This document shows, piece by piece, positions 1 to 64,000 of a DNA stretch of 64,000 nucleotides. The notes beneath the pieces were generated by a model. It saw only the letters and a list, made by a program, of their open reading frames with translations, was not told the origin of the DNA and made no database searches. The DNA lies in contig BCKT01000007.1 in the NCBI GenBank assembly GCA_003116875.1, forward strand, positions 732,365 through 796,364, in the 5' to 3' direction. Source of the stretch: Takashimella koratensis. Lineage: Eukaryota > Basidiomycota > Tremellomycetes > Trichosporonales > Tetragoniomycetaceae. Numbering within the stretch: position 1 is the stretch's first letter; each line of letters begins with the position of its first letter. A program made the position numbers and the translations under genes.

Positions 1-2563
1 CCTCGAGCTTGGCGTACATCAGGTACAGTGGCTTGCAGAACTTTGGAGGACAGTTTTCTAATGCCTGCTCGAACAAATCACGCGCACGCTCCAGTTTCTT
101 CCCCCCGTATCGCTTGACAAACTTGGACAAGTAGATGTTCCAGATCTCAAAAGCGATGGGGAAATGGAAGAGCTCGATTCCTCGTTCGTAGACTTTGAAA
201 CTCTCTTCAAAGTACTTGTTCTCCTCGAGGAATCCAGCGTAGTTGACGATCACTTGTGCGTTGGCGATTTTCAGCTCCATGATCTTGTCGTAGACGGCCT
301 TTGTCGAATCGACGGACCCGATCGACTCCTCCAGGTCGCTGTAGAACGACCAAAGCTTGAGCGATTTGAACAGACGCGTTTGAGGAGGAAGCGTATCGTT
401 GTAGTAGTCGATCTTGGTGTTCTTCGGCACCGTCGTTGCTCGCTGCATGAGCTTGACCGCTTGCTCGTAGTTCCTGGGAAAAAGGGATCAACGGTCAGCG
501 GACCGAAACACAAGATACTCTTCACTGCTAAGCGCCCCCGACGCCTAACTCACTCGTTGCGCAACTCAAGCTCGGCCCACTCGCACCAAACCTCTGCGAG
601 CTCATCGACATTCTTGAACGGCACTTTGACCGCTTTTTCTAGGATCTTCCTCGCAGCTTCCAGATCCGGCTCGTTCCTCGGCCCCCCTGTCTCTGGATCC
701 TTCGAGCCCCCCTCTTCGTAGAATTTCGCAAAGTTGACGTAGAGCGGGTACATTGGTCCTGTCGCTTTCCGGGGATTAATCGTATCCAGCGCCTTGAGGT
801 ACGTCTCCACGACCTTTGCGTCATCATCGGCATGCAGGGCCACCCGTTTCTCCCACTCGACCACTTCGTTCGGGTTTCGGCGGAGCAAGACGTCATTGAC
901 GAGGAACGGTCGGCGGTCCATCAATGCCTCAAAGCTCTTCATCCGCTCGTCCAACTCCTCCTCTGTCTCGGCAGCATCAAACTCCTCGTCCTCTGCGTTC
1001 TCCTCATCCGCCAGCGCATCCATCAACGTCGAGATCATCGTCTCTGAGAACTCGGCGTAGGCGTCAAAGATCTGGGTAAAGTCTCGAATCGTCACGACGG
1101 TCGCTAAACCACGCTCAAACGTTGCGGTTGCTCGGTCGAATTCGCCTCGCTTGATCCAGTACGTCGCGAGACCTGTCCAAAGACGACCTGCTTGATCCCT
1201 ATACACTTGGAGGCCGTCGCGCTCAATGATCCCCTCGACGTCCAGCAGCCGGGTATTTGATGGATCGGTATCTTCATCAACCTCGACGTCGTCGGTAGTC
1301 GCCTTGGCTTTGCTCGTGCCTCCAAGAACCTTAGGAGGCTTGAACATGGTCCCCTGGGCGTTGGTCGGTACCGGTGGACCAGCGATCCGCATCAACCGAC
1401 CCTCGACGCTCGCAGGCTCCTCTACTGCCTTCTCACTCTCCTTCTCAGCCTCGACCTCCTCTTCCACCGCTTTTGTCGCCGCTTGAAGCTCCAACGTCTG
1501 CTCCTCGTCCATCCCAACCTCCTCGGCGTACCGCTCAACGAGCTCAAGGAAATCGACGAACAACTGGTAAGGCGATTTCCCCTCGAGCGAGGAATACAAG
1601 TTCTTCTGTGCCCGGCGAGCGAGAAGCAAAAGGTATTTGGCCGCGGCCAGGGGTCGTGGTGGCTCGGCGTCCAAGAGGTAGGTAATGTGTCGTTCTGTCA
1701 ACGACATGTCGACCTGTACAATTGCCAGCGTCAGCAAACATCCCACCTCCAGCATCCTCCCCACTCACCTTGAGGTATCTCCGCCATACCCTCTCGCCGA
1801 CCTCTCCGCCCATCATCTCCGCCCAGCGCAAATACATTCCCCACACCCTTCCGTGCAAACTCGGCGGCAGTGTCCTCAGCGCCCTATCAAACGTCCTCCT
1901 CGCATAAGTCCGCTTGAACGTCGGCGGGCATTTAGGGTGGAACACCATTGAGAGGTGCATCAACCAAGGGACTGGGAGGTGGCTCAACCACGCCAACATC
2001 CTCTCTCCCGTTGCGAATAGAGCCTTCCACTCTTCGTAACCGACCACGCCGTCGAGACCGCCGGTCCATTGGTTGGCCTCCTCGACGCCATCGAGGATCT
2101 CCTTGACGTTGGTCTTGTATGCCGACCCCCGCTTAGCCTGGTGTTGCCGTGCCTTCTTCGCGTCCTCTGTCACCTCGCCAAGGACATAGCTCTGCCTCGT
2201 GAGAAAGTACGATCGCCATAGTTTGTAGCTTGTCGGAAAGACGCCCAACGCCCGCTCGTAGACCGAGACGAGCTGCTGCAGCCCTTCCCGTGCGACAGGC
2301 GACGCCAAAGGTCCAAGCACAACGTCCTCCGGTGAAGGAGGGGACGAGGGTTCAGGCAGGTCGGATTCGATACGCGACTTGAGTTGGGAGACGTAGGAGA
2401 GCCAAGAGCGGAGGTTTTCAGGGTTGTGCAAGAGGTCTTCCTCGGTGGTCAGGTCCCGGGACTGAATAAGGTGCGGGTGGGTAAGAGGGTTAGGGATTGG
2501 AACGGTGAAAGGGAAGCGAGAGGCCAGCTCGGAGAGGAGCGACGAGTCGGACGAGTCGGCCAT
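1..2563 (-). CDS. SYF1: Pre-mRNA-splicing factor SYF1 (XAB2), HAT-repeat protein, 3' end outside window
   Basis: Syf1/XAB2 is a scaffold of the Prp19-associated (NTC) complex of the spliceosome, built from half-a-TPR (HAT) repeats. The coding order on the minus strand is exon 1 to 1769, exon 2 1713-554, exon 3 from 473 down to the window edge, all with GTGAGT donors. The best match is the segment encoded around 180-1: FHFPIAFEIWNIYLSKF followed by KRYGGKKLERARDLFEQAL, a family hallmark. Acidic low-complexity segments lie in the middle of exon 2 (near 1440 and 990). I chose the ATG at 2563 (MADSSDSS); an upstream in-frame ATG at 2641 would add 26 Ser-rich residues not expected in the family. 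The C-terminal HAT repeats and the stop lie before position 1. The promoter is shared divergently with the TatD gene. Confidence 0.93.
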
Positions 2564-3004
2564 CGTGCCGAGGATGGATGAGGAGGAGGGGGTTAAGGAT
2601 GAGGTTGAGGATGAGTGCAAGGAGGAGATGAAGATGGACATTTCAGATGAGGGTCAGGCCAAGGGGTAGAGTGCCACACGCCCGGAGATATGACTTGAGG
2701 CATGTATCTATGTATCGGCGTTATCTTGACTGGACCTCCACTCGCCTTGTCCACCTCGACCACAACCTTGTCCTTGCTTCCCAACACTGCTTCATACCTC
2801 ACCCCATCTCAGACCATTGTCCATTTATTCAACCTGTATCGACCTCCTCTCGCCCTTCTCTATCTGGCACCATCCGGGAGACGAGGGTTGTCTTCTGTAA
2901 TCTCTAGAAGAGCGAGATCGGCAGGTAGACTTGAAGCTAGACCGGCTGTCGCCTCCTTGCGTTCCATTCATATTCGACTGCCGAGTTCTCTCTCTGCCAC
3001 TGCC

Positions 3005-4339
3005 ATGAAGTTCGCAGGTGAGTCTGTGCTCTTCCAAACCTGATTTCCTCACTTCCACTCCTCATCTTGACTCTTTCTTCAAAGTTGAAGCTCACACGGC
3101 GCAGACATTGCGGTCAACTTGACCGACCCCATGTTTCAAGGCACTTACCATGGCCGGCCTAAACACTCTCCGGACCTCGACGCCGTCCTCCAGCGCTCAC
3201 GAGATGCCGATGTCGACCGAATCTTAATCACTGGGACGTCTCTCTCCGAGTCCAAGGCATCCCTCGAGCTCGCCAAAATGCACAGTGAATGTTGCCTTGC
3301 CTTGAACGGATCAGCTTGAGCTAGATCAGGGCTGACAATTGCAGATCTGCATTGTACCGCCGGTGTGCACCCGACGAGCACGAAAGAGATCGACGAACAC
3401 CCTGAAGGCGTAGACGATTACTTTTCAAAACTTGACGACCTTGTGCGATCCGATATCGAGCAGAAAGAGAGACGAATCATCTCCATCGGCGAGATTGGAC
3501 TTGGTCAGTGGATCTAATTGGAATCACCTCAACGGCCGAGTGAAAGCTGACTTTTGTATCCAGATTACGACAGGCTACACTTCTCTCCCAAGGACACTCA
3601 GCTCCAACACCTCCCTCGTCTTCTCCGACTTTCGAAAACTTTCAACCTCCCATTATTCCTCCATTCCCGACACCCTGACGCCCACATCGACCTCGTCCGT
3701 GTGCTCAAAGAGGTCGGATGGGGACCTGATTGGCCCGGAGCTGTCGTACACAGTTTCACTGGAACCGTGGACGAAATGAACGAGTTGGTGAGCTGGCCAC
3801 GCTTCATAATCCTTCCAAAACCGGTGCTGACTCGTGCAGGTGTCGATGGGGATGTACATCGGGATCAACGGCTGTTCTTTGAAGACACCCGAAAACCTTG
3901 ACGTCGTCAAAGCTATCCCGCTCGACAAGTTGCTGTTGGAGACGGATGCGCCATGGTGTGGACCTACATCGTCACATGCGTCGTTCAAGCATATCCCGAA
4001 AGACCTCAGCGTGGTGGATAAAGTCAAGCCGGAAAAGTTTGTCCAAGGGAAAGGGGTGAAGGGGAGGAACGAGCCCGCCGAGGTAAGTCGTTTGCCCCCA
4101 TTTTTCATCCCTTGAATGTCTTCCCCTTCATTCGTAGAGCTGCATCTTCTTCAATGGGGTGAGAAATTGAAGCTGACTTTGCAAAGGTCGTTGTCATTGC
4201 GCATATCGTCGCGAGCGTCCGCGGTGTCCCGGTGGAGGAAGTCGCCGAAGCCGTGTGGTCCAACACGGCCAAGCTGTTTTACTTCAGCGGGTTAATCGGC
4301 GGTCAACCCACCGCACACCAGATGCCAGTCGGAAGGTGA
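3005..4339 (+). CDS. TatD-family Mg-dependent deoxyribonuclease (TATDN1-like)
   Basis: A metal-dependent TIM-barrel hydrolase of the TatD family (3'-5' DNA exonuclease/endonuclease; yeast YBL055C, human TATDN1). Six exons can be joined without stops: 3005-3017, 3105-3284, 3345-3503, 3564-3787, 3840-4082 and 4187-4339. Visible family motifs, in order: DIAVNLTD at the N-terminus, HCTAGVHP, GEIGLDYDR (metal-binding Glu), LFLHSR, VVHSFTG and LLLETDAPW (metal-binding Asp near the C-terminus). The first exon encodes only four residues plus one base, so the start depends on splicing the first 87-nt intron; an in-frame start without it is absent. The total of about 325 residues is normal for the family. 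It is likely to act in DNA repair or apoptotic DNA degradation, in nucleus or mitochondrion. Confidence 0.9.
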
Positions 4340-4805
4340 GGCGTGGAGGAGGAGGAGGAGGTAAGGAGGTGTGAAGGCGGCCCTCCTTTCACATCTGCGA
4401 CAAAAAGCAAGCGCAAAGGAGGGTTGCACGAGCGGGGAAAGACCGGCGGATTTCTCTACTCGGGGGCCGTGAGCTCGGTGCAAACTCCTCCTCTCCTCCC
4501 ACCCCGTCGACCCCAGTAGCAGCACTTTGAAGCAGTCGCCGCCAAACCATTGCACCGCCCCACACTTCGGTCTTCCCCATCCTCCTTCTCTTTCCCGACC
4601 TCGTCGTTCTGGTACTTTCCATATCGGCTTTACCCACTCCATCCTCCAGTCCGCGTTCGGAGGTCACACACCACGACACTACATCACAGCAAACCAGACT
4701 CTATCCACTTTTCCTTCACCTGCTCCATCGGGGTCGACCCCCACGCTCCGCTTTCCTGCTCTCCCGACACGGCTTTACCTCACGCGCGGGCGGTGTTCAA
4801 CCTCA

Positions 4806-5729
4806 ATGGCCGTGTTGGAAGCACTGACCTCAGCAGACTCAACCATCGTCAAATCCATCCTCTCATCCTACAATCGCCACCGACTTGCTTCGGCCGCCAG
4901 GAGCATTACCAATATCTGGACTCTCGGCGGTCTTTCTTCCCAGTCTTCTCAAGCTTGCGGCGACCCCACCCAACCCTCTTCCAACATTACGACGGCGGCT
5001 TACTTCTCGGTCGCTGCGGCGACGATCCAGGGCCACTCTGCAAACCCCGGGTTCGCGTACCATGGGTTCTTCACCGAGGCGCCGTTACGCGTGGACCCGG
5101 GTGCAGCGGTGGACATTGAACGGATGTCGAACGCGCAAGACGGAGACACGGTCATGGGTAGTGGAGGCGGATACGACGCACACTCGAAGATGGCACAGGT
5201 GATGTCGATGTTTGAGGGGACGAGTGATATCGATATGAATTCGACGAGGTCGGATGCCATGTCGGTGGACCCGGTGACGGCTGCGACGACGGCAAAGACC
5301 ATGGCGAGCAGATTGTCAATCGCTGCTGAACGGAGCAAACGAAGCTCGAATGGTGGAGTGGGTCGGTTTGTGCTTCCTTCGGTCCACCACCCGTTTACTC
5401 GACAATCATTCGCCGCTCCCAACCCAAACGACGGGCCAAACTTCTTGACCACTCCCCAGTCTCCCCGATTCGTCCTCGAACACGACCAACAACACGGCCC
5501 CTACCCGGACGCCGAACTCGATCCCGTTCGCGAACCCGCAGGTACACTACATGCCTTGTTCGGAGTTCCGTCAGTCACTTCGCACATCGCATTGCTCCCT
5601 TCCGCGAAGATCGTCCACCCCATCGGAGTGCCGGAACCACAGCGCCCGCAGTCGCAGTTCCCCCCGTCGGTGATACACCAGCCGACCGCGCGGAGGCGAG
5701 GTTTTGATTTCACGCCATGGAAACCGTGA
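4806..5729 (+). CDS. Hypothetical protein, no recognised domain
   Basis: A single open frame with good coding character from about 4800. I chose the ATG at 4806 (MAVLEALTSADST), giving about 307 residues; the frame stays open back to an ATG at 4527, but that stretch reads like CT-rich leader. The N-terminal 60 residues look amphipathic-helical (IVKSILSSYNRHRLASA), the middle is Ser/Thr/Met-rich with SMFEGTSDIDMNST, and the C-terminus is proline-rich, ending GFDFTPWKP. There are no transmembrane segments, catalytic motif or repeats that I can see. I do not recognise the family; it may be basidiomycete-specific. Confidence 0.6.
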   Translation: MAVLEALTSADSTIVKSILSSYNRHRLASAARSITNIWTLGGLSSQSSQACGDPTQPSSNITTAAYFSVAAATIQGHSANPGFAYHGFFTEAPLRVDPGAAVDIERMSNAQDGDTVMGSGGGYDAHSKMAQVMSMFEGTSDIDMNSTRSDAMSVDPVTAATTAKTMASRLSIAAERSKRSSNGGVGRFVLPSVHHPFTRQSFAAPNPNDGPNFLTTPQSPRFVLEHDQQHGPYPDAELDPVREPAGTLHALFGVPSVTSHIALLPSAKIVHPIGVPEPQRPQSQFPPSVIHQPTARRRGFDFTPWKP

Positions 5730-6052
5730 CTGTTGAACGACTGGGACCTCTGGACGACTTGCACTCGGCGAGCATTTACCGAACCCTATCATTTACGCAG
5801 GTGGTACATTCTTTGTCAATGTTGTACATTACTTGTGGTTCCACCCACCGATCGCTCTCATGACCCATTTCGGGTGCATCATGCCCCTCTCCCCCTCTTA
5901 TCAAACATCTGTGCATACTTCACCTCACTTTTATACTCTGCATTCATCGTCTTGGTTGCTACATGAACTGATTTTCTCATTCATTGTTTGAAATTCCTAT
6001 GTTGCAAAGACCTCACCCCCTCGACCTATTCATCATCCCTAGCTCCGTCGTC
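5730..6052. other. Convergent 3' intergenic region
   Basis: About 320 nt between two converging genes (the stop at 5729 on plus and the stop at 6053 on minus). It is CT/AT-rich with no open frame of coding character and no RNA structure that I can see. It presumably holds both 3' UTRs and poly(A) signals. Confidence 0.5.
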
Positions 6053-7609
6053 TCAAAGCCTCTCGGCGATGTAGCGCGCTTCCTCGGGGGCAGTCTTGTA
6101 CAGGTGTTCGACGGTATGAGTAGGTTTCCACCCTGCGCTCCTGCTACCGCGCCCAAAGACGTTCGTCCTATTTCACCCGACTGTCAGCGACCTTGCCTTC
6201 CTATCGTACTCAAACTTTGACTCACTTTCCACCACAAAGCACAATGACCATATTCTCATTCCCTTCGTGTCCCAATGCCTTGGCAGCAGCCGCCAACTCC
6301 CCTTCTTGTGCTGGCTTCACCTCACTATCCATTCCCAAACCCTGCAACAACCCCTCTGCCAGCTCTTCCCACGTGAACGTATCCCCATCCGCAAAGTAGA
6401 CTCCCGCCGGCGCCGAGGGGTTGTTCATGAGCACCGCGTAAAGGTCGGCACAGTCGATCACGTGGCACATGGTGTAAGGAGAGGACAGGGGGAGAGATGG
6501 GATCCGGCCCAAGGAATTAGCGATTCGGACCATTTCGACAATTTGGATCGAGATGGGGTTGCCGAATGTACGGGAGATACCGCTAGGCCAGTTAGTGGTT
6601 GTTATGGAGGAAGTGTGTGAGTGGAGGAAAAGGTGGTGGAGGTGGTGGTGGTGGGATGAGGAATGACCAAGGAAAGAGGAGAAGAACACTTACTAGACCA
6701 TCGGGGGAGCGAGGAGCTGGAACTTGACTCCAGCAGCTTCAGCAGTGCTGAACAACTTGCGGTAATTCTGGTGTGCCTGGGACTTGTCAGTATGGTCTCT
6801 TCCCTTTTCGTCATGTCGCAGCCACCCCGGCTCGGTCCTTTTCTCAATCACGTCCTGCCCCACTTTCCTCAGGTCCAATCAATCACGTACCACAGCCAAG
6901 GCATCCAAGAGCGGCTCCGTTGCCATCGGTGCGTCGAGCGGGTTCGCGTCGTCGTAGATCGTCTGGCTCTGGTCGAACCCGACCAAAGAGGAGAAGAGCT
7001 TCATCCCGGATGTCTAGGCAAAGTCAGCGAGCTACTGGGAATGGGAGGGTCGTAAGAGTACTTACGCCAAGGAAAAAGCGGCCGGGACCGAGGGATCCCA
7101 GAGCCTCGATAGCGGGAAGCCAGTACAGCGCTCCGTAAGCGTCCGAAGCATTGACGATGCCATCGACTACAGCGAGCGACAAGATCAGCCCTAGTCTCTA
7201 TCTCTCTAATTCGCTGTGAGTTGAAAAGTGTTCTCACGTTTGTGTTCCAGGACAAACTCCTTAAGCTTTGCCCCGCCCTCCGCTTCGAGGTCGACCTGGA
7301 CAGGCTCGACACCGAGATTACGCAGCTCCTCGGCGTGAGCCGGGTTGCGGTAAGTCCCGAGGAGACGGTGCGAGCGGGTGAAGCCGGATTCGTTGAGCTG
7401 GAAGAGAAGCTCGCCGCCGCTGAACGTGAGGTGAATCACACAGAAATGAGTTGGAGGAGGAGGAGGAGGAGGAGGAGGAGTAGAAGCGGAGAAGAGAGAG
7501 TAGGTAAATCCAAGGCTGGTCAGTACGCCAAAACAAAAACAAAAAATGTGGGTGGAGAAACTCACATGTACCCCGTCCCGCCAGTGATCAAGATCGTCTT
7601 GGTGCTCAT
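6053..7609 (-). CDS. NAD(P)-binding Rossmann-fold protein (extended/atypical SDR, epimerase- or NmrA-like)
   Basis: A minus-strand gene of about six exons. Exon 1 (7609-7566) encodes MSTKTILITGGTGYI; exon 2 starts at 7419 with GGELLFQL, so the dinucleotide-binding GGTGYIGG motif is assembled across the first intron. Later exons encode a segment with NASDAYGALYWLPAIEALG (near 7140), TSGMKLFSSLVGFDQ (near 7010), a substrate-side segment with PPMVYGISRTFGNPISIQIVE split around 6700, and a C-terminus ending HLYKTAPEEARYIAERL. Together these fit an extended short-chain dehydrogenase/reductase. No clear Tyr-x3-Lys catalytic pair is visible, so an enzymatic or a regulatory (NmrA-like) role are both possible. 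The substrate is unknown. Confidence 0.75.
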
Positions 7610-8224
7610 CGTGTAGCTGGGTAGTGAGTAGACAGAGGTGGTTATCGGTCTGTATCTGTTCTGGAAGATACAACAGGCCCAGTCCGAGCGGTTCGCTTTA
7701 TACCATCGACCATAGTTCCAGTTACTCGGGCTCGGGACTTTGCATCACTTCCACTTTCCCGATCGCCTCCACCGGATTATCTAAGGGCTTATCAACGGCG
7801 ACATTTTATGGGATAAGCACCCGGATCCGAAGGTTGCTGTGCTTACTCCACCTTGCGGAAAACCGATATCCGTGGAGTAAAGGTAAGTGTTAAGCGATAG
7901 TTGAGAGCTGAGAGCGGAGAGTGATTATGAAGGCTTGGAGTGCATGGACAATGGTAGTTGTGGCTGTATGGAGGAAAGCTCGATTATGGGTGCATAACAG
8001 GAGGTAAACAGACTACCTTTGAAACAAGGCACGGATCAACCCGCCCGGCCCAATAGATTGGGATTCCCCTTGTGTCTCACCCCCCTGACAACTCACCACT
8101 CGCCACCACCACGACCGCCGCCGCCATGACCTCGTCCTTGATCACGAGCACCATTCACCCGTGTTCCATCCTTTTCCACATCGCGTCCATCCTCACCTAA
8201 CCCTTAGCTACTTCACTAGACACC
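7610..8224. promoter_or_regulatory. Divergent promoter region
   Basis: About 615 nt between the starts of the SDR-like gene (minus) and the gene at 8225 (plus). It is CT-rich near 8100-8220, as expected for a fungal core promoter and leader. No coding frame stands out, and I cannot assign specific factor sites. Confidence 0.4.
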
Positions 8225-9789
8225 ATGAGCAACGACGCACCGCTCGTGACTCTCTCAGTCCCGACCACCCAGCCTGCCCCCACAGAGCCCACTCTCACCA
8301 CTCCCGCCGAGCCCCGATCCTTCACAGCTTCAACAGACGCCGATCTGAACCCCTGGGGCACGACTTCCTCCCCTCCTGACTACACTTCGTCCCCACCATC
8401 CACTGCTCTGCCTCAACCAGGCTGCCTTGTCCTTCTCTCGCCCGACGACCTCTCCTTCATCGGTGCACTCACCGCTGACCCCTCCGCCCCTGTCCCCACT
8501 TTCACTTCTACCGCCCCCACCACTGCCTCCGCTTCCTCCCCTTTCCCCACCGCCATGTCCACACCGACAGGCCTCGCTATCCGAGTCCCTGCCGGTCTCT
8601 CACCCAACGGCACCACCGAGCCTCGCACACGCTCATTCGACTATCGCCTCTCGATCTCGGATATGTCCCTGCACACTCTACGTCGGTCCAACGCTCTCCC
8701 CATTCCAGGTCGAGACCACTTAGGAGGCGAGGGACTCGGCGCGAGTTCCACCACGACTCTCTTCCCTTCTCCATCTGGGGCGGAGCTCGGCGCAGCCTGG
8801 GGAATCGGGCATACGCCAGCTAGGAGGAGTCATAGGGGTAGCTGGACGACAGATGGCGAAGGTAGCTTTTATACTGCCCGTGGCACGTTGAGGAGCGTGT
8901 TTGGGGCTCACGAGGGAGAAGGTGGGGAGGAGGGGCTCAGTGGAGACGGGGAAGGAGAGGAGGGAGTGGAAGAGAGGGACGTGTTGGTCGCGTGGATGGA
9001 ACAGCCAACGACCCCGTCGACACCGCCTCAACAGTCTCGATCGTTAATGGTGAGTACGGTATCTTTTACTCACCTCTCACAATACTGTCCTTGCTCAGCA
9101 AGGCTGATTTCTGAATTCGACAGGATCAGTTCCCGGGCCTGACCGATTCGCCGATCCGAGACCGAGTCATACACCTCTTCCACCCCCGCACTCCCGCTCC
9201 AGCGACCCGTACCACAGGCACCGCGTCTACCGGCTCTGGATCAGACACCGCGAGCTCGGGGATGAGTTTAGGAACTTCCACCTCGCTGGTATCGTTTGGA
9301 GGGATCCAGGCGGAGGCGGAGAAGGCATTCTGGGCTTTGGTCATGCCGTCAATTAGCGAGGTCGTGCGGTGGACCGAGACTATCGCTGGTGCTTTGTCCA
9401 GGTCAGTCTCGACCCTCTCATTCTCCAATTTCTTGAACAGACAAACAGTGTGTTGATATGATACTATATGGGGTAGTGCGGCCTCTTACCTCCCTGGTGC
9501 TTCTACATCCCTCGTCGCAACCGAGACTGAATTCCGCCCTACCCCGCGTCTATACGAAGACGAAACGATCTGGACGCTACGGTTCCCATCAGCAGCCCTG
9601 GCCATGGTCTCCGAAGCAGAGGGGAGGAGTGGAGAGAGAGGAATTGAGGGTAAAGTGGCAGAAAATGATCTGGGACCGACCGCCAGGCCGGTGTTGGTTA
9701 AAAAGAGAGCAGGATTGCCGAAGTGGGAGGTGAAAGAGAGGGAGATGGGGCTAGGGTGGGGCAGAGAAGGGATCGAGGCGTGGCGTTGA
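8225..9789 (+). CDS. Hypothetical Ser/Thr/Pro-rich protein
   Basis: Three exons (8225-9049, 9124-9401, 9477-9789) join in frame through GTGAGT and GTCAGT donors and give about 471 residues. The first 230 residues are low-complexity and rich in Ser, Thr and Pro. A Gly/Glu-rich acidic patch sits near 8910-8980. A more ordered part follows (DQFPGLTDSPIRDRVIHLF; AEKAFWALVMPSISEVVRW), then a C-terminal segment with LYEDETIWTLRFPSAAL. No known domain, signal peptide or membrane helix is recognisable. The start has a good context (CACCATGAGC) directly after a CT-rich leader. The function is unknown; I am confident that it is a gene but not of what it does. Confidence 0.7.
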
Positions 9790-10214
9790 CCCCAAGAGGG
9801 AGTAGGAGGGGTATAGAGGTCCGTGCTGGGGACGTAAGGACAGGATTTGTTTGCGCCAACCACCGAAAGTATTCGACCTGAATGAGCCGTTCACGATCTT
9901 AACGATAATGACCTACTGCTGTTGTCTGTTGTTCACATTGTCTGTAGCCCGCCGAGTAACGAGTTGGTCTTCGTATAATAGTCATATTTATGGTTCATGA
10001 TTGATATTACACAGCTACTGTAACGATGGCTCCCACGCCCAATGCACAACCCTTCCTTGACTACAACACGATCCCCTCAACTGCGTACGAAACATTCCTA
10101 TAGAACAGGTCGATCTCCATCCTTCCTCTCGTCCCGATTCATTGATTCTGTCTTCACTCAAGTCACACCTTCGACCTCTTTGATCGTGACCTCTCCCACA
10201 CAAACCGTACCCTA
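9790..10214. other. Convergent 3' intergenic region
   Basis: About 425 nt between converging stops. It holds AT-richer stretches around 9900-10010 and no frame with coding character. It probably contains the two 3' UTRs. Confidence 0.45.
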
Positions 10215-11669
10215 TCAAACCTTCCCTTTGCCCTTCTTTACCTTGACCGCCTCTGCCGCCTTCTTCCCCTTCTTTTCCGCCGCGTGATTCGCCCTCCTGA
10301 GCCTAGTCATCAACGCATGCCTCCTCCTCCCCAGCGCCAACTGCATCGCTGTGATCACTTCTGCGTTCCCCCCTCCAGTCCCACTCTTCCCTTTCGCGCC
10401 CTTGGCACCTCCGCTCGCGCTCGCTGCCGCCCACGTACGTTCGTAGACCGCTCGGAAAGCGAGGACCGCGACTGACATCTCCTCGAGGCTGGCTCCGCCC
10501 TTCCATTTGTCCTGGAACGCCTCGATTTGAGCAACCGTCACGCTCACCCCGGCCCGAGCTGCTCCCGCTGCAACGCCGCGCGCGTGGGTTCCAGATTTCC
10601 TCGGTGAGACAGGCATCGTAGGCGAGAGTTCAGTGACGACTTCGTCGTAGATCTTGCGGCAAGTATCGGACCATTTCTCTCTCGGAGGCACGTGTAGACC
10701 CGGAGGCAAGGTGAGAGGGTAGCTCGATCCGTTGAAGAAATACGTCCTCGGCGGTTCGTCCATCTCCGTGTCAGTCGTGGTAGAATCCTTCCCTACCGCT
10801 CCGAGCGAGGCTTTCGGCGGAGTCGAGAGTGTAACGTTCGCAGCCACCGATGAGCCGGCAGACGAACGGGGTCCAGCGATGAGCTTCGCGCCTGATTTCC
10901 CGGGGGCTTTGGATTTGGTCTTTCGGGTAGAGATGAGGATCGGGTTGGAACTGGGGGTCGAGGTGGACCCGGACGCACTAGACTTCCAGAACCCAGAGTC
11001 TTTCTGAGGAGAGTCAGAGGCGGCGCTAGAGTCGTCCTCGTCGTCGGATTCTTCGGAGTCGTCTTCGTCCTCTTCGTCATCGTCATCATCCTCGTCTTCC
11101 TCCCCCTCTCCGAGCTCGTCCTCACCCTCTTGATCAACGTCCATCTTCTCGTTTTTCACTCCCTGCTTCCACGCGGCAGAAGCACTGGCCAACGTCGCCA
11201 CCGCTGCCGTAGCCACCTTCCCGCCTCCCGTCGTGCCCCCAGCTTGGGTCATCGATCCAGCCCCTTTTACCGCGGTGGTAGCTTTGGTGTCTGGCTTGGT
11301 GTTGGGGTCATTGACGAGCCCGATGATCTTCTCCAAGTCGCGTCGAACGGCAGCGAGCTCCTCGACACTCCCAACGGCTACCTGCGAGTCGCTGCTCCCT
11401 GACATGAACGTGGTCGACAGGTGCTCGAGGCACGAATTGGCAAGCGCGGCGATATCGACGGTCGTAGGGTCTTCCGCCGCCGTGGGGGTGGGGGTGAGGA
11501 TGGATCGGGGCGAGGAGCTCGCCATAGGCGCGATTGATGGGAAGGTGGTATGGGTGGATGCGGAGTTAGACGCCATGGCTATGGGGGGTGGAGCAAGCGG
11601 GTTGAGTAGAGAGGGCATGGAGAGGGAGAGAGAAGGTGGGTAAGGCATGTACGAGTGTTTGAGAGGCAT
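10215..11669 (-). CDS. Hypothetical protein with acidic central region and basic C-terminus
   Basis: An intronless frame of 484 codons. In order: a Pro/Ser-rich N-terminus; a short helical segment (VEELAAVRRDLEKIIGLV) near residue 105; an acidic Asp/Glu/Ser stretch of about 40 residues encoded near 11035-11120; a basic Ser-rich linker; a possibly folded part with PPRTYFFNGSSYPLTLP and LHVPPREKWSDTCRKIYDEV; then a helical region and a Lys-rich tail ending KKGKGKV. This composition suggests a nuclear, chromatin-associated protein, but I recognise no domain. The first ATG (11669) is used here; MASNSAST at 11577 is an alternative start. A TATATA sequence lies about 95 nt upstream (11762-11768, read on the minus strand). 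Confidence 0.7.
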   Translation of the reverse strand: MPLKHSYMPYPPSLSLSMPSLLNPLAPPPIAMASNSASTHTTFPSIAPMASSSPRSILTPTPTAAEDPTTVDIAALANSCLEHLSTTFMSGSSDSQVAVGSVEELAAVRRDLEKIIGLVNDPNTKPDTKATTAVKGAGSMTQAGGTTGGGKVATAAVATLASASAAWKQGVKNEKMDVDQEGEDELGEGEEDEDDDDDEEDEDDSEESDDEDDSSAASDSPQKDSGFWKSSASGSTSTPSSNPILISTRKTKSKAPGKSGAKLIAGPRSSAGSSVAANVTLSTPPKASLGAVGKDSTTTDTEMDEPPRTYFFNGSSYPLTLPPGLHVPPREKWSDTCRKIYDEVVTELSPTMPVSPRKSGTHARGVAAGAARAGVSVTVAQIEAFQDKWKGGASLEEMSVAVLAFRAVYERTWAAASASGGAKGAKGKSGTGGGNAEVITAMQLALGRRRHALMTRLRRANHAAEKKGKKAAEAVKVKKGKGKV

Positions 11670-11828
11670 AATGTCGAAGTATGCTTGGTGAGTGGGGAGT
11701 GGGGCGAGGACGGTGGCGAGGGATGGGGAAGAAGAGGAAAAGGGGAGGGGATGGGGGCTGGGTATATATGACAGCTAGCTCGCGAGCGAGGGGGTTCTCA
11801 GCACCATCCAGTCAGCGGCGAGGTGCAT

Positions 11829-11886
11829 GCACACACACACAAACACACCTACACACACACACACACACACCTACACACACACACAC

Positions 11887-11938
<52 letters not shown>

Positions 11939-12160
11939 CGGGCAATGAGCCCGCACATAGTGTGCGTGGGGTGTTTCAGCTTCTCGTGAAAGTCTCTGGG
12001 CGTCCCGGGCTTACCAGGTTGTGTGTGTACGGTAGGATGTGTGTGCGTATGTGCTTGTGTGTCCGTGTTGTTGTGTGTGTGACGGGGTTTGTGTGTGTAT
12101 GTGTGTGTGGGAATGTGCGTGTCCCTTTCGCACACACATACACACGCACACATACACAAA
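11829..12160. repeat. CA/TG microsatellite with inverted arms
   Basis: An imperfect (CA)n array (about 11829-11936) is followed by unique DNA (11937-12018), then an imperfect (TG)n array (about 12019-12118), then a short CA array (about 12128-12160). The CA and TG arms are inverted relative to each other, so either strand could fold back. Six-frame ORFs here (Thr-His or Cys-Val repeats) are artefacts of the repeat. It lies in the divergent promoter between the genes at 11669 (minus) and 12343 (plus). Confidence 0.9.
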
Positions 12161-12342
12161 AGGGGCCTCCAGGGTGTGATGGTGATGGATGATGATCAAC
12201 CACTACCTTCCTTTGGCTGCCACTTTCCCTAATCACCTTCCCTCCTCGTCTCATCAACACATCAACCCCTCATCTCATCACTTCATCTTCTCTCTCGTCA
12301 TTGATCTCTCCTTTACATATTCACCGCCTCCTAACCACCTTC

Positions 12343-13184
12343 ATGACATCTATCAACAAGCGTGTCAGAATCTGTAGTCCAATTGTGAGTAGATCAAGCT
12401 GCCTTCGATCTGACTTAGAGGCCAGGTAGATGACAATGGGACCGCCAATGCCATACAAGCCATCGGAGACGAGGGACCTCCAGAAGACACAGCCACCCAC
12501 TTTGCGCTACAAGTAAGTAGCTCAGGTCTAACTGATTCTGATTTCGAGGATAGATGGAAGGTGTCCAACGAGAAGGCGCAAAACTTCTGCAAGAGATGCA
12601 GGACAAGACCAACCGCGTGGATGAGCTTGAAACGACAATCAGCGACATTCTCACACTCGCTGGGGTTCAGGATGTTCCCGCCCTTCGAAACAAGCTGTAG
12701 TATCTCCTTGCGCAGGACGACAAGGTCAAAGCCCTGTGTAAACACACCCAGAGCGGGGAAGTTGGCTTCAGGGTTGCAACTCAAAGCGACATGGGAGACA
12801 AGGCGAGTTGTCTGCTTTCATATCTGGAGTACCGCGCAAAGCTGACAAACGACTTTCAACAAGGTCAAGGAAGGCTACCAGATACTCGGCGAGCTCAAAG
12901 AGAACATCATGTCTCTCAAACGCCGCTATGACGATTTTCAACAAGGTTTAGCTGACTACAGATACTCTAACAAAGACGAATCAGCTACGATTCCGGACGC
13001 GGTGGAGGCGATCACAGCTCAGCCGGACAACGTGTTCACTTCGGGATATGGTGAGAAAACGGTGCAGATTCGAAAGACCAATGGCGTTTCGGGGATCGAG
13101 CATGTATCGCCTTCTGCTCCCGTTATACGTCGAGTCATCTCTCAGGAAGATGCTGCTCGGAGGGGCCAAAGGGCGCGCTTCTGA
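12343..13184 (+). pseudogene. Coiled-coil protein gene interrupted by one in-frame TAG
   Basis: The exons are 12343-12384, 12426-12512, 12554-12802 and 12864-13184, all in one frame. The last intron (12803-12863) is a GC-AG intron with a good CTGAC branch site. The protein is heptad-like and helical (LLQEMQDKTNRVDELETTI; VKEGYQILGELKENIMSL), then less ordered, ending RRGQRARF. The frame is interrupted once, by TAG at 12698-12700, between RNKL and YLLAQDDKVKAL; both sides have coding character. Either this is a recent nonsense mutation, the stop is bypassed, or an in-frame 51-nt intron (12665-12715, weak GTTCAG donor, GCGCAG acceptor) removes it. I do not recognise the family. Marked pseudogene with reservation. 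Confidence 0.5.
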
Positions 13185-13528
13185 AGGGCAGTCATCCGTC
13201 CATTCGCGTGAGAAGTCATCTGTAGGTCACGCGCTACAGACAATTCACTGTATCGCTCAACGACTGACAACCAGTCAGATCATTCTTTGAAGCCGAGCAA
13301 TCCTTGTAAGACTTCGAAAAACCCTTTACCACGATCCTCCTGTCGGGTAGCTCTCGAGGCTATCTGGTAACTCGACGCTTTCTGAATAGTCCAATTCCGA
13401 CAAATCCATTCACATTCCTCTCACGTCACGCAGATACATTCTCATTCATATTTCCATTATACTACTGTATCGCATTCAAGCAAGTCATCCTTCGTAGCTG
13501 CACTTATCATCACATGCACCTCTCCCCC
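13185..13528. other. Convergent 3' intergenic region
   Basis: About 345 nt between the coiled-coil gene and the hydrolase gene on the opposite strand. It is AT-richer and no coding frame is apparent. Confidence 0.45.
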
Positions 13529-16416
13529 CTAAGCCGCTGGCGCATCGGCTGCCTTTGCTGTTGGTGGTCCCGCTGCGGTATCTGGCGCAGATTCCTTCTC
13601 CACATCCTCGACGACGTTTTTGCGTATCTCTTCGACCGTATCGCCACCGGCTTGTTCCTTGTCGGCCTATACAGTACGCAATTAGCACAACCCAAGTATC
13701 CTCGCCAACTGTTTACTCACCTTTGTGCTCATCTTCATCCAGAGAGCGACAGCACCACTCGTCTTCGTGCTCGTCTCATCGACACTCCTGCCGACCTCTC
13801 GTGCCGTCTTCTGATCATACCACCCTGCCAAGCTACACAGGGGTGGCTGTTCCCCATGTAGTTCTCGAGTGAGGTACCCTTCTTTCTCCGCTTTTGCCCT
13901 ATCTTCCTGCTTCAGCGTCCTCCACTTGGACAAAGCCGAGGAAAACTTGTCGTCCCACTGTGCCCGCTTGGTGAGCCAGTTCTGGATCGCACCGTCTCCA
14001 TGCACCTGGCCGATCCGGTTCCTCAACGCCGAATCAAGGGCCGGGACCTCGGCGATCGGCTCGAACGGTCGGATTCGACCGTGTACGGACACACGCTCAG
14101 CGACGATTGAGCCGTCGTGGAAGGGTGGCTCAACGCCGCGGACGCTAACGATACCTGTAGGAGGAACGGGATCCAGCGCTTCGTCCTTAACAGACGGAGT
14201 CTCTTCCGATTCCGAGCTTGCCTCCGATTCAAGATCGGCGGTGTCTACTTCTTCCTTGTTGGCCTCGTGTGCGGCCGAGGGATTAATGATAGGTTTGGTC
14301 AAGTCGACGGCAGAAGGCGCGGAGCTTGGCGCGGTACTGGCTGCACTCTCCGGCTCGCTGGTGAATGCGCCATTTGTAAGAGGTCCAACGGGCTCGGTGC
14401 CAGCGGAAGAGCTTGTCGAGCGGGAGTGGCGGTGTTTGTGGTGATGCACGTGCTGCTCGATCGCCTTGTTGGCGGCTGTATACGCCCAGATGTTGAAGCT
14501 GTGATTGTCAGCTAGGCGTTTCCATCGCCACTTGATCTGCACTTACTTGGCAATCGCGCGGTACATGTATTTTGCTCCCCGTGTCCAACTGAGTGTCGGC
14601 GCGACGTGGCAAGAACCCTGGTAAATCTGCAAATGGACCTTTGTTGGCTTGTATTTGTTGACCAAGGCAGCTTGGTCCGGGTACTGAGCGAGGCTGATAT
14701 CAGAAGGGCGGTAGGTGATTGGATCGGCAGCTTTGTGAGCAACGTAGACTATCTATGGCGGAGTTAGCATGTTGTATGTTTGTTGAAGACAACCCGCTTA
14801 CCTCATCCCGCAGCAGTTCACCACCGCCTCCCATCTACGATATCAGCAATGCCTCTATCATCAGCTGGTAACCTACAATGAAAAGTGGACAAAGACCGCC
14901 CAGCGATCCAGCATTTACCGGCGACACCAATGGGTGGGTAAGAAGTTTGTTGGGACTTATGGTTGAGCATGAGCGTTTCTTAGATCAGAAACTCACCAGT
15001 ACATCTGAACCTGTTCGTCAAAGTGACGCTCCTCGCCATTAGGCATGGTCACAGTGACTCCGTCACCAGGAAGCGGTGGCCAAGCTGAGCTCGGTTTGTA
15101 GTGAAAGCTGCAATGGGTCAGCTGTAGATCAGTAAATCTCCAAAAGCTGCTCACCCGTAGTTTGGGATGTAGTCCCCAGCATCAGCGCCAGTGATACTCG
15201 GCATGCTGTGTGTGAGGTCGACCCAGGGACTGATCAGACTCGCTCCAGCCGGCATAGGCAGGCCCATCTCGCGGATCAAGATGAGGAGGGAGAGTACCAT
15301 CCCACCTCCTGCCGAGTCGCCCATGAGGATGATCGAGGTGGGTAAAATGGGCTCAAGGGCACCCGGCGGAGGATCCAGAAGGTAGAGGTAGGAGGCGAGA
15401 GCGTCGAGGAGACCGCAGGGCTGTTGCCGGGTCAGCCTTGACTCAGGCGCGTCAGGGGGAAGAGGTGCAGGTGACGGTGAGGAAAACTTACGAATGGATA
15501 TTGCGGGGCGAGACGGTAGCTGGGAGCAAAAGCACGGGCGCCGGCTTTACGAGCATGTCTTTGGATTTGGTACCTGTGGGTATCCAGCGAGGAGAAGAAA
15601 TATGCTCCGCCTAGTCGCGACAGCTGTCAGTGTATGCAAAACACTCACCCCTCAGCAGACACGCACCGTGGATATAGAGAATCACCCTCTCCCCAGCCAC
15701 GTCGGCACCGCTCCCATCGCGGACGCTGTTGATCGTTGCTCCGCGTTTAGGTCCAAACAGTGTCTTTTGTCGTTCGGTAGAGGACCGTGTCGGCGGTTGT
15801 TGCGTCTCTGCCTGCGCTGCTAATGTGGTACGCCTGATGTAATCTTTTTGCATCTAAGAGTTTGCAGTCTCAGTATCAAGCAAGGGATATAGTTGCAAGG
15901 GTGGAACAGTAACGTACCTCAATCCACTCGCCTTCAAGCTCTTTGCCGCGGACGCGCCACCACTTCTCCCCACCGATGAGCTTAAGACCGCCGCCTTCCG
16001 CCGGTCCATAGCTTGCTAGATGCTCCGAAAGGATATGCCCAGCTTTATCGATCACTGTGTCCGGGATAGTGACGACTCTCCTCCGAACCCAGTCTTCGAT
16101 GGAGTCAGCTGCACCCATACCAGCTTCAGAGTTGTGGACATCCTCACTCACGAGGGACAGGTACTCGCATCGCCGTGAAGCCTTGCACCTCTTCCACACC
16201 ATGGTGACTCGCAAAGTCTAGAAATCGTCGAACCACTTTGATTCCTTCCTCATAGCTCAGCTGGTCCTCGGGTCCTCCCCCTGGACCACCGTCAGCGAGG
16301 GACTTGCGCGCCGAGGATCGCCGCTTGGGTGCTGTGAGGAAGTGCGAGAAGAACGTAGAGATGACCGTGGGTGTCGTCGCGAGAGCGACTTGCGGGGTAC
16401 CGAATCCAGGTGCCAT
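13529..16416 (-). CDS. Alpha/beta hydrolase (HSL/fold-3 type) with long C-terminal extension
   Basis: A secreted-lipase-unlike, hormone-sensitive-lipase type esterase. The start at 16416 (MAPGFGTPQVALATTPTVI) leads into about 150 residues before the catalytic domain. The oxyanion motif HGGAYFF is assembled across an intron near 15610. The nucleophile motif MGDSAGGG is at 15303-15326. The histidine region CHVAPTLSW is near 14590-14615. After the fold, about 250 residues are disordered: a His-rich patch (HVHHHKHRHSR), then Ser/Glu-rich sequence, then a short conserved-looking segment (SLAGWYDQKTAREVGRSVDET). The final exon (about 13673-13529) is reached by splicing at MSTK; if that intron is retained, the protein ends 11 residues later instead. 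The substrate is unknown; steryl or short acyl esters are possible for this fold. Confidence 0.82.
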
Positions 16417-16804
16417 GGTAGGACGTATGAAGAGTGAGAGTGAAGAAGAAAGTAGGAGATGGGATGCTGAGGGTGGAAATAAAGGTTGTTCTGAGTTTGG
16501 TACTCCACCCGAAATTGGTGGACAGACATGTAAATGAGCTCTGACATCACTCGTCTTTAGTCCTCCAGCCAAAGGCATGTGATCGACGCACGCTAAACTT
16601 TATGCCACGTGCGGCCCCGGGCCAAGAGCACTGACGTGTCATTTTGTCGTTTTCCCTCTGTCGCTTATCTCCTATAGGTTGGTGAGTGACCGTTATCACT
16701 GTCATTGTTCCCCTCCTTTGAATGTGTTGCTGGTTTGGCCAAAAAAGTCAAAGCCGAGTCGATTCCAGCTTGGCCATCCTCAACATCACCATCACTCAAC
16801 AACC
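16417..16804. promoter_or_regulatory. Divergent promoter, hydrolase / AsnRS
   Basis: About 390 nt between two divergent starts. It contains no coding frame, and no specific factor site can be called with confidence. The AsnRS leader ends in CAACATCACCATCACTCAACAACC-like A/C-rich sequence, typical of a highly translated fungal mRNA. Confidence 0.4.
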
Positions 16805-19122
16805 ATGTCTATCGCAGACAAAACTACCCAGGTCGCCGCAGAGCTGGCGGCCAAGGTCACTGATACACTCCACCTCGGCGCTGAGGCCCCCAAACCTAGT
16901 GAGCTACTGTGCCAACCTGTCCTACTCCAGTCACCACCCCATCGCGCCGTCTCTCTTTCTCCCTTTGGATCCGCCCCTGAGCCTATGTTTCTCTCACAGA
17001 CCTCCCTGTCCTCTACGTCGACGAGAAGGCCGGCTCCGATGAGACGGGTGACGGCACCGAGCTCGCTCCGTTCGCTACCCCAGTGGCCGCGTACACCTCG
17101 CTCAAGCCTGAGCCTAGCTACGACTCGGCGCCGCAGACCCTCGTCACCCTCATGGTCCGCAAGCCCGACTCGGTCGAGCGCAACGAGTGGGTTGAGATGA
17201 GCGCGAGCGCGAGGAAGAAGCTCGTCAAGGGTATTGAGATCTGGAGGAAGAAGGAGCTCAAACAGGCTGCCGAGGGCGCGAGGCTCGAGAAGGAGAAGAA
17301 GGAGGCAGAGGAAAGGGACAGGAAGAAAAGGGAAGAGGCTGCGAGCGTTATCATTGTTGAGGACAAGTCAAAGGGAGAAGCAACACGAGTGAGTTTGGCC
17401 ATGTCGGATCCGTGCTGTCAGCGCTAGAAGGGAACACCAAAAATCTGCAGTGCAACAGGTAACAGTCACTGAAACTATGACCCTTCAGGTTCGCGTTCAC
17501 GAGATCACCTCGCACGTTGGATCCCGAGTCCGTCTCTTCGGCTGGGTCCACCGTCTCCGCACCCAAAAGACCAACTTCTTCGTCATCCTCCGTGACGGTT
17601 CGGGCCCACACGCTCAGTGCATTCTCTCTGGCGACCTCATTCGCACCCTTGACGCGATCGACCTTACCGTCGAGAGCACCGTCGAGATTGTCGGTACCGT
17701 CCAAAAGGTCAAGGAGGGGCAATCGGCACCGCAAGGTGTTGAGATCATCGTCGACTGGTGGAAAATCGTCGGCAAGGCTCCTGGTGGCGAGGATGCGTTC
17801 GAGGGTCGTCTCAAGGCTGTGAGTGGTGGAATACTCTCAACGCTTTGCCAAGGGTTGAATCAGACACTAACGATTCTTCAGGACACGGAAGCTTCCATCC
17901 GTGCCGACTTGCGCCACCTCGAGCTCCGTGGTGAGACTGCATCTTCGGTCATGCGTTTCCGTGCCCTCCTCCTCCGTGCGTTCCGTGAGAGCTTCGACAA
18001 GCGCCGCATCACCGAGGTCACCCCGCCCTGCATGGTCCAGACCTCGGTCGAAGGTGGCTCGACCCTCTTCGAGTTTAACTACTACGGTGCCCCCGCCTAT
18101 CTCACTCAGTCGTCCCAGCTCTACCTCGAGACTGTACTCCCGAGCTTGGGTGATGTCTACTGCATCCAGGAGTCGTTCCGTGCTGAGAAGTCGCTCACCA
18201 GGCGGTAAGTCGTCCTGCAATTTGTGAAGGAAAGAGCACGGGACTGACAATTGCAGACACTTGTCCGAGTACACCCACCTCGAGGCTGAGCTCGCGTTCA
18301 TCAAGTTCTCCGACCTTTTGGATCACCTCGAGAGCATGGTGAGTCTTACTGACCATTCAGCAGCAGCAATTCGCCCGTTGTAGCTGACTTGCCACAGATC
18401 TGCGAAGTCGTCGACTCACTCATGGCTCACCCGGTCGCTTCCGAGATTATCAAAACCCTCAACCCCGACTTTGTTCCCCCGTCCCGCCCCTTCATGCGCC
18501 TCGACTACCGTGACGCCATCAAGTACCTCAACGAGCACGGTATCACCAAAGAAGACGGCACCGACCACGTTATCGGTGACGACATTGCCGAGGCCGCTGA
18601 GCGCAAGATGACCGACCAGATCAACCGCCCCATCATGCTTATTCACTTCCCCAAGCTTCTCAAGGCGTTCTACATGCAGCCCCTGGAGGGAGAGCCCGAC
18701 TTCACCGAGTCAGTCGACGTCCTCGTCCCGGGCGTCGGAGAGGTCGTTGGTGGATCGATGAGGATCACAGACTACGACACCCTCATGGCTGCGTACGTGC
18801 GGGAAGGCATTCCGTCCGCGCCCTACTACTGGTTCACCGACCAGCGCAAGTACGGTACTTGCGAGCACGGTGGCTACGGTTTGGTATGTGGCAGTGCATG
18901 TAACTCAATGTTCGATTTGCTGACACCTTTTTCCCTGACCTGCTCATTTCCTTCGAACATCGTCATCGCAGGGTGTCGAGGTTAGTTCACTCATCGCTTT
19001 GTCGTCAAAGAGTCATGCTGACATTCCATTACCTCCAGCGCTTCATCGCTTGGTTCCTCAAACGGTACACCGTCCGCGAGTGCTCACTCTACCCGCGCTG
19101 GATGGGCCGAGCTACCCCTTAG
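16805..19122 (+). CDS. DED81: Asparaginyl-tRNA synthetase, cytosolic
   Basis: A class IIb aminoacyl-tRNA synthetase charging tRNA-Asn. The exons are 16805-16898, 17000-17388, 17489-17818, 17882-18204, 18257-18338, 18398-18883, 18972-18980 and 19039-19122. The N-terminal extension contains VDEKAGSDETGDGTELAPF and a Lys/Glu-rich coiled helix (near 17220-17380), both typical of eukaryotic cytosolic AsnRS. The OB-fold anticodon domain follows (RVRLFGWVHRLRTQKTNFF). Then comes the catalytic core: motif 2 region QESFRAEKSLTRR and motif 3 GLGVERFIAWFLKRYTVREC near the C-terminus. Exon 7 is only 9 nt and encodes the GVE of motif 3. The length of about 595 codons is normal. Essential housekeeping gene. 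Confidence 0.95.
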
Positions 19123-19239
19123 AGAGCAGCATCTCTTCTTTTCTACCGTTTCCTCTCAGATTCAGATGCATATACTTTCTTCGACCAGTAGGACATCTCA
19201 CAAGCCAGGCGGTTCAAACGTTTGCCCTCGACCCAACAA

Positions 19240-19953
19240 CTATGAGGCGCTCGCTTTTGTGATCACACGCCATTTTGCAGTGAATACAGCCCAATTTCTC
19301 TCATTTGATCCGGGGAACCCTTCTCCAATTTCGGTCACCAAATCCCAATGGGGGCGACCATCACTCGAAACTATTACAGTATCCGTATCCATTTCCATTC
19401 CCTCGCCAATTTCGAGGAGAGGTTGAAAAGTCACAAAGGGGATAAATGGCTCAACTTCGTCTGATTCGATAGGGAAGGTGACGCACAGCTTTGTCCAGTC
19501 ATACTTGTGCTTCCCACGAAGTATTTGCATCTTCCCATCAACAACTTGATGGAATGTCCCGCAATCTTCGAAGAATATGCCGTTGGGATTCAAGATACTG
19601 ATAGAGCGCATATTGGAAACGCCCACTGGCTGATTCCACTCTTTCGTATTGGTTCTGTTACTTTCGTTGGTTTCCCAATCGTCCAGCATTGAGTCAAATG
19701 TGCTTTTGCGAAAATTCCTCTGCACCAATGGAAGTTTGTGTCCGAATCCACTGTCATGCATCTTTGTTGCCTGTTGCATATAATCCTTGGCTAGTTCCGT
19801 GACGTTACTGAACACCTACCCCCAGACCTCGCCTGGGTAGGGCTGTTGTGAGACTGTCGACAGTGTGCTACAGCGATCGACGAATTTGTCGACGTCCTGC
19901 TTTAGCGCTATCAACGTTGCGAGGTGGGACCTGCTTGGGTCTGTGGCCATCAT
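19240..19953 (-). pseudogene. Unrecognised reading frame interrupted by one in-frame TAG
   Basis: A minus-strand frame starting at ATG 19953 (MMATDPSRSHLATLIAL; still open back to 20040) runs to VSQQPYPGEVWG. It meets TAG at 19818-19816 and continues in the same frame for 191 codons (FSNVTELAKDYMQQATKMH to VITKASAS). Both parts look protein-like (charged helices first, then a beta-rich segment with MRSISILNPNGIFFEDC). No splice pair of canonical type that removes the TAG and keeps the frame was found. Codons are clearly A/T-richer than in neighbouring genes (many AAA, ACA, GAA, ATT). It may be a decaying lineage-specific or transferred gene, or one with stop bypass. No domain is recognised. 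Confidence 0.4.
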
Positions 19954-20040
19954 GAATGTTGAGTTGGTCAAATTAGTGGGGTTTCTTGTCGCTGTTGGGA
20001 GTTGGGGACGTGAACACGGCGACCTTATAGTCACCTCCAT

Positions 20041-20581
20041 CCCTGCTATCGAGGGTTTTTGGATGGATTCGGACCCAAATGGGCTCCTCTTTTCGCCAAC
20101 AAGCGCTACCGAGAAAGACTGAGGAGGGCAGGAAAGCCGCCGGCGCGGCTTGTGCTCTCCTTTTTGTTAGCTCTTTTCTCTACGACATTTTGCCGCTGAA
20201 TGGTTGACACCCGGCGGTGTTTACAGTCGAGAGAGACTAAGGAGTCCTGGAGAGCGGCCGACTCAGCTCGTGCTCCCCTTTGTGCTGTCCTTTGTACGGC
20301 TTTCTTGATATGCAGGATGGCTCCGATGGCCATGTTTGAGGCGGAATACCACCGGTGCTCCTTTGCCATAGATGTGCTGATCTACAAAGAGTTTTGGGAG
20401 GGGTAATGCCGAATTCAACCCGACTTTGCACCCTGCCGACAGTTCCGAGTCACTAAGTATCTAAATATTCAATATCATATGGGGGAAGATTGTTAGATTT
20501 CAACGGGTTGGGGATTCATCTCTCGACGCTACAGACTGCTATTTAAATGCACCCGATCGGCCTCGACCGCTTGCGCGTCGT
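20041..20581. other. Gene-poor stretch with a diverged direct duplication
   Basis: About 540 nt without a credible gene. Two related segments, about 20112-20190 and 20230-20310, share the order GA-rich start, GCCG-rich middle, GTGCTC then CCTTT and GTCCTTT-like T-rich end. They look like an old imperfect tandem duplication. The stretch 20455-20550 is AT-rich. Confidence 0.35.
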
Positions 20582-20989
20582 TCATGCATCCCCGTCGTTC
20601 TCCGCGGCCGCAGCCGCTCGCGGGCCCATGCGCCGCAGCGCTGCATTGCCTCTACTAGTGGTCTTATTGTTCTTCGTGACCTTGGCCTGCGCCACCCCGC
20701 TCGGTCCCCTCTTGGCATCCCAGGTACTTTGGGGCCGCTTGGACCGCTTCAGACATCCTCAGACGCCATACCTGACACTCATCCTCACCGCGAAGAAAGA
20801 GCGAACCTTGCCAGGTGGAACCCTTCCGACAATCTGCCAGAGATCCGAGACTTCGCGCTTGTAGTCGCCAAGGAGCAATTCGCGATCGACACTCAACATA
20901 TCATCCTCGCTGACGTTTGTACGGTCAGAACTCTCCACCAGATCCGTGGAGCTGGCGTATGTACCGTCATCGAGAGGTCGAGCCGGCAT
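20582..20989 (-). CDS. Small hypothetical protein
   Basis: ATG at 20989 (MPARPLDDGTYASSTDLVES) opens a frame with good codon bias: LSVDRELLLGDYKREVSDLW, then VGRVPPGKVRSFFAVRMSV. A short intron with donor GTATGG (about 20733-20689) joins it to a second exon, STWDAKRGPSGVAQAKVTKN to RRMGPRAAAAAENDGDA, which ends with TGA at 20584-20582. The total is about 120 residues. The C-terminal part is basic and Ala-rich, which could be nuclear. On the opposite strand the same DNA reads as a hydrophobic leader-like peptide, but with poorer codon bias. No family is recognised; the exon junction is inferred. Confidence 0.45.
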
Positions 20990-21007
20990 CGTGAGAATGG
21001 TGTAACG

Positions 21008-21041
21008 CGGCGTGTGTGTGTCTGTGTGTGTCTCTGTGTGT

Positions 21042-21072
<31 letters not shown>
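21008..21072. repeat. TG microsatellite
   Basis: An imperfect (TG)n run with TCTG interruptions, about 65 nt, directly upstream of the minus-strand start at 20989. Confidence 0.9.
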
Positions 21073-21073
<1 letters not shown>

Positions 21074-21252
21074 TCGGCAGCGACAGAACGCGGGAGTGAA
21101 TTGGCGACAAGGATTTGAATTGTATGGTGAAGTGAAAGAAATGAGAAAGAGGGGAGAGGGGGGGTGAAGGAAGAGTAATAAAAAGCATTGGCTGTTTCTT
21201 TATCCGGACATGTATATGGTCAGTCGAGCTCGAGGGCAGTCGTTGAGGCCAG

Positions 21253-21254
<2 letters not shown>

Positions 21255-21286
<32 letters not shown>
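21255..21286. repeat. Poly(T) tract, 32 nt
   Basis: An uninterrupted run of 32 T. It could be a homopolymer microsatellite or the fossil poly(A) tail of a retroposed copy on the minus strand. No target-site duplication or adjacent retroelement ORF is visible, so the first is more likely. Confidence 0.85.
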
Positions 21287-21835
21287 CAATCAATCTTTTC
21301 GAATCTCGAGTCAGCTTTCGCCTTCTGGGAGCACGCCTCTGCCAATGGACGGGGAGGTGCCACAACTCCTGGGCCTCTCCTCATTCCCTATCCTTTCAGC
21401 ATCGGATAGCAGCGTGATGTCAGAAAGACACAAGGTGGTGTTCAACTCGTCGGCCGAGAGTCTCCCACCGAGGGCACGAGGACAGAGGGGGAACATGCAG
21501 GACGGCTCGGCCTTTGTTGTGCCGTCCTTTCAAAGAGTGATACATGTCAAGAGATTGAGAAATGCTCGCTCGTCTTTCAACTCAGCGGGAAAGAGTTGAG
21601 AGGGGGGAGGGGGAGAGAGGCCTTTCTTTTGGCCCGTATCTGCGTGTTGACGTGCAAAGGCTGAAGAACTGAATATTCAAGGAGAGAGGCAGGAGCATAG
21701 GTCGAGTTAGGCTAGAGTACCGACACCCGACACATATTTCTGATTTGAAGTCAGGGATACCACATGCATTACCGAGAGATCAAAAGACTAAAAAACAACA
21801 GAATGATGGCCACCAGCTCATTAACAATAATCGCA

Positions 21836-22241
21836 TCATACCTCTCTCACGAGGAAGACTGCAAAGTCAGCATGACTGTGTTGTACAGTATACTTGCTAT
21901 TTCTCGTACTCACATCCGGATTCTGGGAGAAACGTGCTGGCGTTCCAGTTTCGGGGGATGTAGTCGGCAACATCGATGGTGCTCTGTAACATTTGGATCT
22001 TGTCGGGATCAAGCAAAGATGACGAATGAGACCATTGACTGAGAGGAACAAGGTGAGGTCTGCGACCGCCGATGAGGACGGGTACGGCGCTGGGGTCGGT
22101 CCAACCTGCGTAATCAAGGAAAGAAGCGAGTTGGTGCGGGCTTTGATCGTCATCCTCCTAGAAGAGATTGGCGAGTTTCTCTGACAGGGTAATGGCGAGA
22201 CAAGTAGTGGTCGGGTAGTCGTTGGTGAAAATCGTAGACAT
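21836..22241 (-). pseudogene. Small unrecognised gene with one in-frame TAG
   Basis: ATG at 22241 begins MSTIFTNDYPTTTCLAITL and runs 27 codons to KLANLF. It meets TAG at 22160-22158, then continues in frame (EDDDQSPHQLASFLDYAGW, VPVLIGGRRPHLVPLSQW, STIDVADYIPRNWNASTF). A textbook 55-nt intron (21913-21859; GTGAGT donor, GCTGAC branch site, TTGCAG acceptor) connects to a 7-residue last exon (FFLVREV) and TGA. The intact intron and good frame imply a gene that is or recently was active. No upstream GT donor joined to the TAG as acceptor keeps the frame. No domain is recognised. Called pseudogene because of the stop; stop bypass is the alternative. Confidence 0.5.
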
Positions 22242-22705
22242 GTTGGAAGAGTTGCGGTCTGAGACTGGTCGTTGGATCGGAATTGGTTCGAAGGAAGGGG
22301 AGTGATTGGGTTAGGGAAACTGTGAACTGTTGAGAGGTTGTTGAGAGGAAAGAGGAGGAGAGAGAAAAAGGCGGGATGAGTTGTGAGCCGACTTATGGTA
22401 TACTGTACAGTAATAGCACCATGTCCGGTGCTACGCAGCTCTATCCCTTCATTCCTACTGACACATGTGGGTATGTCCGTCTGTCCTTTGTTATTCCTTT
22501 AATTCGCAGAGTGGACTCACGTGTAGGGAGAGCGTACTGGTCTGCGTGGCATGACTCGGCGCTCTAGGTGCTCTCTAGGTGATGGTATGCATTGAAAAAT
22601 GCCAAGGTTGTCGACAGTGATCGCATCATGAACGACCAGTCATGGACATCGCCACTATGGGTATAAGATGAAAGCGGACATGACATGGCAACAAAATGCA
22701 ACAGA
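22242..22705. other. Intergenic region upstream of the 22241 frame, downstream of NAF1
   Basis: About 460 nt. It holds the presumed promoter of the small minus-strand frame and the NAF1 3' UTR. No coding frame is supported. Confidence 0.4.
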
Positions 22706-25418
22706 TTACTCGCTATACCCTCCATACCCTCTCGCCCCGCCTCCTTGCCCTTGCCCTTGCCCGTTCCCCCACCCGTACCCCATCTGCTGAAACTGCGCCG
22801 CAAACCTGGGGTTGATCGCTGGTCCACCTTGAGTCGGCTGTTGACCCTGGAACCCCTGTTGACCACCTCCACCTTGCCCGCCGTACCCCTGCTGTTGCCC
22901 TTGTTGACCGTGCTGTCCCGGGAACGGCATGAACCCCGGTTGTTGTGGTGAGTACCCCGACTGTGGCTGATGTGGGCTGTACTCGGACGACTGGGGATGG
23001 GGAGGGAACTGAGGGTATCCCTGTTGAGGAGGCGGCGGGTGGTTGAAATTGAACGGCAAAGATGGGACTCCATCGAATTGAGGGTAGCCGAAGGGAGGGG
23101 TAGGACCCTGTGGACCCTGTGCGAAGGACTGTTGGTGTGAGTTGTAAGATGGTGCTTGGGGATGAAACGGTGGTTGTTGTTGAGGTCCTCGGTCGCGGCC
23201 TGGGCCAGGGTGCCGACCTTGTCCGCCGCCTCGACCTTGACCGCCTCCCCCACCGCCACGGCCACCACGACCCCTATCCCTCCCTCTGCCCCTGTCGTTG
23301 GATCTACCGCCTCGCCCTGGCCCACCACCACCGCCACCACTGGCCCCGCCCCTTCCGCCCTCGCTGCGCCCATTGACCGCCTGAACTTCCTCCAGATCAT
23401 CGTACGGTCCTGGCCTCGCCCGGCCCTGACTTATCGTCGACCCAGCCTCCGACCCCATCTCCCACCTATCCCCATCATCTCCTCCGTACAAACTCGAAGC
23501 ATCCACCTCGTCCTCTGGTGCATAATCGAAGTGAGGTCGGGCCGGTAACCCATGCGCCGCACGGAGAGTCGCCGACGTCGCTGTGGATTGCTGAGACGAG
23601 ACAGATTGTGACCGACCGCGGCCCTTGCCTTTCCCTCCGGGACCATTGGCAGCTCGGTTCAGCTTCCGACGCCGTTTCGCGGCCTCTTCCGCCTCGTCGT
23701 CACTCCACTCCATCTCATCCTCGCCAATCTCTTCGTCATACAGATTGGAGGCGTCAGAGCCCTTGAATCGAGGGTCACGGACAGCAATCATGTTCACGAA
23801 TGAGCGGTACTTGGGATCGTCGGGGAAGTATAGTCGAGTACCAGGCGCAAGAGACGATGACGACGGGTAAGGGTAAGGAGGAGGAGGGAGGCGGATCTGG
23901 TAGAATGGCGAAGTCAGGGGACCAAATGTTTCTGACACCTGTAAAAGAATAACGTTAGTGGTTGGACATATGATCATTCCAATAACTTACAGCACCAAGA
24001 ACCCGTCCGTCTTCCAAACATACGACAGACCCCTCCTCGAGCCATCCCGACTCCATGCTGGACGTTGGTCGGCTCTGCATTGCGCGCACAATGATAGTTC
24101 CAGACGATGTGAACCGTGGGACTGGCTTGTCCTCGCTTTTAACTTTTGCCTCGGGTACCCGTGGTGCAGATTGGGTTGCTACTGGGTCGTCGGTGACAAT
24201 GGCGTCTTCAACTTCGGGCTGTACGTCGCTTGTCGGTGGCGGCTGGCTGATCTCTGGAGCAGATGCCGGGTCCGAAGTCGATGATGCCTCTCCTGCTGCT
24301 TGCTCCTGCTCCTTCACCTCGAGCTTCACCTCCTGCTCCGCCTCCTGCTTCACCTCAACGTCCAAAGCCTCTGCGGCGCTCTCCAACTGCTCTCCACTTG
24401 CCCTCTCCTCCTCTGCCGCCACCCAAGCCTCGACTTTTTTCTCCTTGATCCAGCTCACCACGTCTCCTGCCAGAACCACTTTCGCTCCCTTTGGCAATTC
24501 TCGCATCGGTGGCTGCTGGACAGGCGGGAGGGGCGTCTCGTGGGTCGAAATAATCGCGTCGTTGGAACCCATCACAAAATCGTCGTCATCGTCTCCGTCA
24601 TCCATATCGCCCGCGAGCTGGAATCCGTAAAAATCGCCAGACTCGGGCTCGTCCTCATCAGACGCCGAGAAGACGGGCGACGAGTCGTATTCTGCCTCGG
24701 CGTCAACGTCGGCAGAGTCGGTACGGCCAGTGAGCTCGTCGATCTTGACTTTGAACGCAGCATGCTCTTCAGCTGTCATCGGTGGGTTTGACGAGCTTCC
24801 TTTTCCTTTCTCCTCCTCTTCGTCGCTCTCTTCTTCGCTAGACGACTCGAACTCGCTCGACGAGTCGGAATCTACATCCGCCGCGCCCTCCCTTGCTGCG
24901 ACCGGCGGAACGGAGGTCGAAGAAAGAACAGGAGCAGAAACGTCGCCCTCGGAGGCGGCGTTTCGTTTTGCGATGCTCGCTTCTACGAGTTTTCGTTTCT
25001 CGGCCGCAGTCATGCTAATAGGTGGGAGAGAGCCGACCACTTCGTTTCGAGAGATCATGTCCATGATGAGGGAGATATCTTGCGGGATTGAAGACCTAGG
25101 CGGCGGGAGCATTGGAGCCGACAGGGAAGTGGAAGAGCTGGGATCGCCGAGGGGAAAGGTTGAAGGTCCTGCGGTGGTGGTGGAAGTGCTCGGGTACTGG
25201 GCAGAGGGTGAAGGGTCGAGGTCGAGCTCTGCCTCGGCTTCAGCGTCCGAGTCCATGCTGTCATGCGGTTGGTCCTCCGCCATAGACGAGTGGTCAACGA
25301 CGATGCTATGGGGCGTTGCGTCCTGGCCTGGCTGAGAGGCTCCAGAGATAAGCTGTGATGAAAACCCAGCCTGTCCGGACCCCTCGCTGTGGGTCTGACC
25401 ACTGTCTGTCGAGGCCAT
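22706..25418 (-). CDS. NAF1: H/ACA ribonucleoprotein assembly factor NAF1
   Basis: Naf1 is the nuclear chaperone that holds the place of Gar1 on Cbf5 during assembly of H/ACA snoRNPs and, in many eukaryotes, telomerase RNA. There are two exons: 25418-23991 and 23938-22706 (52-nt intron). The N-terminal half is acidic and Ser-rich. The Naf1/Gar1-like beta-barrel is split by the intron: GTIIVRAMQSRP, EEGSVVCLEDGRVLGAV, then SETFGPLTSPFYQIRLPPP, PGTRLYFPD. A DEMEWSDDEAE acidic stretch follows. The C-terminal about 280 residues are an RGG/Gly-rich then Gln/Pro/Gly/Tyr-rich low-complexity tail, ending ARGYGGYSE. The total of about 886 residues is longer than yeast Naf1, mostly because of this tail. 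Confidence 0.92.
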
Positions 25419-26318
25419 GCTATTGTGTGTGAGGTTGTTGCGGTTGAGAGAGCATCCCGACGTCAGAAACAATATCTCAATCGGAAAATCTGGAACCGAT
25501 CACGTGACAAAACAAAACAAACGGCTACGCTCAGTTCCCATTTGCAAAAACCCTAGTCACAGTCCCTGTGAAAGGCCATCGCTGGGGTCGATATATAAGA
25601 ACTGATGCCCAGTTCATGTCTGTCCCAACCGCCGGGAGGGTGGAGTTATCGGAGTTACTAGGGTCCATGAGCCCAAGGGCAGCGCCCCGACCATGGCTGA
25701 AACCCTCCTTAGGCTCGTGCGACGTCGGAAGTAACCTCGCCTGCGCCCCGCCGGCCCGCTTCGATCGACAAGTCAGCCCCGCTTAGCGCCGAGGCTCGGA
25801 GTTAACTCTGCCCTGGATACTTCATTGTTGATCACCGACAATGTGGAAGCGGGCTCGATTGGTCAAGTGGTGACGTCGGCGGCAGATGAGCTCTCCAGAT
25901 TCCCCTAGCCTGGCTGGGAGGGGGGCTTGGGGTGTTTGGGATGATGCGGGCGGTGCTCCCTGGATACCCCTCGCGACTCGGACATGTCGGATTCCGGCAA
26001 AGGGGCGCCGGGCAGGTGGAAGGAAGGGGGGCAAGGAGGAGAGGACGTGGGGAAAGAGGAGAGGAAGAGGGGCCGCAAGGCGTCATGCTTACTGACAGAC
26101 TACCGGCCCGTGGGTCCACATCACGATCCCCTGGCGTAAAGAGGAGCAAACCCCGGTCCCAAACTGCGAGACCGGGGTTGGGATAGGTAGTCTTACACAC
26201 TTGGGGGTGTTTAATAAAAGACACGGTTGCGTTACGACTCGTTCATCATCTCATTTTGTCTGATAACTCATTTAATTCATTTTGACTGGGGAGAGCAGCA
26301 CACGACTTGTTTTCAATA
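25419..26318. promoter_or_regulatory. Divergent intergenic region, NAF1 / MFS transporter
   Basis: A 900-nt region. It has a TATA-like ATATATAAG at 25591-25599 (plus strand), a GC-rich core around 25650-26150 in which ORFs in several frames lack coding bias, and an AT-rich leader before 26319. No RNA gene could be recognised. It probably contains regulatory sites for the transporter. Confidence 0.4.
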
Positions 26319-28576
26319 ATGAGCTCGAATCACCAAATGATACACGAAGAGGAGAATGTGGCTGGTCCTTCGGGTACTTCTAGCGCAACCCATATCGCAG
26401 GTTTCGGTGGACACCTCGTCGTAAGTAGCTTGATTCTTGAGTGGATATCCCCGTAGATTGTCAATTCCCAAGATTATAGCACTGACGAACGACACTTTGG
26501 ACAGGATGAGACCCTAGTGACAGCGGAAGGAGAAGATGCACTTACCTTCTACCTCGTCTTTTTGACATTCACCGCGGCGCTTGCCGGGTTCATCTTCGGC
26601 TATGACACGGGCGTAGTCGGTGTGGCGCTTCCGCTAGTCGGGACGGACTTGACGGGGTCAGCTTTGACCTCGTCTCAGCAGGAGATCATCACTGCGGGAG
26701 TCTCCATAGGTGCGATTTTCGGTGCAGCTATTCTGGGATCGCTAGCAGATCGACTGGGTAGGAAGTGGACTTTGCTTATTGCAGATATCCTGTAAGTTTA
26801 TGATCCACAAGACATCATGTCTTCCTCTTTCCAGTCATTCAATGTATCGCTGACGTTTCGGAACAGTTTCACCGTTGGCTCAATCCTCATCGCCGCAAGC
26901 TACTCCCTCGCACAGATGATCGTTGGCCGTCTTATCGTCGGTATCGGAGTCGGTGGCGCCACTGCCGTCGCACCCCTGTACATTGCCGAGATTGCCCCGA
27001 CCGCTATGCGAGGGCGATGTATCGCCGCTTATGCATTTTTCACTCCCCTTGCTCAGCTCATCTCGGACGCTATCGGTGCAGGGGTGCAGGAGACCAAGAA
27101 CGGATGGAGGCTTTTGTGTGAGTTGAGATTGCGCCAAACGGTGACACCAGCCGGTTACGACATCTTTACTAACCGTTTTCTTTATGTTCTCTCCGTTCGA
27201 ATCAGTCGCTCTCGGTGTCATTCCTTCAATGCTTCAACTCGTGCTTGTCGAGTTCCTTCCTGAATCCCCTCGAGTCTTGATCCTCCGAGGTAAACCCGAC
27301 GAAGCGAAAAAAGCCCTTCGAGCTGTATACAGCAAAGCCTCTGACACCGCCATCGAACTCAAGTTTCGTGTTGTTCAGGAGTATGTTGCAGCTAGTACGA
27401 TCTTCAAGAATGATACAATGTGGCAGAGAATCAAAAGGCTGGGTGAGCCGAGCTACTTGAGGTCGATCGTGTCGGTTAGCGTCATCAATTTTATGGGACA
27501 GTTCACTGGTTACAACACGCTCTTGGTGAGTTGAGTCGTCCGCCCGGAGCATCTGCCTGCATTGTGATCATACTGACAGCGTTAAGTACTACGCTGGAAC
27601 TCTTTTCGGACTGCTGGGTCTGACGAACCCTGCGGTGGGCGGTCTTATCCCATCCGGAGTCAATGCCGCTTTCCTCGTGAGCGCACAGTGGTTGCATGTC
27701 CAATTGGTTCTTGGTTGACAAATGGTCCAGGGAATCGGCATGCTGTCAGTTGACCGGGTTGGCCGACGTGGCTTGCTTCTCCTCGTCGTACCGTTCATGC
27801 TGGCGGGTTTGGTCTGGTGCATCGTCGCATTCTATCGTAAGTTTTACTCGACTTGAGCGATTTGAAAATATCGCATTGCAAATTTACGCTGATATCCCTG
27901 CAGACCTCTGCAAACCTACCGGGGGGATTCTCGATACTTCATACGCCTACGACAAGACCAGTGTAGGTATCGTCATCGGTGGAATCGTTTTCTACGTCGC
28001 AGGCTTTGGTGCTTCGTATAGTCACTTGATCTGGTACTCTTCCGAATTCCTTGCGCTTGAAATCCGAGCCACGGGTTCCGCGATCAGCACCACGACAATC
28101 TGGGTGTCCAACTTGATCGTGTCGGTATCGTACCTCTCTGAACTAGAGACTCTCACCCCGGCTGGCACATATGGGCTGTATTTGGCGATTTCACTGGTTG
28201 GCTATGTCTTTGCGTACTTTTGCTTCCCCGAGACAAGTAAGTAAAGGCTCGCAGGAACATGAACCGAGCTGACGGGCTCGAAGAGGGGTTGTCCATCGAC
28301 GAGACGTATACGCTTTTCGACGATGGGTTTGGGATTGAAAAGTCTCGCGAGATGAGGCGAGAGAAAGACCAGGCACTGCGGAGTGCACTCGATGCCGAAA
28401 GAGCCGCGCAGCAGGCGGACGCACAGCACAAGGGCGCCACCGTTGCTCATGTCGATAGGCGAAAGCAGATCCACCAGGCTGCCGCGGACAAGAGGCAGGT
28501 CTCGCATGTCGAGATGGCCGGCTTTGTGCGTGGTCTCGAAACTGCCCAGGAGAGAAGGAGTGGGGGGAGTCGGTAG
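26319..28576 (+). CDS. MFS sugar transporter, myo-inositol (ITR)-like
   Basis: A twelve-helix sugar porter of the major facilitator superfamily, in the plasma membrane. Exon 1 is 26319-26420 (MSSNHQMIHEEENVAG); about eight exons follow to 28576. Signature motifs in order: GFIFGYDTGVVG in helix 1, GSLADRLGRKWTLL (the D-R-x-G-R-K loop), GRLIVGIGVGGATAVAPLYIAE, PESPRVLILRGK before the central loop, GQFTGYNTLLYYAGT in helix 7, SVDRVGRRGLLL, and PETKGLSIDE after helix 12 (the Lys is restored across the last intron, acceptor GAAG). The GVVG...PLVGTDL loop and long cytosolic C-tail resemble fungal inositol transporters, but the substrate is inferred. The tail is Lys/Glu/Ala-rich and may be regulatory. 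Confidence 0.9.
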
Positions 28577-29247
28577 GTGCTTGAGAAGATCTTGTTTACA
28601 GAGTCTGATAGCCATGGCCTCGCAAGTCAGTACTTCAATAGAGGTAGAGTTTTAGACAAGGTTAGAGGCTTTATGATGATGTAGTGCAGCGCTGAATCTG
28701 GGACAGCTGAAAGTGGAGCGGATGAACAGATGAGGAGGTCATTGTAGGTAGTTTGAAGACTATGCCATGCATCGTTGTGGAGCAGTCGATACCTTGATCC
28801 AACATGGTTTGTAGCCACTTCGCCACTCGCAGTGTCAGGGCACACCTCCGAGCAGTGATGCGAGGTAGAACATGCCGCTGAGCGGTGACTTGCTGTAGCG
28901 AGGATAGCAAAGGAGGGGAAAGGAGCGAATCCGACCGCTCGCATCGCCTCTGACTCGCTTGAGGGGATGCGATAATGGCATTGGCTGTGAGAGGGGAACT
29001 GAAACGGGAACTGAAAAGGGATCGACGGTGAGCCTGGACTGGGCGGGGGAAGTGCCAGCGCAGGGGTGCGTACGTCAGTGCCACGTGGGTAACTCGGTGA
29101 CTTGCCATCCGCCACCTGCGGGCTGCCCCGGCCAAGCACAGTACATCGCCTCGCCCCTCCCTTGTTGCTCTCTCTCTCTCTTCATATACCACATATCTCA
29201 TCCATCCACCACACTTACCCCCATTCACTCTCCTCGCCACTAGAGAC
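28577..29247. promoter_or_regulatory. Intergenic region upstream of WW-domain gene
   Basis: About 670 nt. The first part is the 3' UTR of the transporter. The part from 29100 to 29247 is strongly CT-rich (promoter/leader of the next gene). A long minus-strand ORF here (28671-29360) has no coding bias. Confidence 0.4.
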
Positions 29248-30419
29248 ATGTCCAACCCCCCGCCAGCCGATAATCGGCCCCTCCCAGACGGCTGGGTAAA
29301 GCAGTGCGTTCCCCATCCATCATCCCACCATACATCCTCAATCAACCCTGGTCCCTCCAATCATCCATCGTCCCACCAATTCCCCCATGATCACACGCTG
29401 ACAGGTCCCTCTCTGTTCAGATTGAACACCGACTACAACACGTATTTCTACGTCAACACCAAGGCCCCTGGTGGTCCGCAGTCACAGTGGACCCAGTGAG
29501 TTGATAGGTACCTCTCATCCGCGGTTTTCATGCCAAGACTTTCCTCTTGGCACTTCTTCACTGCGCTCCAAACACTAACCACCTGTCCAGCCCGGCCGAC
29601 GACCAGCCTCCTAAGCAACAGCAGTACGCCGCTCCGTCCGGTGCCCCTCCTCCCCCCGGGCAACGTTACGGCGGTGGACCCTCTCCTTCGCCCGGTGCCG
29701 GCGCGCCCCCGCAGTACGGCAACCCATCGCCATCGCCTGGTCTTGGCGCACAGAACGAGAAGCGTGGTGGACTCGGCGGGCTCTTCAGCAAGCTCTCGGG
29801 CAAACCTCAGCAGCAGGCGTACGGACAGGGCTACCCCCAGCAGGGATACCAACAGGGTTACCCACAGCAAGGGTATCCTCAGCAGGGATACGCGCCCCAG
29901 GGTTACCAGCAAGGTTATGGACAGCAGCCGGTATACGTTCAGCAGCAACAGCCGCCCCGCCGCCAGGGTATGGGTGCGGGTACAGGAGTGAGTATGAGCT
30001 TGAGACGACGAGAGAATGGAAGGCGTAGTGGGAAATGGTTAAGAGGCAAGATCGCTGACCCAATGCAGGCACTCCTCGGTCTTGGCGGTGGTCTCCTCGG
30101 TGGTATGTTGATCGACGACATGATCCAGGACGTGAGTATTTGAGTATTTGTCTGCGTGCCATGTATCGCACTATCCCTCCCCCACCCAGTCTCGCGTCTC
30201 GCCTTTTGTATCTCGTAGTTCAACCCCATCACGCTTTCCGAATCAAGGCATAAATCTTCCTACTTGATCAGACTCTGACTTCATTTCTTTCGTACACAGG
30301 GTCAGCAAGACGCCTACCAGCAAGGATTCGAGAACGGCGACCAGCAGGGCTATGACCAGGGCTACGACAACGGCATGGACCAGGGCGGCTTCGACGACGG
30401 TGGTGGCGGCGACTGGTAA
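29248..30419 (+). CDS. WWM1: WW-domain protein, Wwm1-like
   Basis: The exons are 29248-29303, 29421-29495, 29591-29987, 30069-30131 and 30300-30419. A single WW domain at the N-terminus ([20 protein letters not shown], then SQWTHP) binds Pro-rich ligands. It is followed by a Pro/Gly linker, about ten GYPQQGY-type repeats (29815-29940), a glycine-zipper segment [17 protein letters not shown] encoded across exons 3-4, and an Asp/Gly/Gln tail ending GGDW. This order matches yeast Wwm1, which interacts with metacaspase, and related small prion-like WW proteins. The glycine zipper could mediate membrane association or self-assembly (inference). Confidence 0.82.
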
Positions 30420-30881
30420 ATCAATCGTTTTCAAAGTCTACCGTGCCGAGATGTCGGGCGACAAAAAAACCCAGAAGAAAGAAACAATTCGTACGGCTGT
30501 AAGACCTCGGTCCCGCTATGTTGGTGGTGCAGCCTTGTGTCTGTGACTGTGGTTGTGGTGGCGGTTGTGGTTGTGGTTGTGGTTGTGTGTTTGGCCCTCT
30601 GCCTCTTCCTCACTTGTTTATATTTCGCTTGCTATGGTTCCCCTGTTTCGTTTCAATACACTGCTGCGATTGTCCTGTGCGTGATCTGATTGTATGCTGC
30701 ATGCACTTGGATGCTTTAAGCGACCGATGGGACCAAGAATCGGGACGACGGTGTTCTTTAATCCTGCCAGGCCGTCGAGTCCGTGTCCCTGTAGTGACGT
30801 TGTCGAAGTAGCCGGAAGTCAAATTCATCTTTCGCTCCATTCCATTTTTCTGTCCTCAACATCTACATTGGCGGGTCTACA
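30420..30881. other. Intergenic, with TTGTGG/TGTGGT repeat
   Basis: About 460 nt between two tandem genes. A TGTGGT-type imperfect repeat lies at about 30540-30590. The rest is 3' UTR and the promoter for the next gene; no coding frame is seen. Confidence 0.45.
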
Positions 30882-32136
30882 ATGACCCCTTCCTCCTCTT
30901 CCTCTCCACCTCACTCTCACGCTCACCCGCCTCGATCCTTCCTCATCCCCTTCCTCGTCCTCGCCGCCATCGTCTTCGCGTCCACCCTCCAGACCGAATA
31001 CGCAGCGTACCTCTCCAAAGTCCAGGGCTTTGACAAACCGTACCTCTCCTTCTGGTTGACGCACATCTCCTTCGTCTTCGTCTTCCCGGTCCATGTGGGC
31101 GTGGTGTACCTCCGTTCGGGGTCGGGGAAGGTCAAGGTCCAGTTGAAGGCGTTGAAGAAGACGGTAGCGCATCAGCTCCAGCAGTCGAGACCGGGTGGAG
31201 GGAAGAACTCTCGATTGGGTCAACTTCCAACTCATGCTCAGTCACAGCCCCAGTCGCCCCTTGCCAGCGCGTTCTCCGCCATCTCACATTCCGTCACGTC
31301 CTCACCAACTTTATCTCGTGACACCGGCGGTATCGGAACTCAACTCCCGCCCTTCTCTCGTCCTCTGCGGGGAACCGCGCTCCTCATCGCTTGGGCTAAG
31401 CGCGTCACCCTCCTCACCTCCCTACTCACCATCCCCTCTGTGAGCTGGTACATCGCCATGGCCCTTGCACCCGCCATGGACATAACAGCGCTTTACGCGA
31501 TGTCCTCCTTCCACGCCTACTTCTTCTCCATGGCGCTACTCAAGCACGGGCTCTCCCGCACGACAATGGCGAGTATCGTGGTCGCCTTTGTAGGGGTGCT
31601 GGTCTTGACCCTGGACGCGGGCGCGGGCGGAGGAGAGGGTGAAGACGGAGAAGAGGAGAGGAAAGAGCTGGGACAAAGACTTGCGGGGGATGTGATCATG
31701 GCTATTGGTAAGTCAAGGGCGAAATAGGCTCAGCGTAGAGAAGACTTGATATGATGCTCCTTCGGTTCAAGCTACAAAAAATGACTTGCTCAAATGACTT
31801 GACATGTACTGACAATTGACTTGTCTAGGCGCCGCCGCACTGGGGCTGTACGAAGTGATCTACAAGCTTCTTCTTCCGCAAAGTTCTCACCCGGCGGCCC
31901 CTAAGGTCGCTTCATCCAAGGTCGTTGATGAGGTGGACGAAGGCGAAGAAGACGAGGGGGTAACACTCTCCTTAGACCGGCGAGACTCCCGAACCCCTCT
32001 CCTCAACGAGACTGGAGCGGCTGCTCAACATCACGGAGCATCGACTTACCATCCCCGATTATCATCTATCGAGAGTCGGTCAGCTAGTGGGGACGATGAA
32101 GACGGGCACCCTCACACCCGTCACTCTGGCCATGAA

Positions 32137-32175
<39 letters not shown>

Positions 32176-32794
32176 AACGAAGGTGGTCGGTATCAAGATC
32201 ACGCGATCGGGATGGACGACGACGAAGACGGCTTATCACCCGCGTTACCGATCACGCTTACACCACACGTCTCGTCTGCCCTCCATGCCGACTTTCTCAC
32301 CTCGTGTATTGGACTCGCAACTTTCGCGCTCCTTTGGATCCCGATCCCGATTCTGCACGTCACGGGGATCGAGACTTTTGCGGTGCCTTCGATTCCTCAA
32401 TGGGGGAGTATGGCCCTGGTTTGCTTTGGTGGTTCAGCCTATGTAAGTTTGCCCCCCCTCCTCCCCGTTGCTCGCATTCCGACTCCAATCGATACACAGG
32501 GGTCGTGTAACGGTGCTGACAAGTGGCATTTATCCCTCGTCTCCTTGACCCTCTCTCAACGTGACTCGCAATCCGTGTCTTCCCTGTTGGCTCTCCTCAC
32601 AGAACGCCGGCCTCATGGTACTGATCGGTTACTGGGGACCCACCACCTCCTCCGTTGCCAACTTACTCACCATTGGCCTAGTCGCCGTCGCCGACGCAGT
32701 ATGGATGGGGAACATTCCCGACCTCCAAACTATCGCTGGCGCAGGTCTGATCTGTGCGGGATTCGCCGCGTTGCTCTGGGAAGGGGAAGAGTAG
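30882..32794 (+). CDS. Drug/metabolite superfamily transporter (SLC35F / THI74-YML018C-like)
   Basis: There are three exons (30882-31707, 31829-32442, 32603-32794). The first hydrophobic helices are FLIPFLVLAAIVFASTL and FWLTHISFVFVFPVHVGVV. After a loop come helices including SWYIAMALAPAMDITALYAM, SSFHAYFFSMALL and VVAFVGVLVLTLDAG. A long hydrophilic cytosolic or lumenal loop is encoded at 31890-32270. The second half has DFLTSCIGLATFALLWIP and the C-terminal helices AGLMVLIGYWGPTTSSVANL and AGAGLICAGFAALLW. The ten-helix EamA-like layout and the TSSVANLLTIGLV motif fit the family that includes yeast Thi74/YML018C (vacuolar membrane). A (His-Glu)n tract lies in the central loop. The substrate is unknown. 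Confidence 0.82.
32135..32175 (+). repeat. GAGCAC hexanucleotide repeat encoding His-Glu
   Basis: About seven tandem GAGCAC units inside exon 2 of the transporter, encoding an alternating Glu-His run preceded by HTRHSGHEH. The repeat is exonic and in frame (six-nucleotide unit), so length changes would not disrupt the protein. It could bind metal ions (inference). Confidence 0.8.
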
Positions 32795-33066
32795 AGCCAA
32801 GCGAAGAGCACAAAGAATCGAGAAAATGGGTCAAAGTTGACGAAAGTTCAAAGGATCCACGATCGATCATGCGTCAGAATGGGGACTTGGATTAGATGTG
32901 ATAGATGAACGAAAACGCCTTGGCTCTCAGCTGAGGTGACATGTTGTATGTTACAGATAAAATGGGCGAGCACCTCAGCTCAGATAGTTGGAGTCAACTA
33001 TGCCATATGCCAGATGTGTATCGAGTCTTTAAAGACCAACTATGTTTTCTCGATCATGCTATTGAA

Positions 33067-36000
33067 CTACTTACTGACCACGCTCCCTTCGCCTGCCCAG
33101 TCCTGCATCGCAACAACCATGGGCTCGTAAACCTCGTTCTTCGTCCAGTTCCTCTTTGTCCAATCTTTCCCCGCACTCGCTCCCACACCGTCCACCGGTC
33201 CCTCTGTCACAAACACCTTTCCTTTGACTATCCCCGGTCCCAGCTTCTCCCTCAGACCCGGGGGAACGGCGACCCCTGTGCTCGTCATATCATCCACGAC
33301 GGCGGAAAGTTCGGCGCGCGCGCTGTCAGTCAGGGGTGAGGACGAGCGAAGGCCCCATCGTATCGAGCGCGCGCGGATGAAAGCGTTGAAGAATGCTGCG
33401 TCGGGCATGGCGGGTGAGCGAGGCTTCACCGTCCGAGGGGAGGTGAGTGTTGAGCGGTCAAGGCGGTTGGAACGATCCGGTCGGTAGGGGAAACCGAGTC
33501 GGAGGCTGCGTCGGCTAATATGCAAAGGTTCTTCCACCGACTCGGAGGGGACCGAGGCCCGTTCACTCGCCGCTGCCTCTTCCCATCGCGTTCGCGCGAG
33601 ACCGTACAAGTGCGCGATCATAGCTTCTGCACCTTGTTCTCTACTCACACCAAATGTTCTTGGCGGTAACCTCCACCCAACAATCTCGCTCTCTGGTTTC
33701 CCTCGACCCGCCGTCGCCTCTTTCTCAAAGACGTTCAGCATTGCCGTGAATACTTGGATAGGGAGGTACTTGTGTCCCTGTCCCCGTGCCGAGCGTCGAC
33801 TGGTTTCGTTCCATCGTGTTTCGGCGTCGAGGGCGAGCTTGAACACTCGTTGAGCGAGGCCAGTGTGGCCGTGTTTCGAAAGGGACGTGAGGATCGCGAC
33901 GTACATTCTTGGCGAGAGTGGCTGGGCAGCCGGACGCTGGGAGATCACCCCAGGGTCTACCCCGTGGGAGGAGAGAAGGGAGGCAACGTCTTCATCAGGC
34001 ATCACTCGGTTGAAGGAGAGGAAAGGGATGATGCTGTGTACGACTTGAACAAGGCGAGGGGACTGAGATGTCGCGCCGAGGTGGTGGATGAGGGTGATTA
34101 GGGATTCTTCATTGGGTTCGGCGAGGCGGTCCGGCCGGGTAGGGGGGATGGTGTCGGTTTGAGCATGGAGAGATGAAGAGTCACCTGAAGAGGGTAGAGT
34201 CGCTTCGGGGACCAATTCCGGTCCTCCGCGACCCAGAGCGGCACGAGCGAACAGTTTGTCGTCGAATTGGGCCGTGGCGGTGTTGCCGTGGCTCTTCGCT
34301 AGTGCTGTCGTTCCCTTGAACATTGAATTCGCAACGTTGCTCGACCAGGTATGCCATGTCCCGCGCATGTAGTTGAACAGCCTCGGCAGTAGCTCGGGGC
34401 GTTTGATTTGTTCCAACCCGTAATAAAGCAAGACCTTGCACGCGTTCCACGCCAGTGGCTGGAGCCTGTACTGCGCTGCGCCTCGAGGTCGTCGAACGTG
34501 ATCGGTTGGCGCGAATCGCTGTTCGAGTTGCGCGGCGTGGGCAAAGTTGGGCGGCGCCCAGAGCAAAGAGAGGAGTGCGACATGGACCTGAGTATTGGCG
34601 GTATACGCCCATCCATGGCGGTCGGGTACGTCGGTGAAGGATTCTGGGTACACGGCGGGGACGAGTGGGGAGAGTGAGAAGGCTTTGAGGAGCGCTGGGA
34701 TGGCTGGGATAGGGAGGGTCCGGGAGAGGATCGGGTTGGCGAGGATAGCCAGCGCACGCATCGATGCGGCAAAGTCGGTAGAAGAGGACTGGGACGGGTC
34801 GAGGTGCAGTGCGTCGAGGATAGGGAGGAGCAAGGACACGGCGGGCATAGGGACAAGTGTAGGTGGGGAAGTCGGGACGGGGAAAGGGAAGCCACGCATC
34901 TTCTCCCCCAAGGCCAAGTGACGAGGGTGCCATAGGTCTAACCGGTCGTGTGGGGACATGACCTCGCCCGGGAACTTCCACGTCCGAACACCGCTGAACC
35001 ACATACTCAACAAAGATCGTTTCCGCCGATCCACGATTCCAACAGGCGAGGTGACTACGATTTCCCTCTGACCCGCTACAGGCTCGGGAGGGGCAACTCG
35101 TGCCTCGATCTCCGCAGGCAGACGAGGCGGCCCACCGCCAGGGTAAAAATCGTCGGGATCGGCACCCTCGGCTACTCGACCCTCGAGGATCCACTCCTCT
35201 ACTAGTCCGACGTACACTTTCGCCGCCTCGTCTGGCCGGTTGTCTCCGATACACAGTGCGATGGCGTGTGCATACACCGAATCGACACGAGGGTGTCGGA
35301 TCCGCCGCAGCGCGTCGATCGCAGCGAGCACCGCGAGAGTTCGGCGGTGAAGCGGCTCGGGACACTGCTCGGTGATTGCCGATAAACGGGAGGAAGGCCG
35401 GTGAGTAGATTCGGCAGGGTCCTGGATAGGCGAAGAGCGAGAGCGCAAGGGGTTACAACGTAGACGTGGAGCAGGATTCGAGTTGAACATGGATGATCGA
35501 ACGAGAGAGTAAGGTACCGCCCGCGCGTTTCGAGCGGGGAGAACATCGGTTTGGAATAGGGCCGATAGTGTTCGACCAGCAAAGTAACGCTTTCGACATA
35601 GTCGTAGCGGGACAGCAGCGAGTTCCGACCCTTCCGCTCCTGGTTCGGCTGCCCTCTCAATCGCTCCCTCTGGTCTGAACACGGCACCAGTCTCGATAAC
35701 TTCGGATAACAGCGCGGTCGCTGTATCACCTCTCCTTGACCGGATCAGGTGATGTAGGACTACATGTGCCTCGGAGCGAGACATATCCCTTACGTCCCAT
35801 TTCAGCTCCCTGGAGACGTTCCCGATCGATCCAAGCGCACTCGGAGGGAGATTCGCGACTGCAGCTCGCAACAACTCGCGGCGTTGAGGAGCCGTGAGGG
35901 TAGAGAGGTGTACCATGAACCCGTCCCGGTCGTAGTTCTCGCGCCCTTTTCTTCTCCGGATTCGCGTAGACGGGCCATCGGGAGATACTGACCACGAGAT

Positions 36001-36258
36001 GGAGGCCGTGGAGCTCGGTGTCAGCTTTGTTGTCGGGGCGTCGGAACGGGTCGGAGGTGAGTATGGGAGCCGGGAAGGGCCGGCGCCATAGTCGTTGCCA
36101 TAGGGATCGGAAAGAGAGTCGTCGCCCTCGCCTTCGGTTTCGGGGACACGAGCGGCGACGCTCGACGCCGGTCGGCGGGGTAAGGAGAAGCGGCGGAGAG
36201 AGAGGCGGGACCGCGGTATGCTTGGCGGTGAAGCCGGCCTCGGCGCGCCTCGAAGCAT
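33067..36258 (-). CDS. Large intronless protein, probably mitochondrial, helical-repeat (PPR-like)
   Basis: One uninterrupted frame of about 1,060 codons, unusual in this intron-rich window. I chose the ATG at 36258: MLRGAPRPASPPSIPRSRLS followed by an Arg/Ser-rich, acid-free stretch, a good mitochondrial presequence. The frame stays open to an ATG at 36327. Helical pairs spaced like pentatricopeptide repeats are visible: RVDSVYAHAIALCIGDNRPD with EAAKVYVGLVEEWILEG, and MYVAILTSLSKHGHTGLAQR with VFKLALDAE. The C-terminus contains DAAFFNAFIRARSIRWGL and ends AGEGSVVSK. It is likely to be an organellar RNA-binding or expression factor; the repeat assignment is by eye and uncertain. Confidence 0.75.
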   Translation of the reverse strand: MLRGAPRPASPPSIPRSRLSLRRFSLPRRPASSVAARVPETEGEGDDSLSDPYGNDYGAGPSRLPYSPPTRSDAPTTKLTPSSTASISWSVSPDGPSTRIRRRKGRENYDRDGFMVHLSTLTAPQRRELLRAAVANLPPSALGSIGNVSRELKWDVRDMSRSEAHVVLHHLIRSRRGDTATALLSEVIETGAVFRPEGAIERAAEPGAEGSELAAVPLRLCRKRYFAGRTLSALFQTDVLPARNARAVPYSLVRSSMFNSNPAPRLRCNPLRSRSSPIQDPAESTHRPSSRLSAITEQCPEPLHRRTLAVLAAIDALRRIRHPRVDSVYAHAIALCIGDNRPDEAAKVYVGLVEEWILEGRVAEGADPDDFYPGGGPPRLPAEIEARVAPPEPVAGQREIVVTSPVGIVDRRKRSLLSMWFSGVRTWKFPGEVMSPHDRLDLWHPRHLALGEKMRGFPFPVPTSPPTLVPMPAVSLLLPILDALHLDPSQSSSTDFAASMRALAILANPILSRTLPIPAIPALLKAFSLSPLVPAVYPESFTDVPDRHGWAYTANTQVHVALLSLLWAPPNFAHAAQLEQRFAPTDHVRRPRGAAQYRLQPLAWNACKVLLYYGLEQIKRPELLPRLFNYMRGTWHTWSSNVANSMFKGTTALAKSHGNTATAQFDDKLFARAALGRGGPELVPEATLPSSGDSSSLHAQTDTIPPTRPDRLAEPNEESLITLIHHLGATSQSPRLVQVVHSIIPFLSFNRVMPDEDVASLLSSHGVDPGVISQRPAAQPLSPRMYVAILTSLSKHGHTGLAQRVFKLALDAETRWNETSRRSARGQGHKYLPIQVFTAMLNVFEKEATAGRGKPESEIVGWRLPPRTFGVSREQGAEAMIAHLYGLARTRWEEAAASERASVPSESVEEPLHISRRSLRLGFPYRPDRSNRLDRSTLTSPRTVKPRSPAMPDAAFFNAFIRARSIRWGLRSSSPLTDSARAELSAVVDDMTSTGVAVPPGLREKLGPGIVKGKVFVTEGPVDGVGASAGKDWTKRNWTKNEVYEPMVVAMQDWAGEGSVVSK

Positions 36259-37072
36259 GGTGAGTGTCGCGGGGGTGGTGTAGTTCAAGTTCAAGTTACT
36301 GGATCGCATCAAGTGGAATTGTGACATTTCAACTTTTTGCAGTCAACCGAGAGTACCAGTTTCAGGCTCACTTGGGGAGAGAGTGTTTTGGGGCCAGTTT
36401 CACGCTCACTTCGGGAGTAGTCGTCGTTGCCACCCAATTTGTTGGTGAATTGGATTGGGGATTAGAGTTTATTATCCCGCCGGACGAGACATTAGCAATC
36501 TATTACGATCGACTCGATGTCCCATCCCACCAACACCTAGGCCGCACCAAACACTAATTGACTCGTCTCTTTCTCTTTCACATCTCACTCCTCACTCACT
36601 CCTACCAGCCTCACCTTGACACGACGACACCTGTCTCATCCACCTCCTACGCCCGCCCAACATCACCAGCAATCCAACTCCCCACTTAGTCGACTCGCTA
36701 TCGTTACCTCGCTCGACAGACCCACCGATCATTCTAGCAAGCCCTCTCCTTTCTGCTCCCGTCCACCCACTGCCGAAACACGCCGACCGGTGACGCCTAT
36801 TGTGATCTCACCCCTCTACCACCCTCCCACCCTTTGAACCGCTTTCCCACACCCCAATCTCTCCTACGCCTCTGCCCCCCCACCCCCCGTCTCTCCTCTC
36901 GTGCTGTCCTACCGCAAGCGCTTTGGGTCTACCACCACCATCTTTATAAGCTCGGGCTTTGATGTGGGTCTTCGTCTCTTCCTCACTCCTCTCATCACCC
37001 ACACTTTTACCCCCTACTGCACACCCCACCACTGTGCCTTCGCCTTCTCTCACCTGCACCCTCACCCACACC
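36259..37072. promoter_or_regulatory. Divergent intergenic region / long leader
   Basis: About 815 nt. From 36600 to 37072 it is intensely C/T-rich (CCACCCT, CACTCC repeats), typical of a strong fungal promoter and leader, and lies 5' of the EDC1-like gene. Open frames in it lack coding bias. Confidence 0.4.
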
Positions 37073-38648
37073 ATGTCCGTGTTCACTCATCACCACTCCC
37101 ACCCACGCAGCATGAACAAGCGGTCCACACCGACACTCTCTACCACCACCACATCCAAACGCCATTCCCACTCTTCTCACCCGGCCTCAACTACCTCACT
37201 CCCTCTCTCCCGCCCTTCTAGCCGATCGGGCACCCCACGCTCCCACGCTCGTACACGGGAACCCACCATGACCACCACCACCAGTGCGCCTTTGGAGCCA
37301 CCTACGCCCACACCCAAGAAGCACCACCGGGCACGGGGTGCCAAGAAACACAAGGACCACAACACACGTGCAGCGCCTGATCAAGAACTCGATCTCGACG
37401 ACGTACAGCACGATGACGCCAACGAACAGATATCGGGTGAAGACGACCAAGCTCTGTTTGATCTCCTCGGCGTTCCAACCCCACCTGCGACTGCGGAGCT
37501 CGCACAGCCCGCACCCGAGAAGGGCGTCCTGCGGCTCTCGGAGGAAACCATGGACGCCGCACGTGGCAAGCAGCGCCAACCACGTCGTCGGAAACAAGCC
37601 GAAACCGATACTGGTGTCGCTGACGGCAAGGTCGTCACCTCTGCGCTGACCGCCTCTCGCCCCGCCGCCAAGGGTAAACCAGCGGCCGCGGGCGCAGACG
37701 AGACTTGTGTGACATCGGAAGGCGAACCGAGGCGGAGCAAGCGGCTCGAAGGCAAGAACGCCCCTGGTCAAGGCCGCCGAATGCCCAAATCGTCCAAGCA
37801 AGCGTTCGATACCAGCGCCTCGGCGGTTCCTATCACATTGGGTGACGGGAACGGCAATGCGAGTAGGAATGATCCGATGGACATGACTTCGCTCAGTCGC
37901 AGCTTGCCGTCAGGGTTCGTACCCCCTCAGTCTAGCGGATGGGATATGCCGACCAACGGCGGGACCCAGGAGCTCACTGTGAGTAGTGGCTCTAGCTGCT
38001 GTATAGGTTCCATCTGACGCTTTTCACCTACAGTGGCAGCAGAAGCTCCAGGCGCAGGCCGAGGACACTCCGTCCAAGCGAGGATCCAAGCCGCCCAACT
38101 CGGACCGCAAGCGCAAACCAGCCGCCAACGGCCACACTCAGCCGACTTCCGATCCCGTCCCGCCCACCGCCTACCCTACCGGCCGTCACCCTTCCAACCC
38201 TCCCGCACACCCGGGGATGCACGCGCGCCGCGCATCACTCGACCATGTGCCTACTCCGACCCCTGCTTCGTTCCCCAACATGACATCCTCCTCATCTATG
38301 CCTGTCTCAGCATTTGATTCGTCGATCCCATTCCATACGGGGTTCAACGTACACCGCGCCCCGCAGACACCCGCAAAGACCGCCGCGTCGCGCGCGCTCA
38401 ACGGAGGGGCTGGGAATGGAGGGGGAGGCCCCTTGTCTGGATCGCCGGTGATGGGCGAGTTTCCAAGGCTCAAGGGCTCGTCCAGTGCCTCTACGCCAAA
38501 CTCGCATCACTCAGCAGGGTTCGGACATGGGCAAGGACACGGACAGGGCCAGACGATCCCATCAGGAGGGATGAGGTACGCTGGACCGACGTTCCACAAC
38601 TCGCCGCACGCCGGCGCTTTGCCCAAGCCCGACCTCGACGATTTCTAA
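37073..38648 (+). CDS. EDC1: Edc1/PNRC-type enhancer of mRNA decapping
   Basis: Two exons: 37073-37978 and 38034-38648. Most of the roughly 507 residues are low-complexity and predicted disordered (Ser/Thr/Pro/Lys-rich). The decisive evidence is the extreme C-terminus: RYAGPTFHNSPHAGALPKP followed by DLDDF and the stop. This is the composite short linear motif of the Edc1/PNRC family: a YAGxxF activator box that contacts Dcp2/Dcp1, then LPKP that docks on the Dcp1 EVH1 domain. Family members are otherwise poorly conserved, so the remainder is not expected to align. A basic segment (SKPPNSDRKRKPAA) near 38075-38120 may bind RNA. Likely role: stimulating cap removal by Dcp2 in cytoplasm/P-bodies. 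An alternative start is 37112. Confidence 0.78.
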
Positions 38649-40060
38649 ATGAGGAATCGGTCTCTGTTCATCGGCGTGATTCTAAATCGCTTCCCAGACC
38701 CAGTCTGGCTCGTTTCCCCGCCCGTCCCTCGATTCATCCTCAACATTCACCGACCCATTATGCTCGAATCTTGCCTACTGCTCCCACTCATCGCCTCCGA
38801 GAGATTATTTCTCACCCTTCCTCCACCTGGCCTCCTTTCGATCCCTTCATCGCCCGCCCCTGTCTGATCTCATTTGACGGACTCTTGGTTCACCATTTGC
38901 TCTCTCGCTCTATCTCCCACGTCGCCCATTCCGACGACTTTAAGCGTCATTGCACGTCTTTCAATTTCGATCTCTGTTTCCCAAATGATATCGAACCGAC
39001 CATTCGACAATCCATCCCGGCCCTCGTCATCTTTCAGTGTCGTTTGTTTTGTTAACCAATTTCGAGAAACCATGTTGTTCATCACTCAACTCGCATTGTA
39101 CATCAAACCATCACATCCAAGCTTAACATTCGATCCACCAAGCGTATCAACCAATGTTGTTTGTCATTTCGATTTCTTCCGATCTCGATCTCGATTCCTG
39201 TATTCGGTCCCTCGGGTTCGTGTGTATCCGCCTTCTTTTTGGGATATCGTGTGCGTCCTGCGTCGACGAGGAGGGGAACGAATTGAGTATGCCTGTGTTT
39301 TGGTCATGAAGAGGACGACGAAGATGAAGATATCGACGACGACGTGACGACGGGAACAATGATGAGGAGGAGTTTGAAGACGGCGAAGAGGTGGACGAAA
39401 ACGAAGATGAAGATGAAGACGAAGATGATTGACGACGTGTATCCAGACGCCCTCGACGACGTATAGAAGAATTCAGCGACGCGGGGGTTCTCTCGGTCAA
39501 CTGTGGCTCTATCATCATCATCAGCATCGACACGTGCATCGCGAACCCCGTACCATATGCACCCAACCTGTACCCAATACTCTGATCCAATCGAGACAAC
39601 CACCTACCTACAACCAACCCTATTTACCGCTTTTCACATCCAATAATCCACAAAACCTCCTCTTTTTTTCCATACACACATAGTTTCGTCCTCAACACCC
39701 AAGCTTGATCCCCAAGGCTGTCTTCGGGTCTATAGACTTTACTGTACTCGGCTCACCTCGGCTGCGTGCTGGCTGTAAATGATGTATCTTAGTGTGTATG
39801 ACGTTTGGCCACTCGGCAAACTGAATCAGATTAGGTATATGTGTACCTTGCTGAAAGCTTAACCCAGGTTCGTGCGAGATGCACTTGAGTCAAGTCAAGG
39901 ATACATGTATTGACTAACCTATTGACTCAAGAATAAGAAACCCATTGTTACCGTGTACAGATCATTATTATAACAGAGTCCACCCGATTCCCGGTCTCCG
40001 TCTCAACACCCAACCGCACTCTCATCTCGTCGTCCCTATCTCCCCGTCCCTGCACTAGGC
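38649..40060. other. 1.4-kb convergent intergenic region with acidic-coding repeat
   Basis: No gene can be supported. The stretch 39307-39430 is a degenerate GAC/GAA/GAT repeat. In one frame it reads as an Asp/Glu run (HEEDDEDEDIDDD), then, after a 2-nt shift, as DDGNNDEEEFEDGEEVDEN up to a TGA. This is what a decayed acidic C-terminus or an undetected spliced exon would look like. The rest is AT-richer, with poly(T)/CA motifs near 39660 and an AT-rich stretch 39780-39970. Confidence 0.4.
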
Positions 40061-40634
40061 TCAACCTAGAAGCTCGACGCGGTAAACCGTGATCCGTCCG
40101 TGTGAATCCGAACTTGCTTCAAACTCAATCTTCACTTCCAACAATGTCGTTTCTGCGCCTTGAAAACTCGGAGGTGGGATGGTAGGTGGGTACGGAATCT
40201 CAAAGACCTGTCTTGCGTTTTTATCCTCTGGATGAATTTTCCCACCGATCATCAAGCCAAGTCCGATCTGGCTCTCGGCAGCACTGGGTGTGGGTCCGAC
40301 GTAGATGGTCGCAGAGGTACCTACGAACCCGCCCTGAAAGGTGAGTGCGAGGTGCGTCGCGGGTACGGGAGAGGAAGAAGGGAGGAAGAGGTGGATCGAG
40401 GAAGGTAGGGAAGTGGAAGTGAGGCAGTCGTCAGAGTCGGTGAGGATCGAGCGGCGGGCGGAAGGTGGAGCTGGAGGAGTGGTGCTGGGATGGGCGTGAG
40501 AAGAGGTTGGACGAAGGAAGAGGAGGAGAGCGGGGGCAAGAGGAGCAAAGGGGGACGAAAGGGAAGCAGGGTTGGGAGACGTACACGACTTTGGTGCCCG
40601 GAGGGGTAAGGTCGCGGAGGCCAGCGGTGGACAT
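40061..40634 (-). CDS. NR2C2AP-like protein (F5/8 type C-like beta-sandwich)
   Basis: Exon 1 starts at 40634 (MSTAGLRDLTPPGTKVV). An intron of about 107 nt, GTACGT donor, joins to TTPPAPPSARRSILTDSDDC and the rest down to 40061. The conserved part is LALTFQGGFVG, then KIHPEDKNARQVFEIPYPP and a C-terminus with EFEASSDSHGRITVYRVELLG. The combination FQGGF ... PEDxN ... F.ATDFxGR(I/V)xxYxLxxLG is the pattern of nuclear receptor 2C2-associated protein (TRA16) and relatives, which have a galactose-binding-like fold. The fungal function is not known. The length of about 155 residues is close to that of the human protein (about 140). Confidence 0.72.
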
Positions 40635-40952
40635 GGGCAAGGGGGAGAGAGGAAGCAAGGTATCAACGGTGTGTAGGATAGCTGAGTGGACTCGGCAGGT
40701 GCAGACCCGTAGTTGTAGTAGTTTGATAGCTTTGGAAGAAGCGATTTTTTGTCACTTGCCCGACGATCGACGATCGCCCCTATTGATATTTAGGTTCACT
40801 TTCATATTCCCACGGTCGCGTCTTACCTCTCGCTCCTGCCGTTTCCACTGTTTTTTTTCTTTTCGTCGTGTCTGGCCGACTTTTGGTGGGGGACTGACTG
40901 TATTCTCGACTTGCAAACATCGCAACAGTCACTTCAGATAACCACAATCACC
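40635..40952. promoter_or_regulatory. Divergent promoter
   Basis: About 320 nt between the NR2C2AP-like gene and the mitoribosomal gene. It contains AT-rich stretches with a poly(T) run (40850-40862). No coding frame is seen. Confidence 0.4.
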
Positions 40953-42561
40953 ATGTCCCTTCCCTTCCTCCCTCGCCTCGCGCGCTCTTCGCTCTTACGG
41001 CAGCCCCTGTCTTCTCGCTCCGCTCCTTTCCTCGCCCGCGGCCTCCTCTCTTCCCCGACCTCACCAGCGTCACTGCAAGGGTCACAGGGAGGCGTCGATA
41101 CACGCATCTTCAGTGGCGTCCCGGGGTTCATTGGGGACAAGGAAGTGGCAAGGGCAGTCGAGTGGCAGTCGGGGCTGTGGAGTCGGCTCCAGGCGGAGAT
41201 CAGAAGTGAGTCTGGCTGGGTACGGTAGCATCGGGGTGACGGGGTATCGAGGTACACGGGATGTAGATCGGTTGGGAAAGGTCGGGGGAGGTGCGGGAGG
41301 TGCGGGAGGTGCGGGAGGTGCGGGAGGTGCGGATCAAATCTTGGCGAAGCCAGGTGCGGTGAACGCCAGTGGAAAGTGAAGATACCCAGCGTGGAAGGGG
41401 GGATGGGAAGAAGTAGAAAGATAAAATAGCTGACCACATACAATGACCATCAGATAACCCAGGACTCGTGCAGATCAAGCAAAAATGGGAAGCAGACAGA
41501 CTCGATATCACCGATTTACTCGTGATGACTGCTCGTGACCCTTCTCTCACTCTTGCGTTCAACTATGCGAGTTTGCTATTGAACAACTCGTACTTCCTTG
41601 AGGGTTTGGTGAGTCTAGACCGTGCCTTGCTCTTACAACTTTTACATCTATCTTGTCTTCTACTTGTCATCTGGTTTTTGGGACCATTATGCCATTGTGC
41701 CATCCCTGGTCCGCGCTTGCGGGCCAAGAAATGTGAACGACGCCTCAGATGACACCCCGACTGTGTATCGTTGGCCAAACCGTCTCTGGAGATCGTGAAT
41801 AGAAACTGGAAAGAAATCGCTGACCATACGCAGCGAGTGACCGGAACCGAGGAGGATGTCCCACCACTGTACCGATCACTGGAGGACAAGGTCGGCGCGT
41901 ATGCTGAGGGTATCGTTGGCGGTGCTTGGCTCTGGGTACGTCGGCTGTCTTGTCTCTCCCCTGTTGTCCTGTTGTTCGCCTGGACCCTCCGCCCCGAAGT
42001 TCCATGTCCTCCTCCCGCCTCTCTTCTCTTCTTGCCTTTCTCCCTGCCCGGGGGGGGGGGGGGGGNGGGCCCNCCNCCCTCCGTTCCCGTGGCGGCCCAA
42101 ACATATCACGCATTACTAATCCCTCTCTGCAGCTTGTAAAAGTCGGCGACCAGATCAACGCGTACGATATCATCCCCACTTACGGTGCTGGTACCCTTTT
42201 GGTCTCCAGCCGAACGCAACGTGGACGTGCCGATATTCCCTTGTTCCTTACCCCTTCCTCCCCTTCTTCCGAGATCGTCACACCTTCCACTCCCACTCCT
42301 TCTTCCTCCTCTCCCGACTCTGAATCCGACTCCTCCGCGTCCCCCGCGTCTCCTCGTCGGCGAGTCGGCGAGTTTACGGCACCTACCGCGCGTGGCAAAG
42401 ACCTCGCGGGTCAGATCACCCCTCTTGCGGTCCTCAACCTCTTCGAGAGCGCGTACCTGGGGGACAAGTATGGTGTCTGGTCGAGAGAACAGTATGCCAG
42501 GGACTGGTTTAGGCAGTTGGACTGGAAGCGCATCGCAGATAGGGCAGCGGGGAACTTGTAA
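40953..42561 (+). CDS. Mitochondrial small-subunit ribosomal protein of the Fe/Mn-SOD fold (mS42/mS43, Rsm26/Mrp1-like)
   Basis: ATG at 40953 gives an Arg/Ser/Leu-rich presequence (MSLPFLPRLARSSLLRQPL). Exons 40953-41205 and 41454-41608 join as NNPGLVQIKQKWEADRLDIT and end FNYASLLLNNSYFLEGL, the SOD-like N-terminal helices without metal histidines. The next exon ends at 41935 (NRNWKEIADHTQRVTG to GGAWLW) and the last is 42133-42561 (LVKVGDQINAYDIIPTYGAG; PLAVLNLFESAYLGDKYGVW). The C-terminal motif resembles the SOD D-x-W-E-H region but lacks its metal ligands, as in the ribosomal paralogues. The 5' boundary of exon 3 is unresolved: acceptor CAG at 41748 leads into an in-frame stop, so either an unusual GAG acceptor (41802) or a frame error exists. 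The intron at 41936-42132 contains Ns. Confidence 0.78.
41286..41334. repeat. 9-bp tandem repeat in intron
   Basis: Five near-perfect copies of GGAGGTGCG inside the first intron of the SOD-fold ribosomal gene. A simple minisatellite; no coding consequence if spliced. Confidence 0.8.
42050..42076. other. G homopolymer with ambiguous bases
   Basis: Sixteen G followed by N (42066), then a mixed G/C stretch with Ns at 42073 and 42076. It lies in an intron. The sequence is unreliable here, probably because of a homopolymer sequencing problem or a small assembly join. Confidence 0.9.
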
Positions 42562-43186
42562 CTGGTGTCGAGGCAGAGGTGGAGGGGGGGGGGGAAGGGA
42601 AAGGTTAGTGATCGGTGGGTGAAGTGTGAAGTGAAGGTCGTTTTGCAGTCGGTAGTTTGAGAGAGGTGTACACCTCTCTGTTCAGTAATCAGCACGCACA
42701 GTAGAGCACATGCATGGCCCATCCCATCTCTTCATCCTTGCTCACCATCATCAATGTCCTTGATCCTCTTCGTACTCTCTACCTCGCTCCCTCGTTCGCA
42801 ACAGCCAAAGTGCCACCTGCGTGGGGTGGTTGAAACTGCCACATCTCTCGGCATTTGCGGGTGGTGTGTCTTTCGGCGTTTTCTTCACCCTTCCGTCGCT
42901 CCATGACGGTCTCCGTTTCTCTCCGCTGACCCTCTCCCCCCGGGGTCCTAATCGCAGATCACCATTTCCTAATCCCTTCAACTCTCTCTTCATATTCCCT
43001 CCTAATGCCAATTTCCTAATACATCCTTTGGGCCAATGACAAGCTGGCTGAATGCTAACGTCGACTTTGAAACCAACCTCCAACTACCAACCACTTTCAT
43101 CTCGACCTCAACCTCTACCCAACGCACCTCTCCACCCTTTCTCTCTACCCCCTCTCCCTTAGCCTACCCCCTACCCCTTACTCACC
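42562..43186. promoter_or_regulatory. Intergenic region upstream of RIP1
   Basis: About 625 nt: the 3' UTR of the ribosomal gene, then a strongly C/T-rich promoter/leader (43070-43186) before the Rieske gene. No coding frame is supported. Confidence 0.4.
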
Positions 43187-44854
43187 ATGGCGCTCGCTAC
43201 CTCCCGCGTCAACCTCCTCCCGACCGCGCGTACCCTCGCTTCGGGCCTCCCGTACGCTCCGCGTCTCGCCCTCTCTCTTCCGGCCGCACACGATGCCCAC
43301 GCCCACGCAGGGACCAACGTCGGCGACGCCGTCGGACCCAGGACCGACCTCCCGGCCAAGTTTGTCTCCGCCGGCGGTCTCCCCGGCCGCGTCTCGGTCT
43401 TGAAGACTAACGGTGAGTAGGGGGTTTCTGGACTTGAGCGAAGAGGGATTAGGATAGTCGATTGGATCGAAGAGAGGGAAAGCGGAATTGGAATAGGAAG
43501 AAATCGTGTTGTTGGTGATTTAGAGAGCGCCAGTGAGGTCGAATAGAGAATGAGTGGGGAGTCAGCAGCTGTCTCTCCCAATGCTTCCGTCGTCTCGAGA
43601 CGCTACTATTCCCGATCGGCATCGCTATCCCCAGCCCACTTGTTTTTTGATCCCTCGATCTGCTTCTCTTCTTGCCATCTCGTATCCATACCTCCGCTGA
43701 CCTTTCTTAGCCGCCCCATCATCCGTTGTTTTCTCGCGCACGATGCACACCTCGTCGCGTTCTCTCGCTGAGCGCTCCGCATCGGGCGTTCCGGACTTTT
43801 CGCCTTACCGCGCCTCGTCCCCGAACTCGAACCGCACCATGCAATACTTTGTCGTCGGTGCGCTCGGTGCCCTCACGGCTTCGGGTGCCAAGTCGACCGT
43901 TTCGGACATTCTTAGCAATATGGCAGCGTCCGCTGACGTTTTGGCGCTCGCCAAGATCGAGGTCGAGATGGCTAGCATCCCCGAGGGTGAGTGAGACGGG
44001 CATTGGGTTGGACGTGGGGAGTTGGAGATTGGAGCACGAGGGATAGTCCGATCGAATGTGGGCAAGGTCGATGAGTTGGGCCAAGGTCTAAGCGGCATCG
44101 CTTTCTGCTTTTCAGCAGAGACAAGATTGGTTTGACCTATCGGTCCGATACTATTGGTCGATCTCGGTCACCAGAAAGCGGTCACCAGAAATTGGGACAC
44201 GAGTTTCACAACTGTCTGCAGAGACCTGGATGCCTTGCAGTCTTGACCCTCGTTATCTTTGCAGACTCACTTCGGAGCACAAGCTGACTCCAACTAGGCA
44301 AGAACCTCATCGTCAAGTGGCGCGGAAAGCCCGTGTTCATCCGCCACCGCACCCCTGACGAGATTGACGAGGCCCGCGCGGTTGACGTCAAGTCGCTCCG
44401 TGACCCACAGAAGGACGAGGACCGCACGCAGCGTCCCGAGTGGTGAGTGCCCGCCGAGGGTCGAAGACCAAAGGCTGCGAGCAGTCATATGAGTGCATTT
44501 GGAGCCGTGACGGCTTCGGACTTTGGGCGGGAGATCGAGTCGGGATAGTAACTAATCAACGCAGGCTCGTCATGCTCGGTGTCTGCACCCACCTCGGTTG
44601 TGTCCCCATCGGTAAGTAATCATCACCACCCTACAAATTACTCTTCTCAACGGTCCAAACTCTCCCTCTCCTCCCGCTTCGACCCGCACTAATATCCCCC
44701 AGGCGAGGCCGGTGACTACGGAGGCTGGTTCTGCCCCTGCCACGGTTCCCACTACGACATCTCTGGTCGTATTCGTCGTGGTCCGGCCCCGCTCAACCTC
44801 GAGGTCCCGGAGTACGACTTTAACGACGACGAGGAGAAGATCATTGTTGGTTAA
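43187..44854 (+). CDS. RIP1: Rieske iron-sulfur subunit of cytochrome bc1 (complex III)
   Basis: The Rieske protein transfers electrons from ubiquinol to cytochrome c1 in the inner mitochondrial membrane. There are five exons: 43187-43412, 43711-43986, 44298-44442, 44565-44611 and 44703-44854. The N-terminus is an Arg/Ala presequence ([19 protein letters not shown]). The single membrane anchor is [20 protein letters not shown]. The [2Fe-2S] ligands lie in CTHLGC and CPCHGSHYD, the two cluster-binding boxes; the conserved GPAP loop follows ([14 protein letters not shown]). The first cluster box is split from the second by the last intron. The protein ends DDEEKIIVG. The length and motif order are canonical. 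Confidence 0.97.
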
Positions 44855-45154
44855 AAACCCAATTCCAAATCAGGTATCAGCGAATATCAAAGCGCAAAGT
44901 CATTAGATCGATAGTTTCAAGAAAGAAAAGAGAAAAGCAAAACCAAAAATAAAGGAAATAGCTTGAAAGTGTTGGGTTGGTGACTTTGCGTTGGACGAGG
45001 GATATTGGTTTTAATCACGATGAGGAATTAGGCAAGGGGTGAGGACAGGACGAGGGCGAGGTGGGGTCCGGGAAGGGAAGGGAGAGAGAAGGAGACGGAA
45101 GAGAAAACGTCGCGAGCATCGATAGGGCGGCATATACTGGGTTTCCTGAAACTT

Positions 45155-45646
45155 CTAGATGTAGGCGAAATCATCACCACGAGCAGGGTTTGCAAGGACA
45201 TCACGTATCTGGTCAACAAACAGTCTGAGACCTTGGTACAATTTGAACAGGCAGAGAGGATTTACCCTTCCGGCTTGCTCAGTACCCTGCTTTTTTTTCT
45301 CTGTTTCGAGGCCAACGACGTCTGATATCGACCTGCTAATCCACACCGATTGACGCAGAAATGGAAAAGGATGAATGAAATGTGGTGACTATGCATGTGG
45401 GTATGGTACTTGACGTAAACGTGAGAGATCAGCTGAGTGGGAGTGGGAAAAGCGGGAAGGAACTAGGTTGATAAACGGTGAGACATACTATGACCAATAA
45501 ATCCCAGGAGAGAGTATGAGATGGGTCAAGTCTTGAACGAGAGGAACCCTGTCAAAACGAGCAAGAAGCAAATTCCTTGGTGATCCAGGTGGTCACTTGT
45601 CCAACTGCTTCTCCTCTTCCCAAGACTTCAACGTTACCGTCCTCAT
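45155..45646 (-). CDS. Small orphan protein (96 aa), start 38 nt after the mL57 stop
   Basis: Three exons inferred by eye: 45646-45597 (MRTVTLKSWEEEKQLDK), 45548-45489 (VPLVQDLTHLILSPGIYWSY) and 45335-45155 (RSISDVVGLETEKKKQG to ARGDDFAYI). The exon lengths, 50+60+181=291 nt, keep the frame to TAG at 45157-45155. The introns are 48 nt (GTGACC...GACAG) and 153 nt (GTATGT...TTAG). Codon choice is good throughout, and the C-terminal helix LFKLYQGLRLFVDQIRDVL looks amphipathic. No family is recognised. The start lies only 38 nt beyond the stop of the same-strand mitoribosomal gene. A 4-codon mini-ORF beginning at 45657 ends in a TGA that overlaps this ATG (ATGA). Confidence 0.5.
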
Positions 45647-45684
45647 CCCGTCCTCATTTCTCCAGCCAGGCTAAAACAAATACC

Positions 45685-46850
45685 CTATGGGCGCACGACC
45701 CCTCCTCCGTACCCTTTCTCCGCATCGTCCTTCATTCGCTCCACAGCCTCGATAAGCGCCGGTTCCCGCATCTGCCTCGCGAGGTGGGGCAAGACGTGCA
45801 TGTGGAAAGCGGCATGAGCGGCGGGTGAACCGAGGTGGGTAAAAGTTCCGCCAATGATGGATTCCACAGTAAGACCCTTGACTTTGACGTGACCGCCTTC
45901 GCGCGAAGTCTGGTAGATTGTAGAGTGAAGGTGAAGCGAGACGAGACGAGACGAGTCGAGACGATGAGAGAGAACCAGATCGGGAGCAAAGAAGAAGGAG
46001 AAAGCCGTCAGCAAATTGGTTCGGGATAGCGGATAGCGAGACCACATCGAGCAAGACGATGGGTAGGAATAGAAGGGTTATGTGGGGATCCAGATATTCT
46101 TCGTGTTTAATTTTGCGTGAAACTAGGACTCACCTCGGCATGGTCCCAGAGCATGACATCCCCAACACCCCAAGCCTCACCCACCTGCCTTCCTAGGTTA
46201 TTGACATGCATCAACGCGTCCAATTTCCCTTCCAGATCCCTCCCACCGAGAAAACTCGGGATTCGATCCTTCAACGACACCGCGCCGCCCTGAGAACCCG
46301 GAGGATTCCGTGCAAGTGCAGAGTGGACAAAGAGGGCGAGGTAGCTTGCGATCGCGCGTCGACCTAGGAAACTGAGTCGGGCATTGTGTGATGCCAGCCC
46401 CTGTTGTGTAGTGGACAAAGGAGAAGTCGGGGAGGGGGAGGAAGAGGAGGGGGAAGAGGTGCGGAGGTGGTGTGCGAATCGGTAGGATTTATGGGTAAGG
46501 ATCTGAAGAGCGAGAGCTGGTGGGAACTTGCGACCTGCTGGGAGTCGAAGGAGGTCGGAGAGGTACGCAGATGCTTCAGAGGCAGTGGTGGTGTTTCGAA
46601 CAGCACGGAAATCGGAGTAAGGTCCGCTATCGTGAGAGTGGGAGGAGGAAGGGGAAGGGGAAGCCGGGTGGTAGTGCTCTTCGGGCTCAGAGTAGGCGGC
46701 CGCAGCGGCAAAGGTGCGGGCAGAGGAGCGAGAGGAAGCGCTGCTGCTGCTGCTGCTGGCCAAGGGGAAAGAGGTAGAGGAGAGGACGCTTCGTGAGATC
46801 GAAGCGAGGGTACGGAGTCGAGGTAAGGCAGAAGTCGATGCGAGCGCCAT
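45685..46850 (-). CDS. MRPL15: Mitochondrial large-subunit ribosomal protein with RNase III fold (mL57/Mrpl15-like)
   Basis: ATG at 46850 opens a Ser/Ala/Arg-rich presequence (MALASTSALPRLRTLASISR). Exon 1 (46850-46134) encodes an RNase III-like core: FPPALALQILTHKSYRFAHH and ASHNARLSFLGRRAIASYLA, corresponding to the family's LTHxSY and NxRLxFLG motifs, but without the catalytic Asp/Glu set of active RNase III. Exon 2 (45909-45685) encodes TSREGGHVKVKGLTVESIIG and a helical tail ending GYGGGVVRP. No dsRBD is visible, which favours mL57 over mL44. A Ser/Pro-rich insert near 46430-46480 is not typical. The 224-nt intron is one of the longer ones here and carries a GAGAC repeat (45936-45964). 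Confidence 0.78.
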
Positions 46851-47376
46851 TGCGAGAGGACTAGCTATGTGAGAACGCGGAGAGGTATCGAGCAGGCGCG
46901 GGGTGGTAGGGCGGTGGGGCGGTCTGCCGGGGCCAGATGATAGCCACTAGATTGTTTCAACGCCTGGTGGAGAGGAAGCGAGCAAGAGTTGGGTGGGTCC
47001 AGATGTAGTCGTGAACGGGTCAAGATGAATGTGGTCGTCGTTGTGCTTGTGGTTGTGGAAAAAAAGAAAGAGGAAAAAAAAAAAAAGTCAGCCGACCGGC
47101 CACGGTGTGATTTTCGAATTGAAACGAGACCCAGGGTAAAGGTCGAATTTTGCTTCCGTCGTAGCTCACGTCGGTGGCTCGTGGCACTGGCTTTGGATAT
47201 GGAAGGCTTGGACGTATCAAGTTGGTCAGAGAGATACATGATATGATATGATACGAGGACAACAATGACAGCATACTAGTAAACAACAGCAGATAAGCAA
47301 GCTGACACTAAGATAAGCCAACAAAGATATAAGGTAGAATCTAACCTAACACAAGACCAGGTCCAAAACCCCCAGG
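46851..47376. promoter_or_regulatory. Intergenic region upstream of mL57 gene
   Basis: About 525 nt between two same-strand genes: the F-box gene's 3' UTR is at the upper-coordinate-lower end (47280-47376) and the mL57 promoter/leader at 46851-47100. It includes an A-rich run (47058-47087). No coding frame is supported. Confidence 0.4.
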
Positions 47377-50373
47377 TCAACCCGTAAAGCTCCAGACTTT
47401 CATAACCTCTCCTCTCCCTTGACCATCATCGACCAGTCCCACAATCTTCTCTTCATCAAATGCCAGTTGTCTAATTGGCGGTGCTGGCATCTGCGGGGGA
47501 CTCACTTGGCCCAGGCAGTCACCAGATACCTCTCGTCTTTGTACAGCGTTGTCGGACTCGTGAGGCGCGGGACGGAGCGTGTCGGGTGGACGAGGGAGGA
47601 ACAAAGCCCTCGCGGCAGATGCGATACTTTTTGGATGAGGGAGGTAGTATCCTCCTCTCTTATCATGTCGATTTCCAAAGCCGCCGTCTTCGTCCTCGCT
47701 CCCCTCCGCCCTTTCCACGCCATCATCGTCCTCGTCATCGTCCTCGTCAATTACATCGTTGTCATCAATGTCGACTCGTGGAGCGTAGCTGGGCCGATCC
47801 CAGGGTCGTTGGCGCCGACCACCTTGTTTCACCTCGACGAAAGGGATACTCCTTCCCAGTCGAGCGACTTCGGGTCCACCTCCTGCACCTCTCGACACTT
47901 TGCGTGAGTTACCGGTTCTGACCGACCCTTCTGGTGGAGACTTGGGCGACCGGGGCCACCCCTTCTCGTCCCACTCATTCCTAACCCCATCTCCACCCTC
48001 GTCATCGTCCTTTACACCATGATTCCTCTCCTCCCAATCCTCCTCATCACCACCGTCGTCCAGCTCCCAAACCAACACCCTCCCGTCTCGGCCCGCACTC
48101 ACGCACCGACCGGCTACTAGCGATATCGAGGTCACGTCTGCCGAATGCGCCAACAGCGTTTGCGCGTATACGATAGGTTTGGGTTTCGGGTTAGGCTGGG
48201 CGACACTGGAGTGTCGGAGGCGTTCTGTCCTGGACGACGAGAAAGCGCCTCGTCTGTTGGAAGATGCGGAATGCGACAGGTTTGAGCGGTCTTCGGTGAG
48301 AGTAGGTGGAGGTGACGGCGACGGAGTTGGTAAGGAATACACGTGAATCTGGTTATCTGACCCAGCGAGGACACACCACCTCCCATCTGATCCTACACCC
48401 ACCGCTCGGCCTCGAACACCGACCAGTGGTCGTACACGCTTCGGCCACAGTGACCTCGGTTCTCTTACCCGTCCCCAAGTTCCCATCCCGGTCTCCTCGT
48501 CCTCATCCCCTCGTCCGATATGGTAACACTCGCCCCGAGATACGGTGCCGGATTGGAAACCGTTGGTGGTGATTAGACAGATACCGAGTTCTTGGACCGC
48601 GACCGTCCAGCTGGATGGGTACATGGGTGTACAGTAAGTTAATGATGCACGGAAGGATGCGGGGTCGTTTTCGCTTGAAAGATGCGAGGTAGTCGGGTCA
48701 GGAGGTGCGACAGCTGAAGTAGAGGGATCGAGGAGCGCATCGATTGGCGATGTAGAATCCGGAAAGAGGGAAAGTGCAGCTGGGTGGAACGATACATCTG
48801 AATGGAGCGTCCGGATTTCCCGCGGTGGGGAAGGCGCGGACCCGGTGACTGGTGACAAAGTCGGCAAGGCGTAGACGGTCAATTTGAATTTGATTGTGCA
48901 CGTCACTAGGGCCGGCGAGTACATCGTGGCAAGGACTACTGGGTCATCGTTTGCCGCTGCTTGACGGTGAGAATGAGGTTGTCCGGCTCGACGTGGGGGT
49001 GCAGTTTGAGGCTTGACAAGTTCTCGGACCCAGCTCAGTCGAGAACCTGTGAGGGTGACACGAACGACGACGAAACCTCCCGACTGGTAAAACACCGCAA
49101 GGCGAGCAGGTAAAGTTGGTCGCGAGGGCGTGGCGGAGGTGGAGGCAGATGGTGAAGAGAGTGGTAATGCTACCGCTTGGTCTGCACATATTGCGGTGAC
49201 GTTGTCTGGCCGAGAAGGGGAAGACCAGCCAGGCGGAGGGGGAATAATACCGAGCGCTGCCGTTGTGGCTGATGATGAGGAAGGCAAGGAAGGGGGTGGG
49301 GAGGAGGGGTAGACGTGGACAAGAGGGGATAAGGGAGAGGAAGTGACGATGAATGAGGGGAACAAGGCGATGTGCTGCTCGGTGTAAGGTGGAGGAGAGG
49401 CATCGGTGGATTCGGTAGGATTGGTAGAGTCGGTGTGAGCGGTACTGAGTCGGCCTGTGGGTAGAGATTGCGGAGAAGGTGGTAGTTGAATAGTTGCTTG
49501 GGACGAAGCGTTCCCGTTTGACCTGAGGATGTCAGTTGACTCATACACGTAGAGATCAGAACAACTGACCAGTTTGTCCCTAATCGAAACATCATCTTCC
49601 AATCCACTCCATCGTTTCGTACCCCCCACCCGACTTCGATCCCTCTAGTTGCATCTTCCGGCGTGACCCCATCAGAGCTTGGAAAACCACTTCGGCTATC
49701 TGGTCCTGCGCGAGATACGCACCCAGCCTCGGTATCCGAAAGAGATGCATAGGCACCATCGTGACGAGGGGTGACAGAGGGAGAGGGAGACTGAGATGGT
49801 GCCCGAGTAGGTGTTGGGGACGGAGACGGCGGAGGGAAGGCTCGAGAAGGTAGTCGTGCGATTGGACGAAGACGACGAGGAGGGGTGGAGCTAGGGCCCG
49901 AGCCGCGGGGTGAAGAGGTCGAGGAAGTGTAAATGAGTCGGGAGTGATGAGGGTGTGGATAGCGGACTGGGAGAGGTTAGTATACTTGGATTGCCGGAGA
50001 TAATGGTGAAAGACGTACCGAGATATAGTCGTTTCCATAACTGCCAGTGAGGTCAGCACAGCGGTCCCATTGCTCAAGCAGAAAAGAGAAGCAAGTTCTG
50101 ACGGCAGGGACGATACCCAGTGAGATCCATGGAAGACAATAGAGGACGTACCTGCGGATCCAAGCTCATACGCTGCCAGTACCTACTGACCCCCTGGACA
50201 TGTGCCAACTCGGTAGGTTCAAGAAACGACAAGACGCGGAGAAAGATCTCTTGCCTCGCGAACACGTCGGGCAAGGTAACGGCGCGTAGGGAGTCATGGG
50301 GCAACAGAAGGGCGGGAGATGAGGAAGAGGGGGAGGGAGAGGCGGATCTGCCCCGCTTGAGAGGGCAAGGCAT
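47377..50373 (-). CDS. F-box / WD40 protein
   Basis: Likely substrate receptor of an SCF ubiquitin ligase. The exons are 50373-50152, 50040-50019 (22-nt microexon), 49966-49571 and 49522-47377. The F-box is FARQEIFLRVLSFLEPTELA followed by VSRYWQRMSLDPQ, then LWKRLYL from the microexon and VRYPHPHH from exon 3, as in typical F-box proteins (LWKxLxLxRYP). DWKMMFRLGTNW then SNGNAS, split by an intron, is the post-F-box signature of F-box/WD proteins. WD-like blades occur in exon 4, the clearest being SADVTSISLVAGRCVSAGRDGRVLVWEL. Acidic and basic low-complexity inserts lie at 47640-48010. The protein ends VMKVWSFTG. Orthology to a named F-box protein is uncertain. Confidence 0.85.
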
Positions 50374-50950
50374 GGTCCTGTGGGCGCAATGGAGTGGGTG
50401 GTGGTGGTGGTAGTGGTGGCAGTGGTGGACTAATCGGACTGCCGGGAATCGGGATGCTCACCGCCGAGAGCAGACAGAAACCCGATTGCCATTTGCCACC
50501 TGGTCATTTTTACTAAATACTAACCCTCACCCAGACATTGCTAATCTGCGAACATCACCTGGAACCACCAGAGTGCCACATCAGGAGACCACGCCGGAGT
50601 TTTGATCCAAGTGAATATGGGCAAGCGAAAACGCCGAGACGAAATTCCCGCCACGGTGAGTGTGTGTGTGTGTGTGTGCGTGTATGCGACCCTGGCTGGC
50701 GGTTGCTGGCATGGGTCTAATATCGAAAAACTTGCGTCTCTTCTCTTTTCTCTTCTTCATCCAACAAACGTGAGTATCCATCCCAACCCATCACTACTAC
50801 CACCACTCCAGTCCTCCTCCAGTGTGTGCTACCTCTCATCGTCGTGGGGATCGCTAGCACTGCACTCTCCTGGTTTTTGGCTCGTCGTTTGAGATCCAGT
50901 TTCTGACTTTTATTGCGAATTTTTGTCCCGCCTCTCCACCGATAGCCAAC
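50374..50950. promoter_or_regulatory. Divergent promoter and probable 5' UTR intron of RPS25
   Basis: About 575 nt. At 50656 a GTGAGT donor begins an intron-like stretch, with a TG microsatellite (50658-50683), that could end at CCGATAG (50946) just before the RPS25 start, as is common in ribosomal-protein leaders. An upstream ATG at 50618 (MGKRKRRDEIPAT) precedes that donor. Confidence 0.5.
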
Positions 50951-51703
50951 ATGCCCCCCCAGGTCAAGTCCAAGGCCCAAAAGGCCGCCGCCGCCATGGC
51001 AGGTTCGCGTGCCGGGTAAGTCGATGGGAGAGTTTTCACGGGTGTCAATGGAAGAAGACGAGAGAGAGAGAGAGAGAGAGAGATGTGGATGGGATTAGGA
51101 TGGGGCAGGCAGGGGTGGAAGGGAAAAGTCCGGTGATGGGGTCGTGCGACAAAGAGAGAGGAACAGTCATCGTGTCGAGAGGGAACTTCGAATGGGTGAA
51201 AGAGTGGTGGACGTGTAAGAGGACGGAGAGCCGGAGAGTCGTCGATGTCATTGGTGGAGTGGATGTGGGAGTAGAGGGAGTGACAAGTCGAAAGTTATGG
51301 AGCAATCGCTGACCACGCCCATCCTGCAGTAAGAAGAAGAAGTGGTCCAAGGGCAAGGTCAAGGACAAGGCCAACAACGCCGTCATTGTCGACAAGCCCA
51401 CCTTGTGAGTGTCGATCTCTGTCCCCCCGAAACTATCGAAACTTTTTTTTCCCACTTCTCACCAAGCTCTTCTACACCTTGACCCTCTTGTGACACTTAC
51501 TAACACCTCGTAGCGACCGTGTCATCAAGGAGGTCCCGACTTACCGCGTCATCACCCAGTCCGTCCTCATCGACCGTATGAAGATCAACGGCTCCCTCGC
51601 TCGTCGCGCCATTGCCTACCTCGAGAAGGAGGGCCTCATCAAGCGCGTCGTCCACCACAACGCCCAGCTCATCTACACCCGCGCTACCGCCGCCAAGGAG
51701 TAG
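50951..51703 (+). CDS. RPS25: Ribosomal protein eS25 (40S)
   Basis: Component of the 40S head near the E site, with a known role in IRES- and ribosome-shunting-type initiation. Three exons: 50951-51015 (MPPQVKSKAQKAAAAMAGSR), 51330-51404 (KKKKWSKGKVKDKANNAV) and 51514-51703 (DRVIKEVPTYRVITQSVLID, winged-helix core, ending TRATAAKE). The basic N-terminus followed by the KKKWSKGKxKDK motif is diagnostic. The total of about 109 residues is normal. Intron 1 is 314 nt, long for this genome, and contains an AG microsatellite (51059-51083). Confidence 0.96.
51059..51083. repeat. AG microsatellite in RPS25 intron 1
   Basis: An (AG)n run of about 25 nt inside the first coding intron of the ribosomal gene. 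Confidence 0.85.
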
Positions 51704-52051
51704 AGTTATGTAGCGTTGACAGGGTAGTTTTGTAGGATTACGCATGGATGGGATCCTGGTTGATATCTCCTGGAGTCTTTCTGGGTATCATTGGACACTG
51801 ACATTTGGGACTGAGGGATGACTCGGGGCTAGGCAAGATTCGCCGGGTAGAAGAAGAGGAGGGCGTACGATAGATTGGGCTCGCTAGCACAACTGTCACA
51901 TTGATTGCGAGGTCTGCCTGCGACGAGGTTTGATCAATGTGAGAATGATGTGCATTGGTGTTGATTCTACGGTACACATGTGTCAAGTTCTTCCCCCCCT
52001 CTTTGCTTGCCTGGCGTTTCGCAGGGTCAACATCGTACTCAGACCGCAGGA
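51704..52051. other. Convergent 3' intergenic region
   Basis: About 350 nt between RPS25 and IND1 stops on opposite strands. No coding frame is seen; presumed 3' UTRs. Confidence 0.45.
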
Positions 52052-53832
52052 CTAACCCCTTGTCCCCACACTGGCGTCGTACGGACGAGAGCCCAACCAC
52101 TCCCACACGCTCCTCCCAACCGCTTTCATCGTTTCTCTCACCTCGTCTCCCCCTTTCCCACTCTGCACGACGATCGGTCTTCCGGCGTCTCCACCGTCGC
52201 TCACACTGGGAACCAAGGGCACACGACCTACGACCATCCACACTTTGTCAGCACACTTCTTATACTCAACTCTATTCTCTCGTGCTTCTTCATTAAACTC
52301 CTGGTCTTCTGTTTGGTCACATGTCCCTACTCACCCAAGATACCCAGCCCAAGCTCGGTCGCAGTTGATGCAAACTTTTCGCCACTTCCAAAGATCTCGT
52401 GTGGGGTCGTACATGTCGAACAAGTGAAATGGGACATGTTGAGTAAGAGACCGATGATGGGGATAGAGACTTTGTTGAACATCCCTACGCCTTTGCGAGC
52501 GTCGACGAGGGCAACGTCTTGTGGTGTGGAGACGATGACCGCGCCTGTAATAGTGATAACGTGTCAGCCACTTCTCTGAAATGACTAGGTGAGGAGAGGC
52601 AGAGGATGGTGATCACGTAGGAAGGGGAGTCGAGAATTGAGGAGACGATACTCACCGTCAACGAGGACGAGTTGGCCAAGACTCAGTTGGACGTCCCCAG
52701 TACCCGGAGGCATATCGATGACCAACACGTCGAGATCGCCGTCGTTCTCGCTCCCGCTGGTCCGCTCAGTCCAGTCGACGTCAAACAACAGCTGCAGCCA
52801 GGCGCGAGCTGATATTAGTGCCAGCCATGGCAGAGATGCAAATCAAATGGGAAGGGGGTGAAGCTTCGCCGGATTGCGGGGCGACAGAGAACATACCTGT
52901 TGGACAGCTTTCTGTACCATCAACCCACGCCAGACCACCGGACTGTCATTGGCCGGGTTTGGTGCTGCAGTATCCCACAATCGACCAGGTAGTCAGCTAC
53001 CACAGTCGTCCGTGGCCTACGACGACGTTGAGGTCTGATTTCAAAACTCACGTAACAGGTATCCCATGGACATGGTTTTCACACCGTGGTTCTGCATCGG
53101 AACGAGCTTATTTTCTAACTCGTTTTTAGCTCTCCTTTCTCCCTTCGCCTATCCAAGCACGGGACTGTCCAGAGTTTTCCCTCTGCAGATCAAGCCAGGC
53201 GACAGCGTCAGCATACTAACTCACCAGGTGTTAGCTCCGGTTCACCCGTGTTCTCGAGACCCATGAGCTTGGGGACACTCGGCCCGAAGATATCGAGATC
53301 GAGGAGTCCTACTCTTGCTGGCCGATTGAGTCCCTCTGGCGCGGTCGACAATAGCGACAGAGCCAAATTGACTTCAGTCCGCAACCCATGCTCGTCAGCG
53401 ATCGACCTAGTTGTGAGGGTGCAGTTACTCGGTAGTCGTAACAACCACCGTGGAAGCTTAACTTACCAGCGACGGTCGACTTTCCGACCCCGCCTTTACC
53501 AGAAGCAACAACGACGATATGCTTGACCCCACGTATTCGAGATTTCTGCGGGGGTCCACCTCCCCGCCTCGGCAGTGTCGGCGCCGGTCGAACATTGTTC
53601 ATTGGTAGCCCCTATGCAGATCGTCAGGTCCGCTTCTTGATCTGAGCGGTTGTCGGCGAACTCGAATGTAGAATTCAAGTGATGGACGGCGGAAAGGGGA
53701 GAGAGGACGCACCAAGGGGTTCTCATGTCGCCTTTGTACGGTCGCTGAGAATGGGCGTGATGATACCGGTGAGGGGACAGAAACTCTTCGCGCCAATGGA
53801 CCGAGTCGGAGAAGCGTCTTCGAGCTGACCAT
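52052..53832 (-). CDS. IND1: IND1/NUBPL, mitochondrial P-loop Fe-S protein for complex I assembly
   Basis: A Mrp/Nbp35-family P-loop NTPase needed to assemble Fe-S clusters of respiratory complex I. About eight exons. Exon 1 (53832-53713) encodes an Arg/Ser presequence ([19 protein letters not shown]). Exon 2 (53611-53467) gives [20 protein letters not shown], the deviant Walker A. Exon 3 (53371-53225) gives VNLALSLL and [19 protein letters not shown]. Then a short exon gives [14 protein letters not shown], followed by [15 protein letters not shown] and [18 protein letters not shown]. The CxxC motif [17 protein letters not shown] is near 52380-52430. The protein ends ASVGTRG at 52052. Its presence implies that the organism has complex I. 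Confidence 0.93.
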
Positions 53833-55408
53833 GACGGCCCTGGGAGCTATCCGTACACACCCCGCAGATGCAAGAGAGAGCACCATGCCTAGCAACTATA
53901 TCCTAGTCGAGCTGAGATCTCGATGGACAAGGTGAGGTAAGTGACGTCGACGAAGACGGCGGGTGTGACGACTTGAATACGTTAATTTGAGTGACCGATC
54001 TCAAAAGTGAACATGGACGCGAAATCGCCGCGCTCAACCCGCCGGCTCGAGAGGGGTCGGTCGGTCGGGAAAACCGATCCAGGCCGAGGGACGAGGGAGC
54101 TGCACCATAGACGAACGGGCAGAGACGGGCAGAGCAGAGCAGGCTAGCCGAGGAGTGGACTTGGTGTACGGTGCATGCAAAGTGTGGCCGACAAGTGCGG
54201 GACAGATGCATGCAGCGTGGTTGGCTGCTTTGAGTCCTTGGTCATTGTGCAGTCAGAGGACAATGAACAGTCATCAGGTCGTCATCACCCTTGACCCTTG
54301 TTCCTTCACTTCTCTACATCTATTCTCGTTCACTACCCGCCCCTCTGCACCGCCCATCAACCCCTTCCCCTACCCCTTCCCCCTCACGTCGTCCAGCACA
54401 GCCGACTCTACCTACGGTACGAGACCTACGGTAACTCGTCAAAGTCACGCCAAAATCACACCGACCCACCCAATCCGCCCAGTCATCTCCACCGCCTTGA
54501 CGCCAAACGGTCCGCCGGATGGGACGTTTCGGATCACAGGTTTGGAGAGTACTATAACGAGACCCTTGCGAGTGAGCGACAAAGTCAGGAGTGACTCTGA
54601 GTGACAGGCAACGGTGCACGAGTGTATCTGCATCACTGTACAATCATTTGGACGGTGAAATCGACAACCCACGGGGCTACGTAGCGACGGTACCGTGCGG
54701 TGCTAGAAACGACAGAACCCAGACACGACCACCCACCACGTCGTCTACCTTACCCCCCACAACCATCATCGGCATCGGCACGGTCACATAACTTTCATTC
54801 CCCCACTCTATATCTCATCACGCTCCATCCTATACTCAAAAGATTCGCTCAGACGCTAATCGCACGCGAAATCTACGTCAAGACGGCTCGGCTGGACGTG
54901 AACTTCCTCCCCCTCCCCTCCCACCTACCCCTCGTCGCCATCCTTTGATCGCGGCCTTCGTTCCTATCGCGCCCCACTCCCATCCTACACCACCCACTCC
55001 TCGTCACCTCCTCGTCGCCCGCGCAAACCCTCATCGGCACACACTCAGTGTGGAGCGACCACCTGTCCGAGCTTTCGCACAAGCGACAACACCAGCGACA
55101 GCACAAAGGGAGACCTCGCCTCGCCTCGCGCAACAGCTCGGGGGTCAGGACAAGGAGCTACCGGTGGTGAGGATTTGTAACTCCAGGGCCTTTGAGACAA
55201 GCAGGAGGTATCGAGTAGCGTAAAGGAGACGACCGAAACGCGCGTTTCCAGCACACACCAGCACTCTCCACAGCGACCGACCAACGACAAGAACAGTACG
55301 ACCACCATCATCAATATCATCACCACTTCCTCATACCCAAGCCCGTCTCTCCACATTCGACCTGGCAACAACCCCACACCGCCGCGACTCGATCTCACCT
55401 GCCTAGCC
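53833..55408. promoter_or_regulatory. 1.57-kb divergent region, IND1 / MKK
   Basis: No gene can be supported on either strand; frames at 54155-54948 lack consistent codon bias. From 54680 to 55400 the plus strand is very C/A-rich with few G, resembling a long leader for the kinase gene, and carries several upstream ATGs. A long 5' UTR or intron-containing leader is plausible. Confidence 0.4.
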
Positions 55409-57764
55409 ATGTCGCAGAACAAACCTAGGCCAGGCGGGGCACGGCCTAACCCAGGCAAACCCAACATCCCGCCCAAGCTTGACATCCCACCAGGCAACGT
55501 CCGTGAGTATCTCCACTGCCAACGAGTTTTGCTTCCCCCCCTCCTGTCCCATTCCTCTCCTTCTCAGCCTCCTTCCCCTTTGCCCTACTCTTCACTCGCC
55601 AGCCCAATCAAGGCACTGCTAACCAGACCAGCCGGGATGAACGTCGACCAAGCCAACGAGGGCGGTTGGCAGATCCCGCCTACTTCCCTCCCTGCTCTCG
55701 CCCTTCGCCCCCTCTCTCGCGGCTCTCCAACTCCCCCATCCTCTTCTCGCCCCAAACTCACTCTCTCTGCGCTCTCCACTCCATCCCCCTCTCCTTCCCC
55801 TGGCCCACCCATCCCCGTGCCCAACACCGTGCCTACCCCGGCCCGCCCACCTCTTCCTTTGCTCAGCATCAACGCCACTCCCAGCTCGAGCGGGTCGCCT
55901 TCCCCCTCCGCCGCAGTTCGGCCACGCGCGACAACCCCGTCCCTTCGCCTCGCGATCCCAGGTATCGCAGCGCCCGGCGGCGCATCTAGCGGTTTCACCT
56001 CCTCGCACGAGTATCCCAATGCGAATGCCGACGATGAAGACGACCTCTCCGCCAGCTTACAAACCCCCGTCCCGGGTGAAGACCGGAACCCGACTCTTCA
56101 AGCTCGAGGCGCGGAGAACATGAGCAGCTACGGTTACGGCGGAGGATACGGCGAGTACTCGGGATACGATGATGGAGACAGGGTGTGCTCGCAGGATCAG
56201 ATGAGCGAAATGACCCGTGCGATTCGAATAGCAGTATCCAAGATGAGCGCAAGCCCCGCACCGTCCTTCTCCACACTCCCGCGGTCCAGAGCTGGCTCGG
56301 TCGCAAGTAACAGCCAGTACACGTCCAGTCGGCGCGGCAGCCTCGCACCCGTCGACGATGTTTTGGGACCCATCAAAGCTCTCAGCCTAACTGGCGGTGC
56401 TGGGATGGGACGCGAAGGATCCGCAAGGTCGAGCTTTGAGAGCGAGAGAGGGCTCACCATGTCGTCGGCAGGCAGAATGGATGGGGACGCAGGAGCGTAC
56501 GATTTGAGTCATGATGCCGACGCATCGAGGTTTGGGGAAGACGATGGGTTTGACCCGAAGGAGTTGATTCTACGCCGCCGGCTGGGAGAGGGGACAGGCG
56601 GGTCGGTCGACCTGGTTGAAGACCCGAGATCAGGCAGGGTCATGGCGAGGAAGGTGAGAGACGTTAGCTTTCGCTATCTTTGGCAACCCCCCTGTCATTA
56701 CCTATTTGCTAACCTTCTTCCCAGCTGATCGCGCGCACGCCCAACCCCGCGATGCACCGTCAGCTCCTTCGCGAGCTCGAAGTCCTCTCTTCCTGCGCGT
56801 CTCCTTACATCGTCGAACATTATGGCGCCTTTCTCGCCGAACACGATTCCCAAATCTGCATTCTCATGGAATACTGCGAAGCCGGATCCCTCGATTCGTT
56901 GTTGGGTCGAATGAAACGGCTCAATATGCGGTGCTCGGAGCATGTCCTAGGCAGGATCGCGAGCTCGGTGTTGAGGGGGTTGGATTACCTTCATGAGAGG
57001 AGGATTATTCATCGAGATATCAAACCGTCGAATATCTTGCTCACCAGAGGTGGGGTGGTCAAGTTGTGCGATTTTGGAGTATCGGGGGAGTTGGTAGAGT
57101 CGGTCGCGGGGACGTTCACGGGTACAAGCTCGTACATGGCGGTGAGTGAGAGCTGCCTTCCATGTTGTGCATAGTCTCCCTTGCTCGTTCTTTCCGCAAA
57201 AAAGCTACAGGACCAAATCGCTTCACTTGTATTGTTGAGCTATCGCTGACTCACTTTGATTCGCCTATTACATACAGCCCGAACGAATTCAAAACCAACC
57301 ATACACAATCAAATCCGACGTCTGGTCCCTCGGCCTCACGCTACACGAGATTGCCCACCTTCGATTCCCCTGGCCTCCCGAGGGCGAGGACTCGGGCGTC
57401 GTAGCACCTATCGAACTCATCTCGTATATCGTCGCGGCGCCGATTCCGGAGATGGTTGATGATCCCTCCGTTGGCCGAACTTGGTCGGGACCTATCAAAG
57501 ATTTCATGGCCAAGTGGTAAGTTTAACCCGTTTTGCCTACTTCCCCCAAGCCCAGGCCCACATTACGTCTTGGACTCTTTGTTCATCATTCGTTGAGGAC
57601 GAGTATTTACTAAATCCTTCCTTTTCTTCAGCCTGATTCGGTCTGGGACTGAGAGACCGTACCCGCGTCAACTCCTTCAACACCCATTTATCACAACTTC
57701 GGACGCGAAAAAGGTCAATATGGCTAAATGGGTCGCGGCGCTATGCGAGTGGCCTATGGAGTGA
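55409..57764 (+). CDS. MKK1: MAP kinase kinase of the cell-wall-integrity type (MKK1/MKK2-like)
   Basis: A dual-specificity kinase activating a Slt2/Mpk1-type MAPK. The exons are 55409-55502, 55632-56653, 56725-57141, 57288-57516 and 57632-57764. A disordered Pro/Ser-rich N-terminus (about 340 residues) precedes the kinase domain: a Gly-rich loop [14 protein letters not shown], the catalytic Lys in MARK/LIARTP (split by intron 2), [18 protein letters not shown], then the activation segment [19 protein letters not shown] and [31 protein letters not shown] and GTFTGTS favour Mkk1/2 over Pbs2 or Ste7. The kinase loop contains the expected S/T-x3-T phosphoacceptors. The protein ends AALCEWPME. 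Confidence 0.93.
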
Positions 57765-58632
57765 GGTACCGCCTCAGTTTTCCCAAGCACCAAGTCGGCA
57801 GCCCCCTTGACCGAATCGAGTCTTGACCAGCCTTCAAATGAATCCCAGTCGACTACCGAGCCAGCCGCGTTCACCTTCACAGATGTACATACATTTTGAA
57901 CAGTGTACGACCTTACCCAACCTCACAGATCCATATCCTACCCAGAGACAACCACAAATTCCTTCCCTTTCCATTGTATACAACCCCAACCTGTCTCAGC
58001 TCCTTTGCGTACCACTAAGAAAACAGAGGTGCGCTCCTCATTTCACAAGAAAAGGCGGCATCTCACACTTCACTCCTTGTCAATCCAAACGTCACTTGTT
58101 CACCCCCTCATCATAGTCCCTTATCACGCCACGCCTAGTCGGTAGAGTACATTTTTCATCCACGATACAGCACAGTCAGTGTTTCATGTTCATATTCATT
58201 TTCCATCTTCACCACAGCCACCACCAAGATATGCATGAATGTATATATGTCTTACTTATAGGCTTGTCCATTTGGGAAGTGTTCTCTTTGTCTATCTACA
58301 CACTTCCTGTGCACCCTGGTATTCCTCTCCCGGGGAGTCTGATGTCGAGGTTCACTGGAAAGAGATTAGGAAAAAATGAGGGGGAAATGATGTTGTCAGG
58401 CTCGGGAGAGAGGTACCTGTACTAAGAAAGGACGCAACGGTCCGTTTGGGAACGAGTATCGCAACGCAGGACTTGCACACACTCTCTCAGCACCAATGCA
58501 CTCTTCCCGCCCCATATCAAGTGATCATTAATCGCTCGCTCATCCTTATCCCTTTCCCCAACTTGAACATTAACCCCCAACAGCAGAGTTTCTTTACTCC
58601 TTCACCTTTACCACATTCCCTATCGCCCTCTC
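57765..58632. other. Convergent 3' intergenic region
   Basis: About 870 nt between the kinase stop and the Pof1-like stop. AT-rich patches occur around 58160-58280; no coding frame or RNA gene is recognisable. It is longer than most convergent spacers here. Confidence 0.45.
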
Positions 58633-59580
58633 TCAGGTAGACTTATACAACCCATGCTTTTTCACATAGTCCTCGACCTCGGGGATACATAACCCCTCTA
58701 ACCCCTTCCCATTCCTAACCGCCTCTCTAATCCTCGTACTACTCACATCCTCCCATCCCTCATCTCCACTCCCTAAGACCCTCACTTTCCCCTTCTCCAC
58801 CCACTCTTTCACCTCTGGCCGACTCAACACCTCTTCCTCCTCCTCTCTATCCCTTGCGCTCCCCCCCCGACGCGCGGAGACGAGGTAGCTCCCGTCCACC
58901 TCGAAAAAGCGTTGAAGTGGCTCAGACATGCCCGAGGGGTAGTACTTTGGGTCGAAGAAACGGACCAAGGTATCGGTGCCGACGAGGAAAGTGAGAGTTG
59001 GGCGAAGAGAAGGAAAATGTGTAGAGAGGTAGGTGAGAATGGTATGGCTTTTCCCGACGAAAGTGGGTTCGTTGATTAGGCCGATAGCGGTAAGGTTTGG
59101 ATCGCTGGTGGAATCTGGTGAGGAGGTCGAGTCCATGGATTTCGCTTGGGTGAGCATCATCTCAGTCCGTTGAAGAGCCGTCGCATCGCCTGGTTTCAAC
59201 TTTTTATCGGCGTTCCGGGCAGAGAAGAGTAACAGACGGGCATTATACGGCCCTGGTCCGCCACTTTCTTCCTCCCTATTGCTGTTCCGTTCAGATACTT
59301 GCTGTGAAAGTCCCCCGTACGGTGGCGGGAACGACGAGGATGCGATAGCCCGGTGTGCGAGCGTGGGAGGGTTGAAAGACGAGTCGAGCACAGCGATATG
59401 GACCCGAGGATACGAGGTCCTTGACCCGCTTGGAGAAGGGTCTGGTGTAGAGGAGGAAGCAAGTGAAGGAGTGGTGAGAGGCCAAAAAGGGGAAGAGACG
59501 AGCTCGAGAGAGGAAAAGTCCGGAGAGGTCGCGCGCTGCACCGCGAGCTCGAGCGGGGTTGAAGCTGATAAAGCGGCCAT
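58633..59580 (-). CDS. POF1: Pof1/NMNAT-like nucleotidyltransferase
   Basis: Intronless, 315 codons, starting at 59580 (MAALSASTPLELAVQRATS). The nucleotidyltransferase fold signature is VHIAVLDSSFNPPTLAHRAI, where NPPTLAH is the variant of the (T/H)xGH ATP-binding motif. FLVGTDTLVRFFDPKYY follows in the middle, and near the end VSSTRIREAVRNGKGLEGL, the ISSTxxR motif. This layout matches yeast Pof1 (YCL047C), a nicotinamide-mononucleotide-adenylyltransferase relative, rather than Nma1/Nma2. It may act in NAD metabolism or protein quality control, as proposed for yeast Pof1; activity is not established from sequence. A second, in-frame Ser/Pro-rich N-terminal region (about 50 residues) is lineage-specific. 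Confidence 0.83.
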   Translation of the reverse strand: MAALSASTPLELAVQRATSPDFSSLELVSSPFWPLTTPSLASSSTPDPSPSGSRTSYPRVHIAVLDSSFNPPTLAHRAIASSSFPPPYGGLSQQVSERNSNREEESGGPGPYNARLLLFSARNADKKLKPGDATALQRTEMMLTQAKSMDSTSSPDSTSDPNLTAIGLINEPTFVGKSHTILTYLSTHFPSLRPTLTFLVGTDTLVRFFDPKYYPSGMSEPLQRFFEVDGSYLVSARRGGSARDREEEEEVLSRPEVKEWVEKGKVRVLGSGDEGWEDVSSTRIREAVRNGKGLEGLCIPEVEDYVKKHGLYKST

Positions 59581-59896
59581 GGAGAGCCGGGCGAGGAGGC
59601 GTGAGCTGAAGACGAGTCAGCTTGAGACGTGTACGGAGTCGACCCAAGCTGAGATGGCCGTACCTGATACGGAGCAGCTTGGAGGATTGAGAAACGAATC
59701 AAGATAATGAGCAACGTTGAGCAGCCAACAACATGTTGGATCATCTGGGCTCGATAACCGGGTCAGCCCGGTCGGTGTCTTGGATGTGTCCCCGAATTTA
59801 TGACACATAGTCCCCCTTCAGTTACAGTATGACGCAGATCCAGCTAACCCTCGATTCCTCATTTGCACTTTTTCCACTCCCACCCCGCATCCAAAG
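59581..59896. promoter_or_regulatory. Divergent promoter
   Basis: About 315 nt between the Pof1-like gene and the gene at 59897. No coding frame and no specific site are assignable. Confidence 0.4.
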
Positions 59897-61632
59897 ATGC
59901 CGCCCAAAGACGCCGCCGAGAGCAAGCCCGACGACGCTGTCTTGCCTCTACAAGAGTGGCTGCGTCTCCTCTCTTCGCGAGGGGTGAACATGCGCGTCGC
60001 CATGGCCCTGGCGGCGAAAGCGTGAGTCATGGCTTCTCCCTATCATCTTGGCGGATAGGGAGTCAACATCAAAGGGAGATGGGAATTGGGGTGGGACTGT
60101 AGCTGATTTGGTAATGGATTGGAAACAGGTACAGCGCGAATAACACAAAGGGGAAGATGGCGGGGATCAGTTCGCAAAAACTCGCAGAGTGGGTGCCGGA
60201 CAAGGATCAGCGAAAGACGGTCAGCAATGCGCTTCGGGGCTTGGCAACTGGCAAGGTGGGTGTGAAGCTGCCCTGCCTTGCACGAGTGGTGTGAAGCTAC
60301 ACTCCAAGGTGTTGGGGAGCTGGATGGAGTCGGCTCACATGTGACAAAGCTGACGCTTGAGCCTTTGGGAACATGTTTTGGGTGTCACAGACATTCACGA
60401 AGAAGCGCGGGAGAGACTCGGATCTTATGGAGCCGCTCAAACCCGAACCTGGTCCTGACATTCCCATGTCATACGAGTTCAACGAAGTCACCGACCCAGA
60501 GGTTGGTCAACCACTGTCCTTCCTCTCCCAGCGCCGCTCCTTTTCAACCTCTCTTCCAGCTTGACCTCTTCTGACCTGTGCAGGAGCTCATCCCATTGAC
60601 GGTCACTGTCAACCGCGCGCCTATCAAGACCGCATGGGCATTCGTTGTTGCTCGTCGACTCGGGTTCGACGTCGAGGAATCTCTCTCGATCGCACACGTC
60701 CACGTCCACATATCAAGTCTGAAACATGCGCTGATGTTGGGGAACATCTTGAATGCGGCCGAGACGAAAGAGGCGGAGGAAGAGTTGAGAGAGTTGCCGG
60801 CTGAAGGAGGAGGAGGTGGAAATGCTGGGTGGGGGAGAGAGAAAGGTGGAGCGGTAGGGAGAGGAGGGAGAGGGTGGAAGGGGAAAAAGGCGGAGGAGGT
60901 TATCCCTGTTGGAAGTAGTCAGCCATGGGTTGGAATCTTGCGATCAAGGTGAGTCGTCAGGAATGGCTTGGTTGATATTTGCTGACAACCTCTCGTTAGA
61001 ATGTAAGTTTGTTTATCATATTGGTATGAAAAAGAACTTACGAGACTCAGTCCCGTCATTGAGCGCCCAGATGGGACATGTCGAGCTATCCAACAAGGTG
61101 TCGCTGTACAGCCCAACGTTGTGGGGTTTTTTTCCCTCTACTGCTTTCTATCTTACTTCCCTCCCTTCACAAACTTGAAGCTGATGTCATACAGGCATAC
61201 TCGTACATCACGAAAGCGCTCAAATCATCAACTGGCGCCGTGCTAGGCGCGATGCAACTCGTCGCCCAGTCTTACTCTGCTGACGAGTTGAACCGTGTCG
61301 GCTCAGGACTATACGTAAGTGACAAGAAGCAGGGTGATTGCAAAAGATGGGCGCTAACATCGGACCTGTTGTAGAACGAGTTCAAACCGGATGTCGTCGA
61401 GTGGGGTCAGCGCGGGACATTGTCCGTCGCCAAGATTCTGGATCAAATGTCATCGACGCCATTATCCGATCCGGACCCTCAATCCTCTGCACAACCAGTG
61501 CCCGAGACCAACAAGACCGCAGAAGACGAAGATAGCGCGGCCCCACCACACAAACGAGCACGCGAAGCAATATCAACATCCGATGGAGACGATGGGGAAG
61601 GAGGCTTCCTCGTAGGCGGAGACGCTGTATAA
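59897..61632 (+). CDS. Conserved fungal protein of unknown function
   Basis: Nuclear-type acidic/basic protein of about 360 residues. Exons: 59897-60021, 60129-60255, 60391-60501, 60584-60948, a candidate 3-nt exon 61000-61002, 61051-61116, then 61195 onward (two exons) to 61632. The N-terminal part contains LQEWLRLLSSRGVNMRVAMA. The core is IPLTVTVNRAPIKTAWAFVV, then ARRLGFDVEESLSIAHVHVH, QPWVGIL, PVIERPDGTCRAIQQGVAV and AYSYITKALKSSTGAVLGAM. The C-terminus is low-complexity, with PPHKRAREA as a possible nuclear signal, ending GGDAV. I recall a similar core in other fungal hypothetical proteins (a helical APxxTAWAxxVAxRLGF block followed by YSYITRS) but cannot name the family. Confidence 0.75.
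61000..61002 (+). other. Candidate 3-nt microexon (AAT)
   Basis: Three bases flanked by complete introns: 60949-60999 (GTGAGT, TGCTGAC branch site, CGTTAG, 51 nt) and 61003-61050 (GTAAGT ... ACTCAG, 48 nt). Inclusion completes codons AGA and ATT (Arg-Ile) across the junctions. Skipping it, as one 102-nt intron, leaves a single Ser and also keeps the frame. Inclusion and skipping are both possible. Confidence 0.5.
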
Positions 61633-62083
61633 CTCTTGCATCGCGACGCACCCGAAACTCGAGCCGTCATCTACAGATCATACAAGAGGTATATGTCAGG
61701 AGCGGAACGAGCCGAATCCCTCCGCCTTTGCAAAATGGACGTACACACACGAGATGTGTTTGTCCCAGGCGAGTCGGTCAGAAATGCCCATGTAGGATTG
61801 GATATACCGAGTACAGGAAAGACACTCGTGCCCGGAGTGTTTATTCGTCTACAGCTTTTCCGCGAGGAAGAAGAAGTAAATGTGACGGTGGGCACGAGTG
61901 GAAGGACGGCGTATAGTACGCCGACCTGGTTCCTCGGGAAGGCAAGGGATGATGGAGTAGGAGAAGATATTGTACACTATCTTGGACTTTGTGATCAGAA
62001 GATTAGTCAGTTGTAATGCACCAGTAATACAAATTACTGAGACGATTTCTACCCGTGGATAGCATGACGGCCATGTATGAGCA
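61633..62083. other. Convergent spacer containing an in-frame open extension of the upstream gene
   Basis: After the TAA at 61630-61632 the same frame stays open for 127 codons to TAA at 62014-62016 (LLHRDAPETRAVIYRSYKRY ... VHYLGLCDQKISQL). Codon use is A-richer at third positions than in the gene itself, so most likely this is 3' UTR open by chance; stop readthrough or a diverged former exon are alternatives. Confidence 0.35.
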
Positions 62084-64000
62084 CTACCAGCTTTGCGGGC
62101 CCTGCTGGAGGAAGCTCGTAAGGTCTGGCGAGAGCACACCGCCAGACGCAGCGAGGACCTGTCGGTGTCAGCGTTATCGACTGACCCCACGTTAAACGCT
62201 CTACCATGGGGACAGAACATCACACTCACCTGCGCAGCCATCTCCTTCCCACCGCCATCCCAGGTTCTCGACAACACGGGCCTCAACACCTCCCCTACCA
62301 ACCTATTAACCAACTCTCCAACCTCTGCGCTGGCCTGTCGCCTCCACAGCAACATGTTCCGCATCAACTTGATTCGGCGGCGGACATAACGCTGCATCGC
62401 GGTTCGCGAGTAGGGATCGAATGGAGGAGGAGGGAAAGCGTCGACTGCTGTCACTGCCGCAATGGAAGAGGATAGCTCGAGTAGATGAGTGTGGTAGATC
62501 GCCAACACGGCTTTCAAGAAGCCCTACGCAGATATCAAGTCAGCAGAAATCCCGAAGCTGGGAGTCATTCAACTGAAATGAAATGTAACACTCACGGTAA
62601 ACTTCCTGCTATCCTTGCCTGACTGCTCCGAGACCACATCCGCCAGATCCACCGCCCTTCTCGTCTGTGGTGCTGAATACGGATCGTACGCTCCCGCCTC
62701 GACCGCTTTCGTGAGCAGCGGAACTACCGCCTTGTTCACCATCTCCGCCACTAGGTTCTCGTCCATGTCCGCGTCGGCAGGATCGATATCCATATCGTCG
62801 TCGTCTCGGTCAGGATCCGAGTACTCGTGTAGGGACGTAAACCATTTGAACGACTCCACCGTGCGTGAGCTCTATCAGCGGGAACGTGTTAGTTGGCCTT
62901 TCTTCTCAGTCCAATGCAAGCCTCAGTCATGAAGGAGAGACCAACTCACCCTGAATGGCTCCCACCCGACCATCTCGCCGCGCGCCCAGAACTCCCACGC
63001 TTGAACAAGTGCCAATCCTCCAAAGGCTCCCTTGTACTCCTCCTCATACCTCTTCCTCCAATCCCCAAACCGGACCGCCAGACCCAGATTCGGATCTCTA
63101 AAGTCCTCCGCTTTGACATCCTCCAACAGCGCGTGAACCCGTTGCTCTAGCTCGTTCTGCGCAGCTTCGTAGTCCCTCGCCGATGATTCGTCCATGGACG
63201 AGTCGGTCGAGAAGCCTTCCTCCGCTGCAGCTTTGGTCGGCCTGTGACTCCGGTGCGAACGGCGTTGGTCCCGCTCAGCCCGACGGGCTCGGCGGGGTGG
63301 GGCACTGGGCCCGGCCTCGACAATAGACTGGCCAGCTGGTGCCCCGACAAACATTGCAAGGTCGTCAGAGTCATCATTGGCTCGACGCAAGTTGGCATCC
63401 TGCGCTCGTTCCTTCAAGTGAGAGAGTGAGTCCGCCTCTATCGCTTCTAGTTTCGGGTACTGACGGATGGTGTCAGCTCAAGACCAGACCTTGTACCCAG
63501 TGAGCTCACCTTGTCCTCAAGGAAAGATCCCAGCATCTCCACCCATCCGCGGAACTCTTCCACCCACTCGCGCTTCCCTTCAACCTCCTCCACCTGTCTT
63601 CTCAAATCCTTCTCCTGCTGATCCAAAATCGCCAGGTCCTTCTCCGCAATCTCCACGTTCGCCTCTTGCTCATCCTTGACTGCTTTCAGGTCCTCGAGCG
63701 CTTTTCGAACCCTCTGTTGGGCTGCCGATATGGTGGGAAGTGGGCGTATTGAGGGCACTGCCGCGTCAGCTCAAGTTTCCGGGTCATGAGCTTACTAGGT
63801 GCTGGCTGGTAGACCTGTGACCGTTTCTCTTCCTTCTTAGACGGAATCTCGCCAAGTCCACCACGAGACAAGAGAGTCTGCTCCCATTCCCTCGTCTCCT
63901 CGTCATCCTCATCCTCCTCTTCCCTGCGCAGCTGTCAGCACAGCCCGATTGCGCCAAACAACACCTGACTCACCTATCGGCAATAAGCTCTCCCTTCTCC
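62084..64000 (-). CDS. GCFC-domain protein (GCFC2/PAXBP1-like), 5' end outside window
   Basis: Member of the GC-rich-sequence factor family, now linked to spliceosomal lariat/disassembly complexes. Several exons with 50-70 nt introns run from the window edge down to TAG at 62084. The N-terminal part (near 63900-63790) is acidic then REWEQTLLSRGGLGEIPSK. A coiled coil is encoded near 63750-63510 (KDEQEANVEIAEKDLAILDQ). A Ser/Arg-rich linker follows, then the GCFC domain: VRFGDWRKRYEEEYKGAFGG followed by LALVQAWEFWARGEMVGWEP, and ESFKWFTSLHEY. The C-terminal helices (RRRIKLMRNMLLWRRQASAE) end with a short last exon (VLAASGGVLSPDLTSF to QQGPQSW). The start codon and N-terminus lie beyond 64000. 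Confidence 0.88.

Follow-up and report, generated by a model that had tools for sequence, protein, structure and literature searches.

A probable three-nucleotide coding exon between two short introns in a conserved basidiomycete gene

The trinucleotide AAT at positions 61000-61002 of the window (the whole stretch of 64,000 nucleotides that was analysed, part of a 25.1-Mb genome in 24 contigs; genome G000, contig C7) is very probably a genuine 3-nt coding exon, normally included in the transcript, whose flanking introns would be removed consecutively. The sequence itself, the unique fit of AAT to a motif of the protein family and the pattern among homologous proteins were established directly. 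Coordinates of the host gene and of the segment around AAT are given in Table 1.

Table 1. Host gene and features of the candidate microexon segment (positions in the window).
Feature	Position	Strand	Remarks
Host gene, eight coding exons	59897-61632, stop included	+	manual model, translated
Exons 1-4 of host gene	59897-60021, 60129-60255, 60391-60501, 60584-60948	+	manual model
Exons 5-8 of host gene	61000-61002, 61051-61120, 61195-61314, 61375-61632	+	manual model
Upstream exon	60584-60948	+	3′ end AG is the first two nt of the Arg codon
Intron 1, 51 nt, phase 2	60949-60999	+	AAG|GTGAGT...TGCTGAC...CTCGTTAG
Candidate microexon AAT, 3 nt	61000-61002	+	base 3 of the Arg codon and bases 1-2 of the Ile codon
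Intron 2, 48 nt, phase 2	61003-61050	+	AAT|GTAAGT...AACTTACGAGACTCAG|TCC
Downstream exon	61051-61120	+	base 3 of the Ile codon, followed by PVIERPDG

An earlier note on this DNA had placed introns of 51 and 48 nt around AAT; on re-reading, coordinates and letters proved exact, and the donors GTGAGT and GTAAGT, the YAG acceptors and the TGCTGAC branch site that it had described were all found. TGCTGAC lies 15 nt before the acceptor TTAG of intron 1, and a branch-like AACTTAC lies 11 nt before the acceptor CTCAG of intron 2. Canonical splice sites thus stand on both sides of AAT, as required of an ultra-short (≤15 nt) coding microexon. The upstream exon ends at the same place in homologues in which the intron is read through (P0040), and the segment PVIERPDG of the downstream exon is conserved in homologues. 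Inclusion of AAT gives LRSRIPVIERPDG, with Arg-Ile before PVIERPDG, and skipping gives LRSSPVIERPDG (RSSPVIERPDG), with a single Ser; translation agreed with the note on both products. Because the exon is 3 nt long and both flanking introns are in phase 2, skipping preserves the frame and costs one conserved residue.

The manual model was translated into a host protein of 392 aa with the AAT microexon and 391 aa without it. The first protein search gave 43 homologues at E≤0.001, the top ones being, as we take it from the organism names, Tremellomycetes; by sequence similarity the host gene is a conserved basidiomycete protein gene. The protein was assigned to no Pfam family, had no sequence match in the PDB and matched nothing in Foldseek at E≤0.001. 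Its N-terminal region appeared SAM-like in a second structural look, with no Foldseek match at E≤0.001, and the microexon residue lies within a confidently predicted beta-strand. Two other intron donors of the gene, 60502-60507 (GTTGGT) and 61121-61126 (GTGGGG), are weak (near the 6th percentile and at the lowest, respectively, among the 66 reference introns described below); the joined frame across both is backed by homologues. The homologues P0176, P0193 and P0191 bear database names like glutamine synthetase or nucleocapsid protein, probably through errors of name transfer.

Splice signals were compared with 66 high-confidence introns from 264 kb of the host genome; a first training set of 263 introns was dropped, as its long tail suggested false positives, and the stricter set was used. 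The reference introns have a median length of 89.5 nt and 5th-10th percentiles of 46.5-52 nt; the two introns, which had been called normal in size for this genome, are in the range of this 66-intron reference but at its short end. Intron 1 reached the 92nd percentile in combined score (donor, branch site and acceptor). The donor of intron 2 stands at the 73rd percentile; its branch-like site, CTTAC instead of CTRAY, brings the combined score down to the 11th. In dinucleotide shuffles of the interior of the 102-nt segment, an equally good pair around 3 nt arose in 0 of 20,000 cases, and an equally good exon of any size from 1 to 15 nt in 22 of 20,000. An equally good inner pair was absent from all 31 other high-confidence introns in the 85-150 nt range that lie outside the window. 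Read as a single 102-nt intron, the segment has its strong branch-like site 66 nt from the outer acceptor; a distance of at least 60 nt was seen in 5 of the 53 introns having a strong site, which disfavours the single-intron reading.

The core pattern CTGAC..YAG-NNN-GTRAGT showed no excess genome-wide (25 sites versus 23 in the reversed control). Ab initio scoring of these loci, carried out on the stored strand only, obtained a site at 14 of the 25 and did not single out the AAT locus, since L026, L028 and L030 scored higher. At the AAT locus a second intron of 109 nt was preferred over that of 48 nt (17.4 versus 16.8); the longer intron would remove the conserved PVIERPDG. Taken by itself, the splice-site pattern would be no proof of the AAT exon; homology must decide.

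For the segment flanked by the anchors QPWVG and ERPDG, all products of splicing out one or two GT/GC-AG introns with a minimum length of 30 nt were enumerated. Twelve were open, and [K/R/Q]-[I/V]-P was present in one of them, inclusion of AAT with the GTGAGT donor. AAT is thus needed to restore a conserved protein motif, one found in the homologues. RSSFP, the one other product as long as the inclusion product, would depend on an AAG acceptor together with a GTTTAT donor and lacks the motif; a product with a GC donor reads LIP, outside it. The (R/K)-(I/V)-P arrangement given in the earlier note is real: among the matches listed, a stretch of three residues with I or V in last place is present in 37 of 37 Pucciniomycotina proteins, 9 of 9 Agaricomycotina proteins from intron-free contigs and 26 of 160 Agaricomycotina genome annotations.

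These counts come from three protein searches that yielded 210 proteins, the second contributing the best 120 of 164 and the third the best 120 of 395, both ranked by profiles built largely on inclusion forms. A script sorted all 210 by the segment that separates QPxV from PxxxxxxxRA; 198 were parsed. Subphyla were presumed from organism names and, for unnamed contigs, set by nearest relative; P0112, first put in Pucciniomycotina, was nearer to Agaricomycetes by BLAST and was left out of both groups (clade unsure; it also includes the residue). Among the matches listed, the Pucciniomycotina proteins all have three residues ending in I/V (37/37). The 160 listed Agaricomycotina genome annotations have the residue in 26 cases, lack it in 107 and have another form in 27 (15 longer, three with a different third residue and nine unparsed). 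P0135, P0188 and P0210, which have the different third residue, were left without explanation; the unparsed P0119, P0120, P0145 and P0179 also look short.

All nine Agaricomycotina proteins from short intron-free contigs among the matches listed (P0033, P0073, P0075, P0082, P0083, P0092, P0133, P0141 and P0166) carry the residue. Since ORFs of 345-401 residues run unbroken on these contigs of 1.2-3.0 kb while the host gene has seven introns, we infer that the contigs, known here through their proteins alone, are assembled cDNA. The difference between these nine and the 160 listed annotations gave p = 1.4e-6 in Fisher's test, and 1e-4 for the six contigs of ≤2 kb, in a comparison in which related sequences are not independent and the profiles built on inclusion forms could favour inclusion slightly. 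Judged by their sequences, the residue-lacking annotations are best read as missed microexons. Some of the 107 may come from projects that used RNA-seq, which was counted against the exon.

Homologues one residue shorter, named in the earlier note as evidence against the exon, do exist (107 of the 160 listed annotations), but several are contradicted by near-identical sequences that bear the residue. P0082 and P0107 of Suillus placidus are 93% identical, with a single gap that is the Ile; P0083 and P0097 of S. fuscotomentosus are 98.5% identical, the residue being absent in P0097; and P0033 and P0029 of C. neoformans (96% identity) differ by one gap, at the same residue. Two C. neoformans annotations, P0028 and P0029, read KVP versus NP at 97% identity, and C. 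deuterogattii and C. decagattii (P0026/P0027) read KIP versus NP. K-V or K-I versus N is the difference predicted by AA|X, YZ|T on inclusion and AA|T on skipping. Asn or Ser stands at the junction in 12 of the 107 short forms and in none of the 73 long forms among the matches listed (p = 0.0017), as would be expected of a mis-joined codon. Two Cryptococcus annotation papers describe the use of TopHat with its search for microexons (PMC3990503, PMC8022950), a possible reason for the presence of the residue in some Cryptococcus models. The residue is absent in all 12 Kwoniella proteins listed (P0005-P0007, P0009-P0015, P0017 and P0020), with Lys at the junction in 10 and Asn in two. P0008 of Tremella mesenterica reads KAIPVVER, with the Ile present and the preceding Lys/Arg missing; it fits neither plain inclusion nor plain skipping and was tallied, oddly, among the 107 short forms.

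Further boundaries are indicated by annotations that appear to retain intron sequence. P0040 was regarded as genomic because its 18-residue insertion looks like a read-through intron; it is identical to P0033 over 68 and 111 residues and, at GILGSK, runs into non-coding letters exactly where P0033 goes on with VPILER. Its tail is compatible with TAG|GGT|GTAAGT following an intron of 56 nt, as are 27 of 2,000 shuffled tails. The genomic tail of P0035 has no strict pattern; looser patterns fit it, and also fit 86-156 of 2,000 shuffles. Seven of the 15 long annotated forms (P0025, P0114, P0127, P0143, P0168, P0177 and P0192) retain an insert of the size of intron 1 that closes with R-I-P, the reading dictated by an acceptor AG immediately ahead of the three nucleotides. 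P0023 and P0191 (long) and P0138 (unparsed) show M-Y following K or R, as AT|GTAY demands when intron 2 is left in. The long form P0113 reads RRQRI, and five of the 15 (P0079, P0125, P0126, P0146 and P0205) were left without explanation and, like P0008, counted against the exon. As far as can be read from their residues, these intron-retaining, misannotated relatives mark the same inner boundaries as the AAT introns, and we infer that the relatives would carry the exon in their DNA. Scanning of viral contigs with P0033 (12 pattern matches) and of genome contigs with the 44-row alignment A1 (nine pattern matches) gave no relative.

The same observations bear on other explanations. If positions 60949-61050 were one ordinary 102-nt intron spliced out at once, chance would account for AAT and the inner sites, and the protein would read RSSPVIERPDG. 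A length of 102 nt is common here (median 89.5 nt), the outer donor and acceptor are good, the core pattern is not enriched genome-wide and the one-residue-shorter form is that of 107 of the 160 Agaricomycotina annotations among the matches listed. We nevertheless regard the single intron as quite unlikely in view of the absence of the inner pair from 20,000 shuffles, the presence of the residue in the 9 of 9 intron-free-contig and 37 of 37 Pucciniomycotina proteins listed, the near-identical pairs that differ by it and the strong branch-like site 66 nt from the outer acceptor. It is very unlikely that both forms are made and regulated, with skipping acting as a one-residue switch that alters the protein by trading Arg-Ile for Ser: among the matches listed the skipped form occurs only in genome annotations and in none of the nine intron-free contigs, and the residue lies inside a conserved predicted strand. 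A 3-nt exon between two phase-2 introns could nonetheless be skipped without change of frame, and a regulated fungal microexon is reported for Trichoderma Xlr2 (PMC11121469).

Two adjacent short fungal introns that need consecutive removal also resemble stwintrons, composite introns that are described as having a splice signal interrupted by an internal intron and no coding exon between. The introns around AAT, in contrast, both have complete, uninterrupted canonical GT..AG sites, and a conserved codon depends on the intervening 3 nt, which are coding in the only product with the motif. No splice signal is interrupted, and a stwintron is scarcely credible here.

In the preferred reading, with AAT as an exon, each intron, having a donor, a branch-like site and an acceptor to itself, would be recognised as a unit (intron definition). 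There is no room on three nucleotides for two assembled spliceosomes, and introns 1 and 2 would therefore be removed in succession; after the first removal the remaining one would be an ordinary intron. AAT would then complete the Arg codon and give two thirds of the Ile codon, in the conserved predicted beta-strand.

Judging from the homologous proteins, Tremellomycetes and Agaricomycetes probably share the two-intron arrangement, which many automatic annotations would have overlooked; conservation of the exon throughout Agaricomycotina, with frequent omission from gene models, is likewise probable. We consider it fairly likely that a single 3-nt exon predates the divergence of Tremellomycetes and Agaricomycetes and persists, together with both phase-2 introns, throughout most of the subphylum. 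If so, the AAT exon would be constitutive, would rank with the oldest exons known close to the lower size limit, and would be omitted or garbled in most public gene models of the host family there.

The earlier note had placed the exon among the smallest known; it is indeed ultra-short, but 1-nt exons have already been published. The 1-nt exon of Fusarium CYP621A was described in 2026 as the first for a fungal gene (PMC12940212). Like the candidate AAT exon, it is an ultra-short fungal exon in a conserved motif, missed by annotation and inferred from homologues; it was, however, confirmed by reads, whereas the AAT exon rests on sequence comparison, and it is not frame-neutral and occurs within Fusarium, whereas the AAT exon is frame-neutral and apparently subphylum-wide. 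The 1-nt exon of Arabidopsis APC11 (PMC4674806; wider plant set in PMC8831610) is constitutive, conserved and of a kind often unannotated, as the AAT exon would be, and intron definition with consecutive removal was proposed for it (PMC4674806); it differs in being from a plant and in having been tested with reporter constructs and RNA-seq. Plant reads indicated consecutive removal, the upstream intron tending to be detained (PMC8831610). The micro-exon of Drosophila homothorax also measures exactly 3 nt. It is conserved, as the AAT exon probably is, but undergoes alternative splicing as the opening 3 nt of a 48-bp exon, and the functions of its isoforms were tested (PMC7392893). Trichoderma Xlr2 shares a fungal microexon, but one that acts as a glucose-regulated switch in a transcription factor (PMC11121469). 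In the open-licence literature, no title among the matches listed concerned the host gene or a basidiomycete nuclear 3-nt exon. Ultra-short exons, of 1 nt in Arabidopsis and Fusarium and of 3 nt in animals, are thus already on record, and what makes the AAT exon interesting is its apparent age.

If the AAT exon is genuine, it would show that fungal spliceosomes that use intron definition can go on splicing in a 3-nt exon through very long periods of evolution, and such fungi would be suited to asking which of two back-to-back introns is removed first. The results point to a one-residue error in a conserved segment of many public models of the host family, and suggest that fungal annotations miss ultra-short exons. 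Proteome-wide comparison of intron-free metatranscriptome ORFs with genome annotations for gaps of one or two residues could reveal more microexons.

Two of the loci that outscored AAT in the ab initio analysis were considered as further 3-nt exons. L030 was rejected, as stops break its flanks on translation. L028 (G000:C3:419848-419889, + strand) is a candidate 3-nt exon that is also AAT, with GTGAGT introns of 77 and 49 nt and frames that are long and open on both sides.
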